Shown piece after piece: positions 1 to 64,000 of a stretch of DNA of 64,000 bases. Source of the stretch: Rusavskia elegans. Its lineage: Eukaryota; Ascomycota; Lecanoromycetes; Teloschistales; Teloschistaceae. A program made the position numbers and the translations under genes. How positions within the stretch are numbered: the stretch's first letter is position 1; each line of letters opens with the position of its first letter. The stretch covers positions 1 to 64,000 of the forward strand of contig SAUG01000019.1 in assembly GCA_011316305.1 (NCBI GenBank). Reading direction: 5' to 3'. The notes under the pieces are model-generated. The model saw only the letters and a list, made by a program, of their open reading frames with translations. It had not been told where the DNA came from and made no database searches.

Positions 1-1140
1 GAAAAAAGATTTAAATAAAATAAATACTATATTTATTATTTAATTATTTATTATTATTATTAAAATTGCCGGGTCTAAAGAGGCGAAATCTAATAAATAT
101 ATTAAGAAAGCTTTAGCAGATTTTAAATTAGATATATAAACGATTAAGAACTTCTAGTCGATATACTATATAGATAGCAATAATTCTAGAGGCGGCGAAG
201 AGGGCGGCGGCCCGGGAATCCGAGTAAAAAGAAAGAATATTCTACTTTTCTAAGTAATCGCGGAATATATTAGAAACGACTTCCTTACTTTCCGACCTAG
301 TACCGAAGCTAAAGCGCTCTTACTTATCGTTGCGAAGTAGAATAGGGAATATCGGTATACTTCGACGTCGATACTATTATCGTCGCCTCTACCGAAGTAT
401 TAGAATATTTAGGAACGTTATAGATAATATCTAGGAGTACTATAAAATAGATAGCAAGGTAGTAGATAGAAAAAGGAAGAAAGCAGACGAGTACTAAGGT
501 ATTAACGTTAATAGAAACAGACTTAACGACGGTAACGCTAATAAATACGGTAATTAGAGATAGATTAATAGGGTCGAGCCTAACGACTAAACTAGTAACT
601 TGGATAAACGTATAGTAGCAGCTTTAGTAAAGATAGAAAGTAATAGGTAATTAAAGGAATATTACCGTAATAGTTATTTAATTTAGTATAAAATAGGGGT
701 TTAGATAGCTATAATCGTTATATCTGGATATACGATATAAATAACGAGAAGAGTGTTAGAGGAATAAGAATTTATAATAGAAAGAGATAGGAGTAAATTA
801 CCGGCGGTTATTACTATTAGTCGGTACTTCGATAAGTGCTTTTATTCTAGCGACTATTAAATCCTCGGTATCTACGGATACTTGGATTTATACGCGATAA
901 AAATACGACTCCTAGAATTCGCCTATCAGCGTTAATAAAATCCTAGCTACTATCTATAATAAAAAAAATACTATATCGGTAATAACGACTATAGGTAATT
1001 TTATACGGTAAGAGCTACTACTACCTATAAAGCGCTTTCGACTAGTTTAACCCTCCCTTAAATTAGCGAGGTAATATCTGTTATCGTAGGCGGAGGTAGA
1101 AAAACGGTAGCTGGAACTTCTATACCTGCCGGAAACGAAG

Positions 1141-1768
1141 TATCGGCTAACTCCCGATCGATTTAGCTATTACTAACGAGCAGATCGAGATCGTTTACCT
1201 AGATATAATTCTCGTTAGGTTCTAGTAGATTTCTATACGTCTCTAAACGCCGAAGGATAAGACTGGATTGCCGGTTAGGTATCCTTTACCCGGTACGGCG
1301 AGAGGAAGGAGAATAGAATTCGTAGGAAGATAAGGTAGGGACCTGGACAAGTTTACCGCTAACTCTCTGCTATAAGCTTAAACTAGGGGCGAGTACCGGG
1401 GACGGCGTTAAGTAACGTCTACTGCCGCTATAATACCTAAGTACTAGGGATAATATATCGGCTAACTCCCGGTCGATTTAGCTATTACTAACGAGCAGAT
1501 CGAAATTGTTTACCTAGACGTAATTCTCGTCAGGTTCTAGTATACTTCTATACGTCTCTAGGCGCCGAAAGGTAAGGCTAGATCGCCGGTTAGGCGTCCT
1601 TTACCCGGTACGGCGAGAGGAAGGAGAATAGAATTCGTAGGGAGACGAAGTAGGGACCTAGACGAGTTTACCGCTAACTCTCTACTATAAGCTTGAACTA
1701 GGGGCGAGTACAGGGGATAGCGTTAAGCTACGTCTACTACCGCTATAACGCCTGAGTAGCTCTTAAGG
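1141..1768. repeat. Direct tandem duplication, 315-base unit, two copies
   Basis: The motif TATCGGCTAACTCCCG starts at 1141 and again at 1456, giving a 315-base period. The two copies stay aligned through internal landmarks such as the GAGCAGATCGA and GGTACGGCGAGAGGAAGG segments, with differences mostly of C/T or G/A type. The unit is a multiple of three, so it could once have been a 105-codon coding repeat, but no frame is open now. Confidence 0.8.
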
Positions 1769-3061
1769 TAATAGTAAAGAATCGAATAATAATAACAGTA
1801 GTCCGGGAAAGCCTTCTACCGGAAACTCGTTTAGTAGATCTACCTCTTAAGAGTTTCTATATTAAGCTAGTAGCTCTGCAGACTTACCTATACTTGTCGA
1901 AATAAGTTTAACCCTGTTACTATTATCCGTATCCGTCTCGTTATTAAGAAGGTCGACGACGGTACTACGACTACCAGTTACGTTTTTTAATAGAAAGGTA
2001 TTCGGCCTACTCGCTACCTTATTTTCTTTATCTTATATATTCCCTTTATACTACTAGCTTAGGCTAGGTTAACTAGCCGCTAGCTTAGGGACCGTTATAA
2101 CCGGTAGTCCTATACGTTAGCGGTTTTCTCTCTCCTATTATTCTTTAATTTACTTTTTTTTACGATTCTGCTTCTTCCGTTCTTCGGCGGTACGGATTTT
2201 ATCGGCCTGTTCTTCTAATTCGATAGCCCTATTAATACGACGTTGCTCCGCTATAGAGATATATAGGGTTACGCCGGCTTTCCGATATACCGCTTTCGCC
2301 CGTTTCGACGTAGTTAGCTTATATAGCCGCTCTATATTACTTACTAGTATTATAAACGAGATTACTAGAGTAGGTAAGGAGTTAATAGTAGCGATATATT
2401 TAGAGAGGGTAAAACTAACGGTAAAAAGAGGATAGCGGGTACCGCTGCCGGCTAAACTTCGGATAACGACTCGCTACTTGCTAATTAAGTATTATATAAC
2501 CTATATCGACTGCGTATTTATTAGTAGTTAAAATTAATACGAGGGTACCGGCGTAGAATAGATAAATACAAAATATCTGCCGAGAAGGACGAGGATAATA
2601 GTACAAGGCAGGCGGAAAATAACTAGTATAGTATATATATAATAACCAGTAGTATAGTAGTATTGGGTATACTAATTATAGTAAGTATTAGAATAACTAA
2701 TTAAGAGTTAAAATATACGATTTTAAATACCTACCCCTGAAGCTATTAGGTAGATAGAGAAAGGGAAAATACTATACTACTCGGAACTTTAGGATATTAA
2801 TACCGATAGGGGAGCCTTATATAGTTCTAGGACCACTTTATCCTATAGGTCCGTTTTAGAAATAAACCGCCCAGACTTTCTATTATACGTCTTCTTTAGT
2901 TTCGCTACCCTAGAGGTCAGGGCTAAAGCCGGTTAAAACTAAAAGCGGGCTAGAGCTAGTTAAAACTAAGGGTCCTTTAGAGTATCTAAAGGCTAAAGAG
3001 ACCGTAGACGTTCTTTAGACTCGGGGTTCAAGAAGGTAAGGACTACCGTCTTCGTAGGATC

Positions 3062-3612
3062 CGGAGCTATACTATTAGATATTTCGGGCTCTAGAAGGAA
3101 GATTAGTATCGATATAGTTCTGGAACTATATAAAACTATACTTACTAAAGTTCTTAATCGATTCGCTTAATTTTTATCTCTTAGCGTCGGGAGAGCGAGG
3201 AGTAGGGGAACGACCTTTACTACGCCGTAGAGACTACGCGGAATCCGTAGCTATAATACGGGATAATTTATTATCTAGAAAAAAGATTAGTATCGACGTA
3301 GTCCTGGGACTATATAAAAACTATACTTACCTAAGTTTAGTATCGACTCGCTTAATCTTTATCTCTTAGCGTTAGGAAAGCGAGGAGTAGGGAAATAATT
3401 TAGATCGAGCCTTCCCGGCTACGCAGGATCCGAAACTATACTATCTAATAATTCGTCCTCTAGAAAGAAGATTAATATTAATATAGTCCTAGGACTATAT
3501 AAAACTATACTTACTAGAGTTTACCCTCGACTCGTTTAATCTTTATTTCTTAGTATTAGGGGAGCGAGAAGTAGGGGAGCGACTTTTACTACGCCGTAGA
3601 GACTATAGATTC
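3062..3612. repeat. Tandem array, about 184-base unit, three copies
   Basis: The landmark GATTAGTATCGA or its variant GATTAATATTAA starts at 3101, 3285 and 3470, giving periods of 184 and 185 bases. Each copy continues through a near-palindromic TAGTCCTAGGACTATATA segment and a GCGAGGAGTAGGGGA segment. The period is not a multiple of three, which argues against a coding repeat. Confidence 0.75.
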
Positions 3613-5284
3613 TCGATAGAATTAGGTAGAAGGGGATTATCTATAGTTAAAGTTTAGAAAGAGCGTTTCGAAGGCTTACTATATTCTTTAAAGGGTTTTC
3701 TAATATATTTAAGGTAAGGATCGAGCGGGGGAATATTATAGTATTTACGAAACTCTTCTTTAATAAGGAGGGTATTTTTCGCGGTATAATCCTCTAGGTT
3801 ATTCTAATCTTCGCGGGAAGAATACTAGCTAAAAAGGTTAGTATAGAGTTTTATAGCTATAATCGCTACGATCCTTAGAGCAGTAATAGTATTATATTTT
3901 CCTTCGAATCTAGGGTACGACTCCTAGAAACTTACGTATTTTTTATAGGTCGGATACGCGATCCCCGCCTATCTAGTAATAATCGGGCGTATTTTTAAGG
4001 CCTGGTTCGCTTAGGTAGCCTGGTTATAGATACTATCTACTGTAAGGATATAGAAGTTGTAGGAAAATTTTTAGCCTATCTTTATAACGCGAGCGCCGGC
4101 TTAAATTAAAGTCTAAGTATTATTAGAGATATCTAAGAAGAGCACGTCGGAGTAGCTACCCTCCTATAGATTTACAGTAGTCGCCGCGATTCTGGTCGAT
4201 ATATATATAGCCTAAACCTCTTCGATATTATCTTTTTTAGTAAAGGCTTCTACGTACTCGTCCCTTACCGTCGTACTATAGGCAGACTATATCGAGAGAA
4301 CTTTAATACCGAGCGTATACAGTAATATTTCCGTATTCTATTAAGTAGTCGGCTAGTCGTAGAATATTAGGAGTTTATGTCGATTAACGTTACAGATTTA
4401 ATAGGCAAAACCGGCTAGCGTATAGAGCTTCGGGGCGTATATATATATATATTTCGCTAAATCCCTATAATAGTAATAGTTCGGAAATAATAAATATAGT
4501 CGGGTATATTATAAATAGAAACTCGCCCTATAGTCGTTATACTCGTAGTAGGTCTTATCGAGGGCGGAAACGGCGAGTTTAGACTACCCGACCCGCAAGT
4601 AAAGGGTTTCGAGCGCGGGATTTAAAGCTAAATAGTAAAGGCGCCTATAAATCCCGTAATTATATTAGCCGGTTTCGTTTTCTAACCGGTTACCGAAGCC
4701 GCTAGTAAAACCGGCGGAAAGCTGTATATAAAATACTAGTTAGGGTAAAGTTAGAGGAAATAAAGCGGTATAGGGACTTACCTTCTAATAAATAAGGACC
4801 TGTTAATTACTATTATCTCGTATAAAATCTAACTCGACGGTTAACTACTTGCCGTTAGGTATAGACTCGCTAATCCTAATATCCTTCCCGTTAACCTTAA
4901 TAACGCTATCTCCGTAGCGTCGTAGATTTAGTAGTATTAGAATAGGAGGAATAATACTATATATAGTATCGACTTCTATTTAGTTCTGGAAATCTTTTAT
5001 CCGAGTAAATCGGGCGAAGGCGACTAGATTCAAGAGCCAGCGAAAGCGTTTAACGTAGTCCTAGGACTATTTACCTTTCTGCTAGTATAACTCTATCTCC
5101 TTTCGAGCTTCGGAGTATTTATCGACGCTATAATATAGTATATCGTCCGATTCCTAAGCAGGATTCTATATAGCCTACAGAAGGCCGTTTAGATCTTCCG
5201 CCGTATTTAGTATCGGGGTACCTATTAATATTATTACCGAACAAGGCTATAATAACCGTAAGGCTCGGTTAGACCGGGTCGTTA

Positions 5285-6550
5285 GATCTTTGATTTTCTA
5301 CGCTTTATCGTAGATAACTCGGCTAAATACCCTAGGAATCCAGCTTCGTCGACGTATACTAATATCTTCTACTTCCCCTTCGCTATCTACTCTATAGTCG
5401 TCCTCGTCGATAATTTATTTAGCGTCCTAGGTAACTTCTTTATCGGTAAAAATAGTACCTTCTTTTTCGATATCCTTTTTAATATCTATTCGATAATCGT
5501 CCGCGTCGATATTCTTATTAGCGTCCTAGGCAACTTCTTTATTAGTAAAGATAGTACCTTCTTTTTCGACGTCCCCTTTAATATCTATTTAATAATCGTC
5601 CGTATCGACGTTCTTATTAGCGTCCTAGGTAACTTCTTTATTAGTATTTTTAGCGATATCTGTTTTAGTATCCTTAGCTTACTTGGCTTCCTTGGTTTAC
5701 TTAGCTCGGCGCCGCTCTACAGGACCTTCTAGATAGGTGGATCTCAGATATAAGGTAGTATACGTCGTAACTACTACTACGAAAAGTATTTATAGAGTAT
5801 CGGGGATATTATTTAGAAACTCTATAAAAGCTAGGTTAGTAGCTCTAAAGATATCGGGGCGATCCTTAGATTTAGCCGACGCTTTATTCCCTTACTAAAA
5901 TCTAATCTTTAAAGCGGGAAAGTTAGCCTTCGCCTATTTCTATATAATAAACCCAGATAAAAAGGCGATAACTAAATTAAACTTATATTTACGTTTATCG
6001 TATATCTCCGCGAGTACTAAAACCTTCTTATTTAGATCTGCAGTAGGGGCGCGGCAAGGTAATTTCTTGCGTTATAGTATACCCTTACGCCGTAGTATAA
6101 GTAATCCTCGACGGCCGAGAAAGGAATTAGATACCAAGTTTAAGTTTAAGGTATCCGAATCCGTATTAACCGGGTTGCGAAGGGGGGTTATAAAGGCTAA
6201 CTTATCTATACGCGACTCGGTTAGTTCTTGATTTTTAAGTCCTATAGGTTAGATATAGTCCTAGGTTAACGTTAATAGCGGCGCCTCTATAGTAGACGAA
6301 GGGGTATCGACGTAGTCCTAGGTTAATATTAATATTAGTTCCTTAGTTTTAGATAAAGGGGCGGATTTAGGCTTTATAAAGCCTAGGCCCGCTATTACTA
6401 TTTTTATATCGGCTGAGGCTATATTAGCAGAAATAGAGTAATAGGAAGTTTAGCAGCTTACTACCGTATTCGATAGTATACTATACTACTAAGCAGAGCG
6501 CCTGAACGGTTTTTCCTAAACCTATTTCGTCGGCTAATAGCAGACCCCCA
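5285..6550 (-). pseudogene. RIP-degraded SNF2-family helicase/ATPase remnant
   Basis: On the minus strand around 6550-6491 the peptide GLLLADEIGLGKTVQALCLV is readable. It is the SNF2 Walker A motif (motif I, DEIGLGKT). About 1.2 kb further, at 5335-5285, the frame reads RVIYDKA then a stop then KIKDLTTRS. This aligns with the SNF2 motif II segment (DEAQ/DEAH followed by KIKNPTT); the two changed codons fit GAA to AAA and CAG to TAG, both RIP-type transitions. The original gene probably ran well beyond these limits on both sides (perhaps 2-8 kb), but no other motif was placed with confidence. The long gap between the motifs resembles Rad5/Rad16-like members with insertions; this is inference. 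It is non-functional as it stands. Confidence 0.65.
5400..5655 (-). repeat. 99-base tandem repeat inside the SNF2 remnant
   Basis: The landmark GCGTCCTAGG(T/C)AACTTC starts at 5422, 5521 and 5620, an exact 99-base period, and is followed each time by a TAGTACCTTCTTTTTCGA segment. The unit equals 33 codons and lies between the two SNF2 motifs, so it probably encoded a 33-residue repeat in an acidic linker of the dead helicase. Confidence 0.7.
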
Positions 6551-9500
6551 AATATAGGCTCTATAATCAATATCTAATATAGAAATTATATCTAATACGG
6601 TTTAAGATACTATATAGTTCTAGGATACTCGTCGAAGTAGAAATAATTAGCCGGATAGATATCTGGGGCGCGGGGCAGTTCGGGATCCAACTATAAAGCC
6701 TTATAGGACTCTTCGTACGAGGGAGAGATAGCGCTAATAATACTAATATGCTTTTGGATATTTTCGACCGTTTATTAGGCTTATTAGTTGTCTACTGCCG
6801 TATCGGTCTCTACTATAATATCGGCTAAGTAGGCTATTTTACGGGTAAATACTTACTCCGCTAATTCTTACTAGCCCTTTTAAGTAGCCTTCGCCCTAGC
6901 TTCCTTTTCTTAAGTTATTATAACTATCTGTTCGACCGTCGTATTAGGGGGGAACTAGACTAGTATATACTTAAGGTCGTATAAACTCTTAATCGTAGCT
7001 ACTTACTCGGTATACGATAGAGGCGGGCGGGGATTCTGCCGGCTATTACTTAATTTATATACGGTATAAACCGAGACTAGTTTATCGATCTTTTCTTTAA
7101 ATTAGGCTAGCAGTTCTTCTTCTACTACCTTACGATCGACGTCCGGTAATACGCGGTTAGCTTCTAGCTCTTCCTTAATCTCGCGTATCTAGTCTGGATC
7201 TTCGATCTAATCGAACTCTACGGGCTTAAAGAAGGTTAGCGCCGGGGGTTTTTCTAGCTTAGAGTCGGACGTATAGGGATCGGTATCCGGAGCAGTATAG
7301 TAGTATACTAGTACGGCCTTATTAGTCTGGGGTTTAGAGGTGCCTATATAACTTCCCGAACGTACCGCCTTTTTAGTCGACTTCTTAAGCTAGTTCTTAA
7401 CCAGGTAATAGACTCGATATTAATCCTCGGAGGCGTAAGCCTAGTAGAAGTACTCTTTATTCCGGTAAGCCGGATTGCCCTCGGGGATACGCGTTAAGAT
7501 ATCTAGGCCTCGGCTACTCGTTAGGATATCGTATAGCGTCTTAATCTAGTATAGGAAAGGTCGATAGGTCGTATAAAAAGTACTCCCTTCGACGGGTAAT
7601 AGCTACGTATAGAAGGTAGGATTAAAACCGCTAATATCGATCTTATTCTGCTAGAAAATATAGCTAAACAGTTTACTAATTTTAATCTACGTTTTCGCTA
7701 GCTCCTTCCCTATTTACTCTTTCTAGTATCCTTCCTTAACGATAGTAGTAAGTCTGTCTAGTAGTATACTTAGATAGCTATAGAGCTCCCTTAGTTTACT
7801 AGTATTAGCGAGGCCGAAATACCTGTATAGCGAGATATCGCTACCTACGAGATCTAGTCCGCCTTCTTTAGAAGGGATAACCTAAACGCCGTCGAGGAAC
7901 TATAGTAGATCCTTAGGTAGTAGTAGTCCGGCTAAGGCTAGGTTTACGTCTGCTAATAGATTTAGAGTAGCAGTCTTCCTAGGTCTAGCGGGTATTAATA
8001 GCCTAGCTTATATAGTCCGTATTCTTTTCTTTTCCTTTAGTAGTACTATATAGACCTAGGACCACGTTCTAGTACGAGCTGGATACCTCGAAAGGGGTGT
8101 TTTAGAGACTATAGGGTAACCGTACCTGGAAAAGGAAGAAGGACTATATAGTTTTAGGGGTCGAGAATATAGACCGTCGGAATAAATTAGTATAATTAGA
8201 GCTGGACGTAATCCTAGGATAACAAGTAATAAGGGCTAGACGTAATCCTAGAATAATAACTCGCTATAACTGAACTAAGGTAAATTAACCGAAAGCCGCG
8301 GTAGGGTTAGTATTAAATATAGTAATTCGAGTACTCGGAAGCTGTAAAATATAGTTTATATCTAACGCTATAGAGCAGATCGTAACCCTAGAGCTATATT
8401 AAAAAGTAGAAGAACGTACTAACGAGGTTGTAATCGAAAAAGAAATAGAAATATATAAGTAGGTAGTACTAAATATAATATATAAGAAGAAAAAAAGTAA
8501 AGTAGAAGATAAAGAGTATTTATATATTAATAACAGCCGAGTAATACGCTAATAGACGCGAGTGATACGCAGATATTTAACAGGTTTTATTTCTAAGGCG
8601 AAAATAGATAGTAGAATAAAATAAAAGTAAACTGCTTTGCTAGAAGAGCGTGTTGAATATATAATATATAGTGAATATATTAGGACTAGTACTCTTTTAT
8701 TATCCTAGGATTATATCCAGCCCTTATAGTATTAAGGCTTTAGTTATCCTAGGATTACGTCCAGCCCTTACGGGATTAAAGGAGAAACTTGTCCGGAATA
8801 AACTATAGTCTATATATATCTAGCGAGAAGTATCGGTTTCCGAGTCTATAAGGTCTATAATTATTAGTTAAATAGATAAACGGTAGGACGATATAAAGAT
8901 ACCTTATACCTATATCTATAGGTAACCTACCTTAGTACTCCTTTCTACTAGCGAAGGTTATCTTCTTTCGATTTAGTTAGATCTTCTTACGTCGGAGTAT
9001 TTAGTAAACCGCTAGATCTAAAGGACGTAGTTCTAGGATTACGTTATTAATAGGTATAGTTCTAGGATTATATTATTAACGTCGGTACTAGTTACTTACT
9101 ACGGACTATAATCTAGCAATCTATTATAACTAAGCCAGGTCTAATTCTTACTTCCGTCGTAGTCGAAAAGCTCGGGATTATCGGCTAGATTATCGTTATT
9201 ATTAAACCTCGCCTTTTAAGCCTCTACTGCGACGGCCAGCTAATCTAGCTCCTAGTAAAAGATATAGAAACGATCGGAGAATATTAGATCTAGTATACCG
9301 AAGGTACTATAATTATTAAACAGATATAGCTCGAGTAGGAAGACCCGCCCTAGAATATTCTATAAGGCAGTCTCTAGACTGCCGGTCCTAATAATATCGC
9401 TGAGTTTTTTCTAGCTCCTTCTATCGCCGCGTCGCGTACGTTCTACGTTATTAGCCTGGTCGACTAGAATCCTAGCTAAATACTATCCGGTCTAAGCTAT

Positions 9501-12500
9501 TCTAGAAAGGCTTCGGATCTCTTAGGCTCTCCCTATACTATATACTTATTTCGCGGAGATTATTATAGCCAGATTATTATAGTTAAATTAAAGGATAGTA
9601 TATAGGATAGTAGAGGCAATATAAGGTATCTATTATAAAAAGGTTAAACTATACTTAGTACCTCCGGTATTAATAAGGTATCTATAGAGCTTGCGGATTA
9701 AAACCCGGAAAGACGTATATTCCTACTTCCGTTCCCGGCGATCTTTATAGTTATCCTACGCGAAAAGGGCCTACAGCCGATCTCTCTATAAGCCGGATTT
9801 AAAATACTAGCTAAAGTAGAAATTATTAGACTTAGGGGACTAGCAAGCAAGGGTAATATAAGGAAATATCCCTCCTAGGAATTATTATACGGCGGGGAAA
9901 GTTAATAGCTTAAAGTTTAACCGTTCCCGTTCGGTTAAACGCTTTAGATATAGCTCTCGAGTCTCTTTCCGGACCTAGGCTATAAGAGTTCTATACTAGC
10001 GGTTTTACTCCTTATTAAGCTAAAGTATATAGAGCTGCTGCCTTAGGATTTATAGTTTAGGCGCCTTTACGACTTCCTCGGCCTACTACTCGGTATCGAC
10101 TATATCGTCCGCTATCCGGTTAACTAGCTTATAGATAATATATTTATTATAGTCGACGAGTATAAGGTATACAGCGAGTTAAATAGATTTATAGCGACGA
10201 CGCTAAAGTAAGGTAGTATAATTAGAGGAAGATACTACCTAAACTTCGTCTGCCTAGGAGCGAAGGCGGGTTTAAAAAAGAGCGAAAAACCGGTTTTACC
10301 CTATACGGATCCTAGCGATATTATATATACCCTTAAACTTCTACTAAAGCCTATTTCTAATACCTAATTAGTAGATAATTCGAGCGTCGAAGGAAAGAAT
10401 ACCCTACTAAAGGATTATATCCGGAAGATAAGAAATAATACTATACCGGTCTATTATCGCTTAGTATTATAAGCTAAGTCTAGTTATATAAGTAGAGTCG
10501 GCGTCTACTTCTATATTATCCTCTTCTAAAGTAGGGACTACGCGTACCCGTTTCGTTTACTACTCCTTTCTTATAAGGGAAGGATATTACGCCGGTTCGG
10601 TTCCCCCTATAGCGAAACGTATAGTATTAATAGCGATATAAAGTATACTCCTATTAGCTCTTTACTTTTCCCGCGAAGCTAGGGATAGACCGGCTACCGG
10701 TACAGGTTATACTACTAATATTTCGAAGAGGAGAAGTTAAGTATTTAGAAAAGTCGAGATAAAGGCGATAATATCCCGGGTAGAAATAAAAGTATATAGT
10801 CGATAGAACTCCGCGGGGGGGTTAGAAATATGGTCCTAGGGCTACGTTAGACCCGGCCTAGATAAAGGGTTCCGCGATATATTAGATAGGAGACGTAATA
10901 GCCGAACAGGAGCTATATCCGGCTATTAGCTTAAGTCTAATACTCGGAAAAGAATAAAGCTAACCCGGTATTTATCTTATACCCTATAGCAGATATCTTT
11001 CTCGTACGCCTGCTTAAAGTATTCGTTAAGACGGCCTTTAATATATAAAAAGGCTTAAACCTAGCGATTATAGGAAAAAGGTTAGCTAAAGGGTAGATCT
11101 AGATAATCTTCGAAGCTATTAGTATATTATTAGAAGCGCGCCGCGGCGCGTTACTTATTACGAATCGGGTTATTTACGGTTTAATCGTCCTATTCGGCTT
11201 ATTTAAAAGCGAGGGCCTTAAGTTCGCGACTACTAAAGGGATAGATATCTTTAAATAGTATAACTAAAAGATCTTTAATAGTATTATAGGATTTATAGTA
11301 AGCTATAAGACTCTTACGATAGAAAGGGTTGGATATAGTTAGCTCTATAGATATAGAGCCGAGGTCTCGAGTAAAATAGAACGGGTAGGTTAATACCTTA
11401 AAGCCTGTAGGCCCTTCGTCTAGATTCTAGAAATAATCCTTCTAAACTTAAAGGTAGTATATATTACGAAGCAGGGTAATACTAAAATAGAAAATTCTAC
11501 TATAAATTTTAATAAAATCGTTAAAGCCGAAGTCGAAGTAGGACTTATTAGGAGGAACGATTTCCTTAGATATATTATATTAGTAAACTAGTATCTGCTC
11601 TATAGCGCTTCGGGCTTCCTATAGCGAATTATATATAATATCAGCCTTCAAGTTATAGGCCGATAGGACAAGGAAAAGCCTTTTAAACTCCTGCGTAGTA
11701 TTAGCGCGCCTTACTACTTCTACCTATAAAGGGTCGAGGCAGTTAGCCGGGATAGGGTAGTAGATATCTATAGGAGCTAATAATCTAAAGAAATATAGTT
11801 CCTAGTTAGCGGATATACTAGTACGGGCGGCTTCGAAACTTTAAAAATAGCGGGCGGATATATACTTAAGGCAGGTTAATCGAATAGCGGGAAAAACGAT
11901 TAAATCTATCTAGCCTAATTAAAGATCGTAACCTATATAGGTAGTATCCTATTCCGTTCGTATTATATTAGGGAAATATATATAGGTATTAAAGCTTCGC
12001 CCTCGGTCGGCAGAACTAAAGCTAATATATAGTTATTTAAGCTTATAAATACTATAGCTATAGATCGTAAAGCGCGGGTTCTATATAATATATTAATAGA
12101 AAGGCGGGCAGAAATACTAGTAAAATAGATAGAAGTAGACCGCTAGAATTATAGGAGCGAGGATAATACTATTAATATTAGTAGTAGTACGGATCTAAAG
12201 GTCGTCTTACTTTTCTATTATAAGTCGTTTAAGTAAAGCCTTCTCGCTGCGGCTAACGTTAAGGGAGGGTAGAATAGATTCCCTAGTAAGGAGAGCGCGC
12301 TAATTAATATTACAGAAATCCGGGTAAGCAGGATCGTTACGCCGTAATATTACTAAACGGTATAGAAGCGGGAGGAATAGAATAGACGAAGCTTTCCAGG
12401 GACTAAATAATTTCTAATACGCAGTAAGTTCGCTGAAGCTCCGAGCGTTAGATAGAGGGTCGGGGCAGTAGCTAGCTAGAATATCTATTAGCGATCTGAC

Positions 12501-14628
12501 GATAGATAGAAATAGGAAGAAGGCTTACCGTAATTATATAAGCGTCGAAAGGCCGTCGTAAGGATTTTATTAGCCTGTTTAAACTCTATAGGCCGTAGTT
12601 ACAGCGGCGGTAATATAGGCGGTACCAACCGTAGTTATTACGGTAGTAATAACTCTATAGGCCGTAGTTATTACCGCGGTAAGATATTAGATAGCTGTAG
12701 CAGAAGTCCAGGTCTATTATCTAAGGGTATATAAAGAATCTATTTAGTACCTAAATCGCTACCGGAAACGGACAGGGCTCGAATACCGCTTATAGGAACA
12801 GGATCCTTAACTTATACCGGAAACGTAGTTTATAACCCTTTATATAAGCGTCCTCCCCTATATCGGGCTATATTTATCGAGTAGGGAATTCTAATAGGAA
12901 GGGTAAGAATTAATACGTTACCGGCGAGGCGAGATAAGAAATACTTATTGCTCGGTAGTCGGTATAGGGTGTTAACCTAGTAAAGTATATTATTATTAGG
13001 GAGGCGATCTTCGACTCTATAGGGTAGGATAACGATAGAAGGAAAGGTAAAAATAGATAGTAAAATCGAAGGTTTAGGTTATAGTTCTACCGTAGGTAGA
13101 ATAAGCCCCTAGGACTTTCTACGCCGGACTAATCTATCGCTAGAAGAAGGTTCTAATTAAGCTGTTAGCTTCGATACGTAGCCCTAGGGTTATATCCTAG
13201 GGTCGATATAGAGTTTGAACGGGGTGCGACGTAGTCCTAGGACTACGAAGGTCTACTTAGCACCGTAGTACGTACTAATAGATACCTTCGGGGCCTTAGT
13301 AAAAAGAATAGGAGGAGCGAGGGCAGTAGCCGGAACTGCCTAAAATTCTTAGTTCGAGGCCTTCTTTACTTTAAATATTGCTTTATAACCTTTAGCCGCT
13401 TCCTTCCTCTCTTCCTCTGTCTAGTACTTCTTAGGCCTGCCTCGAGGTATCTTAGGTAGTTAGATAGACGTATTACGCTCCGGTAGAAGTACTTAGCGCT
13501 GGACCTCGAAATTATAAAGGGGGTTAACCGGTAAAAAGTATCGTTAGGCAGTTCCGATAGAAAGAAAGGAGGAATAGATATCTAATTTACGCGACGTAAG
13601 GATATAAGAAGTCGGCTATTATTATATAACGGGAAAGAACTGTTACTAATATTACTAGGGAATACGTAAGTTAGGTTTTAATTACGAGCACGAAGTAACG
13701 AATAGGAAATAGGAAAACCTGTTACCCTAACGTTCGACGTCTAGATTAGACGGCAAAAGCAGGGAACTAGTATTCTATCGGAAATAATAGGTCCTTCCCG
13801 GTATATAGAGCGGATTATAGGCTGGTACGCTTTAACTTTCGTTAGGGACTCGTTATAGAGCTAGCGGGCTTTTTTATCTATTTAAATAAAAGATGGCCGC
13901 CTAGACAGATCGTTAATAGTACCGTAGTAGAAAAGAGGCCTATAGTAGACTTTATAGTAATAAAGAATAGAACTAGGTAGTACCTGGAATTTTAGATTAT
14001 TAACGAACGGCCTGCTATTTTATACGCTACCGTCTTTATCGTATAGTATTACGTTCCCGTTTAATAGCAGCGGGGAATTATCTACGACCTATATTAAGGG
14101 TTAGGTAGGCTAGTAATAGCTTCGCTGAACTTAAGAAGGAGCTAGTAAAGGTAGAATAGAAGAAGCGAGGGTAGAAATAGGAAATTCGCGCAGAACCTGC
14201 CGCCTTATAGAAAAGTAAGGGGTAAGACCTTTAGCTAATTAATTACTACCTTTAAATCTTTTTAACGCGTATATATACGGATAACTATATAGGTTGCTAT
14301 TAGATTAATTGGATAATTAAATCTTCCCGGCGATTAATTAGATAATTAAATCTTCCCTTGCCCTAAGTAATAATTATACCAGCGGTAGCGGCGGGAAGCG
14401 GCAGGAAGCAGGTTTTAGACGAATATTAAAACCAACAGCGACTGTACAGTTAGATATACTACAAACTATTACGATTATTTCAGTTCTAAAAGCTAGAAAT
14501 TTATTATAAGACGATTCTATAGAACTTTCGTACCGGAACGGTATTAATAGGACGATATTAATATACAGTACGACCGACCGATTTTAACCAAGTCCCACAG
14601 GATACCCGCCTAACCCTGACCCTCCGCA
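6551..14628. other. AT-rich degraded sequence, no gene recognised
   Basis: No open frame worth listing exists here on either strand. The DNA alternates GC-containing islands with TA-rich runs, as expected of RIP-mutated repeats, and contains many copies of a CCTAGG-centred partial palindrome (for example near 8210, 8745, 9030, 10830, 13178 and 13230). The original elements could not be identified. Confidence 0.6.
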
Positions 14629-17312
14629 CCGTATAATATTTTCTATTTTCTAAGCCTTTACTAATCTTATTATAGTTATAAAAAAAGCTTTTAGAGATAG
14701 TAATAAGAATAGGATAATAAATAGAAAACTTATAGTTCTAAAATAGTAGAAGTCGGTAGCTATTTATACTATTTAGTTTAAAATATTAGTTTATAAAATA
14801 GACTAGAAGGATTTAGCTTTAGAAGTCTACTTCTATAAAAGACTCTATATAAAAATTAAAGAAGCTATAATAGCGATCGAAAAACTAGATTTACTAGTAG
14901 ATTTTATTAAACTAGCGATAAGGATCGATACTAGGTAATATAAAATATACTTAGATAAATAGACGTTTACTAAAATAGGACCCGCTAAAAGAAAATCTAG
15001 AAAAAATCTAATAGAACTTAATACTACTAAAAATAAAAGATTATAAACTAAAGCTTATTACTTATATAGAAAGATAGAATACTTTAAAAAGAATTATCTA
15101 ACTAAAAAAGTAATAGAAATAACTAAAAATTAGTTCGAAGTAATAAAGAAATTATCTAGAAAAATAACTAATAAATATATAGTAAAAAGCTAGTTAGCCT
15201 ATTATAATAATAATTACTATATCTATCTATCGGATAAAAAGGGATCAGGATAATATTCTAAAGAATCTAAAAAAGCGTAAAAACTAAAGAGACTAATAAT
15301 TAGATTTAAGCTATATAAAACCGAAAAACCTCTTACTATAGTATTTAAAATTAAAATCAGAAGTTAATAAATAATCGCTCTTATAAATAGAAAAGAAGAT
15401 AATAAAATTATAAAAGAATTTTATAAAAAAATTAAAGATTATATCTACGAACGAATAATATATAATAATAGAATACTAGATATTAAAATTAAAATAAAAT
15501 ATAAATTAATTAAAATAATAAACTTTATTATAATTAAGAATCAGAGGGACTATATAGTTCTAGGAAATAAATAGAAAGAATTAATTTTAAAAAAAATAAC
15601 TAAAAAAAGTATAGTTAGTAAAAAAATAGAACTATAGATAATATACCTTCTAGTCTATAAAAACCTATTATATAAAGAATTAGATATTAAATTAATAATA
15701 TCCTATAAAAATATTAAAGATTTAGATATAAAATTTAAAGATAGTAGAAAAGTATAGGAAATATAGATTTAGAAAGACTATTACTAGCTATTCTAAAAGT
15801 TTATAAAGAAATATAATAAAAATAGAAAACTAATTTAATAGTTATAGATAAACTATATAAAAAAATATATATAAGTTATTAATACTATAAATAAAATCGA
15901 ATACCATAAACCTAATTAGGTAAATTAAAATAAAGGAATTCTAGACCTAAAACTTAATATTTAATCTAGAAATAAAAACTTCGACTGGTTACTATCGCTA
16001 TTATTATAGGATAAGATAGTATTTTAAAAGTAAAAATTAGTAGAACTTTTAAAAGAACTAGAAATAACTTATAATATAGATACTTAAATAGGAAATATAT
16101 AGAAATAGTAGAAAAAAAACCTTTTACTAGACTTTCTTTAGAATCCTATAGTCTCTATAGGCTAAAAGAAGTTAAAATCTCTTAGAAACTAATCTATATT
16201 ACCTAAATTAAATCTAGAAATTAATTTAATAGATACTTTTTATATAGCTAGTATAAAACTACCGGAGAAGTAAAATATAATAGAATTATTAATTTTATTA
16301 AAACGAGCTAGGACGTATTATTCCTAAATAATAAAATTACTTTTATATTTATCTAAAGTATAATAATAAATAATAAAATATTCTTATTTATTAAAGAGTC
16401 GACGGAGGTTAGACTTCTAAATAAGATATTTATTATAAATTTCTTTTTCAGAATTAAAGAAAAATTCGATATAGTAGTAAGCTTTAGAATATTTATTAAA
16501 AATACTCGCGATATTAGAATATAGTTTATTTATTTTATCTTTAAGATACTTCCTTAGATAAAGGTTAGTAAAAGAAAGTAAGTAGCTAATTAATATATAA
16601 ATAGTATTAAAAATTAGAAAATTATAGGACTTTTAAGCCCGAGTATATTTACTATAAATATTCCTATTAACCTCGATTTTATATTCTTTTAAAGGATTAC
16701 GAATATATAAAAAATAATAAAAAGATATTTTAATCTCTTTTAATTAGATACGAATAAAGGACTTTAAACGGTTTTCTCGTCAAGAATATATAATAGAGAT
16801 ACTTATTAAATAAAAAAAAAAAAAGGAAACCTTTTTATACCCTATATATAGTATCTAAACTAGGTAAAAAGCGATATAAAAAAGGCTATATTATATCTAT
16901 AATTCTATAGAAGTTCTTTAAAAAATTAGCCAGATAAACAAGCCTAATTATCTATAGCTATCTATAGCCGCTATAGCCGCTATTTTTAATAGGGCTTTTA
17001 GTATACAGCTACTATCGGCTTTTATAGCTACTCTTAATATATATATTACTTATTACTTCTATAAATAGCTTTTCTCGATAGTTATTAATATAATTATTAA
17101 ATATATTTCTACTATTCTCTTTTTAATTACTTTATAACGAAGATACTTTATAATATTATAACTATACCTCTACGGCTATATAGGATTAGTTATAATAATT
17201 TATACTAGGACTCCTTTACTATTTAGTAGCTCGGACTACGTCTACGGCTATAGCTAGATTTAAGCGTAACGCCCTCTGATATACAGGGACGTTACAGATC
17301 CTTGAAACCATA
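14629..17312 (+). mobile_element. RIP-degraded LTR-retroelement, copy A
   Basis: This stretch aligns along its length with 17,482-20,632, apart from the insertion in the second copy. Around 15,053-15,097 the plus frame reads YYLYRKIEYFKKNY. This is the retroviral-type gag zinc knuckle C-X2-C-X4-H-X4-C with every Cys and the His changed to Tyr, as C-to-T and G-to-A mutation would do. The copy ends at 17,280-17,312 with the imperfect inverted sequence TAACGCCCTCTGATATACAG...GACGTTAC, likely an LTR edge, which recurs at the end of copy B. No 5' LTR was identified. Superfamily (Ty1/copia or Ty3/gypsy) was not settled. Confidence 0.7.
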
Positions 17313-19516
17313 GGTTACTCAGATAAATATTTACTTCGTACTATACATAAGCCAGTTTTCTAGTAAAGTAATTAAGGTCTTATTTATAATATTATATCTA
17401 GAAGGGACTACCCTTAATTAGGTATAGCTTTAAATAGAAAACTACCTTAATAACCCGGAAGAATAAAAGAAAGATAAAATAGTATAAATCTTCTATATCT
17501 TTACTAACTTTATTATAGTTATAAAAGAAGCCTTTAGAAATAGTAATAAGAATAGGGTAACGAGTAGGAGATTTATAGTTCTAAAGTAATAGAAGTCGGT
17601 AGCTATCTACGCTATTTAATTTAGAATATTAGTTTATAAAATAGACTAGAAGAATTTAGCTCTAAAAGTCTACTTTTATAAAAGATTCTATATAAAAATT
17701 AAAAAAGCTATAGTAGTAATTAAAGAACCAGACTTACTAGTAGATTTTATTAAACTAGTAATAAAGATCGATACTAGGTAATACGAAATATACTTAGATA
17801 AATAAATATTTACTAAAATAGGACCCGTTAAAAAAAAGCCTAGAAGAAATCTAATAGAGTTTAATACTACTAAAAATAAAGAATCGCGAACTAAAGCTTA
17901 TTATTTATATAGAAAAATAGGATACCTTAAAAGAAATTATCTAACTAAGAAGATAATAGAGGTAACTAAAAATTAGTTTAAAGTAATAAAGGAATTATCT
18001 AGAAAAATAATAATAAATATATAGTAAAAAGCTAGTTAGCCTACTATAATAATAATTACTATATCTATCTATTAAATAAAAAAGGATTAGGATAGTACCC
18101 TAAAGAATCTAAAAAAATATAGGAACTAAAAAAGTTAATAATCGGATTTAAATTATATAAAACCGAAAAACCTCTTACTATAGTATTTAAAATTAAAATC
18201 GGAAGTTAATAAATAATTACTTTTATAAATAGAAAGGAAGATAATAAAATTATAAAAAGATTTTATAAAAAAATTAAAAGTTATATCTATAAATAAATAA
18301 TATATAATAATAGAATACTAGATATCGAAATTAAGACAAAATATAGATTAATTAGAATAATAAACTTTACTATAATCGAGAATCAGAGAGATTATATAGT
18401 TCTAGAAAATAAATAGAAAAAATTAATTTTAAAAAAAATAACCGAAAAGAATATAGTTAGTAAAAAAATAGAACCGTAGATAATATACCTCCTAGTTTAT
18501 AAAAATCTATTATATAAAAAATTAGATATTAAATTAATAATATCTTTTAAAGAAATTAAAGATTTAGATATAAAATTTAAAGATAGCGGAAAAATATAGA
18601 AAATATAGATTTAGAAAAACTACTACTAGCTATTTTAAAGGCTTATAAAGAAATATAATAAAAATAGAAAACTAATTTAATAGTTATAGATAGACTACGT
18701 AAAAAAAATATATATAAATATTATTAATACTTTAGATAAAATCGAATACTATAAATCTAATTAAGTAAATTAAAATAAGAAAACTCTAGATCTAAAGCTT
18801 AATACTTAACCTAAAAATAAAGACTTTAACTGGTTACTATTACTATTATTATAGGATAAGATAGTATCTTAAAAGTAGGAATTAGTAGAACTCTTAAAAG
18901 AACTAGAAATAACTTATAATATAGATATTTAAATAGGAAATATACGGAGATAGTAGAGAAGAAACCTTTCGCTAGACTTTCTTTAGAATTCTATAGTCTC
19001 TATAGGTTAAGAGAAGTTAAAATCTCTTAGAAACTAATCTATATTACCCGAATTAAACCTAGGAATTAATTTAACGGATACCTTTTACGCGGCTAATATA
19101 AAACTACCGGAAGAATAAAATATAATAGAATTATTAATTTTATCGAAATAAGCTAGAATATATTATTTCTAAATAATAAAGTTACTCTCGCGTTTATCTA
19201 AAATACGATAATAAATAATAAGACGCTTTTATTTATTAAAAAGTCGACGGAGGTCGGACTCCTAAATAAGATATTTATTACGAATTTCTTTTTTAAAATT
19301 AAAGAAGGATTCGATATAATAGTAAACCTTAAAATACTTATTAAAAACGCTTATAATATTAAAACGTAATTTATTTTTTTTATTTTTAAAACGCTTCCCT
19401 AGATAAAGGTTAATAAAAGAAAGTAAGTAGCTAATTAATATATAGGTAGTATTAGAGATTAAAAGGTCGTAGGACTTCTAAGCCCGAGTATATTTACTAT
19501 AAGTATTACTACTAAC

Positions 19517-19985
19517 TGTTATAAGCACGCGCGGCGTGATTTCGAGAACGCAGTAGTACTTAGTACAGCACCGGAACTCCTTATTATACCTAGATAGATA
19601 GGAAGGACTTGGTATTATTATCTTAGTTATTTTAGCGAGTAAGGTACCTAAAGAAGGTATCTCAGTTGTCTTAGCGAATAAGGTACCTGAGGAAGGTATC
19701 TTAGTTATCTTAGCGAGTAAAGTACCTGAGGAAGGCATCTTAGTTATCTTAGCGAGTAAGGTACCTAAGGAAAAAAGGATCTTATTATCTATATAGATCT
19801 CGAACTCGACGCCTTTATAGCTCGTATTTAATTTATTAGTTATCGCTATATACTGCTCTAGTAATCTAACTAACTTGTTTTTATATTAACTTAAAGTAAT
19901 TACCCGTTGTACCTCCGTTTATAGATATACTAATAAATCTAACCAACCCTTGGAGATACCAGGACCCTCAGATAGCCCTATAATA
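19517..19985. mobile_element. Nested solo LTR with 5-base target duplication
   Basis: Copy A of the surrounding element runs straight through here, while copy B has 469 extra bases. The insert is flanked by the direct repeat CTAAC (19,512-19,516 and 19,986-19,990). It begins TGTTATAAG and ends CTATAATA, which are inverted repeats of each other if one RIP-type change (CA to TA at the last dinucleotide) is allowed, giving the usual TG...CA LTR ends. It keeps GC-rich patches (GCACGCGCGGCGTG) and is less eroded than its host. Confidence 0.75.
19618..19775 (-). repeat. 39-base tandem repeat in the solo LTR
   Basis: Four imperfect copies of a 39-base unit (landmarks CTTAGCGAGTAAGGTACCT and GAGGAAGG) follow one another. 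On the minus strand they read as a 13-residue repeat of the type IPSSGTLLAKITK. The reading frame is short and crosses the insert boundary, so the repeat is probably non-coding LTR sequence. Confidence 0.75.
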
Positions 19986-20632
19986 CTAACCTCGACCTTA
20001 TACTCTTTTAAAGGATTACGAATATATAAGGAATAAAGAAAAGGTATCTTAATCCCTCTCGATTAGATATAAACGAAGGACTTTAAGCGATTTTCTCGTC
20101 GAGAATATATAATAGAGATACTTATTAAATAAAGAAAAAGAGAAAAAAGGAAACCTTTTTATACCCTATATATAGTAACGAAACTAGGTAAAAAGCGATA
20201 TAGGAGGGGCTATATTATATCTACGATTCTATAGAGGTTTCCTAGAAAATTAGCTAGATAAACGAGCCTAATTATCTATAGCCGCCTATAGCTGCTATAG
20301 CTACTATCTTTAGTAGAGCTATTAATATATAGCTACTATCGGTCTTTATAGCTACTTTTAATATATATATCGCTTATTACTTCTATAGATAGCTTCTTTT
20401 ATTAGCTGTTAGTATAATTATTAAATACGTTACTACTATTCTCTTCTTAATTACTTTATAATAAAGATATCTTATAATATTATAACTATACTTCTACGGC
20501 TATATAGGATTAGTTATAATAACCTACGCTAGGACTCCTTTACTATTTAGTAGCTCGGACTACGTCTACGGCTATAGCTAGACTCGAGCGTAACACCCTC
20601 TGATATATAGAAACGTTACACCTTTATACTAG

Positions 20633-22948
20633 AATATACTACGATTCGATTATTTTATATCTCTAGAATATTAAACCTTTACTTCTATTAACTATAATAG
20701 ACAGGAAAACTGGTCTTTAGATTAAATTATTCTATATATAGATATTGGCTATAATCTTTTTAATAGAATTTCGGGATAAACGATATTCTATATTATAGAA
20801 ATATCGACTAATCTCTTTAGATTAAACCGTATTCTAATATCTGTAATATATAATTAATAATAGATTTAATAATTTAATAATATTTTCGGATATATAAAAA
20901 TATATAATTATAATCGTATCTTTTTTAAATCTAAATTTGATAAAATTCTATTTTATATAGTAAAGTATACTAGAAAGTACTAGACCTCGGTTAATTTTAT
21001 ACGGCGATTACTACCGGTCGTATTACTATTATTAAATATTCTACTTTCTACTATTCGATAACTATAACCTTTATATATAAACTAATAGCGGTATTATTTT
21101 CGGTATAGTTAAATTACTCGATTACCGAATTACTACAGTTATTATTATTTATATATAGTAGACTTTATATTTAACGTTCGTCGGTCTATACGGTCGTAAT
21201 ACTAAAATCGTAAAATCTAAAACCTTCTAATATTCTAATATATAGTTATTACCATTCTTATCTATAACTAATTTTCGATAATCTAAAAAATACGTTCTTT
21301 AAATTAGAAACGGTTTTTTAATTCCGTCTATAGATTAATTATTTATTTCTAGCGGTAATCTAATTATAATTCATTACGAAATTAATTAAAATCTACTTTT
21401 CAATCTAAAATATACTGCGATACGATAAAGATATATTACTAATATTTAATTAAAGTCTACGTAAACTTCAATTTTTTATTATAGATAGGTTCAAAGTACG
21501 GATTGATAATAACTATAAATATTAAAATTAAAAACCGGATATTTAACGGCGAAAACTAGTAACGTTAATTCTATAGCGAAAATAATAGAAATTTAAAAAT
21601 ATTAAGTTTTATATAAGGCGTTTCTATATATATTATAGGTTAATAGTTTTTTAATTAGATATAATTCAAAGGTAAAAGATATATATAATTAGAACCGGTC
21701 GCGAAATCGAGTATTTATTAATATTAACTATATTCTACGTATCTGCCCACCTTATATTATATTTTTTCCCACTACGATACGCTTTAGCTTTCGGTAAACT
21801 ACTTGCAATTCTAGCCGACACGCCTCAGATCTATATTTTCTACACTGGTATAATAGAAATGTAGACCGCTGTTTACAATTTACACAAGGTTTCCTAAGAG
21901 TTATAGAGTTCAACCAGTAATGATAGCCGGGGTTTCCTCCTCAGAGCAGGAAATTCGACAGATGCGGACGTTATTCTTGTCTTCGGAATCAGTGTCTTAC
22001 AACCAAGTTACTAATGTTGGCAAATCAGAATCCTTGAATAAATCCCGACACTGAAATCCGTTGTCGTCACAAGACATTTACAAACAGGACGTCTTTCAGT
22101 GGATGGTGGCTTTTGCGTCCAGACGATGGACTAAACACAGATCACTCGGACTCAAGTTCGATCGTGGGACAAAAATGATTGGCTGGAAACATCATTTTCC
22201 GCCGCGCATGTATGTTCGTATAGCTATACGAGCGTCTGTTACACGGCCTTTCACTAGATCGTTCTTGATGGTCGCTTGTTCTTCGCTTATTCTCATTATG
22301 CGTGTTGTAACCTACGTACGTATGCACTCTTTGCGCAAAATCTTCTCTACAGCATGCACCTTGGTTAATTCCACCAAGACCCTGGTGTTGTCAACAGCAA
22401 CCTCGATTTTTCCACAATTACAGCGATATGGGGCAAGTTTCGCACCGCGTTAACGAATGGAGAGGGGTATACCAATAGCAATGGACCCACTGATGACCAT
22501 CTTTTGGACATAGAGATGCCTTGACCAAGATCGCTTACAAAATGTATCGCGACCGAAGAAATCTCCCCTTGGCATTTCAAGCCTTCCCCCAAGGTCCAAT
22601 GGGGTATTTCTGGCAAGAACATTAATCGAGTCTGGATCCACGACTAATGCTCGACATTATGGTGATCCAAAGCTTTCAAATGCCCTCCAATCATTTCTCT
22701 CATCACTTGTCGACCTTCCACAACATTGAGCACCGGTCTATCTTGGCATATCAAGCCTCTGTCCTCTTTCAGCTCAAGAGTGACTTGCGATGCTCCCTGG
22801 CCTCCATGTTCTGTAGGCGCAGGTTCTTGAAGCTGTAGCATATAAACCCCGTGGAAGTCTTCATGTCTTTTTCCACCACTTCGAAGTCTCAGGAGGATAA
22901 AAGCCCGAAAGACCTATCTTCGATGCGTTGTTCTCCCACCGATTCATC
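20633..22948. other. End of the AT-rich block and gene-free unique sequence
   Basis: From 20,633 to about 21,740 the DNA is AT-rich and featureless. From 21,741 it has normal composition. Only short overlapping open frames on both strands occur (the longest is 130 codons at 22,061-22,453), none with a recognisable domain or signal. The last few hundred bases are presumably the promoter of the gene starting at 22,949. Confidence 0.55.
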
Positions 22949-24652
22949 ATGAGTACCCTTCATCATCCCTATCGTCTCAGAACACTGTTCGCCCTTTCCT
23001 TAGTACTTATCCCTTTCACGGTCGGACGCGCCGTACCTCAAGACGATGTCGCGATCAACAGCGACGTATCTGTCATGCCCCTTGGCGGTAACGCCTCTCC
23101 CGATGTGACCAACACAAATACAGAAGCAGAGGAGAGCCCCACCGGAGACACAATACAGCCGAGTGCAATCGAAGCAGCCGCGCCGGGGGGGTCTGCTCCC
23201 CCCCAGCTGGAAGCTTCTCCCACTCGCCCAATTTTCGATAATTCGACGAGATTCCAAGACACGAAGAACTACACTGATCCGGATGCACCTATCGTGACGA
23301 GTTATCAAAATTCTTCCAATTTGACTACTTATCATATTGAAGACAAGGAGGTTTTTGGTAGGTCTTACGCTGCAGCGACTCTTGTTTCATCTTGCAAGAG
23401 GCACATCTTCTGCTACTAAGCCTTGGTCTGAGACTCCAGAATGCTGACTGCGAGATCAACTGCAGGAAACCTACCTGTGACCGACATCCCGGTCCTCATC
23501 CCCACAGCTGCAGAGCTTAGTGGACCCAATGCGATCAGCGCCGGCAATGCAACTTCGAATGCCATAGATTTCGCGATGCCGCAAATCTTGGAGCAACTTC
23601 AAGTCGACCCCGAGGAGATCGGCCCTCTCGTTCAAGAGGTATCTCCCGCCCTCACCGAGGCTCTCATGTACCTTTTCGGCCAATCAGACATGCCTGAGCG
23701 ATTTGACAATGACACCGCAGGTAATGCGACACTGACCAAGCGTGGATGGTCGTGCTGCAAGGGCATATCAATCAAGAAAGTCGTGGACGCAGTTGGCGAC
23801 GTCGTCGAAGCCATCCCCAACGCCGTCAAAAAAGGCGTCGAGGTTGTGGGCTGCAGTGCAACCGCGCAGACAGCTTTATCAGGGTATCTGGCAACCTTCG
23901 CGCAAGTGAAGGGGCAGAACCCCGGACCAGGCATCCCAGTCACCGAATCGCACATGTACTTTCTCTTCCAGCTATACGGCTATTTCCCCCAAACAGCTGG
24001 CCTCAGACTCCACTTCAACACTCGCAAATTCCTCGGTTTCATCGGCGCATACGACGCCATCACCTTTGCGCGCGACATCTTCATTGTCGACGAGCCCAGG
24101 CTCTCACCACGACCCGGCCGTGGGGATTTCAATTTCGAATTCACAATGTCGACCATCATCCACGAAGTTCGGCACTCACAACAGTACCGTAGCCTCGGGT
24201 GGAACATTCCGGCTTTCGGGCTCAAGTATCTATACCAGTACTGCCAAGCCGGCTTCTCATACCGAAAGCTGAAATTCGAAGACGAAGCATACCGTCAAGA
24301 CGAAATGATGGACAAGCTGCTAACCGATGAATATGGCTACATGTTCTTCCGATACTGGCGATTCCGGAAGCTGTATTCTGCGCTGGGATACCCCGTCGCG
24401 ACCGACTACCGACTCCAACCACCTGGAGATGACAACGCTTTATGGGAACTTCCTTTCCAACACGGGATATTGCTCGCCACCTTCTATACCACTAAGACTT
24501 GCTTCAATTACCTTACCACAGCGGAAGCCGCAGCACGCGAGAAGGCGACGACTTGTTCGACACTGACTGGCAGGTGTGAGCCGGATACGACGATATATGC
24601 CAAGGCAACTGCGAGGTTGCCGGACTGCTTGACGGACAAGGAGCTGAGATGA
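22949..24652 (+). CDS. Secreted preproprotein with HExxH zincin-like motif
   Basis: Two exons (22,949-23,357 and 23,466-24,652) joined by a 108-base GT...AG intron give 531 residues. The ATG at 22,949 is chosen because a signal peptide follows directly (hydrophobic TLFALSLVLIPFTVGRA). A low-complexity Ser/Thr/Pro/Asn-rich pro-region with several NxS/T sites runs to about residue 230. It ends at a Lys-Arg (TLTKR^GWSCC) that looks like a Kex2 cleavage site. The mature part contains STIIHEVRHSQQYRSLGW, a match to HExxH, resembling the zincin-like HExxH cores of DUF4157-type domains, and scattered Cys residues. A third zinc ligand was not assigned, so proteolytic activity is inference. No close family was recognised. 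It is the first intact gene beside the RIP block, a position often held by secreted, fast-evolving proteins. Confidence 0.7.
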
Positions 24653-25434
24653 AGGAAACTCTCGCCGTATGAGATGTGCTCATCACATCCAATAACCAAG
24701 TCAGGTTCATGTGGCTCTGTGATGGGGTCGCCTACTACGCTCCACGGCCGAGTAGGCACAGTATCTCTACATCGAACTTCCGCTTTCGCACATCTATGTC
24801 CTCAGTAGATAGCATGTCATGATTCTTTATGCAGCTCGTGGTGGGATTATGTTGTTCGGCGTTTCGCTTTCCTGAAGCGAGCAGTCGATGGATGCGTTTA
24901 GCTTTGTACATAAAGTGACGTTCGTCTGAATTCGTTCTTGGTAACAAAGTAGAGTAGCCTCAAAGCATGGAGCAACACACGGGAATACTAAACATCTCAA
25001 CTCCTCACAGGCTCGTATGTTTTCGGACGCAATAGCCTCAGCGATTATCGTACCCATGGACAAAGGAAGAGAGCTCGTATACTTCGACCAAGTACATAGA
25101 CAAGGGCAACCGAGCAGAGACTGGGGGATGTCTATGATCAACACCCACTGCTTCAATCAACAGCACGACATTCATGGGTTGGGGCTCAAATCTCCCACCC
25201 TCCAATTCGCACGTACGTAGGGCCCCTATGCTGACCGCAGCCTCAGCTCATCTGACATCCTCAGCCCCACGCCGTGTAACAGTCACTCCACTAGACTCGA
25301 GATCAAGACCTGGGCAGTACAGACACCATATACCACCGCATCACTTTCAATCCTTCTAAATCCAACGAATCCTTCACTTCACCCTTGCAGCAAGACCGAT
25401 ACTCAAATCCTAAATCCGCTCACCACAACAACCC
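24653..25434. other. Intergenic, no gene seen
   Basis: Only short opposing open frames (up to 109 codons) with no recognisable domain lie here. Probably the 3' region of the preceding gene and the upstream region of the next. Confidence 0.5.
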
Positions 25435-26107
25435 ATGGCCCTCCCTCCACCCTCCGGCTTCGCCATCCGCCGCAACGGCACCTGTCCTTCTTACGAAACC
25501 GACTGCGGACTCACAGTCGCACCCTTCCACGCCTGTTGTCCCTTAGGATCATCTTGCCCACATTAATACAACGTCGCCTGTTGTCCATCACCCACCAACT
25601 GTACATCATCACTCGTCTCGCAGCCTCGATGCGCCAATGCCAGCTGGAATTTGTACGACAATCACGGCTACTTCTGCTGTGCGCCAGGGACAGTCGGATA
25701 TAACTCTTCAAGGACACTTAGTGATAGGTGTGCGGCGCCGGGGGAGCCGCCGAGGGGTGTGGAGCTAATGGCTGTGGTTTTGGCGGGGGAGAGTGAGTAG
25801 AGAGCCTGGCAGTTCCTCTCGAAAAATTGGGGCAATAGTTGGAGGAGTCTTTGGTGGAGTCGCGGCCGTAGTCATCGCTGCTATTGTCGTGTATTACATG
25901 CTTCGGAGAAAGAAGAATAGATCATCGAGAACAGAGAGTAGTCCCAAACGTCACTTGACTGGCATCCATGAGAAAGATGGGCGCCACATCGACGGTATTC
26001 ATGAAAAAGATGCGACAGCGTTGCCAGCGGCTAGTGAAGCTGATGGTAAGGCTGTATATGAGATACAAAGCCGGAACGGAAGGGATGAAAATACGGCAGA
26101 GTTATAA
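25435..26107 (+). pseudogene. Broken Cys-rich single-pass membrane protein
   Basis: From the ATG at 25,435 the frame reads a Cys-rich domain (TCPSYETDCG, HACCPLGSSCPH) but stops at TAA (25,564-25,566). The same frame continues YNVACCPSPTNCTSS and then CAAPGEPPRG, so the stop lies inside the domain. A CAA (Gln) to TAA change would explain it. In another frame, 25,793-26,107 gives a linker, a transmembrane helix (IGAIVGGVFGGVAAVVIAAI) followed by basic residues, and a polar cytoplasmic tail. The whole resembles the common fungal extracellular Cys-rich plus TM plus tail proteins, such as the intact gene at 32,077-32,955. The frame change near 25,790 could hide an unrecognised intron, but the TAA has no splice explanation. 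Likely non-functional. Confidence 0.55.
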
Positions 26108-26189
26108 TGAATTAATCCAAATATAAAAGAACAGTAATGGAGAGAGGAACGAGAATCACGAAATAAGTTCGAGTTTACCAGTATATTAA

Positions 26190-26735
26190 TCATAGAAATC
26201 CTAGGATATATCGATGAGACAAATCCAGGCCGGAGCAGATATGTATAGACAGACGTGGGGGACTGTGAGACATAGGGTGCCCAAGATTATATCCAACGGG
26301 AGATCCATATTCACTGGCCTTCTTCATTCGATATCCGGCGCAGCACTGTATAGTAGCTTTTTCTAGCCTTCGCCGCTTGTACCGCACATTATCGCCGCGA
26401 AACCCCAAAGATTGGTAGTGGTCATCGACGTATGAGAAAATTTGTGTCAAGACGACCGCCGCAACCACACTCACGCTGTTCCAGAACGGAAGTCGTCTCC
26501 TAATTCCTCTGGTGAAGACTGTACAAGGCAATCCCAAGCAGAATGATCGATGAATTTTTTTGCCGATGCCTTGGCTGAGCACAAACAGGTGTGGGAGGCT
26601 TTGGTGCCAGAGAAAGAGCAATTTAGCCCTGAAGTCGAAGGTCATAAGGGGCATCCAGATTCTTGCATGGTGCCCTCGACTTTCTGTATCCACCTTGTTT
26701 AGAGTATTAAAATGGTTATGATCCGTGGGCACCAT
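26190..26735 (-). CDS. Hypothetical protein, weak
   Basis: An uninterrupted 181-codon frame begins with ATG at 26,735 and lies just inside normal-composition DNA before the second AT-rich block. The sequence has a hydrophobic stretch (NSVSVVAAVVLTQIFSYVDD) and basic segments (RYKRRRLEK), but no signal peptide or known domain was recognised. The length exceeds most chance frames nearby, but there is no other support. It may be a fragment of a decayed gene. Confidence 0.25.
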   Translation of the reverse strand: MVPTDHNHFNTLNKVDTESRGHHARIWMPLMTFDFRAKLLFLWHQSLPHLFVLSQGIGKKIHRSFCLGLPCTVFTRGIRRRLPFWNSVSVVAAVVLTQIFSYVDDHYQSLGFRGDNVRYKRRRLEKATIQCCAGYRMKKASEYGSPVGYNLGHPMSHSPPRLSIHICSGLDLSHRYILGFL

Positions 26736-26980
26736 ACAGTCACTAAAAGGCACCGTAAAGATTACTAGAGAGCACTATTTGAGATAAATAAGAGTTACTA
26801 TAGCTTAATAAGCGGTTCTGACCAATCGACGTGTTCAGTTGCTATTCCGCTACCCTCTTCCTTCCTTTCCTCCCCCTTTTCGTGTTTTCTACCTTAGGGG
26901 CAAGTATCCGTTCTTTAAAAAAAGGTCGATATAAAGTTTTTTCAAACATTGAATTAAAATAATATCTATTAGAAATCAAT

Positions 26981-27549
26981 GGCCCGGGTGGCGCAGTAGC
27001 AACGCTGCGTAACCTGGAAGCCTAACGGATCCAACGCTCTTCGGAGTTAACGGAGTTAAATCCGGCGGATCTAGACTGGCCACTTCGGTACGGGTTCCCG
27101 TCGGTACCTAGAAACCGACCCGAATTTTTAGCGAGTCGGTTCCGGGTTAAACCCGAAAACCCGACGGAAACCTGCCATACCTTCCAAATATAGAAAAATA
27201 TCTTTATTTATTAGTTATTTAATTTTCTATAAAGATAATATATTTTGATAATATATTCAATTTAATTAGAATCTTTTTAGCTAGCGTAGTTAATTAATTA
27301 GAATTTTTTTAAAAAAATTAGTATTATTTTATACTAGAATTATACTAGAATTATATTTTAATACTAGAGCTTGGCGTTTTAGCGGATCGGATCGATTTCT
27401 CTAATCCGGAACCGAAATCCGGTCGGTTCGGTATCTAGAAAAGTCGAAACCGACTCGGGTCGGGTCGGTTTCTCGATTTCGAATTCGAAATCCGACCCGA
27501 CGGCCAGACTAGGCGGATCAGAGATTCGAATCCCTCGAAAGCCAACTAA
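26981..27549 (+). repeat. tRNA-derived sequence split by a transposon
   Basis: The left part (26,981-27,071) starts GCCCGGGTGGCGCAGTAGC, with a good polymerase III A-box (TGGCGCAGTAGC), and continues CGCTGCGTAACCTGGAAG. This head resembles eukaryotic elongator tRNA-Met, judged from memory. The right part (27,512-27,549) carries a B-box, GATTCGAATCC. Without the 440-base insert and one 8-base duplicate the two boxes lie about 80-90 bases apart, suiting a SINE head or an intron-containing tRNA pseudogene. The acceptor ends do not pair well, so a functional tRNA is unlikely. Confidence 0.5.
27072..27511. mobile_element. Non-autonomous hAT-like element (MITE), 440 bases
   Basis: The insert is flanked by a perfect 8-base direct repeat GGCGGATC (27,064-27,071 and 27,512-27,519), the size hAT transposons make. 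Its ends are TAGACTGGCC and GGCCAGACTA, inverted repeats with one mismatch and the TAG terminus usual for hAT. Subterminal GC-rich sequence is also inverted: AGAAACCGACCCG occurs near the left end and, in reverse complement, near the right end, as does GAGTCGGTT. The centre is AT-rich with no open frame, so the element would need a transposase from elsewhere. Confidence 0.75.
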
Positions 27550-29130
27550 TATTTAAGTTTTTTCTATCGATTAAAATCGATTTTTATATATTTTTCTAAT
27601 ATAGAGAAATTATTTAATAGATCGTTTCGTATTCGTATAGATCGATCGAAATAGAATTAAATCTAGAAAAATTAAATAAATTACGGTATTCTTTAAAATT
27701 TTAGTTTAAATCTAATTTCTTCGGGAATTTTAAATTCGAATTTTCGATAAAATATTTAAATACTAAATAATTACGTACTCTAATCGAATTAGCGCCTCTA
27801 ATATTAACTCGTAAAAGATTAAAATCAAAATTCGAATAATTAAATCGTATAGATTAGAAATCAATATCTAGTTATAAAAAACGTTATATCGAATTTAAAT
27901 ATATCGATAATTCGACTATATTAGAAATTAAGTAAAAAATAACGATTATATCTAAATCTAGATTCATTCAAACGATTTATATACGATTATCAGCAAATAT
28001 ACAACTCGTTTATAGTATTTTAAAATGAAAAAAACCAGTTTAAATCGGTTTAAACAAGACTATCTTGTTTAGTAAATAGAAAAATTTAGATATAATCTAA
28101 AAAGGTCTATTTTATCTATATTTGGAATTCTAAAATTAAACTTTTTAAAGTTTAGTATCCGTTAGTTCTCGTTTAATAACGGGAAGCCTCTAGTTTTAAA
28201 ACTAGTTACGCTAGCGTTCTATAAATAGAAATTTTAAAATCTACGCTAAAAGTTTACTAGTATAGATATTTTATAGGATACTAGTAGCTCTACTAGATAG
28301 AAGAACTTAGAGTTTTTAAAAGATTTTTTTTAAAGATTTTAAAATTCGTTTAAAGCGCTCAGAGCGTTTATAAGCTAAAATCTTGTTTATAAACAAACTT
28401 TCTGCTCGTAAACGCTTTTATAACGCGTTAGATAGGATATAGAATCAGACCCGCTTATTAGTTCGGACCTGTTCAATTAATTCTAAACGGGGTCGACATT
28501 TTTGGTAATGATATATTATTAGTTAATCGATTAAAATGGCAAATTTACTAGAAGTTCAAACGATATTAATTAAAAGTTAAAAGTTAATTAAAAACTTATC
28601 TAAAAAGCAATATTTGAAAATCGATAATTTCGTTATTTATATATAAATATCTCTAGTGTGGATTCGATAGTTAAATTATCTCTAGTATATAATCGTAAAA
28701 GATTAAAATCAAATATCCGAATAAATAGATCGGCCGTTATAATTAAATTCTATAGAATATAATATTCGTTGCCGTCTATAACGTTTTTAAAATAAATATA
28801 TATATTTAAAAATTCAATATAATTTCAAATAAAAACATTTTAAAAATAATTTAAAAAATATATAAACTTTCGTTAGATTTTAAATATTTACTAAAATCAA
28901 ATCAATAGTAAAATTTCCGTATTAATATAGTTTTGAAAGTTTATATCTATATAAATTTTTAACTTTTAGAATTTAAAGCTATAATTATATATATCGGGAA
29001 ATTTTATATTTAATATTTTCTACTATTAATATTTTTGACTTTCATCGCCACTATCGTGTATCAAAAGCAGAATATATCATATTCTAGATTAGATTTTTAT
29101 TTCTCGCTTGTATAAAACAGGGGTCTTGGC
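27550..29130. other. Second AT-rich block, no gene
   Basis: TA-rich sequence with stops in all frames, like the large left block, so probably RIP-degraded repeat DNA. No coding remnant or terminal repeat was recognised. Normal composition returns near 29,130. Confidence 0.6.
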
Positions 29131-29338
29131 GAAATTAGTAAAGCCCGTCACAAATACAGGCTTGCCTCCGCTGACTCAGCCCCCCCTCGCCGCGCCATCA
29201 AAATCGCGTTATCCCATTTAGCTCATTCCGCCTGTGCCTCCAGCATACTCAACGCCAAACATTGTGATTCCAACAAGAAGCTAGGGTATAGCTGGTAGTT
29301 ATAGAGGATATTTCTGTCATAAGTCCATGGTTACTGCC

Positions 29339-30471
29339 CTAAGGCATCTCGTTCATAAAGGCCACCAAGTGTTTCACTCCCACATTGGAATTTACATCAT
29401 TTTGAAAGTGATGTGGAGCCCCCTCCAGGACGACAAATCGCACGCCGTGAGCTGTGGTTGGACAACTCTTGTCAATAGTCCTCTCCTTCTCATCTTCAGC
29501 CGTTTGATCCAACACATCCATCCTTTTGACCTTCTTCAACGCGTTCACAGCGTCTCTAACCAGAGTTGCCAACCTCTCCGACATCTTCACATCCACAAGC
29601 TTATCTTCACCACCGGCCATGATACAAACATAGGCCCCCTCTTTGTCCGCTCCCGCAATATTTTTCAACATACGTTGGAAGGAAACAAAGGGGCGCATCA
29701 TGCCAATCGGCCAAAGCATCGACTCCCAGTCAGGCATCCAACGCTGCCACTGTTCGACTTTCGGACGAGGTAGCTGCGGGGAGAAGAACGCTTGTTGGAC
29801 TAACTCTGTACTCGACAGGGGGGATCGCGGATGCATTAGATGTAGGTAATCTCGAAGCAGGAACCATGGGTCGAGTTTTGCCCAGTTCCAGTAAACTCCT
29901 AGACTGGAAAATAAAGAGTAAGGAAGAACTGTATGGCTTGAAATGATAGATAAGAGGATACTCACGCCCCAAACCCCGGAACAGCGCCACACAGCACAAG
30001 TGCTTCCACCGTAATCAAGCCTTCACTGAGCATATACTGAGCCAGCCCACCACCAGAACTATGCCCTACAAGTACCGGCAAGCGGCCATCCTCCTTTTTC
30101 ACGACCTCGTCCCAGACACAGCGAACATCCTTTGCCAAGTCCGCCAACCCTGTTAGCCAGGTCATGCGCCAGAACCCCGGATTCCAGCTTTGACCGTGGC
30201 CGCGCAAACTAATGGCATAGGAGGCGTAGCCGTGCTGCTGTAGAAACGTCATCCATTCTACCCAGACGAAGGCGCCGCCGAAACCGCCGTGGAGGAAGAA
30301 AATTGGGGGATGGGAGGTAGAAGGAGTCGCTTGGGCGGTTAGGAGCTCCAGGCTCTGATGTGGAGTGAAAGGGACAGCGGAGCGGGTGATGGACGTGGGG
30401 AGAGGGTATAGAGATTGTGGAGAGGGAGAAGACCAGCGGAGGGGTGGCGAGGGGATGAGTGAGAGGGGCAT
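29339..30471 (-). CDS. Alpha/beta-hydrolase
   Basis: Two exons (30,471-29,966 and 29,903-29,339) with a 62-base GTGAGT...CAG intron encode 356 residues. The fold is shown by the oxyanion-hole segment FFLHGGFGGAF, the strand YASYAISLRGHGQS, and the nucleophile elbow LVGHSSGGGLAQY (GxSxG). The acid is plausibly in GGEDKLVDVKM and the catalytic His in LEGAPHHFQND. There is no signal peptide, so a cytoplasmic enzyme is likely. The natural substrate (ester, lactone or epoxide) cannot be told from the sequence. The gene stands alone between a repeat block and a decayed ORF, with no sign that it belongs to the terpenoid locus 9 kb away. Confidence 0.85.
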
Positions 30472-30911
30472 AGTGAAGAAGGAAAGTTTAGTAGCGCAGA
30501 GATGATGGGAAGTGAATTAGTGAAGGAAGGATTTAGCCGGTGATCAACTATATACCGCTAAGAAAGGGTTGGCGGTGCATTAAAGCCGTCCTTGGCATGA
30601 CAGCCACATGCAACCTTGACATGGTAACGTGACAGTAGCAAGTCTCTGCAAATAGCAGATGGCTCTTTTAGTTGCATAGTATTTAAAAATCTTGCATGCA
30701 ATCCCCAGACAGACTGGAGGAGACAACTCACGAAAGCCTTGTCTTAGGGGAAGGTACAGTAAGAAGGCGAAGTGAAGTTGCAAAGGCGGCCGTGATGAAG
30801 ATTGCGTGCGTCGTCAGAACATCTGAGAACCAGCTCGGAGGCGTTGCTGTTGCCGAGGTTGCAGACTTTGTCATCTCAACGATACTTTCGATCTGCATCC
30901 ACCCAGTCTGG
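30472..30911. other. Intergenic, no gene seen
   Basis: Upstream region of the hydrolase gene. Only short open frames without recognisable content occur. Confidence 0.5.
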
Positions 30912-31787
30912 TCAACGCATCGGGCTTGGTGCTGCCTGGTACCCGCTCTCGGCCAAGAGTGCTGGCTTTCCCAACAAAGTCCGAGATCTCATATCTTTCC
31001 CAAGAAGCGTTTTAAGGCTTCCGCGCAGGAACGACGTCCGAGCAATCTCCGCTATGAAACAATCCGGCTCGTTTTTGGGGAAGTAAAGGAAGTGGTCAAT
31101 CAATGTCCAGAAGATAACCGTATCAACAGAAGATCCCTCACGAAGGTGTACTTCTGGCTCATAAATCTTCCTCGTACTGCTGGTTTTTTGATGGGATACA
31201 GGTTGACTTTGTGGGCACAATCTGCGATTAAATAGTTGTGTGGCCCCAGTGTGGCCATCAGTGATTTGCGAGAAATACTCAACAACATCCTGTGATTTGC
31301 CTTGAGCTTGGCGAAGTCGTGTTAGAGCATGCAGGATCCGACTGGGCCACATCATTGTCAGCAGTAGCGTACGGTTAAACTCATAGCTGTTCTCTCACAT
31401 GTACGACTCTGTGTCATCCTTGCCAAACTTAGCTTCGCGCCTTTCGAATGTACGAGCCAATACCATGGCCACCGCCGCAAAGATGCCGACATACGTCTAG
31501 GAGATGCCAAGGTGAGCCTGACAGACCGAATTGTACGGATGGCCCCTCGGCTGCCTGTCAATCGATCGATTCTCAAGAGGAGCTTCAATACTGCCTCCCA
31601 GATCTCCGCCTACTCTCCCTGTAGCAAGCTCATCGTAGCATCTCGCCGGCCGCACTTCCAGCACGTCTTCTTGTCTATTGGTCTCCAGCTGCGCTTCGAG
31701 GGCATACTTATAATGGTACCTGCTGTGAGAGTACCAAATGGGAAGATGGTTTCGACAAAGCCGGAACTCTTGGCCTGATCGATGCAC
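30912..31787 (-). pseudogene. Decayed uncharacterised protein with a membrane-like helix
   Basis: One minus frame stays readable from 31,787 to 30,912 except for two stops, a TAG at 31,499-31,497 and a TGA near 31,412. Around them it reads coherent peptides: a hydrophobic helix YVGIFAAVAMVLARTFERRE, then FGKDDTESYM (stop) ENSYEFNRTLLLTMMWPSR, then WTLIDHFLYFPKNEPDCF. The hydrophobic-then-charged run suggests a former membrane protein, but no family was recognised. Chance readability cannot be excluded. Confidence 0.3.
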
Positions 31788-32076
31788 AGATCGCAGATCT
31801 TAAGAGCTAATTCAAGTATCTTGATAAGCTCACGCGTCTATTTACGTTTGAATTGCCATCTGAAAAATCAATAGTCGACGCGTCGATAGAAGAAGCGGAG
31901 CAAAAGGTAGCGATGGAGAGATACGAGTAAGAGGCGAAAAAGAAGCCGTGAGGACAATCAGCTCGATGAAAGGGCAACGACCTTGCGCTCGTTTGTTTTC
32001 ACTGAATCAAACGCGAAGACGAGTGCTGACAACTGCCCGGCACCGAGGATCTGTCGAACAGTCGAGGAGACATACT

Positions 32077-32955
32077 CTAAGGTCGTCGAGGTCTGGTTGG
32101 GCGGCTGCTGCTGACAGGGCCGTTCTGCAGCTTTTTCCGATTCTCTCTAGCCCGGTAGGCAACGTATGTGAAATATGCTCCAGCAAATGTTGCTAGAGTA
32201 CCTGGTATACTAACGGCGAGGGCAATCTTATCGCTGGTTTTCAGACCTCCTCCTGTTTCCTCGGTGTTGGTCTTAGTCCCGTCGCTGGCTCTCGGTGTTG
32301 CAGTGTTGGCGGAGGTAGTTGCGAACTCCGGCGGCTCGATGGAGGCTGTAGTCAAGGTCTTTGATGAAGAGGACACCGGTAACGAGCTCTTGGTGGATCG
32401 GTATACCGTAGACAGATTGGCCGGCGCCGGGGCCGAGAAAGTTTCCTCCGTTGGATTACTGCAATCAGACTTCCCGTCTTTCATCCCACAACACCTCCAA
32501 ATCTGAGCAGTATGGTCGTAGGTGATGTCTAGTTGGTTCTGGTGAGACCGATGCACTGCGACGAATCGTGCGGCTTGTCAGCATCAGGTCTTCAACTGGA
32601 AAGAAAAGATGCTGGGGGCCGGTGAGTGATAGGACGGTGACTTACTGCAATACTTGGGGCACACCGAGGCGTTGTAATCTGGATCGGTACATGGACTAAG
32701 GTAATACTTCCCATCGTCGGTGTAGGGTTCATAGCAAATAGAGTTGGATAAACAGATGTTCTGGGACTGTAGCACACAACAGTTGACGAAAGATGGCTCC
32801 GCCGAGGAATTGGTCACACCACACGGTTCGACAAAATCAGGTGATGGAAGAACGGTGCTGTTGAAGGCATAGAAACAACCAGCAGCCGTAACAGTATAGG
32901 GACACGAAATGAACGACAAGGGTAGGAAGAGCCAAGAGACCAGGGATCGTGACAT
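32077..32955 (-). CDS. Secreted-type Cys-rich protein with one transmembrane helix
   Basis: Two exons (32,955-32,646 and 32,555-32,077) separated by a 90-base GTAAGT...CAG intron give 262 residues. The ATG at 32,955 was chosen over in-frame ATGs upstream because it starts a good signal peptide (SLVSWLFLPLSFISCPYTVTA). The extracellular part has about ten Cys residues (for example FVNCCVLQSQNICLSNSICY, IWRCCG) and several NxS/T sites. A Ser/Thr-rich linker leads to a transmembrane helix (IALAVSIPGTLATFAGAYF) and a basic tail (YRARENRKKLQ). This matches a common uncharacterised fungal surface-protein architecture. Its function, possibly cell-wall sensing or adhesion, is not known. It shares the architecture of the broken gene at 25,435. 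Confidence 0.7.
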
Positions 32956-34182
32956 GAGGCCACCATAAAACAAGCTGGGCGACATGGCAGATAGTATGGG
33001 AAAGCCAGAGAGATATGGACTCAACAGCAAATTATCCTTGGGAAAGAGCATAGTCGCCCCCGACCGGAAAATCATGCAGACCGTGCCTCGTGGTTGTCCC
33101 TTGCATTATGATATATTCGAGACCTTTTGATTGGGTTCCCAGGCAGCATCTTGCACGACAGCATGCTGCACAACAGGAGTGTTTGCTTTGAGTGCGTGCG
33201 TCGATTGGCTCTGCCTCGCAGCTCGGACCTTCGGAGTGGATGCTCTGTGCGACAACCATTCTACCATCCTCATAGACCCTGCCGATGAAAGATGGCACCG
33301 CCCATCGTGAATGGTATTTACCCTCCCCTAGTCTTCTCGAGAGTTTTCGTTCTCATTTCAAGAACGACGAGGATATCCTCGACCTAACCCTCCTTCCTGC
33401 CGCAGAAAATTATCAATACCCAGATTTCGCAGCTCGCCTGTGATACATTCTAATTTGTTTAACTACCACCTTATATCCAACCTCCGCGGAGCCGGGGCAC
33501 CAATTTCCTCATCCATTTGGAGAGAGGGTGACGGTAAGGATAAAAGAAGAGGCAGCGTCTCCACAGTTTACATACTAATTAGTGCGGAGCATGCAGGGAT
33601 ACCAACTTTCTTGGCGTGCATTAAGTTGACTGTCTTTTAGACGTTGCCGATAGATTTACAGCGGATGGGTGTGCTCTCGGTGGCTTTGCGGGCAACGGTA
33701 GCATTGTTGTAGATGCGAAGTACTCCACACCAAGCGGCATTGAGTTGAGGACTTTCTGTCAGAAGACTCTCAATTCTCTAATATTTTAAAAGGAAGGACA
33801 ATCGGTCCGGAATCCCTAAAAATAATGATATAATAGTCTTAAAGAAGGGGGTTCTACTATACTTTCAGATTCCCAAGCGAGTCAGTATTGGCGAAACGCT
33901 GGATCGAAGCCAAAGTCATTCTCAAGGGATTAATAGTATTCAGCGATACTTCAAGCTCGGAAGTTTTGAGTGGAAAGACTGATCTCTCGAGAGCAATAGC
34001 TGCAGAGTTATTAACATGGACTGCGCTAGAGAAGTAAAAAGTAGCAGTGCTAGTTTGAGGATTGCAGAATATTACAAGGTTTCTGCGCGTACGATGAAGG
34101 TATTCACCGCAGTGAATAGGTAGTCAATAAAACAGACATCAACAACCACATACCATGGAGAAGTGCTGGCGATAGCTTTGCC
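32956..34182. other. Intergenic, no gene seen
   Basis: Only short frames lie here. A small AT-rich patch occurs at 33,770-33,860. Nothing else could be recognised. Confidence 0.5.
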
Positions 34183-36321
34183 TTAACAACTGCCAAAGAA
34201 AGCCAAGATTCGCTTTACCAAGGTTTCCTTCCCGTTGAGATACCAATCGAAGATCCCAGTGAGTCCGAGGTCTGGCTTGTACATGCTACACTTGCCTCCG
34301 CAGGACACTTCCCTACACACACACCAAGCTCCTGGTATTTTCTGTCGCTCCCGATGCTTCTTCTTCGCGTTCTTGGATCGGTCGAATCTAGAATGTTGGG
34401 CCTTGAGGCATGCTGGCACAGCGACTTCGTGCCTTGTGCTAGTCTTTTTGGCACTTCGGTCAAGGTGACTTAACGTTGTCATATCCGTTGTTGGATTTCC
34501 ACACCGCCCCCTGTTGCCTTTGTTTGGTTTCGGTTCAGGCGCGTTCAATCTGGAGAAGGCTCGGTCATGTGCAGGCTTGAGCAGCCCGTACATCGTAGCG
34601 GCTTCAGGTTTCTTCTGCAGAAAGGGGCTCTTTGTGAGCCTGGCCAAATTGTTGTTCGTCTGCAGTGGCTGTTGTAGGCCATTCGTTCGCGACCTGAACT
34701 TTTGGACAGGGGTACGAAATCCAAGTCCGCGAATTGTCTGTGTAACCTGTAATGGCCGCGTCATTACGTCTTCGTAGATGGGAATATTGCAACCGGGTGC
34801 TGTAGGCGCTGGATCGCAGACAAGGTGCCTCTTTTCAGCTGGCGGTCGCTGCGCGGTGGCTTTGGAGCAGTCAAGATTGGCCTTAGGGTCCTCGCTCCTA
34901 CATTCTGCAAGTGGTTCAAAGCGTACCGTAGATCTTTTGGCTGGGTAGGCTGACGACCGTGAGGTGAGGATATCCAAAGCTTGGAGTGCGGTGGGTCTTG
35001 CTTTCCAGTCTGGCTGAGTCATAGCTACTAGGAGTTTGTACCACCCTTCTTTATCGGATAACTTCCCCTTGACAAGCGCAGTGTTGACTTGGGAGATTCT
35101 TTTCGCGACTAGTCGACCACGCTGATACACAGTCCACCCTTCTGGTACCGCTCTCACCTCGTCCTGGATACCTTTGAACATACCACGGATCTCAAGACCA
35201 ACTACTCCCAATGGATATATATCGGACTTCGCATCGTAAGGTTCACCAGTCAAGATCTCCGGTGCCATGTAACCGGGAGTGCCACAAATAGTCTTGGCCT
35301 CATGTATCTTGTTCGCGTAGCCCAAGTCTGTAAGAACGTAACGATAGGGTCGGCCGTCTAGGAGCAGAATATTCTGTGGTTTGATATCCCGGTGAATGAT
35401 TTGGTGACTGTGTAGAAATCCCATAGCATCGCAGCCTTGCCGCATGAATTCATAGAAAATCCTTTCGTCTGGAATGATTTTCTCGAGAGACGTCTCGCAA
35501 AGAGGCATGAGGATTCTGACGATGAAATTCTCGGGGGTTGTCTCGACATTGAACGCGAGTAGATTGAGAATCCCGTCCTGCAATCCAATTAGTCAGAATC
35601 TATGAAAGCAAAAAGATGGCCCTATTACATGACAAAAAGTCTTCATGTACTGGATCTCTCTTTCCTGTTGCTTGAGAACATTGCGTGCTTCCACAGGTAT
35701 TGTAATCTCCTTGAGTGCGTAAACAAAACCCGTACGCTTTCTCAGGACCTTAAGAACGCGGCCTTGGCCACCTGAGTCTAGAGTAGTGCCGATCAAATAC
35801 TCTGACATTCGTAGCCCTGCGTGCGGATCATCCGTGGTCGGTACGAGAGGGGAAGTGTCGAGGTGCTGAGTCCAGATATCGGTGTTTCTTTCATCGCCCT
35901 TGGGGTACCGAAATTCGAAAGCGCAGCCTGCAACTTGGAGTGAGGCAAGATAGACGACTGCCCGGGTTCCATTGTTGATCGTTTCTCCAGCATCGGGCGT
36001 TATAGCATCAATCACTCGAGTCCCTTCGGACGAGGTATCCGTGAGCATCTATGACCGTCGTTGCCGACGAAGCCACAGATAGCAATGATAAGGTGCGGCG
36101 ACATTGCCGGACAGGACGACACGGTTGTCAGGCTGGGTACCGAAAGACAGGAAATCCGTTTTTTCGGGAGACTGACGTAAACTGTTCGGCTCAGGCAAAG
36201 GAATGCGGAGGACCAGTCCTTCACGAATGCCTCTATCATGGAGGCTCCGGTTGGAAGCAGACAGGACAGCCCGTTGTGCGAGCTCGTTGGTGGGCACAAG
36301 GTAGAACAGCACGTTGTCCAT
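34183..36321 (-). CDS. FHA-like plus Ser/Thr protein kinase, interrupted by a TAG codon
   Basis: From ATG 36,048 two exons (to 35,629, then 35,577-34,183; 51-base intron) encode 604 residues. These include a glycine loop (DSGGQGRVLK, 91-100), the lysine in YALKE (113), HRDIKPQN (202-209), DLG in place of DFG (224-226) and GTPGYMAPE (239-247), so a complete Ser/Thr kinase. The basic, low-complexity C-terminal tail ends in a Cys-rich segment (CVCREVSCGGKCSMY). Directly upstream in the same frame, from ATG 36,321, lies FGTQPDNRVVL...HCYLWL, then TAG (36,051-36,049), then MLTDTSSEGTRV. Together these read as an FHA domain whose conserved Trp codon (TGG) appears changed to TAG. The kinase could still be made from the internal ATG without the FHA half, or the gene may be dying. 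Its pathway is unknown. Confidence 0.7.
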
Positions 36322-36624
36322 GTTGGAGCCTGCCCACGTCGCTGGTGGAGAGAAAGCATGATTATATACCGGCGCAGCGCAACGGGGTCGAAGGGGCGTA
36401 AGGCCTTCAGTCGGAGAAATCTCAATGCCAAATTGATGATAGGCTGTGGGTTGCCGGAGATGCAGACGCGCTGTTACAGCTAGTGCTGGGTGGGACTGAG
36501 CAAGCAATTACAGAATCACCTACGACTTACTGAAGGTATACCCGAGTAGAAACAAGCTTTAATTGATTGGTATCTGTAAAGCGCCAAGATATTACCTTAC
36601 GTGACTTCAAGATTGATCAATTAG

Positions 36625-36755
36625 GCGGGGTTTAGGGCGGAGCCCTAACGAGCCTCGAGCATTCGAGTTAGGCTGAGTAAGCGAAGCTTACGAAGGCCAT
36701 CTCGGTCCGAGATACAGGCTCGTAGGTAAGCGACTTTGATTGGCAGAGCCACAAG
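36625..36755. repeat. Cluster of five short perfect hairpins
   Basis: Within 130 bases lie TTAGGGC-GGA-GCCCTAA (36,632-36,648), CTCGA-GCAT-TCGAG (36,654-36,667), GTAAGC-GAA-GCTTAC (36,677-36,691), ATCTCG-GTC-CGAGAT (36,699-36,713) and TGGC-AGA-GCCA (36,741-36,751). CGAGCCT (36,649-36,655) can also pair with AGGCTCG (36,716-36,722), closing the middle hairpins into a branched structure. The stems are perfect and four of the five loops are three bases. It may be a small palindromic mobile element or a structured transcript. Confidence 0.6.
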
Positions 36756-38233
36756 GGGGATAGACTAATCTAGATTTGTTTCCAAGCCGACTTCGTCGAC
36801 AACATCATTTCCTTCATCTTATGCCTCTGTTCGATCATGTTTACAATTGGCACGCGAGGGGAATACGCTGGAAAGGCTCTGTCGGCTACCACGCAAAGGG
36901 AGATACATGCTCGTTCTCTGGCGTGGGGTCCAATGCCTTCGAACCTCATTTATTCGGGCACATTATCTCAGCCCGAACCTGTACCGGGCAACCCAGCATC
37001 CTGCTCAAGTACTCAACCGGTGCCACACTCAAATCGCCAACAGCATCGTAAACCCTCAGCGGACGACGCAAGCGGCGCAGCCCTGTCGCAGCGGCAGCAT
37101 CGGCCGCGGAAATCAAATGTAAGGCCTAATATCTGATTGGCAACTCCGGTCTGACGCAGCACTATTATAGACCCTCCAGAACTGCGCCCAAGCCAAACCA
37201 CATCGCTTATAAAGAGAGTTAAAAGCTCTGGGAAGCTCGTACAGCCCTGAGGCTACGAAGCCTCTCAAACAAAGATTACGGCGGACGCAACCCAAACATC
37301 ATTCGCCTTCCGCTGGCCATAAATCAGACTCGGGGTCCAAGAACAAGAGAGGAGCTAAACGTGACACGAGGTCAGCAAGAGTTAGGAAACCATCATAACA
37401 CATGCTGCGGGCGTGAAACGGAAAGAACCACCAACATGTTCGCTGCCTTGCGCAACAAGGTGCATCGATCCGGCAAGGGCCCATCAAGAAGCTACGGGAC
37501 TACGCTAGCTAAGCCCAGCTGCCGTTTTACCGTTCCCTATCGAGAGGATAGGATGCGGATACTGTACATATGATCATCCATTCTTTATCAGGCGCGGTGA
37601 CCTCAGCCGGTGGAGATTCGCGTCTTTGCATCACGTTACCTGGCCTGAAACTGCGGCAGCATATGTTGTTGTAGCGACCAAACCATACTTCCATCTTGGA
37701 GAAAGATCTGTTATTACCAGCAACACACTATCGCCTTCCCAGAAACAACGAACATGTACCGTCATGCATATTAAAGGCCCAAAATTGAATAGCGTTCGCT
37801 GGCAAACATCCCCAGTTAGATGATCGCAAATAACTCATCGAGATGGGCAGCATGGGATGTTCGATCAATTCCCTTGGAAGGGATATTATGACCTGCTGGC
37901 TGTTCTCAACTGATTCGCCCATTCACTGACAAATATTCAACCTTTTTCTATTCGGTTCGGAGCTCGGAAGGACTCTTAACCAAACGATGTTATATCCTCC
38001 TACCGGTAAGCTCCCTTCTTTCACCCGCGACCAAAGTATCCAAGTCCTCAGGCTGTATTCCGCAGCAGATCTCTAGTCTTTAACTATTCGTTTCAACGGT
38101 CCTCCCGAGCCTCGAAGAAGAGCCGAAAACAAATCTATCGACAGATTCGGGAATGAACAGTATCTCCACATCACCTACCACAATACCAGAACCCATTCGC
38201 CCTTCCAATCCTCCATACCACACCACCACCCTC
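36756..38233. other. Intergenic, no gene seen
   Basis: Several overlapping frames of 60-100 codons lie on both strands, none with a convincing domain, signal or splice structure. Confidence 0.5.
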
Positions 38234-38711
38234 TCACCCAAACAAATTCCACCCAACAAATCCTACGGCAGAAATCACCACCCCCGGCCCTGCATGCTGC
38301 GCCATGCCTGCATCCTTCCCATACCACACCGCCGCCAACGTATCACCACCCGCCACCACCGTTCCAAGCACCACAAGCAACACACTCAATGCTCTATACT
38401 CCCCGAGACAAAACAAAACCAAGACACAAAGCGCCAGCGCGAGTTCGCGGGCTGAGAAGAGCAAGAGATAGGCGCGGGGATCGGTTGCCATTTGTGGTGG
38501 GGACTGAGATTTCGACGAGGAGTAGGAGGGGGAAGGGGAGGGGGTGGAATAAGATAATGTATGTGAGGCAAGAAACATATGGGTTTCGGAACGAGAGGAT
38601 TGAGACGGTCAGCATTGTCAGGCCAAGGAGGAGGGATGTTGTCTGGAAAATGGGGCGGACGAGGGAGGCGTGAGTGTTGATAAAGGTTGTGAGGTGGGCG
38701 AGGGGATGCAT
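38234..38711 (-). CDS. DUF4267-like four-helix membrane protein
   Basis: Two exons (38,711-38,577 and 38,503-38,234) with a 73-base intron (GTTTCT...CTCAG, phase 0; the donor is unusual) give 134 residues. Four hydrophobic helices are visible: SLLLGLTMLTVSILSF, then YLLLFSARELALALCVLVLF, then ALSVLLVVLGTVVAGGDTLA, and VVISAVGFVGWNLFG. The ARELALAL segment and the short GGD turn fit the DUF4267 family of small integral membrane proteins found near fungal metabolic genes. The family's biochemical role is unknown. It lies 0.6 kb from the terpenoid locus, but membership is not shown. Confidence 0.6.
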
Positions 38712-39292
38712 TTCTGATGCAGCGATAACCTCGACTGGTGGTGGGGACAGGCCAGAGTAGAGCTCGTGTCAGTCGACGAATTTGAACAGATTTTGGGATG
38801 TGGGCCCTGAGCGGTTGAGATCACGGCAGTAGGGCTTACATGATGGGATGATATTGTTGGCGCTGAGAGACGTCATCCTGCCGCGCTTAATCCAACCTCC
38901 GAGTCACCGAGATCAGTGGGGTCAAAGAGCATTGGTGAGAGTACGCAGCCGCTCGACTCGTTATCATGGCTGCTATGATGGCGCGTCTATATGGGTGATT
39001 GTAAGGAGCTCATATGCACATCGATGAGCGATGAAGTAAAAGTAAGTTAGCTACGATGATGCCAGTCGACATTCTGAAGGAACGCGTGACCGGGCGAAGA
39101 GACATCATCACAAATTCTACGATATCATATATCGGATCATCTACGTCTCCTGGACAATTGCTGTCTACCATTGTTATACGACACTATTAGAGGACGCTAT
39201 ACCTTCAGATGACGTTTGAGTCATGAATGCGACAGGTATTTTGCACCATTCAAGGCTACCGAGGGAGTCATTTCTCGTCTTCGCAACCTCAA
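38712..39292. other. Intergenic between DUF4267-like gene and the P450 remnant
   Basis: No open frame of note. Presumed to hold the promoter of the minus-strand DUF4267-like gene and the 3' end of the P450. Confidence 0.5.
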
Positions 39293-41081
39293 TCACGCAA
39301 ATTGGGCCTGCTTCCTTCTGAGGACCCGGATTGTTGCGGACGTTGGCGGCAGAGCTGCATCGCCAATCACCTTGGCCTCCGGTTGCGGGCCAGTCGCCTC
39401 GATGTCGTAGTTGGTGGTGATGTAGGCCAGTAGAACCTTGAGGAGTTGGACGGCGAACCATCGTCCAGGACTGGAAGTCGAATTAGACACGGATGCCGCA
39501 TATCGAAGACAGAAGATCGCTCACCAAGCATGCTTACCGTATCCGAACCCGACATACGTCGACGTTGGCTGCGCAGCGTCGAGATCTCTCGTGGATACAG
39601 TCACATCTTCTCCTTTCGCTTGAGCCTCCCTTTGTGATTCCTCACGACCATACTTCAACCTAGCATACCTGAAAGGGTCATACCTCCAAGGTTCGGGATA
39701 GAACCGGTCGTCATTATGGAGACCCAGTACGGGTACCCCAAGCCAACCACCCCGGGGGATATGTGTACCATCAGGTAGACTCAAGGCCTCTTGGTGGACG
39801 ACTTCTTTGGTCAGGCCTTTGATCAGTATGGGGTGGTGCCGTGCAGTCTCTCGGATCGCTGAGTCGCATAGTCTGAGTCGTGAAGATTGCGGGGTTTATC
39901 CAGTCCTCTTCGCACTGGACTAAGCATGCTGCCTCCTCACGGAGCGTCTCGTATGCTTGGGTATCAGGCGGACAACAGATGATATCGAGCAGCAGATTCG
40001 ATGCTTGGATGATCATCGACGACAATGCCGCCAATCCCTGAATTGGCGTCAGCCCTGCTGTAGCAACTCCAAGGGACAGAGAAGTGGTACTAGTAGAAGA
40101 ATCCATACCGCGAGCATACCTGAGTCTGCAATGTCGCGGATGCTACCGAGCTTCGCTGAAATCCGGGCACTCTGGGAGATCAGATCGTACTTCTTCCCGG
40201 CCTTCAATCTTGATGGACGGCTTTTGTGCTTGCAACTGCCGCTCAACCATTGGAATGAGGGTCTTCATCGTCTTCGACCTGTAATACCGCAGGGGTAGGT
40301 TGAATATCGGGACCAGCATGCCTTTGAAGGCTCGAGGTAGTTGTCCGATGACAAGCGTCCCCACACCCATTGCGAGGACATAGCGTAGGAACGAAACCAA
40401 GAATTTTGGGTCACGACCCAACGGCAAACCGAAGAAGACCCGACTCATGGCGGGTAGAACGATGTCTTGCATACTGCTGTAGACATTCAACCTCTTCCAT
40501 TCCGAGTCGTCTGTGCCAAAGATCTCGAGGGTATTGCGCCATATCTCTTCGATCCTGGGTTCCTGAAGCTTGTCGAGGTTCTTGGTAGGCTTTCACCAAT
40601 GAAACGCTCCAAGAAGAAAACGGTGGTGTCAAATCGACGCCGATTACCGTACGGCATGCCTCTCGTTGCGAATCTCGGTACTTGACAGGGTAGAGTCCGG
40701 CTGGTTGGAGAACCACTTGATGTGCTCGGGTGGAAGCATGGCTTCGTTCTGCAAGCTGGGCTCGTTGAGCAGGAATGGCCGGCCACATTTCGAATGCTTG
40801 CCAGGACGCACAAGTCAGTAATCTGATCTCTCAAGAAGGGGGTCTGCTACCGGGCTGTATCCGGCTGACAGTGTCGAGATACCATCCGTCAATTGACGCA
40901 ACGAGGCTCTGGCCGAACTGAACCATTCATTTCGGGTCCCGACGATAGGGATCGAGGTAGGATAAGTGACAGACCCGAGGAGCAGTGGCTGAACGATGAA
41001 GTGCAAGACAAGATAGATGAAGGCTGCAGCAAGCCAGATATGAGCCGTAACTTCCATGATAGAAAGCCACATGGTTGTCAT
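39293..41081 (-). pseudogene. Cytochrome P450, apparently decayed by frameshifts
   Basis: Reading from ATG 41,081: an N-terminal anchor (IWLAAAFIYLVLHFIVQPLL), the proline-rich YPTSIPIVGTRNEW, a 54-base intron (40,850-40,797), then HSKCGRPFLLNEPSL. The helix-I region follows a 62-base intron near 40,114-40,053. ExxR is in DSAIRETARHH, the PERF-like segment is FYPEPWRYDPFRY, and the heme loop FGYGKHACPGRWFA has its Cys codon split by a 54-base intron (39,524-39,471). All landmark regions are present, but the frame must change without any splice signal at about 40,650, 40,608, 40,190 and 39,870. Each change equals a one-base indel. It is a paralogue of the P450 at 50,296-51,965 by alignment of the substrate-recognition region. 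When intact it would have been a membrane-bound oxidase for the triterpenoid. Sequencing error is the alternative. Confidence 0.65.
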
Positions 41082-42436
41082 GTTGAGTTCGATGCTGATA
41101 AACCTCGCTATGCTGAGAAGCAAGAGGCACGTTGTTGTCGGTCCACGCTCGCCCATCCATACCCCTGGCGGTAGTGGTCTCATACTGGAGGAAGCGATGC
41201 GTGGTACTGGCCATTGCCAGATAACATGTTGCAACACGCGGTAAATGTGCTGCGGTGGAAGTTCCACAGCGCTTTGGAGAACGTGCTCCTGATCTGCGGG
41301 GACGGCTGCCTGTTCGGACCTAGTATTATGCCGTCAGCAGTGACAGCCGTGTGGACGGCGGGCATGACCACGCTATGCAGGCCGTTGGGGAAGGATGCGG
41401 CACCTGCAGCATACTGGATTCGTCTCCATACAAGGAAGGTGTCACGAACGGGTAATTTGTCTACTCCTCCACACCACTATGATCCCAGCGTTTGGATCAG
41501 CCCTGCGGCTAGACGGTGACCATGACTCGCGACAGGCTGCTTAGTGCTTCTTGCCTTTGCTGCCAAAGGTTGCCCTGGCAGACCCTTCTTCAGGCCGACC
41601 TCCTCTAGCACATTATCTCAAGCCACTTCGGCATTGAGAGCCTGCATGTGGCGGGCCCATTATCATTTTCGGATGAGAAGTCACGTGATCTTACACAGAG
41701 GGTTTAGCTTGTTCCGGATCGAGCCTAGTGCTCACGATCCTTCCTTGTAATATGGCTACTCCATAGATTTCGATTCTTCATCAATCAATCACATCATGAC
41801 CTCTGCGTGCCTGCTGCCTGCATGCCCTTGGGCATCTTTTCCGAAGACGAGTGATGCCATTTCATATTGATAACGCCATTCTATGGGATGCCGAACGTCA
41901 TCCAGTGTGCCAAGGATTTAGTAGGGAAGGACCAAGCATATCGTCGCTTCGGTGCACCAACTTTGGACAAAGGAATCCTCCATTGGAAGACTGAGTTGGT
42001 GTCCAATGGTCGACTCAGCCAGAGCTGCCATCTTCATGCCCAGAGAACCCCCGCGTCAAGCTGCAGCATGCTTTTTGTTGACCATGCGCGAAGATTGAAG
42101 GTCTAATGTCGTATCGAACATTGTATTGTATACTGGGTAGAGAAAGCAGCGTATAGCCAGTGAGAATGCCTGCCGCTTTCGGGGCACCACCGCTGACGAA
42201 GGCGTCAGAGAAAGATTGGGGATTGTGGAGTCGGTGAACCACATGCTCATCCCAAAGCGGCAGACCCAGCGGTGTGGTCCGTGGAACGTGTCATCAATGA
42301 CTACGATTGAGGCACGCATGGCACCCTGTGGGACACTTCACGCCATGTTGGTCGGTGTTGGCCTTTTGAGCTCTCAACGACCTCCGTCCAAATGGACCAG
42401 AGAAAAGTATCATCACATTGAAGGCGATTTGCCGAC
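41082..42436. other. Divergent intergenic region with a possible gene relic
   Basis: This is the divergent space between the P450 remnant (minus) and the cyclase fusion (plus), so it must hold the core gene's promoter. On the minus strand 42,319-42,056 is open for 87 codons (MRASIVVIDDTFHGPHRWV, later PRKRQAFSLAIRCFLYPVYN) with coding-like third positions. A further readable piece is FPTKSLAHWMTFGIP near 41,930. These loosely recall wax-synthase-like O-acyltransferases, which acetylate related terpenoids, but no motif is firm. No intact gene can be built. Confidence 0.3.
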
Positions 42437-45400
42437 ATGTCAGAGGAACAGCTCCAGAGCGCTGCTCGCCGTTCACTTCAAGATGCCATCAGTTTTTCTT
42501 TTGATGCTCAACAGCCAGATGGCCACTGGGTAGCCGAGGTTTCTGCAGATGTCACCTTCACCGCCCAATATGTCATGTTCAAGTACGCCATCGGCTTTGA
42601 TCTCAGCGACGCAGATGCGCTACAGCGATGGCTTTTGCAGGACCAGAGAGAAGACGGATCATGGCCTCTTGCACCGAAAAATCCAGGGAACCTCTCAACA
42701 ACTACAGAAGCCTATCTGGCGCTGAAGATCCTCGGCCTTCTACCTGAACATCCGGCGATGCTGAAAGCCAGGGATTGGATCATCGCAAACGGTGGTGTTG
42801 CCAAAGTTCGGTTTTTCACGCGCTTCTTTTTGGCAACCTTTGGCCTGGTTCCATGGGCTGCTATACCCCAGATGCCCGTTGAGCTGATCATGATGCCACC
42901 TTCATCACCTCTCAACATCTATACCCTCTCTTCCTGGGCCCGGAGCACTTTAATTCCAGTCCTGATCGTCCGGCACCACGAGCCAATCTATCCCCTGCCA
43001 AACGGTTGCAGCGCGCACAATGACTTTCTGGATGAGCTTTGGATTGATCCTACCGATAAGAATGTTCCATATGCTCCTCCACTCTCCACATTGTTTAAGG
43101 AGCGTGACGCTATCCAATTCGGCTTTACCGTAGCGGACAAAGTCCTTGGGCTGCTAGGTGGTCTCAAGAACTTTCCCTTACGCAAACGTGCCAGGAGGAA
43201 ATGTATTGAGTGGCTACTGGACCATCAAGAAGAAGCTGGTGACTGGGCGGGCTTCTTCCCTCCAATGCATGGCAGCGTTTGGGCTCTGATACTTGAGGGC
43301 TATCCGCTGGACCACAAGCGCATTATCCTGGGGATGGATTCGATCGAGCGACTGGCCATTACTGACTCACGTGGTAAGCGGATCGCTCCGACTGTGTCCC
43401 CAGTCTGGGACACTGCCTTGATGATGAGTGCTTTGTGCGATGCAGGCGTGGGGAGTGATCCCCGTGTCCAGCAGGCCGTCGACTGGGTCAAAGCTCGTCA
43501 ACAGTTAGGCCCCCAAGGCGACTGGCGTATCTACAGTTCGAACAAGCAGGCGGGTGGCTGGAGCTTCGAATACCACAATACTTTCTATCCGGACGTTGAT
43601 GACACGGCGGTCATAGTGATCGCCCTGATCAAGCATGATCCATACTTCATTGGGTCTGATTGCATATCGAATGCTGTCAAGTGGATACTGGGTATGCAAT
43701 CTTCCGATGGTGGCTTTGGAGCGTACGACTATGATAACAACAAGCTCTGGCTTCACAAAATACCATTCAGCGATATGGATAGCCTTTGCGACCCGAGTAC
43801 CGCGGATGTCACGGGTCGAGTCTTGGAATGTTTTGGATTTCTCTTGTCACACAAGAAGGGATCCTGGGACCAACAGCTGATGCATCAAGTCAAGGCCTCT
43901 TCTGAAAATGCAATATCATGGCTGCTGCGGGAGCAAGAACACATGGGCGCATGGTGGGGCCGTTGGGGAAACAATTACAATTATGGAACCGGCAACGTCC
44001 TTCGTGGGTTCGTAGACTTCGCTCACGGCAATCCGAAAGTTCGGAAGTCTGTCGCGCGTGCTACTCAGTGGTTCGAGTCGGTCCAGAATGCCGATGGCGG
44101 CTGGGGCGAGGACCTGCTATCTTATACCTTCCCCGAGATGGCGGGTCGAGGTGAAAGTACGGCTGCGCAGACAGCGTGGGCTCTTCTTTCATTGCAGCCA
44201 TACCGTTCACATCCACACCCGGCTGTTGAGAAAGGCATGCGGTGGCTGATCTCCAATCAAGCCGTCAAGTCAGAGAACGGCAGATCATGGTCGACTGCTC
44301 TGTACACTGCCACCGGATTCCCCAAAGTCCTCTATCTAGGGTACCCATACTATCACCATTTTTTTCCAGTCATGGCTCTGAGCAAGTACCTGCAGGCGGA
44401 GCAAGAAGCGGGCTTCAGAGCTATCGAGCTTCCTACCCCTATTATTGATCTGTTGAGTCGTCCAAGCCTGCTCCTGATGGTCATTGGTAGCCGTGGAGAT
44501 ATTCAAGCCCTTCTGAACATCGCCAATCTAGTTACAGCCTCATATGGTCATCGCGTGCGAATTGCAACTCATCCGTGTCACCAAGACTTGATCGAAAGTG
44601 CAGGAATGGAATTCCACTCTGTTGGTGGTAACCCTGCCGAGTTCGCGAAAGCTCTTACAAAGAACCCGAGCATACTCAAGTCCGTATTCACTGGTGACCT
44701 GTATGAAATGCGGAATCGCTTTCGGAGGATGATTGACAGCTACTGGTCTTCGAGCTTCGACAACGAGATCCAGATCGGCAGAGGGAAGAAAGCAGAGAAA
44801 CTCGACCAACGTCCGTTCATAGCTGATATCATAGTCTCGAACACGCCGACTTTCGCCCACGTCCACTGCGCCGAAAAACTCCAGACACCGCTTTTGCTCA
44901 TCTCCATCCAGCCAACGATACCTACGAGCGATTTTCCCCATGTCTTCACTTTGACCGGACCTATTTTCCAAACGGGTAGTCTGTGGAACTATCTGTCCTA
45001 CATCATGGTGGAACTCATGTAAGTATCTATAGATCTATCCGCTTACTCTGTCTTGTCCAGCACCTGTCTAATTAGACCCAGTAATTGGCTCGCGCTTGGA
45101 TCGTATTTGAATCACCTTCGGGAAACATCATATGGAATGAAACCTGTATCATGGACCTGGGCAGTATACGACGCTTTCAAGATGCACATCCCTCATATCT
45201 GCCTGTGGTCCCCGTCTCTTCTTCCACGACCAGTAAATTGGGATTCGAACATTGACGTTGCAGGCTACACCTGGGGACGTGAGCCTCCCTTCGTGCCAGC
45301 AACACTCTTGAAGAGTTTTCTCGAGACGAATCAACCTGTCGTGGCCGTCTCGTTTGGATCGGCAAGTGCACCAGATGCGGAAAAGCTGATGAGTGTGATT

Positions 45401-46348
45401 TTCGAAGCCACGGCAATGGCTGGGGCAAAAGCTGTCGTATGTCTGAGTGGTTCTAAGCTTGGCGCCCTGCAAGCTCCCAACCACGTCTACCTTGCTGACC
45501 AAATCCCTCACGGGTGGCTCCTACCACGGGTTCAAGGCTTTATACACCACGGAGGCGCGGGGCACACCGCCGTAGCATTGAGATACGGGGTTCCAGCGCT
45601 AGTCATACCCTTTTTCCTTGATCAAAACTTCTGGGCCGCCAAAATACACCAGCTACATCTAGGACCAGCAGCTCTCGATCACCGCATCTTAACAAGCCAA
45701 AAAGTGGCAACAGAGCTACGGGATATACTGTCCCAGAAATACCAGCGCCGTTCTTTGGACCTGGCGAATCGGATTCGGTCAGAGCAAGATGGCGCAGCAG
45801 TAGCAGCCGCGGCTGTCGCCCGCTTGCAAATCTCAGCAGCAACGGCAAGCACGTTCTGTGACATCCTACCTGACTTAAAGGCAACCTGGAAGGACACCGA
45901 TTCTGGCCTTCACCTCTCCGGTGGAGCCGCTGCTTGCTTGATTTCACAAGATGTCTTGAAATGGTCCGACCTGGGGCTTGTGTCCGGAATAGATTGGGCC
46001 GAGCGACGATCACTAGCTTCCAGCAGGATGGTGATGATGGTCAATAAGATCACCGATCTTCTCTACAGCCTGATCTCACTAATCTACCTGATCTTGAGAA
46101 GAGTTGTCGATCCCTGGGCGAAGACTAAGGCAGAAGAAGACGGCTATTCAATCAAGACAAGAGATCCTATCCATCAGGCCAGGATAAAGCAGGCCGAATA
46201 TGATCTACAATTCATCAAGGAGCATGCCGGCGAGCTCCAAGACGCGGCAAGCATTGAGAACCAAATTGTCGCGAATTGGCAGATTTTGAGCAAGAGACGC
46301 TTTCACGCGAAGCTCACGGACACGTTGGGGAATGGGCACGTTTCATAG
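42437..46348 (+). CDS. Bifunctional triterpene cyclase-glycosyltransferase (EfuA/FsoA type)
   Basis: Exon 1 (42,437-45,018) and exon 2 (45,082-46,348), joined by a 63-base GTAAGT...CAG intron in frame, encode 1,282 residues. Residues 1 to about 655 form a squalene-hopene-cyclase fold: repeated QW motifs (for example QREDGSW, QSSDGGFGAY, QNADGGWGEDLL) and the acid motif DVDD at about 386-389 (FYPDVDDTAVI), not the DCTAE of oxidosqualene cyclases. From about 670 a GT28/sterol-glucosyltransferase-like domain follows: VIGSRGDIQALL, GHRVRIATHP and, near 1015, FIHHGGAGHTAVALRYGVP, the UDP-sugar loop. A charged and partly hydrophobic tail ends the protein. This fusion is known from enfumafungin synthase EfuA (Hormonema carpetanum) and FsoA (fuscoatroside, Humicola fuscoatra), which cyclise an oxidosqualene-type substrate and glycosylate the product. 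The exact skeleton and sugar are not readable. All motifs are intact. Confidence 0.93.
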
Positions 46349-47923
46349 AGCTTATGCGGCCGTAAACATTGTGTTCGTGAGAAAGCCTATATCACAATGA
46401 CGATGAACAGAGTTGGTTCCTGGCTTTCGTTTTTGCAATGCACGTGGCTCGGTGAACGTCACGGTGGCACGAGATATCGCCAAAATCTTCGGCTCCAGAT
46501 AAAACTAAAATCGGATTCTATGACTGGTCTGTCCCAGCCTCTGACCAGCAGAGCTAGCAAGAACGCTGCTTACTCGACGCCGAAAGACATTAGCCTAGGA
46601 TTGATTGCTTTCTTCTACCTTCACTCAGCAGACGCATATGATGCAACACAAACAAGCCCAAGCTACGCGTAATCTCCGCAGCAGCGTTGGGAAAGGAGTA
46701 AAGACCTCGGCCGTATTAGGATTTACATAAAGGCAAAGGACCGTTGTTCATGGCCTTGCATGATCCTTCATGCACGAAAACCCTGACTCGGCGGAACGAA
46801 GGATCCTCATGCATGCATATGACAGCAGTGTGATCAACATTGCAGCCCGACTTTGGCTTGCAGGTGTTGGTGTGATGTCGGCAACACTGACAACCAGGAT
46901 GATGCAGCGCACAACTGTCCTCGAAACAATGGCTGCCTCTTTGGTCAATCACTCCAACGTACGGAACATCAGTACGGTGTATCATAACGGCATGCTTGCG
47001 GTGGAACTTTTTCCTTGCATCAATCCCACCGGGTCTTCAGCGTACTTGCCAAAGTCCCTCAGATTCAATAAGGGATCAATAATGGTCCAGATTGGCTGGG
47101 GGGGATGATTCGGAGGTGTTCGTAACGAGTGGTAATCTATTGCCGAAATGTAACTGTTGTGCAACTCGAAACATGTCACGTCCCTCGAAGCTTATTCATG
47201 ACCAGTCAAGCGCCGTGGTTCAATTTGAGTTTCACTCTCCGAGCCGGTGTGGATGCGTGGAGGCCCGTCAGAACCTAGCTGCATAGAGTATGCGCGAGCG
47301 GAGTGTGAGTCGAGGTTGTTCAGACAGGGGAAGCCGCTCGGCCGCAACAATTACATCTTCTCCGTACTACCCGCTGACCGCATCCGAGCGATGCTTGTAT
47401 CGCCGATCAAAGTATTTCAGACAGTCGTAAGATGTGCGGGGAGTTCTTGTTGAGTCGTGCATTCCTGCAGCTGTGGGCCCTCACTTTTGCTCGTGAGCCA
47501 GTCACGGTTGATCGATAACGCCTTCACACCACCATCGCCAAACTACTCTGGGGTCTGTGGCTTGGGGAGCGAGGATCAATTCCATCTCTGTCGCATCACA
47601 CCAATAGGAGGTTTGCAGATAACGCAAGCAGGGCGATCAACACGAACACCAACAGTGAGCCGAGGGAGCTGAATCAGGACCCACATTGCCATGCACGAGG
47701 TTGCAAAGGAAGAAGCGGTTACGATACCACTGTTACAATACGTTACAAGTGGAACAATCGATGACGAAGAATGTCGAGCATTGAACGTTGAGGGACGACA
47801 GAGCACCAACGCCCTGCACCGACCTCGCAACTGGGAGAGACCTTCCGTAGGTGCATCGCTTCTTGGATGGAGCATCCATCCGGCCTAAAGTGTTCGACCG
47901 CCAGCCAAAATTCTCGACAGCTC
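46349..47923. other. Intergenic, no intact gene
   Basis: About 1.6 kb between the cyclase fusion and the next P450. One minus frame is readable from 47,179 to 46,748 apart from two stops (for example PIWTIIDPLLNLRDFGKYAE and a later hydrophobic stretch). An overlapping minus frame at 46,985-46,716 is Cys/His-rich. None matches a family, and they overlap each other, so at most one is a gene relic. The distal part should hold the promoter of the P450 at 47,924. Confidence 0.45.
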
Positions 47924-49816
47924 ATGGAGTTTCAACAGCTGCCTCACTCGAACCTTCTCTATCGAGGCTGGAATCAGAGAATTCCGGTTATCATTGTACT
48001 CTCAGTCCTGTTACCTTTCCTTGCAACATGGCTTCTCACATCCTGGCGAGCGAGTCGAGCTATGAGGCTTGCACGGACGACGGCCTCAGGACTCAAACGG
48101 CCACCGACGATGCCGTACGCCGTACCCGTCTTTGGTCATCTGTTTCAATTCATGAGGGACGGCCAGTCGCTGATGTTGAAAGCGTCGTGAGTGCTTCCTT
48201 GCTCACCGTTAAGCACATGCCATGGCCTAAATCGGTGAATTAGCACATTCATTGACCACACCGTACCTACTCAAATTATCCTGCCAGTCTTCTCCAACTA
48301 CCTCGTCTCTGGTCCAGAGTCCGTCGTGACGTACTTCAAGGATTCGAGGGACCTATCCTCAACGTCTAGGAGTCTTGCAATGATGGTCAACGGGTTTGGC
48401 TGCCCAAAATACATGGTACATTTGTTCAAGCCGCAGCAGCCTTCCGCGGCGTCATCAGAACAGCCAGGAGAGAACATTGAGCAGCTCATCCACAGAGCGA
48501 TCCAAACGGGGCTTTCCGGCGCCCATCTAGATGCTCTGACAACTCGATATCAGGAGAATTTGGCAGCAGCAGTTGAAGCAAATTCGATGTTCGATACAGG
48601 TAACAGCTGGATAGAACTACCGGACCTTAACGCCTTCGTCGAGAAGCGGGTCTTTGAGGCTGCGGTGCAATCCATGTTTGGAACTTATATGCTCTCCTTG
48701 AACCCTACTCTCGCGGATGATTTCTGGGCATTCAATCGGGTCATCGGTACTCTGTTTATGGGTCTTCCGAGGTGGTTGAGCCCAGCCGCATATCGAGCAA
48801 GGGATAAGATGTTACAGAATATCGAGAAGTGGCAAAGACATGGAGGAGAGTACTGCGACATCGAGAAGCTGGGCGACATCGATTGGGAGCCTTACTACGG
48901 AAGCAAATTCATCCGAGGGAACCAACGATTGCTTGATAAACGAGGGATCATGGATCCAACAGCCAGGGCGGCGGAGAACTTTGCGTTCATGTGGGCGTAA
49001 GTCCCCGACAATGCCCCGTCGCTCCGTCTACGAGCTAACCGACTTTCTGCCTGCAGAATCAACTCCAATTCTGTCCCCGCTGCGACTTGGTTCCTCTACG
49101 AAGTCCTCCAAGATCCCCAGCTCCGGAGCCGAGTACGTAAGACTATTACCCCTGCAGCCTCGGACACATCACTACAGAAAGAGCCGAACAAGACCGTCCT
49201 CACTTTCGATACGCCCAAGCTATGCTCGGATCCGCTTCTGCAATCACTCTACGCGGAAACCCTTCGTCTCCGCGTCGCCATCCTGGTTTTCCGCGAACCA
49301 ACACGAGACAATTTCTCCTTCCGTGGATGGCACATCAAAAAGAGCGAAGTCCTCAGTATCTCCACCCGCACCGAAGCCATGAACCAAGACATCTGGAACA
49401 CCGGCAGCGACGAAGATCCTCATCCACTTGACACCATGTGGGCCGATCGTTTCATCATAGACCCCAAAAATCCACGCAGTGGGCCACTCCGACTCCCCCA
49501 AGAGAAACGCAAAAAATCCACCATCCCAGCTATGCAAGTCAACGGGCATACTGAAGCTCGCAAACCATACTTCTCCATGGATGGCTTATCAGCGTTTTGG
49601 ATCCCGTACGGTGGTGGGACAAGTCTTTGTCCGGGACGGCATTTCGCGAAGCAGGAGATCATCACTACTGCTGCGATCTTGCTGGCTGCTTACGACTTTG
49701 AATTGATTGATGTGGAAGGTAAAGATTCTCCGCAAGTAGATATGAGCTGCTTTGGGTTCGGGACGATGCCGCCAGATAGAGCTATACCATTCCGGATACG
49801 ACGTTCACAAGGTTGA
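47924..49816 (+). CDS. Cytochrome P450, CYP7/CYP8-like fungal type
   Basis: Three exons (47,924-48,186, 48,244-48,996, 49,057-49,816) with 57- and 60-base introns encode 591 residues. The short first intron, using TTAG at 48,243, was preferred over the CAG at 48,287 because only it keeps frame and yields STFIDHTVPTQIILPVFSNY. An N-terminal anchor (IPVIIVLSVLLPFLATWLL) and PYAVPVFGHLFQF open the protein. The I-helix segment AINSNSVPAATWFLYEVL lacks the usual A/G-G-x-D/E-T-T, as in CYP7/8-like enzymes. ExxR is at E406 (YAETLRLR) and the heme loop is FWIPYGGGTSLCPGRHFAK with Cys530. This class oxidises steroids and terpenoids in fungi. Placed downstream of and co-oriented with the cyclase fusion, it probably oxidises the triterpene scaffold at the ER. 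The site of oxidation is unknown. Confidence 0.88.
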
Positions 49817-50295
49817 ACTTGATCGCTGTGAGCTTCAGCTGTCTGTAGATTCGATGTTCCTCTGCGCGCAATGGCTCCCTGCTGCCTTTCTCTACCCCCG
49901 TAGGATAGGTTTGTGCTGAGCAATAAATGAATTGTACTGTTCAGTAGCAGAAATACCAAGAGAGCACGTAGCAGTCAACAAGGAACGGCATTAGATGACA
50001 AATAGGAAATACTTTTGATATGGTAACGCGTTCTAATCTGGGTATTCTGACACCCCATGGGACTTGCTTCAATGAGATGGATCCTTCTGCAAGATGACGA
50101 AACATCAGCGATCGGCACTGCATGAGTTTACCTCCCACGGCAGAAACTGAATCAAAAGAAACATCGGACAGCATTAATAGCCTTTAACATAGCGATGCAA
50201 TAGAAGACAAGCCTTCGACATCAACCGCTTGACCTGGAAGCGATTGAATTTGACTTGGTCGTGGGATCAGCATCGTCGAGGGGTTCCTATCAATC
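49817..50295. other. Intergenic between the two intact P450 genes
   Basis: About 480 bases with no open frame of note. The genes are co-oriented, so this holds the 3' end of one and the promoter of the next. Confidence 0.55.
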
Positions 50296-51965
50296 ATGAT
50301 CTCCGTTCTTGAATTCTTCACCAACCATGGAATCTTATCCATGCTCCTCCTATGTATCGTTCTATGTTCCGTTTCCAAATTACGAAGATTAGATGAACCT
50401 GTGATATCAGGCGTCCCATGGGTAGGGAGAGGCTCAAGCGGGATCTACTTGGGAAAAAGGGCCTCTTTTTCCAGTCTGACCAATATGCAAACGTGGATGG
50501 CCGATGGTTACCGAAAGGTAGAGGAACAACTCCGATAGATGCTGTTAAAGCAATCTTACTGACGTTCTGACTCTCACAGTACTCCAAGAGGGGCAAAACC
50601 TACCTCCTTCCAGACTTCTCAGGAAAGCCTATATTCATCGTTCCACCCACCCAGCTCAAATGGCTTATCGACCAACCCGACGAAATCCTCAGCACCGCAG
50701 CTTTCCACTACGATGCCCAACAAGGCGACTACGCATTCACCCATCCCCGGATCCTTGGCGACCCATACCACGAGCACGTTCTCCACAAAAGCCTTCCACG
50801 GAAAGTCGGCGCTCTGGTCCCTGATCTCTGGGACGAAGTAGCCCACACCTTTGACGACGTTTGGGGCACCGACACCACCTCCTGGAAAGAAGTCAGCGTC
50901 CATTCAAGCATCGACCACCTCGTCGCTCCCGCCGTCAACCGGATGATAATCGGCTTGCCCCTGTGTCGTCACTCACACTATCTCTCCGAAATGCACAAAT
51001 TCACTATGAACGCCGTCACCATAATGACCGTCCTCCAATTCACCCCTAGCGTTCTAACCCCCCTCATCGGCCGCCTTCTCGCCATCCCTATCCGGCGCCG
51101 ACTAGAGGAATCCCGCCGACACACTCTCCCCATCATCACCGAGCGCTTGGCCAACTTCGAACGGAAACAGCATGACCCAACCTTCAAATGGCGAGAATCA
51201 AACGACTACCTAAGCTGGCACATTTCTCTCGCCTACTCTGAAAACCGGCCTGACGAGCTCAACCCCGACATCATCGCCCGGCGCCTCCTAGCTTTGATTT
51301 TCGCAGCCCTACACACTACCGCCATGGGATCCATAAACTGCGTTCTCGACATCATCGCCTCACCGCCCTCCGACGGCTACATCCCCAGCATACGCTCCGA
51401 AGTAACGCAGGTCCTTACCGAGGCAGGCGGAGTCTGGAGCAAAGCGGCTCTAAACCGATGCCATCTCACTGACTCCGCGCTTCGGGAGAGCTTGCGAGTC
51501 AGTAACTTCATGAGCCGGAACGTCCAAAAGAAGGTCTTGCATCCCGAAGGACTCGTGAACAAAGCCGAAGGGTGGACCGCACCGAGGGGAGCATACATCG
51601 CTGTGGATATGCATAATCCGCAGCATGATCCTGAGATCTATCCTGATCCGGAGCGGTATGATGCTTTTCGATTCGCAAACTCGCTAACCCAGGAGCCAAC
51701 CGCCAATCCGAGTACCGAGACCTCAAAAGCGAACACCAACGCCCTGACCACGAGCGGAATATTTCTACCTTTTGGCCACGGCAGACATGCCTGTCCCGGC
51801 CGATTCTTCATCGCGGTAGAGATCAAGTTGATGCTGGCGTATATGGTTATGAATTATGAGATCGAGCCTCTTGTGCAGAGACCCAGGAATCGGTGGCTGG
51901 GTGGGATTAGATTGCCGCCTACGAAGACCATGATTAGGGTGAAGAGAAGAGAGGGTAGTGTGTGA
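50296..51965 (+). CDS. Cytochrome P450, fungal microsomal type
   Basis: Two exons (50,296-50,517 and 50,580-51,965) with a 62-base intron (branch point TTACTGACG) give 535 residues. N-terminal anchor ILSMLLLCIVLCSVSKL, then SGVPWVGRGSSG. The segment HPRILGDPYHEHVLHKSLP is the conserved substrate-recognition region of the fungal GA14-synthase/O-methylsterigmatocystin-oxidoreductase-like group. The I helix reads ALIFAALHTTAMGS, ExxR is in SALRESLRVS, the PERF-like segment is YPDPERYDAFRF, and the heme loop LPFGHGRHACPGRFF has Cys479. All catalytic landmarks are intact. It aligns along its length with the decayed P450 at 39,293-41,081, so the two flanking P450s of the locus are paralogues. A tailoring oxidase for the cyclase product is the most likely role. 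Confidence 0.88.
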
Positions 51966-52939
51966 AGGTTAGGGATCAATTGAATTCAGATGCAGACGAA
52001 GCGGAGAATTAGTTGAATAGGGTTATAACAGGTTATAAGTATTGCTAAAACAAACCTTTTACTAAAACCTAGCATCAATAATATTATCCAAATAATGTTG
52101 GGGACGTCAATTGCCAGATAATAAAGAAACGCCACCTGAGATCCTCCTGTAGACCTAGTCTTTTCCGTGGAGAGATATATAATTAAGTAATAGAGGCGGA
52201 GCTAGAATTGGTGCCTATTATGCAATATCCACGCTGTCGGTCGTGCCACAACCATTTCTAGAAAACTTTTAGTCACAATAGGAAAAAGTTAAATCCCGAG
52301 AGACTGGCCCAGCATTAAGTCTGGAGCAAAGTTCGAACCACCCTTCTCAAATATATGCCATTGACAAATACCAATAATCCTCTAGATACGCTATTAGCAC
52401 CTGTCAGCATAATACACAGCCCAAAAACTTTTACTTTCCACCTATCAGCAACTCCCCTCTCCAAATTCGTCTTCACTGCACCTATCTCCCCCTTCTCTTC
52501 CCCCATCCCTCGCCAATACCTAACGATCGAGTATGCTCCCGCTACTCGCCGGCCCCAGCAGCAGCGCCTGACAGCTTCTATCTACCGTAAACGCCGCCAA
52601 TATAACTCTATAATTCTAACTCGTTAATACCTGGAGTACCATTCTCTCTATCACTGGTCCCTCCAAAGACGTAGCAGTAAACGACCCCTCCGGCTTCGGA
52701 AATCGCTGGCAGAAGTTTTTTATAGTAAAGGTGTAGCCGCGGACGGTAGGGAGGTTGCAGGCGGTATCGTAGAAGACATCGACAGAGACGGATAGATATC
52801 TAGTGGTAGCTGGGGTAGCGAGCGCTAGGGTGAGGAGAGGAAGGATGGGGAGGAGCTGCGATCGGGAACGTCGGCTGTGAAAACTTGAATGTGGGAAGGA
52901 TTAGTCGGATAATAACGTTCGAGAAATACATAATTCAGG
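51966..52939. other. Intergenic, no gene seen
   Basis: Right edge of the terpenoid locus. Moderately AT-rich between 52,010 and 52,280, otherwise only short frames. No permease N-terminus could be recognised here although the remnant downstream needs one. Confidence 0.5.
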
Positions 52940-54270
52940 TTGCTTGAACGTTTGGAGAATCAAGAATATCGCTCGGGGGTTGTTGATACAGAATTTATCC
53001 AAGTGGTAAAGTCAGACTACATACCGAAGCTCTGGCAAGGGACGCTACTCTGCTACGCTGTACTTCCAGTCTGCGTTTTCGTCAACACGGTCGCTGGTAC
53101 CAAACTTCCTCAGATCGAGAGTGTCCTGCTCGTTGTATATCTTCTTAGCTTCGTTAGATTCCTTGTGCCCTTGGCATACCTAGCGCCCCACGGCACAGCT
53201 CACGACATCTACGCAACCTTTCTGAATAGCGGCGGAAGGAGTTCTCAGGGTCTTTTATTTTTTGTGGGTGTTTCTGGGAATGCGTTTGCCTTCCTCGGTA
53301 AGTAACAGTTGCTTAGGGCCAAAGACCTCCTAGCCAATAGGTTCAGGTGCTGACTGTATTTACCGCGTACGTCGAAATGGTCGATTTGATATCAAGATTG
53401 TTGTTAATCCAGTAGCAGATAAGTGAAGAGCTTAAAAATACAACCACCGTTGTTCCTCGATCCATTGTCTATGGCCTCCTCGTAAACGGAACCATTGGCT
53501 TCGCTACCTTAACTGCTACCCTTTTCTGCATCGGTAACCTCGAGGCTATTACCGGAACCGACTTCGCGTACCCCTTTATCGCCATATATGCGCAAGCCAC
53601 TCGATCCAAGGGGTGCCAATGCGACAATGGTGGCTCTGGTCCTTGTGGTTGGACTTGGCCTTAACATTGGAATCATGGCTGCGGCAACTCGTATGCTCTG
53701 GTCTTTTGCCCGTGACTGAGTTGTACCTGAAAGGAGGTACAATAGCCAGGTAAGACACATGGGCTGATATGTATGCCAAGACGCAGGACTAAAATTTGTT
53801 CCAAGTGAATGATAGCACGAGAATGCCCTTTCATTCCTGTCATCACCACAACAGTTCTTTCGGTACTCCTTATTCTCATCAGCATAGGTTTTGCCGTTGC
53901 CTCCAACAACGCAGTAGCGCTCACTTTGGCGGCTCTCTACGTATTGTACCTTATAGCATGCGCCCTTCTTCTCTGGCGAAGATCGCCTGGCTATATCAAA
54001 CCACTCGCAGCGTACAGCCAGTTCCATACCGAGAAGTCTAGTTGGCCGGGCAGCGCCGGTAAACTGTTCTGGAGCCCTTAGAAGATACCGGGTGTACTGG
54101 GCATTTCCATCAACCTCTTCGCTTGCGTCTATTTGCTTATCATCGAGATCTTTGTATCTTTATTGGCCACCAACTAAGGAGGTCGATGGAGCGACTATGT
54201 ATTACAGCGTCTTACCCATGGGCGCTGTTGCAATCTTCGGTGCGGTTTACTACTTTTTCTAGGGTAGCAG
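52940..54270 (+). pseudogene. Decayed amino-acid/choline permease (AAT/GABA-permease type)
   Basis: The frame at 52,940-53,305 reads KLWQGTLLCYAVLPVCVFVN, PHGTAHDIYATFLNSGGRSS and FFVGVSGNAFAFLG, all typical of fungal GABA/choline permeases. After a garbled junction it resumes VVPRSIVYGLLVNGTIGFA (about 53,455) and later VITTTVLSVLLILISIGFAV and WRRSPGYIKPLA. In-frame stops break it after WSFARD (near 53,720), at TAG 54,079-54,081 and again near 54,175. The N-terminal third of the transporter is missing. It may once have been an exporter or nutrient carrier at the edge of the terpenoid locus, but nothing ties it to the pathway. Confidence 0.75.
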
Positions 54271-55060
54271 GACTTATTATAGACCCGTCGTAGGTAAATT
54301 TCATAGATAGCAGAGGTAAGATACGCTATACGGAAATCGAAGGACCTACAAAACGTGCTATACGAGGCTAATCAATCCACCAAAAGCTGGAAAGCGCGAC
54401 GCAGTTGATCCGGAGGGGCGCATTGGATCCCTGGGGCCTGGTCGTATACTTCATTCGTCTGATCTGCTACGCCTTCCACTCCTCTACCAACGAGGGACAC
54501 AAGATTTGTATACTAGGTCCGCACAGACACCTAGGCTCTCAAGAGCGTCGGGCATCTCGACTATCTCAATTCACCCCAATCCGTCTTCCCTTCGTCTGCT
54601 ATCCTTCTCGACGGACCAAGATCATCTAATTTCGCGGGTCGGTTGGGCGGCACGAGCACCCGTACAGTCCAATAGTAGTATGGAGCGAATAAGCTACAAG
54701 TTCTATATGACTCCTCCGTATCTTGACCTCTCAATGAACCAACGTCAGTCTTGTCAATTCATAGGACCTCTCTCTTGTCAAGGACATTAGATCCACTATC
54801 CTGGCACTAATCTCGAACTTTATCTCCTAGTTTGGGATCAATTTTGCAGCTTGTGCGTACGAATGTTGAGAGTCTAACATGTTTTCGTAGAATGCTTTGT
54901 TGACTCATCACAATCAATTCATCATACTCTTTGTTCTATATCTTTAGCGTCCCAAGGCTGCCACGCAGTACTATATTATCCTTCTCCTACTCTCAAAACC
55001 TAACTGATCTCTACAGCATTCTACGTGTTACATAACCACTTGGCCCGCCACGACGAGAAC
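54271..55060. other. Intergenic, no gene seen
   Basis: Short frames only. Includes the far end of the permease remnant and the upstream region of the F-box-like gene. Confidence 0.5.
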
Positions 55061-56050
55061 ATGCACTTCTTTCCATTCGAGGAGCTACCTCAAGAGATAC
55101 AAACCATGATCCTTCGCGCAGCAATGCCTCAGTACGGCATTCTATCCCCCAAAACCAGGCAGCCTCGTTGTCCAGACGTCATTCCTGAACGGGAAAGCAT
55201 ACCTACCAGCCTTTTCCTCGTCAGTAAGACAATCTCTGCGGAAGTCCAACGTATTATCCAGCAAGATGTCTTTCTTGTCATCGAAGTCGCTCCCCAACGA
55301 CCTTCACTCGATTCAACCTCCATATCGTATCTTCATACCTCGATCGACCTTGGTTACGCCAACGGCTTTCGAAGTCCCCTAACACTCAGCGATATTCAAC
55401 CATTACAAAGAATGCGCCATTTCGAAATAGCACCTATGATTGATCGGTCTGACCTTTGGTGGTTTACCAGGGCTCGCTGGAATCTAGGCGGGAAGCCACA
55501 CGCCTTTGTAGCTGAGCGACGCGAAGAGTACAAAGAACAACTACGACTCATCTGCGACACTCTTTCAGCACATAATGACAACATTCAACAACTGGCTATT
55601 CGAATGCCCTGCCTATGTAATTTGCGATCATCGGAAGCCGCCTTGGCAATGTCGCATATAATCGAATGTTTATCTCCAATTCGACGTCTTCGAACCCTCC
55701 ATCCAACTACCTTCAGAATTACACATGACGGTTTTCATCTCGATCAGCAGCCACGAACGATCAAGCACGACAAGGCTACAACAGAGGCCCTCGTGAGAGC
55801 CCTCCAAGGGACCTTCGGCAAACTAGTAGGTGAAGAACTGAGTACGAAGGAGAAAACATGGAAAGATATCAAGGATGTGGAGCGAGTCCAGAATGAGCCT
55901 GCGGTAAGCGTCGTCAACGGACATCTTTTCGATCTTTGGGAATGCCTGTCGTTATCGGAAGGCACCTTCGAAGCCAAGGCGATGGAAGTAAAAGGAGCCA
56001 TGCTTACACTGCTTGCTGAGGAGAGAGGACTTAGGGGAAAGCCGAAATAA
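55061..56050 (+). CDS. F-box-like protein
   Basis: A single exon of 329 residues, starting at the ATG at 55,061. The upstream part of the open frame has only a GTG. The N-terminus FPFEELPQEIQTMILRAAMP matches the F-box-like pattern (L-P-x-E-I-x-x-I-I/L) seen in many fungal proteins, followed by FLVSKTISAEVQRIIQQD. The rest is a leucine-containing, mostly helical region without a recognised repeat. F-box proteins usually recruit targets to SCF ubiquitin ligases through Skp1; whether this one does is not shown. No sign of decay. Confidence 0.7.
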   Translation: MHFFPFEELPQEIQTMILRAAMPQYGILSPKTRQPRCPDVIPERESIPTSLFLVSKTISAEVQRIIQQDVFLVIEVAPQRPSLDSTSISYLHTSIDLGYANGFRSPLTLSDIQPLQRMRHFEIAPMIDRSDLWWFTRARWNLGGKPHAFVAERREEYKEQLRLICDTLSAHNDNIQQLAIRMPCLCNLRSSEAALAMSHIIECLSPIRRLRTLHPTTFRITHDGFHLDQQPRTIKHDKATTEALVRALQGTFGKLVGEELSTKEKTWKDIKDVERVQNEPAVSVVNGHLFDLWECLSLSEGTFEAKAMEVKGAMLTLLAEERGLRGKPK

Positions 56051-56330
56051 GTACTATTGCAGCTGTTACCCTGGAATTCATTGTAGGGAGTACCGATGTC
56101 ATATGCTTCGGCCCTTGATGCTCCTCCCTATAGCGAGCTTGAGAGGATCTGTACTGAGCTAACAAATCATGTGGAGTAGCTAGGCAAGTCAGAGCCTGCC
56201 CTTTAGATGCCCATTAGACTTTGAGTTATCTAAACAACAGAAGGAAGAATTTATTTCATATGCTTTCCGAAACCTAAAACAGCGAATCCGGCCGCATCCG
56301 TTACTCTTGTCAACTGCCCCATCTACCATT
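56051..56330. other. Intergenic, no gene seen
   Basis: 3' region between convergent genes; nothing recognised. Confidence 0.5.
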
Positions 56331-56516
56331 TCAGTTCTTCTTCATATGTTCGTATCGTCCACATGGACCTGGATAGCTATTTGTTACATGATAGCGCGGA
56401 GCGTACGAGCATTGAAAACCCCTTCTTCTCGCCGGGCCGCAGAGCTCTAGTGTTTCCGTTGTGGGACTGTAACAGCCACATGAGTATTGGAGAAGTTCAC
56501 AGCGGGTTTTACACAT
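56331..56516 (-). CDS. Small Cys-rich protein or last exon, hypothetical
   Basis: A 61-codon frame from ATG 56,516 reads MCKTRCELLQYSCGC, ELCGPARRRGFQCSY and NSYPGPCGRYEH. The Cys spacing and the ELCGPARRRG phrase look like the short zinc-binding-type fungal proteins that start MCK and carry CGC and a final CxxC-like pair, though the last Cys here is replaced by Tyr. An overlapping minus frame at 56,851-56,447 (FFSFGGWFSLFGPQPSF, then KRFYAQELYQTRILKDI) might be an upstream exon of the same gene, but no splice junction was confirmed. Function unknown. Confidence 0.4.
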   Translation of the reverse strand: MCKTRCELLQYSCGCYSPTTETLELCGPARRRGFQCSYAPRYHVTNSYPGPCGRYEHMKKN

Positions 56517-57214
56517 TGTTGCTGTAACGCTGTGACTTTTTTCCTGGCTGTGAGTGCGTCAACGGTAGGTGCTGCTTCCTCTTCTTTGATCAGGTATTTC
56601 GAGAATGAGTGTCTGATATCCTTGAGTATTCTAGTCTGATAAAGCTCTTGCGCGTAGAACCTTTTTATATCCCATACGGCCGCTGACAACCCACCTCCAC
56701 GTTTCAGCGGCAGTTTGTAGTGAGGTGTCAGCTCTAGCAAACTCGTGATTCTGCGATTTGCTGACGTCGCAAAACTGGGCTGGGGACCAAACAATGAAAA
56801 CCAGCCTCCAAACGAAAAAAAATCGTAGTCCGTGGTATACTGTCTGTTCAACCCGTGCTTTCAGCGTTGTCCAGATAATGCGATCCACATCGTATGGCGT
56901 TTGAACAATACAAACTTTACTGCTCATCAAGTGCTGGCCCGGAGAGTGTTTGGGGAGCAAGAGCGTGACCACCCCATACTTGTGAGTAGAGTATGTTTTC
57001 AATCGACCATCTGTACAACAATCAACAACGTTGAACAGCCCAACAAATCAGGCGCACACCCAATAGAAGTTCCTTCGATTCGTTATCAATTCTCTCTCCT
57101 CGCTCATTCGGTGGATTAGAGACAACCAACAGCAAATATCTCGGATAAGCGCTATGATACGCCTCCCCTAAATCTCTGGCCAATATCAAGGAACTCCGAC
57201 AGGATCAGACCACA
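56517..57214. other. Mostly unassigned; possible upstream exon of the small Cys-rich gene
   Basis: Minus frames at 56,851-56,447 and 57,002-56,631 overlap in different frames. Neither shows a known domain. Confidence 0.4.
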
Positions 57215-57630
57215 TCAACGACGAGACTTGCCAGCGGGCGGAAATCTGTCTATAGGATCTGATGACCAGCACTCCAGCTTCTGGTTCCTGTGATCCGTCT
57301 CCAGAGAGTATATTCCACTTGATGTTGACCGCCACTGCCTCGTCCAACACACCGACCACTGCTTCAAATTGATACCTGCCCCAATATACCCCCGCACCAA
57401 GGGCTTTCCTTCCCCAATCTTCTTCGCGGTAATAAAGATATTCTCACAATTCTGGATCGATTTGGGCGACTCGTCCAGATTAGCATTGACATACAATGCT
57501 ACTTGGTATTCGACGGCAGTGGGGCTGCTATAAGTCTTTCCGAGCTCCGTGGTATATCGCGCCCCTTTCCAGTCTAGATATGCCGTTCGCACACAGAGCA
57601 GGTGGTACTGGGCATGTTCGCGCAGGCCAT
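57215..57630 (-). pseudogene. Gene fragment of unknown function
   Basis: A minus frame readable from about 57,630 (GLREHAQYHLLCVRTAYLDW) to 57,215 continues through YSSPTAVEYQVALYVNANLD and GINLKQWSVCWTRQW. It has coding-like composition and no start codon or signal. Upstream in the same frame a stop precedes it, and no clear acceptor or first exon was found apart from a possible CAG at 57,607. It may be the 3' exon of a lost gene. No family recognised. Confidence 0.3.
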
Positions 57631-58578
57631 TCTAATAATTCCATCGCACGCTGCCTATCGGTAGACAGATTTAATTCTTACTGCGCTGATAACGCTGATA
57701 ATAGACGGGATTTGCGCGGTAGTCTAGCTCACGGGGTTGGAGCTACAGGTATTGACTGTATTATTGCTAACCCTTGACGGTCCGTTCTTATTGGTCCTTA
57801 CCTGGAGGGGGATGCGTAACATGAAAAACAGTGGTAAGGACAGGGAGGCGGGTAAAAGTAAATAGTATGGCGAGTTGCATGGTTGTAGGACCAAATGGAG
57901 ACCAGAGGAGTCTTCAAGTATGCAGTAACGAGGGTGGATATGGCCGTCACCACCCCTTTCTTGTACCGTAACTTACGCAAGTAGGGCGAACATCAATAAG
58001 ACGAGATAGATCCAAAGTTACCTTTTTTAGGAATCATGATGCTCAGGCGCGTGGCCGTCGGAGCCATCACAATGACTCCTCGAGCCAAATTAGCGATGAA
58101 AGTATCTGGAGAAATTGCGTCGGATCCGAGGCGAAATACTCTTCCAAGTACAGTAGATCTTCGGTGCTTCCAGACAGGATTTTCTCGTGTGGTGATTTCT
58201 GATTTGAACTGGGCACAAAGCACCCTGGAAATAGCGTCTGCACCAGGGTTTGATCACCTTCGTAACGAACAGACAATGAATAGAGTAGAGCAGACTTTCA
58301 AAGCAACCATCTTGCGATAACATATACACTACGTTGTCAGAGGAGGTAGATCCTCATAAGGATTGGTCTTAGTAAATAGAGCAATGGGTTAAAGCAAATC
58401 GGGACGATCCATACCCACAGAGCTGTTTCCCCAACACGAGCACCGCCAGGAGTACATCTCTAAAGCTCTCATCACGTCCAGAGGTTGGGCTGACCCTATG
58501 CGACCTGTTCGCTTTTCGGCCAAACACATGCTTAAGGCGATAACTGCTGGCACTATCGTCACGGCTTGTCTCCATCCA
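57631..58578. other. Intergenic, no gene seen
   Basis: Short frames on both strands only. Includes the 3' region of the oxidase gene that ends at 58,579. Confidence 0.5.
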
Positions 58579-61311
58579 TTAGACGCTGATCCAACGAGCC
58601 ATGAATTTCTCAGTGATAACTTTGGCTTCGTCTACCAAACCTAGTTCAAGTAAGAGCTGCACACTTCCCCGGATACCTGATTCCAGGGCAGATGATACTA
58701 TTGACTGGTCAGAGTGCAAGATACAAGGATGCTTGGAGAAATTTTGTAACTTACTCCATGCATGCGTGTAGCTAATGACCATCAGTGCATCACGAAGTTG
58801 AAGTAAGATTGGTGTAGCTTACCTGGTGTGCTCGCCAACGAAGATCATCTACCTGCCATCAGTGAGATGTTCACCAGATTCCTCTCAAGATGGACTTACA
58901 TTATTGTGCGTCTCGAAATAGGTGGGGATATACAGCTTGTGCATACCGATGGATGGTGTTGCCCAGCTGGCACTTTCAAGGGGGTCCAAGGCCCAGCACT
59001 TCCGATTATATCTTCCGGTGTACTGTTCCCTCGCTATCTCTCCATGAATCTCGATCATGGCATTCAGCACGTACTGGACGTGTTCGAGCTCGGGCAGGGA
59101 GGCGAAACGAATGCCGAAGTCGGCACTAGTGTAGCTGGCTAACATTACGCCTGGACCTGTGGAGTTGATTTTGTAGCTGGGGTAGCAAATGCTGCCAATA
59201 CCGGGGATATCCGTCGCTGTGGAGCAACTGCCGTAAATGGGCTCGGGATAGTGTTCCCAGAAACGAGTCGAGAATTGAAGTGCCACCTTGAACAAGTGAG
59301 TCCTTGAACATGGGGTAGCGATATGAGTTGACCCACTTTACAAACAGTATCATACGGCATAGCGGTGATCGCATTCTTGAGAGTGGGGTTAAACGCTGAG
59401 TCAATAAGACTTCTAGAATTCATGGTACCTTTCGATCCTACGACTCACTTGTGTTCGGGAACCGCCAGCTTCGGACTTTGGAGAATGGCACAGCGATGAT
59501 GGCATAATCATAGGTCTTATTGCGGAAGGCGACATCCGTGTAGTTGTCTTTCCATGACAATTGCACTTGGTTTGTTTCTGGCAGAAACTGTGCCCTCTCG
59601 ATCGAACGGCCCATTGTAGTGATGGGACCGACATGAGGGTAGAAGGAGTTGGGTAATTGGCTGAGCCCCTATGAAAAGGTCAGAGACATTCGAAGTTGGA
59701 GGCAAGAAGCGCCAAGTCGCTGATGAAAGAGTAATATTGAACCTAGGAATCTGAAATAGCAGAAGTAAAAGGAAGAAGATCATACCCCATCAATAGTACG
59801 CCAAGTAGTTGCACCAAAATAGGCGCATGAATATCTATCGTTCCATTCGTGAGCATAACGACTGCGGACCCAAAGCCTGACAACACTTACACAAACTCCC
59901 ACAAGGAGTTGCCTCCATACCCCCCAAAATCACCTGCATTGACGACTCGATCTGTAGCGTTGAGAGAATATCCAAGCTGGTTGTGAAGATAGGCAAACTC
60001 TGACCAGTCGTCTCCGCCCAGACCTCCCAGACCCGAATTGATAAAGGTTTTGTACGCGGAGAATACATTTTTTGCTACTGCCGCCATGCTCTCTGGGTTG
60101 CAGCTGATTTCAGAAATGATGTCTGTGATATTTCCCACAATCGGATCTGCGGGAACAGGGACGGTCAATTCCGGGTTGTTCTTAACTTCTTTGGCAGTAG
60201 GTGGAAGACCATCTGTATCCTTGAGCCCGCTGAAGTAATAAAGTCCATTTGGAGATTCTTGAATCCAGGGAATGAAATTGACGGTGTAGTTCGGTCGTCC
60301 TTCGTTCATTTGGTTCATGATCTCACCAAGCTGAAAGACTAATTGCTGGTCGTTGATAGGGGTCGTCTCGTTGCTCCCGGTGTACTGGACACTCTCCGGA
60401 AAACGCATTGGACCCATGTCTTGATATTGGTAGTCAAATGGTCCACCTTCAAGGTACGCTGTATGAATTCGCCTATCGTTGATCAGTAAGATATTCGGCA
60501 TTCGTTATTATAGGCTCTGTCGTCGTGTACACACCCCCCAAGTCGCTGACCGGCTTCCACGATCTCCAGGTTTTGAAAACCGCTCATATTCAGACAGAGC
60601 TGCAAGCACCGTCAGCGTCACTCACGTAGAGAATGGAGCATACTAAGCTACCCATGTAATCAGGCCAGCCATTCCGGCACCAACAATAGCAACATCTGGA
60701 AAATCCGCTTTAGCATGAGGATCTTGCCGCCGCTTCGATCAACGTCTCGCCTCGATAGATCACATACGTTTTGCTTTAGCCTGAGCGGCATCGACTGCGT
60801 TTGTCTCTCTCCCTCTCAGCGCTTCCACGCCATCAAACCATGGGCCATTCGCTTCGATACCGCTTGCATTGGTCATTGGGATACTTGCCCGTTTACCCAG
60901 CCTCGTGCCCATTTCAAGATGGCGCTTCTTCAGCCATTGTCTGGTATTCTTATTGACCTTCAGACCCAGGCTACGGCCGAGAAGCTCATTTTGCGATGAC
61001 CAAGCGGACAAACATCCGTGGCTGCGGATATCATCGGGCAGAACCCAGACCAGACGATCTATATCCCGATGCTCCACTTCAGAGATGTGATGGGTCTCAA
61101 AATCATCTTTGACATTGTCGCATGCTCCATACGTCACTGTGAAGGGGTACACCGACTCATCCGATAGAGAAAGATGGATGTTGGCCGAGCGAGAGTGCAG
61201 TGGCGCCCTAAGCTCAAGCTTCACCGGAAGTTCAATTGCTGCTGACTGTCCAATGGCCGCGAGTAGCAAATGAATTACCAAGCTTCTTGATCTTGATACC
61301 GGAAGCCGCAT
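58579..61311 (-). CDS. Secreted flavin L-amino-acid oxidase-like protein
   Basis: Eleven exons with introns of 50-117 bases assemble into 707 residues in one frame: 61,311-60,768; 60,707-60,652; 60,599-60,535; 60,472-59,891; 59,834-59,786; 59,668-59,449; 59,395-59,337; 59,286-58,900; 58,848-58,823; 58,771-58,755; 58,697-58,579. ATG 61,311 starts a signal-peptide-like segment (SLVIHLLLAAIGQSAAIELP). After about 180 residues comes the FAD Rossmann motif DFPDVAIVGAGMAGLI, then IVEAGQRLGG^RIHTAYL and YQDMGPMRFP, hallmarks of the amine oxidase/LAAO family. Near the end MIFVGEHTSYTHAWISSALE is the second FAD-binding segment. It should oxidise amino acids or amines outside the cell or in the secretory path, releasing ammonia and hydrogen peroxide. 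It lies 6.6 kb from the terpenoid locus with decayed DNA between, so a shared role is unlikely. Confidence 0.85.
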
Positions 61312-63145
61312 GCCGAAGGAATAAAATCTGTGATGTGCCGAATTCGGAGTTTCAGCGATTGCTTCCTGGTTGATAACGTAGAGAGGGACGGAGAGTCTTG
61401 TACTTCTGCAATAGCAGGCAAGAGTATGCATCTTATCAAGCAGCCGGGGCCAACCTCCTGCCATAAGCAGACAAGCCCATGACGGCATATGCACATTACA
61501 ATCCCCGCATGGATGTTTTCCTTTAAATTCTGGTGTTCTTCCATGGTGACATTCCGAGGTGGCCCGAGACAACAAAAATTGCAGAGCGAAGAGGCCCCGA
61601 GAAGCTCCGATCCTGCTTCAATCGCGCATACGGATGACGTACACTATTGGGAAAATGTGACGATGGAACAGATCTGTTACAAGGCGATTTCATGGACAGA
61701 GTGGACCTGATGACGATCTCTCTGTTCGAATGATCGGCAATGCACAGGTTTCAGCCACCCCTCCGGTCGTTGTCGTCCTGCATGTACGCTGTTGTCATGG
61801 ACTTCTCAGATTTAAGGCTAGCTTGAACAAGGCTCCACGGAGGCTGGTCCGTAGACACTAAAGGCAGCTAAGCATGTACAAGCTCGGCCAGGACCTTGAG
61901 CTGCAAGACATGATTGGACAATGACCTTTACAATCACTCACTTGCATGCAGCTGCAGCATCCGTTCTGGGTATCGGCTGCCAGGTCCTGCCAAAACCGCT
62001 AAGGCTGATCTCTCTTCACCCCTTTTTTGTCAGGGGCACTATTCTGGGCTCGGATATCGGCATCTTGCGCTACGGCGGTATTGAGACCTGGGAGCAATCC
62101 TCCCGATAGCTCTTTTCTCATTGTCCAATAAGTCAAGGCACTCGTATGTATCAACGGTTGGGTCCTCTGTCGAAGAGAATTCGCCCATGTCCTGGCAAGG
62201 CCTCCGAACCCGAATGCTTTGGGGTTTATCATCGAGGCACGTCATTCAGCTAATGGGCATCGTCAGCTCACTGGTACCGTTCGAGATACATCGAAGGACT
62301 AGATACTGTTCGTTGACTTTGCTCTTGATGGTCCGGGATGGTCAACCTTCTCACAACCAAACACGCACGTCATCTTACTGTTAATGCAACGATTCAAGGC
62401 CGCCTTCATTTTGTGAAGTTCCACAGCGCAGGAGAGCAGGCAACTGAGTCTTATTCTTCCCAACGATACTGCCTGCGTCCAGCCACGCACTATGCCCAAT
62501 CTCCAATGTCGTTGATGCACCATTCTGTGCGCCTGAACAGACTGGATCCCGTAGTCTCCTCAAGCAATAGAACTTGACTTGCACAGCCGACCCAGGCGTC
62601 GGCTTGCTGATTTGCTGTCCTGACTCGAATTACAGGTAAGTACCAATCTGGTCAGTTCAAGCCGACAGGCACCAAAGTCGAGGGGGATATTCTCATGGTA
62701 TGCCAGATCACACGAGCCCGCGGGGGCTGTGAGAGGCCCCCTCGACTCTGAGTCACATGAACATTGGAAAGAGCCATCATTTACTAATCTGAGATGTTGA
62801 CCCTGGTCAAATCGCTGCAAAGATGAAGCACTGCATTTGGAAGCAAACCGAACGGACTCGGGCGTTCACCAGGCATGCTAAGCTTGCAGTCGAAAAACTG
62901 ATGCTGACGATGTCTTCATAATCGTATGTACCATCATCGGCCTTTTACATGGCCACGGCACTATCCGATAGTCAGCCATGAGCACGAAGGATGTTTCTGT
63001 TTTGGCTGCAGTTGAGTAGCTGCACAGCGTTTCCACATCAACCCCGGTAAAAGCCAGAACTTCCACAACACGACCATATACTCATCTTCCATCAGGTATG
63101 AGTATCGGGAAGATATGCTCTAAACCATATGAATTTGAAAGACTG
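61312..63145. other. No intact gene; probably decayed sequence
   Basis: Frames of 60-90 codons overlap on both strands (for example minus 62,820-62,560 and 62,584-62,381). Some may be the lost 3' part of the HET gene to the right, but no motif supports this. Confidence 0.4.
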
Positions 63146-63926
63146 TCAGATCCATACCAAATATGGGGACCCTACAGTGGATTTGATCTCAGTGGGTATC
63201 TGAGGTGTTCTGGAGGTTCTCAGAGTCTTGTCTCGGGTACAGTCTGATGCAACGGGAATATCTGATGACGGGATCAAGCAAAGGATTTCGTCTCGAGAGC
63301 CGCGGAAAAACGCTCGGGGCCAGCTCAGAGGAGCCCTCTTATATTCAAGTTCCTTCATCAAGTCCTGTTGGCGATCCATAGCATCTGCTCTGATCCACAC
63401 GTCAGAACTCGAGGCGGTGGCAATTACTCCCGGAATGGCCAAGAGCGGCAATATGACGGTTCTCAGCGTGAAGTGCGATTGTTCTGGACCAAAGTCAGAC
63501 TTCCCATCTCTTAAAGCAATAGAAGCCTGATGTACATATCTTCGAGGGTGATGCCGGCTCGAGTTCCAGGCAAGAGGAGTCTGTGCGAGCAGCTTTCTGC
63601 ATTGGCCGCTGCGACCGGAAGAGATACTCTGTTGACCCTGGTAGCAGCAATAAGAAAAGGGTCTTGCTAAGAGCGAGCAGATAATCCACAGTGAATCGTA
63701 ATATCGGTTCTCCATGAACCCAGCAATAGCTGAGACGAGCGTATTCTTTCAGGCGCCCGGGGGTACAAGACAGCTTCACATCGTGGACAGTTAAGCCGAG
63801 ATCGAGGATACGATTCGAAAGAATCGATGCGGCTAGATCTGAACAACCGCTATAAGTGTGTCCATTCTTGCATCTACTGCTCCACGCGAGTGAAGCTCTT
63901 CTCACCCGCAGAGTCAGGATTTGCAA
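63146..63926 (-). pseudogene. Broken HET-domain gene
   Basis: Minus frame 63,926-63,495 reads SNRILDLGLTVHDVKLSCTP and YARLSYCWVHGEP, matching the start of the heterokaryon-incompatibility (HET) domain, where the usual core is Y-A-x-L-S-Y-C-W-G. After that the frame loses similarity. A different frame (63,715-63,146) carries IPGVIATASSSDVWIR, recalling the HET segment for the third motif (xxIAATxSxD). At least one frameshift or lost splice lies between, and the region 3' of it is not recognisable. HET proteins govern allorecognition and are often lost or truncated. Confidence 0.5.
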
Positions 63927-64000
63927 GCCGACCCTAAAAGTAGCTTGCGGCGGGATCCCCTCGGGATGTTCGCCTACTGAACCTAATAGATATGACAGAA

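Follow-up and report, generated by a model that had tools for sequence, protein, structure and literature searches.

The window analysed here, a 64,000-nucleotide stretch of DNA from a lichen-forming fungus of the Teloschistaceae, contains on its forward strand a two-exon gene (42437-46348) that encodes a two-part protein of 1282 amino acids, with two intact P450 genes and one broken P450 copy nearby (Table 1). The analysis confirmed that the gene is real and intact at this position, and it bears out the EfuA/FsoA-type fusion architecture reported in a preliminary description of the locus: complete squalene-hopene-cyclase-like and sterol-glucosyltransferase-like domains, with the DVDD, GSRGD and HHGGAG motifs, follow one another in a single frame of one gene. 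Pfam assigns SQHop_cyclase_N (8e-101) and SQHop_cyclase_C (2e-108) to the cyclase half, and Glyco_transf_28 (7e-8, exon 1), EryCIII-like_C (2e-16) and UDPGT (5e-12, both exon 2) to the glycosyltransferase half.

Table 1. Features of the fusion gene and the neighbouring P450 genes, in window coordinates
Feature	Position	Strand	Remarks
P450 A, broken copy	39305..41018	-	in-frame stops, frame change; heme-loop region still recognisable
Exon 1: entire cyclase half (aa 1-660) and start of glycosyltransferase half	42437..45018	+	ATG at 42437
DVDD, residues 386-389	43592..43603	+	motif conserved
Tyr430 codon, TAC	43724..43726	+	equivalent to Y420 of the Alicyclobacillus cyclase
GSRGD, sterol-glucosyltransferase half	44486..44500	+	
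Intron, predicted; 63 bases, GT...AG, donor GTAAGT	45019..45081	+	position common to relatives
Exon 2: rest of glycosyltransferase half	45082..46348	+	stop codon 46346-46348
HHGGAG, donor-binding domain	45545..45562	+	
P450 B, intact, 591 aa	47924..49816	+	3 exons: 47924-48186, 48244-48996, 49057-49816
P450 C, intact, 535 aa	50296..51965	+	2 exons: 50296-50517, 50580-51965

Two acceptors would preserve the reading frame across the predicted intron, 45076 (with the intron ending at 45075) and 45082; we prefer the latter because the 1282-residue product then needs no insertion at the junction to align with most full-length relatives, and relative P0001 has this same length. The length of the intron is a multiple of three, but a single in-frame stop lies inside it (TAA at 45020-45022), so that the full protein requires splicing. 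Among the listed matches, the alignment of 49 of the 85 glycosyltransferase-bearing relatives breaks off where exon 1 does (at residues 186-188 of the glycosyltransferase half), as expected of open reading frames that would hold exon 1 only and be followed by an intron in the same position. The junction between cyclase and glycosyltransferase falls within exon 1 (at about residues 660-675), in an open frame of 866 codons; the two halves therefore belong to one gene and not to two neighbours, which rules out that two separate genes were misread as one.

The closest solved structures to the cyclase half are squalene-hopene cyclases (4.5e-123), and a model of the exon-1 product (mean pLDDT 81, low over much of the glycosyltransferase part) matches 2sqc with a target-normalised TM-score of 0.90; the DVDD sequence is the proton-donor motif of squalene-hopene-type cyclases. 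For the glycosyltransferase half, the best solved match is the yeast sterol 3-beta-glucosyltransferase (6e-43). That motif and fold, together with the nearness of the second half to the yeast enzyme, could be taken to suggest a maker of hopanoid or sterol glucosides, in which the cyclase would use squalene or give another skeleton and the glycosyltransferase half would mainly glucosylate ergosterol. We consider this very unlikely: the characterised fusions are described as acting on oxidosqualene and on the 3-OH of a fernane-type product (PMC12667498); the genome also carries a separate sterol-glucosyltransferase-like gene whose N-terminal part is long (L013, on C145), and from which the fused glycosyltransferases split off as a clade of their own, in a tree that carries a long-branch warning; and hopene, having no 3-OH, would offer the glycosyltransferase no acceptor.

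The search with the fusion protein gave 719 matches, of which the best 120 are listed and form the basis of our counts; neither EfuA nor FsoA is named among these 120, and the place of FsoA was read through a family-level stand-in, a Chaetomiaceae relative. Glycosyltransferase sequence is carried by 85 of the 120 listed homologues, which rules out a cluster unique to the window; the locus is not a lone find. In a tree of 121 rows, the fused rows form one clade of 88, including two rows without a glycosyltransferase. Separate trees of the two halves, each built from 22 full-length fusions, recover the same three groups; the pair therefore fused once and was then inherited together, and a recent fusion of unrelated halves is ruled out. 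The phylogeny that had been proposed as a check hence places both halves in the same fusion lineage and neither in an unrelated clade. The window gene belongs to clade II (support of 94 in the 121-row tree, although the clade is not separated as a whole in the two half-trees), and the Chaetomiaceae stand-in for FsoA to clade I. The closest sampled protein is from Rusavskia elegans (94% at full length), and the fusions of the Teloschistaceae (Rusavskia, Xanthoria, Polycauliona, Wetmoreana and others; P0001-P0008) are full-length and 68-94% identical to that of the window; the fusion is of a known kind that is common to many Teloschistaceae.

In clade II, P450 B repeatedly accompanies the fusion. 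The two lie on same-length contigs in 11 of 22 named clade-II organisms and were not seen linked in the other 11, synteny being read through equal-length contigs and locus-tag numbers in the match tables, and the P450 B tree follows the fusion tree; within the Teloschistaceae, the pairing is seen in Polycauliona, two Caloplaca-like species and Wetmoreana. Among the matches listed, P450 C occurs next to the fusion or to P450 B in Teloschistales alone. None of the 43 matches of P450 B comes from the 15 named clade-I organisms, among them the one from the Chaetomiaceae, and none of the 120 matches of P450 C listed (of 250) does so either. The count of two intact P450s and one decayed, made in the preliminary description, agrees with our reading of P450 A: over 41018-39918 it has five stops in the P450-matching frame, one of them in a probable intron at the P450 C intron position, and near 39,900 the match passes into another frame, possibly across an intron.

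One position in the catalytic pocket of the cyclase, residue 430, is occupied by Tyr in the window, whereas all 119 listed relatives that have a letter at this site carry Phe, as do all 14 compared rows of the Teloschistaceae clade, 10 of which are named; the Tyr is unique among the 121 fungal cyclase rows, and the bacterial enzyme has Tyr at the equivalent position. Because Tyr430 differs from every listed relative with a letter there, the scaffold could differ even from that of its own clade, and the residue might shift the scaffold of the window species within the family. A literature search on mutants equivalent to Y420 gave, in the accounts consulted, one use only, in a multiple mutant. 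Where the bacterial enzyme has Phe605, the residue in the window is Leu, which is shared by 75 of the 84 fused relatives that have a letter at this site but by only 3 of the 35 unfused ones. Residues 422-458 hold 5 of the 77 differences from the R. elegans protein; local gene conversion in this segment is unproven. A lone Tyr at a pocket position beside a broken P450 A is also what a decaying cluster could look like, with one P450 lost, a cyclase harmed by Tyr430 and little or no product. Such decay appears quite unlikely to us, since the three genes, with approximately 7 kb of coding sequence, have undisrupted frames once spliced, the 94% identity to the R. elegans protein extends over the full length, and the bacterial enzyme itself has Tyr at this site; moreover, the fusion has one position at which it is the sole deviant within clade II, a count that appears ordinary, as at least one such position occurs in 29 of 50 rows.

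In the interval 22.7-64.0 kb, Pfam scans of six-frame translations in which stops were written as X found no acetyltransferase, no 2-oxoglutarate oxygenase of the EfuI type, no transcription factor and no complete transporter. Beyond the fusion gene, these scans recovered kinase, alpha/beta-hydrolase, P450, amine-oxidase, permease and DUF4267 pieces, and thus do detect exons; an overlooked acetyltransferase was accordingly rejected for this interval. One ErbB match was sub-threshold. A whole-genome acyltransferase search, which covered the PF02458 family, gave five matches, on C35, C102, C181 (two) and C87, and none on C92; an acetyltransferase could act from elsewhere, encoded on another contig or outside the reach of Pfam.

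Comparison with known systems gives these absences their context. As described in PMC12667498, FsoA converts 2,3-oxidosqualene to isomotiol, whose 3-OH is glucosylated, and by itself yields isomotiol and glycosylated isomotiol, and the product of the EfuA TC domain is fernenol. In the enfumafungin-type pathway, 2-O-acetylation precedes glucosylation of the C2-hydroxylated intermediate. The fso cluster (fuscoatroside, Humicola fuscoatra) resembles the window in its cyclase-glycosyltransferase fusion adjoining P450 genes, but it has the acetyltransferase fsoF, the oxidase fsoC and the P450s fsoB, fsoD and fsoE, whereas the window has no acetyltransferase in 22.7-64.0 kb, and the stand-in for FsoA falls in another group than the window fusion. 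The efu cluster (enfumafungin, Hormonema carpetanum) likewise has a fusion of a DXDD cyclase half and a sterol-glycosyltransferase-like half (PMC9476466, PMC11371599) but it also includes an acetyltransferase and the 2-oxoglutarate oxygenase EfuI (PMC12667498, PMC9476466), neither of which was found within 22.7-64.0 kb; the enfumafungin order of acetylation followed by glucosylation is therefore unsupported here. Hypoxylon rubiginosum has a clade-II fusion protein (P0042) and a relative of P450 B (P0136, 51%), listed on contigs of different length; the account of its fernane-type cluster names an acetyltransferase, an O-methyltransferase and an FAD monooxygenase (PMC8403587), none of which was found at the window locus.

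These comparisons also bear on whether the locus makes a glucan synthase inhibitor like enfumafungin or fuscoatroside, with C2 oxygenation, acetylation and E-ring cleavage, the missing steps being encoded elsewhere. The fusion enzyme is of the same kind, the H. rubiginosum cluster, whose fusion protein shares clade II with that of the window, is described as having two P450s and an acetyltransferase in common with efu (PMC8403587), and PF02458 genes are present on other contigs. Nevertheless, we regard this outcome as rather unlikely, given a locus with neither acetyltransferase nor 2-oxoglutarate oxygenase in 22.7-64.0 kb, one broken P450, a P450 C unmatched in the same named clade-I organisms among the 120 of 250 matches listed, and a P450 B unmatched in the 15 named clade-I organisms even though FsoD and FsoE are given as 55-56% identical to EfuH2 and EfuG (PMC12667498). 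A weaker point against it, which concerns self-resistance at the target site, is the one glucan synthase match, in which hot spot 1 is FLTLSLRDP, the form called wild type in PMC7711656; its hot-spot-2 stretch reads DWVFRCCLS versus DWVRRYTLS in yeast, the comparator, and the position of R1361, named there as the main echinocandin-resistance residue, appears kept. With no match for P450 B in the 15 named clade-I organisms and no acetyltransferase or 2-oxoglutarate oxygenase found in 22.7-64.0 kb, tailoring seems to differ from that of enfumafungin and fuscoatroside. This fits the earlier expectation of a product different from the known ones, although not for the reason given then, the decayed P450; on the whole, the earlier interpretation is partly supported.

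What the locus probably encodes, in our reading, is a bifunctional enzyme of the EfuA/FsoA kind that would form a fernane-type triterpenol and glucosylate it directly at the 3-O position, with oxidation by P450 B and P450 C to follow; for the type of scaffold we rely on fold, motif and clade. The DVDD motif of the cyclase half would protonate 2,3-oxidosqualene, which would be folded into a fernane-type pentacyclic alcohol (fernenol, isomotiol, motiol or a close isomer), and the glucosyltransferase half would transfer glucose from UDP-glucose to the 3-OH. Since the locus has no acetyltransferase, glucosylation probably follows cyclisation directly and bypasses the 2-O-acetyl gate that operates with FsoA, after which P450 B and P450 C would oxygenate the scaffold or the glucoside. 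We propose more tentatively, as a possibility for Teloschistales clusters at large, that the fusion works consecutively without an acetylation gate, one protein releasing a finished triterpenoid 3-glucoside that is then oxidised by P450 B and C.

The characterised fusions are described as acting non-consecutively, and why their domains are fused is a puzzle raised in PMC12667498; a fusion cluster that lacks an acetyltransferase offers a natural test of it. Triterpenes have been cited for Xanthoria resendei, of the same subfamily as Rusavskia. The triterpenes of X. resendei may be fernenes. Where lichen triterpenes come from genetically is still unsettled, and the locus offers a concrete fungal candidate for their source. 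Fused enzymes of this kind make the skeletons of a class of antifungal triterpenoid glycosides, and an approved antifungal has its precursor in the same scaffold family. Consecutive use of the two halves, if true, would explain their fusion and would give lichen triterpenes a fungal gene source.

The fusion is encoded by one intact gene, and the preliminary description of its place and content (two exons, both complete domain sets) was correct on both counts: Pfam assigns both cyclase domains together with N- and C-terminal glycosyltransferase (GT) domains. The intron (63 bases, donor GTAAGT) contains one in-frame stop, so the full-length protein requires splicing; two in-frame acceptors are available, and the one at 45082 gives a 1282-residue protein that aligns without insertions with most full-length relatives. 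A reading as two adjacent genes is unworkable, because the cyclase and GT halves join inside exon 1, within a single open frame of 866 codons. In 49 of 85 GT-bearing relatives the match ends at the exon-1 boundary, and the intron position is therefore old.

Features of the fusion locus and its flanks
Feature	Position	Strand	Remark
Protein kinase	34975-35787	-	flanks cluster
DUF4267 protein	38255-38500	-	flanks cluster
P450 A	39305-41018	-	broken
Fusion exon 1	42437-45018	+	ATG at 42437
Fusion exon 2		+	ends with stop codon 46346-46348
P450 B	47924-49816		intact
P450 C	50296-51965		intact
Amine-oxidase domain piece	58897-59298	-	flanks cluster

The kinase, the DUF4267 protein and the amine-oxidase piece look unrelated to the cluster. 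Beyond P450 C lies an amino-acid permease domain fragment of about 50 residues (53609-53761, + strand), perhaps a relic.

The closest protein in the large database, at 94% over the entire length, belongs to a metagenome assembly of Rusavskia elegans; Xanthoria calcicola (82%) and Polycauliona (80%) come next, which places the window in a lichen-forming member of Teloschistaceae. The family search returned 719 matches at E 0.001; among the best 120 of these, on which our counts rest, 85 carry GT sequence. In a cyclase-half tree of 121 rows the fused proteins form one clade (FastTree SH-like support 98) with two rows lacking GT inside it. Apart from a lone divergent row, P0069, this clade splits into two main groups. 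Clade I (37 rows, support 100) includes Chaetomidium, Apiospora marii, Xylaria, Trapelia and Cytospora; clade II (50 rows, support 94) holds the window fusion, with Hypoxylon, Stachybotrys, Paramyrothecium, Diaporthe ilicicola, Aspergillus ellipticus, Rhynchosporium, Oculimacula, Endocarpon and Teloschistaceae among its members. Neither EfuA nor FsoA, the enfumafungin and fuscoatroside fusions, is named among the 120 matches listed of 719; since Humicola fuscoatra, the source of FsoA, belongs to Chaetomiaceae, as does Chaetomidium leptoderma, we take clade I as a family-level stand-in for FsoA. Separate trees of the two halves from 22 full-length fusions yield the same three groups (clade I; Hypoxylon-Diaporthe-Paramyrothecium; the group with Teloschistaceae), the latter two, which both lie in clade II of the larger tree, not being joined, so that this fork is open. 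The halves have thus travelled together, rather than falling into unrelated clades, the outcome against which their common origin was to be checked.

Among solved structures, squalene-hopene cyclase is the nearest match of the cyclase half and yeast sterol 3-beta-glucosyltransferase that of the GT half; a predicted model of exon 1 agrees with the former match, its GT part being of low confidence. DVDD is present in the cyclase half. At three bacterial pocket positions, Gln262 is replaced by Phe (also in 83/85 fused and 16/35 unfused relatives among the matches listed), Phe437 by Met (81/85 and 34/35) and Phe605 by Leu (75/84 and 3/35); judged from these sequences, only the last separates the fused group well.

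Y420 shapes the product in bacterial cyclases. Tyr430 of the window protein (43724-43726) occupies this position, where every one of the 119 relatives with a letter there (84 fused and 35 unfused, among the 120 matches listed) carries Phe. A control count in clade II took positions at which one row alone departs from an otherwise invariant column: the window protein has one such position, and 29 of 50 rows have at least one. The count is thus ordinary, and the pocket location is the notable part; the Tyr may also be a base error of the assembly. The accessible portions of the literature on Y420 yielded only its use in a multiple mutant. The 37 residues 422-458, Tyr430 among them, hold 5 of the 77 positions at which the window protein differs from that of R. 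elegans; at two of these five besides Tyr430, S422 and S423, it likewise matches the bacterial enzyme.

The preliminary description of two intact P450s and one decayed held: B and C are intact and A is broken. Linkage of the fusion to P450 B was judged from equal length of the contigs carrying both matches, and is found in 11 of the 22 named organisms of clade II, a count affected by the clustering of database proteins at 90%, through which a close relative may hide in another row. The linked organisms are, on the lichen side, Polycauliona, two Caloplaca-like species and Wetmoreana, and otherwise Rhynchosporium, Oculimacula, A. ellipticus, Hypoxylon texense, H. crocopeplum, Diaporthe ilicicola and Stachybotrys; locus tags of the two genes are 1-2 apart in 6 of the 11. 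No equal-length match was found for R. elegans, X. calcicola, Blastenia, Haloplaca, Paramyrothecium, Endocarpon, H. rubiginosum, Apiospora kogelbergensis, Caloplaca aetnensis, Pyrenodesmia sp. 3 or Hypoxylon sp. FL1150, the last compared by eye, outside the linkage table. A P450 B tree (41 of 43 matches plus the window) mirrors the grouping of the fusion tree, and none of the 15 named clade-I organisms is among the 43 matches. P450 C stands beside B on the fusion's contig in Wetmoreana, adjoins B in Letrouitia, and in the two Caloplaca-like species constitutes the latter half of protein models in which B and C are merged (P0138, P0126); none was seen in non-lichen fusion bearers among the 120 matches listed of 250. 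These data confirm an intact, conserved fungal gene cluster.

Elsewhere in the genome, a second cyclase gene (C150:103365-107282) has VSDCTSE in place of DXDD, as a housekeeping lanosterol synthase would. At C5:88541-89276 lie two short matches resembling squalene-hopene cyclase that contain the in-frame stops TAA and TAG; they may represent exons separated by introns, or else a second cyclase gene that is broken. The sole glucan synthase (PF02364) match reported (C145:105500-113500) has FLTLSLRDP at hot spot 1 and DWVFRCCLS at hot spot 2, against DWVRRYTLS in yeast, the one comparator used.

No acetyltransferase, 2-oxoglutarate oxygenase or transcription factor turned up in six-frame Pfam scans of 22.7-64.0 kb of the window; acetyltransferase-family genes are present on other contigs of the genome. 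The locus thereby differs from the fso cluster, which has an acetyltransferase, from efu, which has its homologue (both from the available part of PMC12667498), and from that of H. rubiginosum, which reportedly shares it (PMC8403587, in part). In the same portion of PMC12667498, characterised fusions use 2,3-oxidosqualene and place the sugar on the 3-OH; EfuA makes the scaffold fernenol and FsoA isomotiol, FsoA alone gives isomotiol and glycosylated isomotiol, and a 2-hydroxylated intermediate must be acetylated before glycosylation. The most economical account, whose order, scaffold and product we infer, is that the fusion enzyme would directly 3-O-glucosylate a fernane-type alcohol, which P450 B and P450 C would then oxidise, an order different from the acetylation-gated one demonstrated for EfuA(TC)FsoA(GT) and FsoA.

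Reviewing the efuA study of 2018, PMC9476466 (in the sections available) counts Lecanoromycetes among the classes with fungal homologues and places fusions in unrelated fungi. The accessible text of three lichen surveys (PMC11457338, PMC9907504, PMC12711211) describes no such cluster in Teloschistaceae, and no paper title in the open literature was found to announce one. The window enzyme is of a known kind, in a lichen variant without an acetylation step at the locus.
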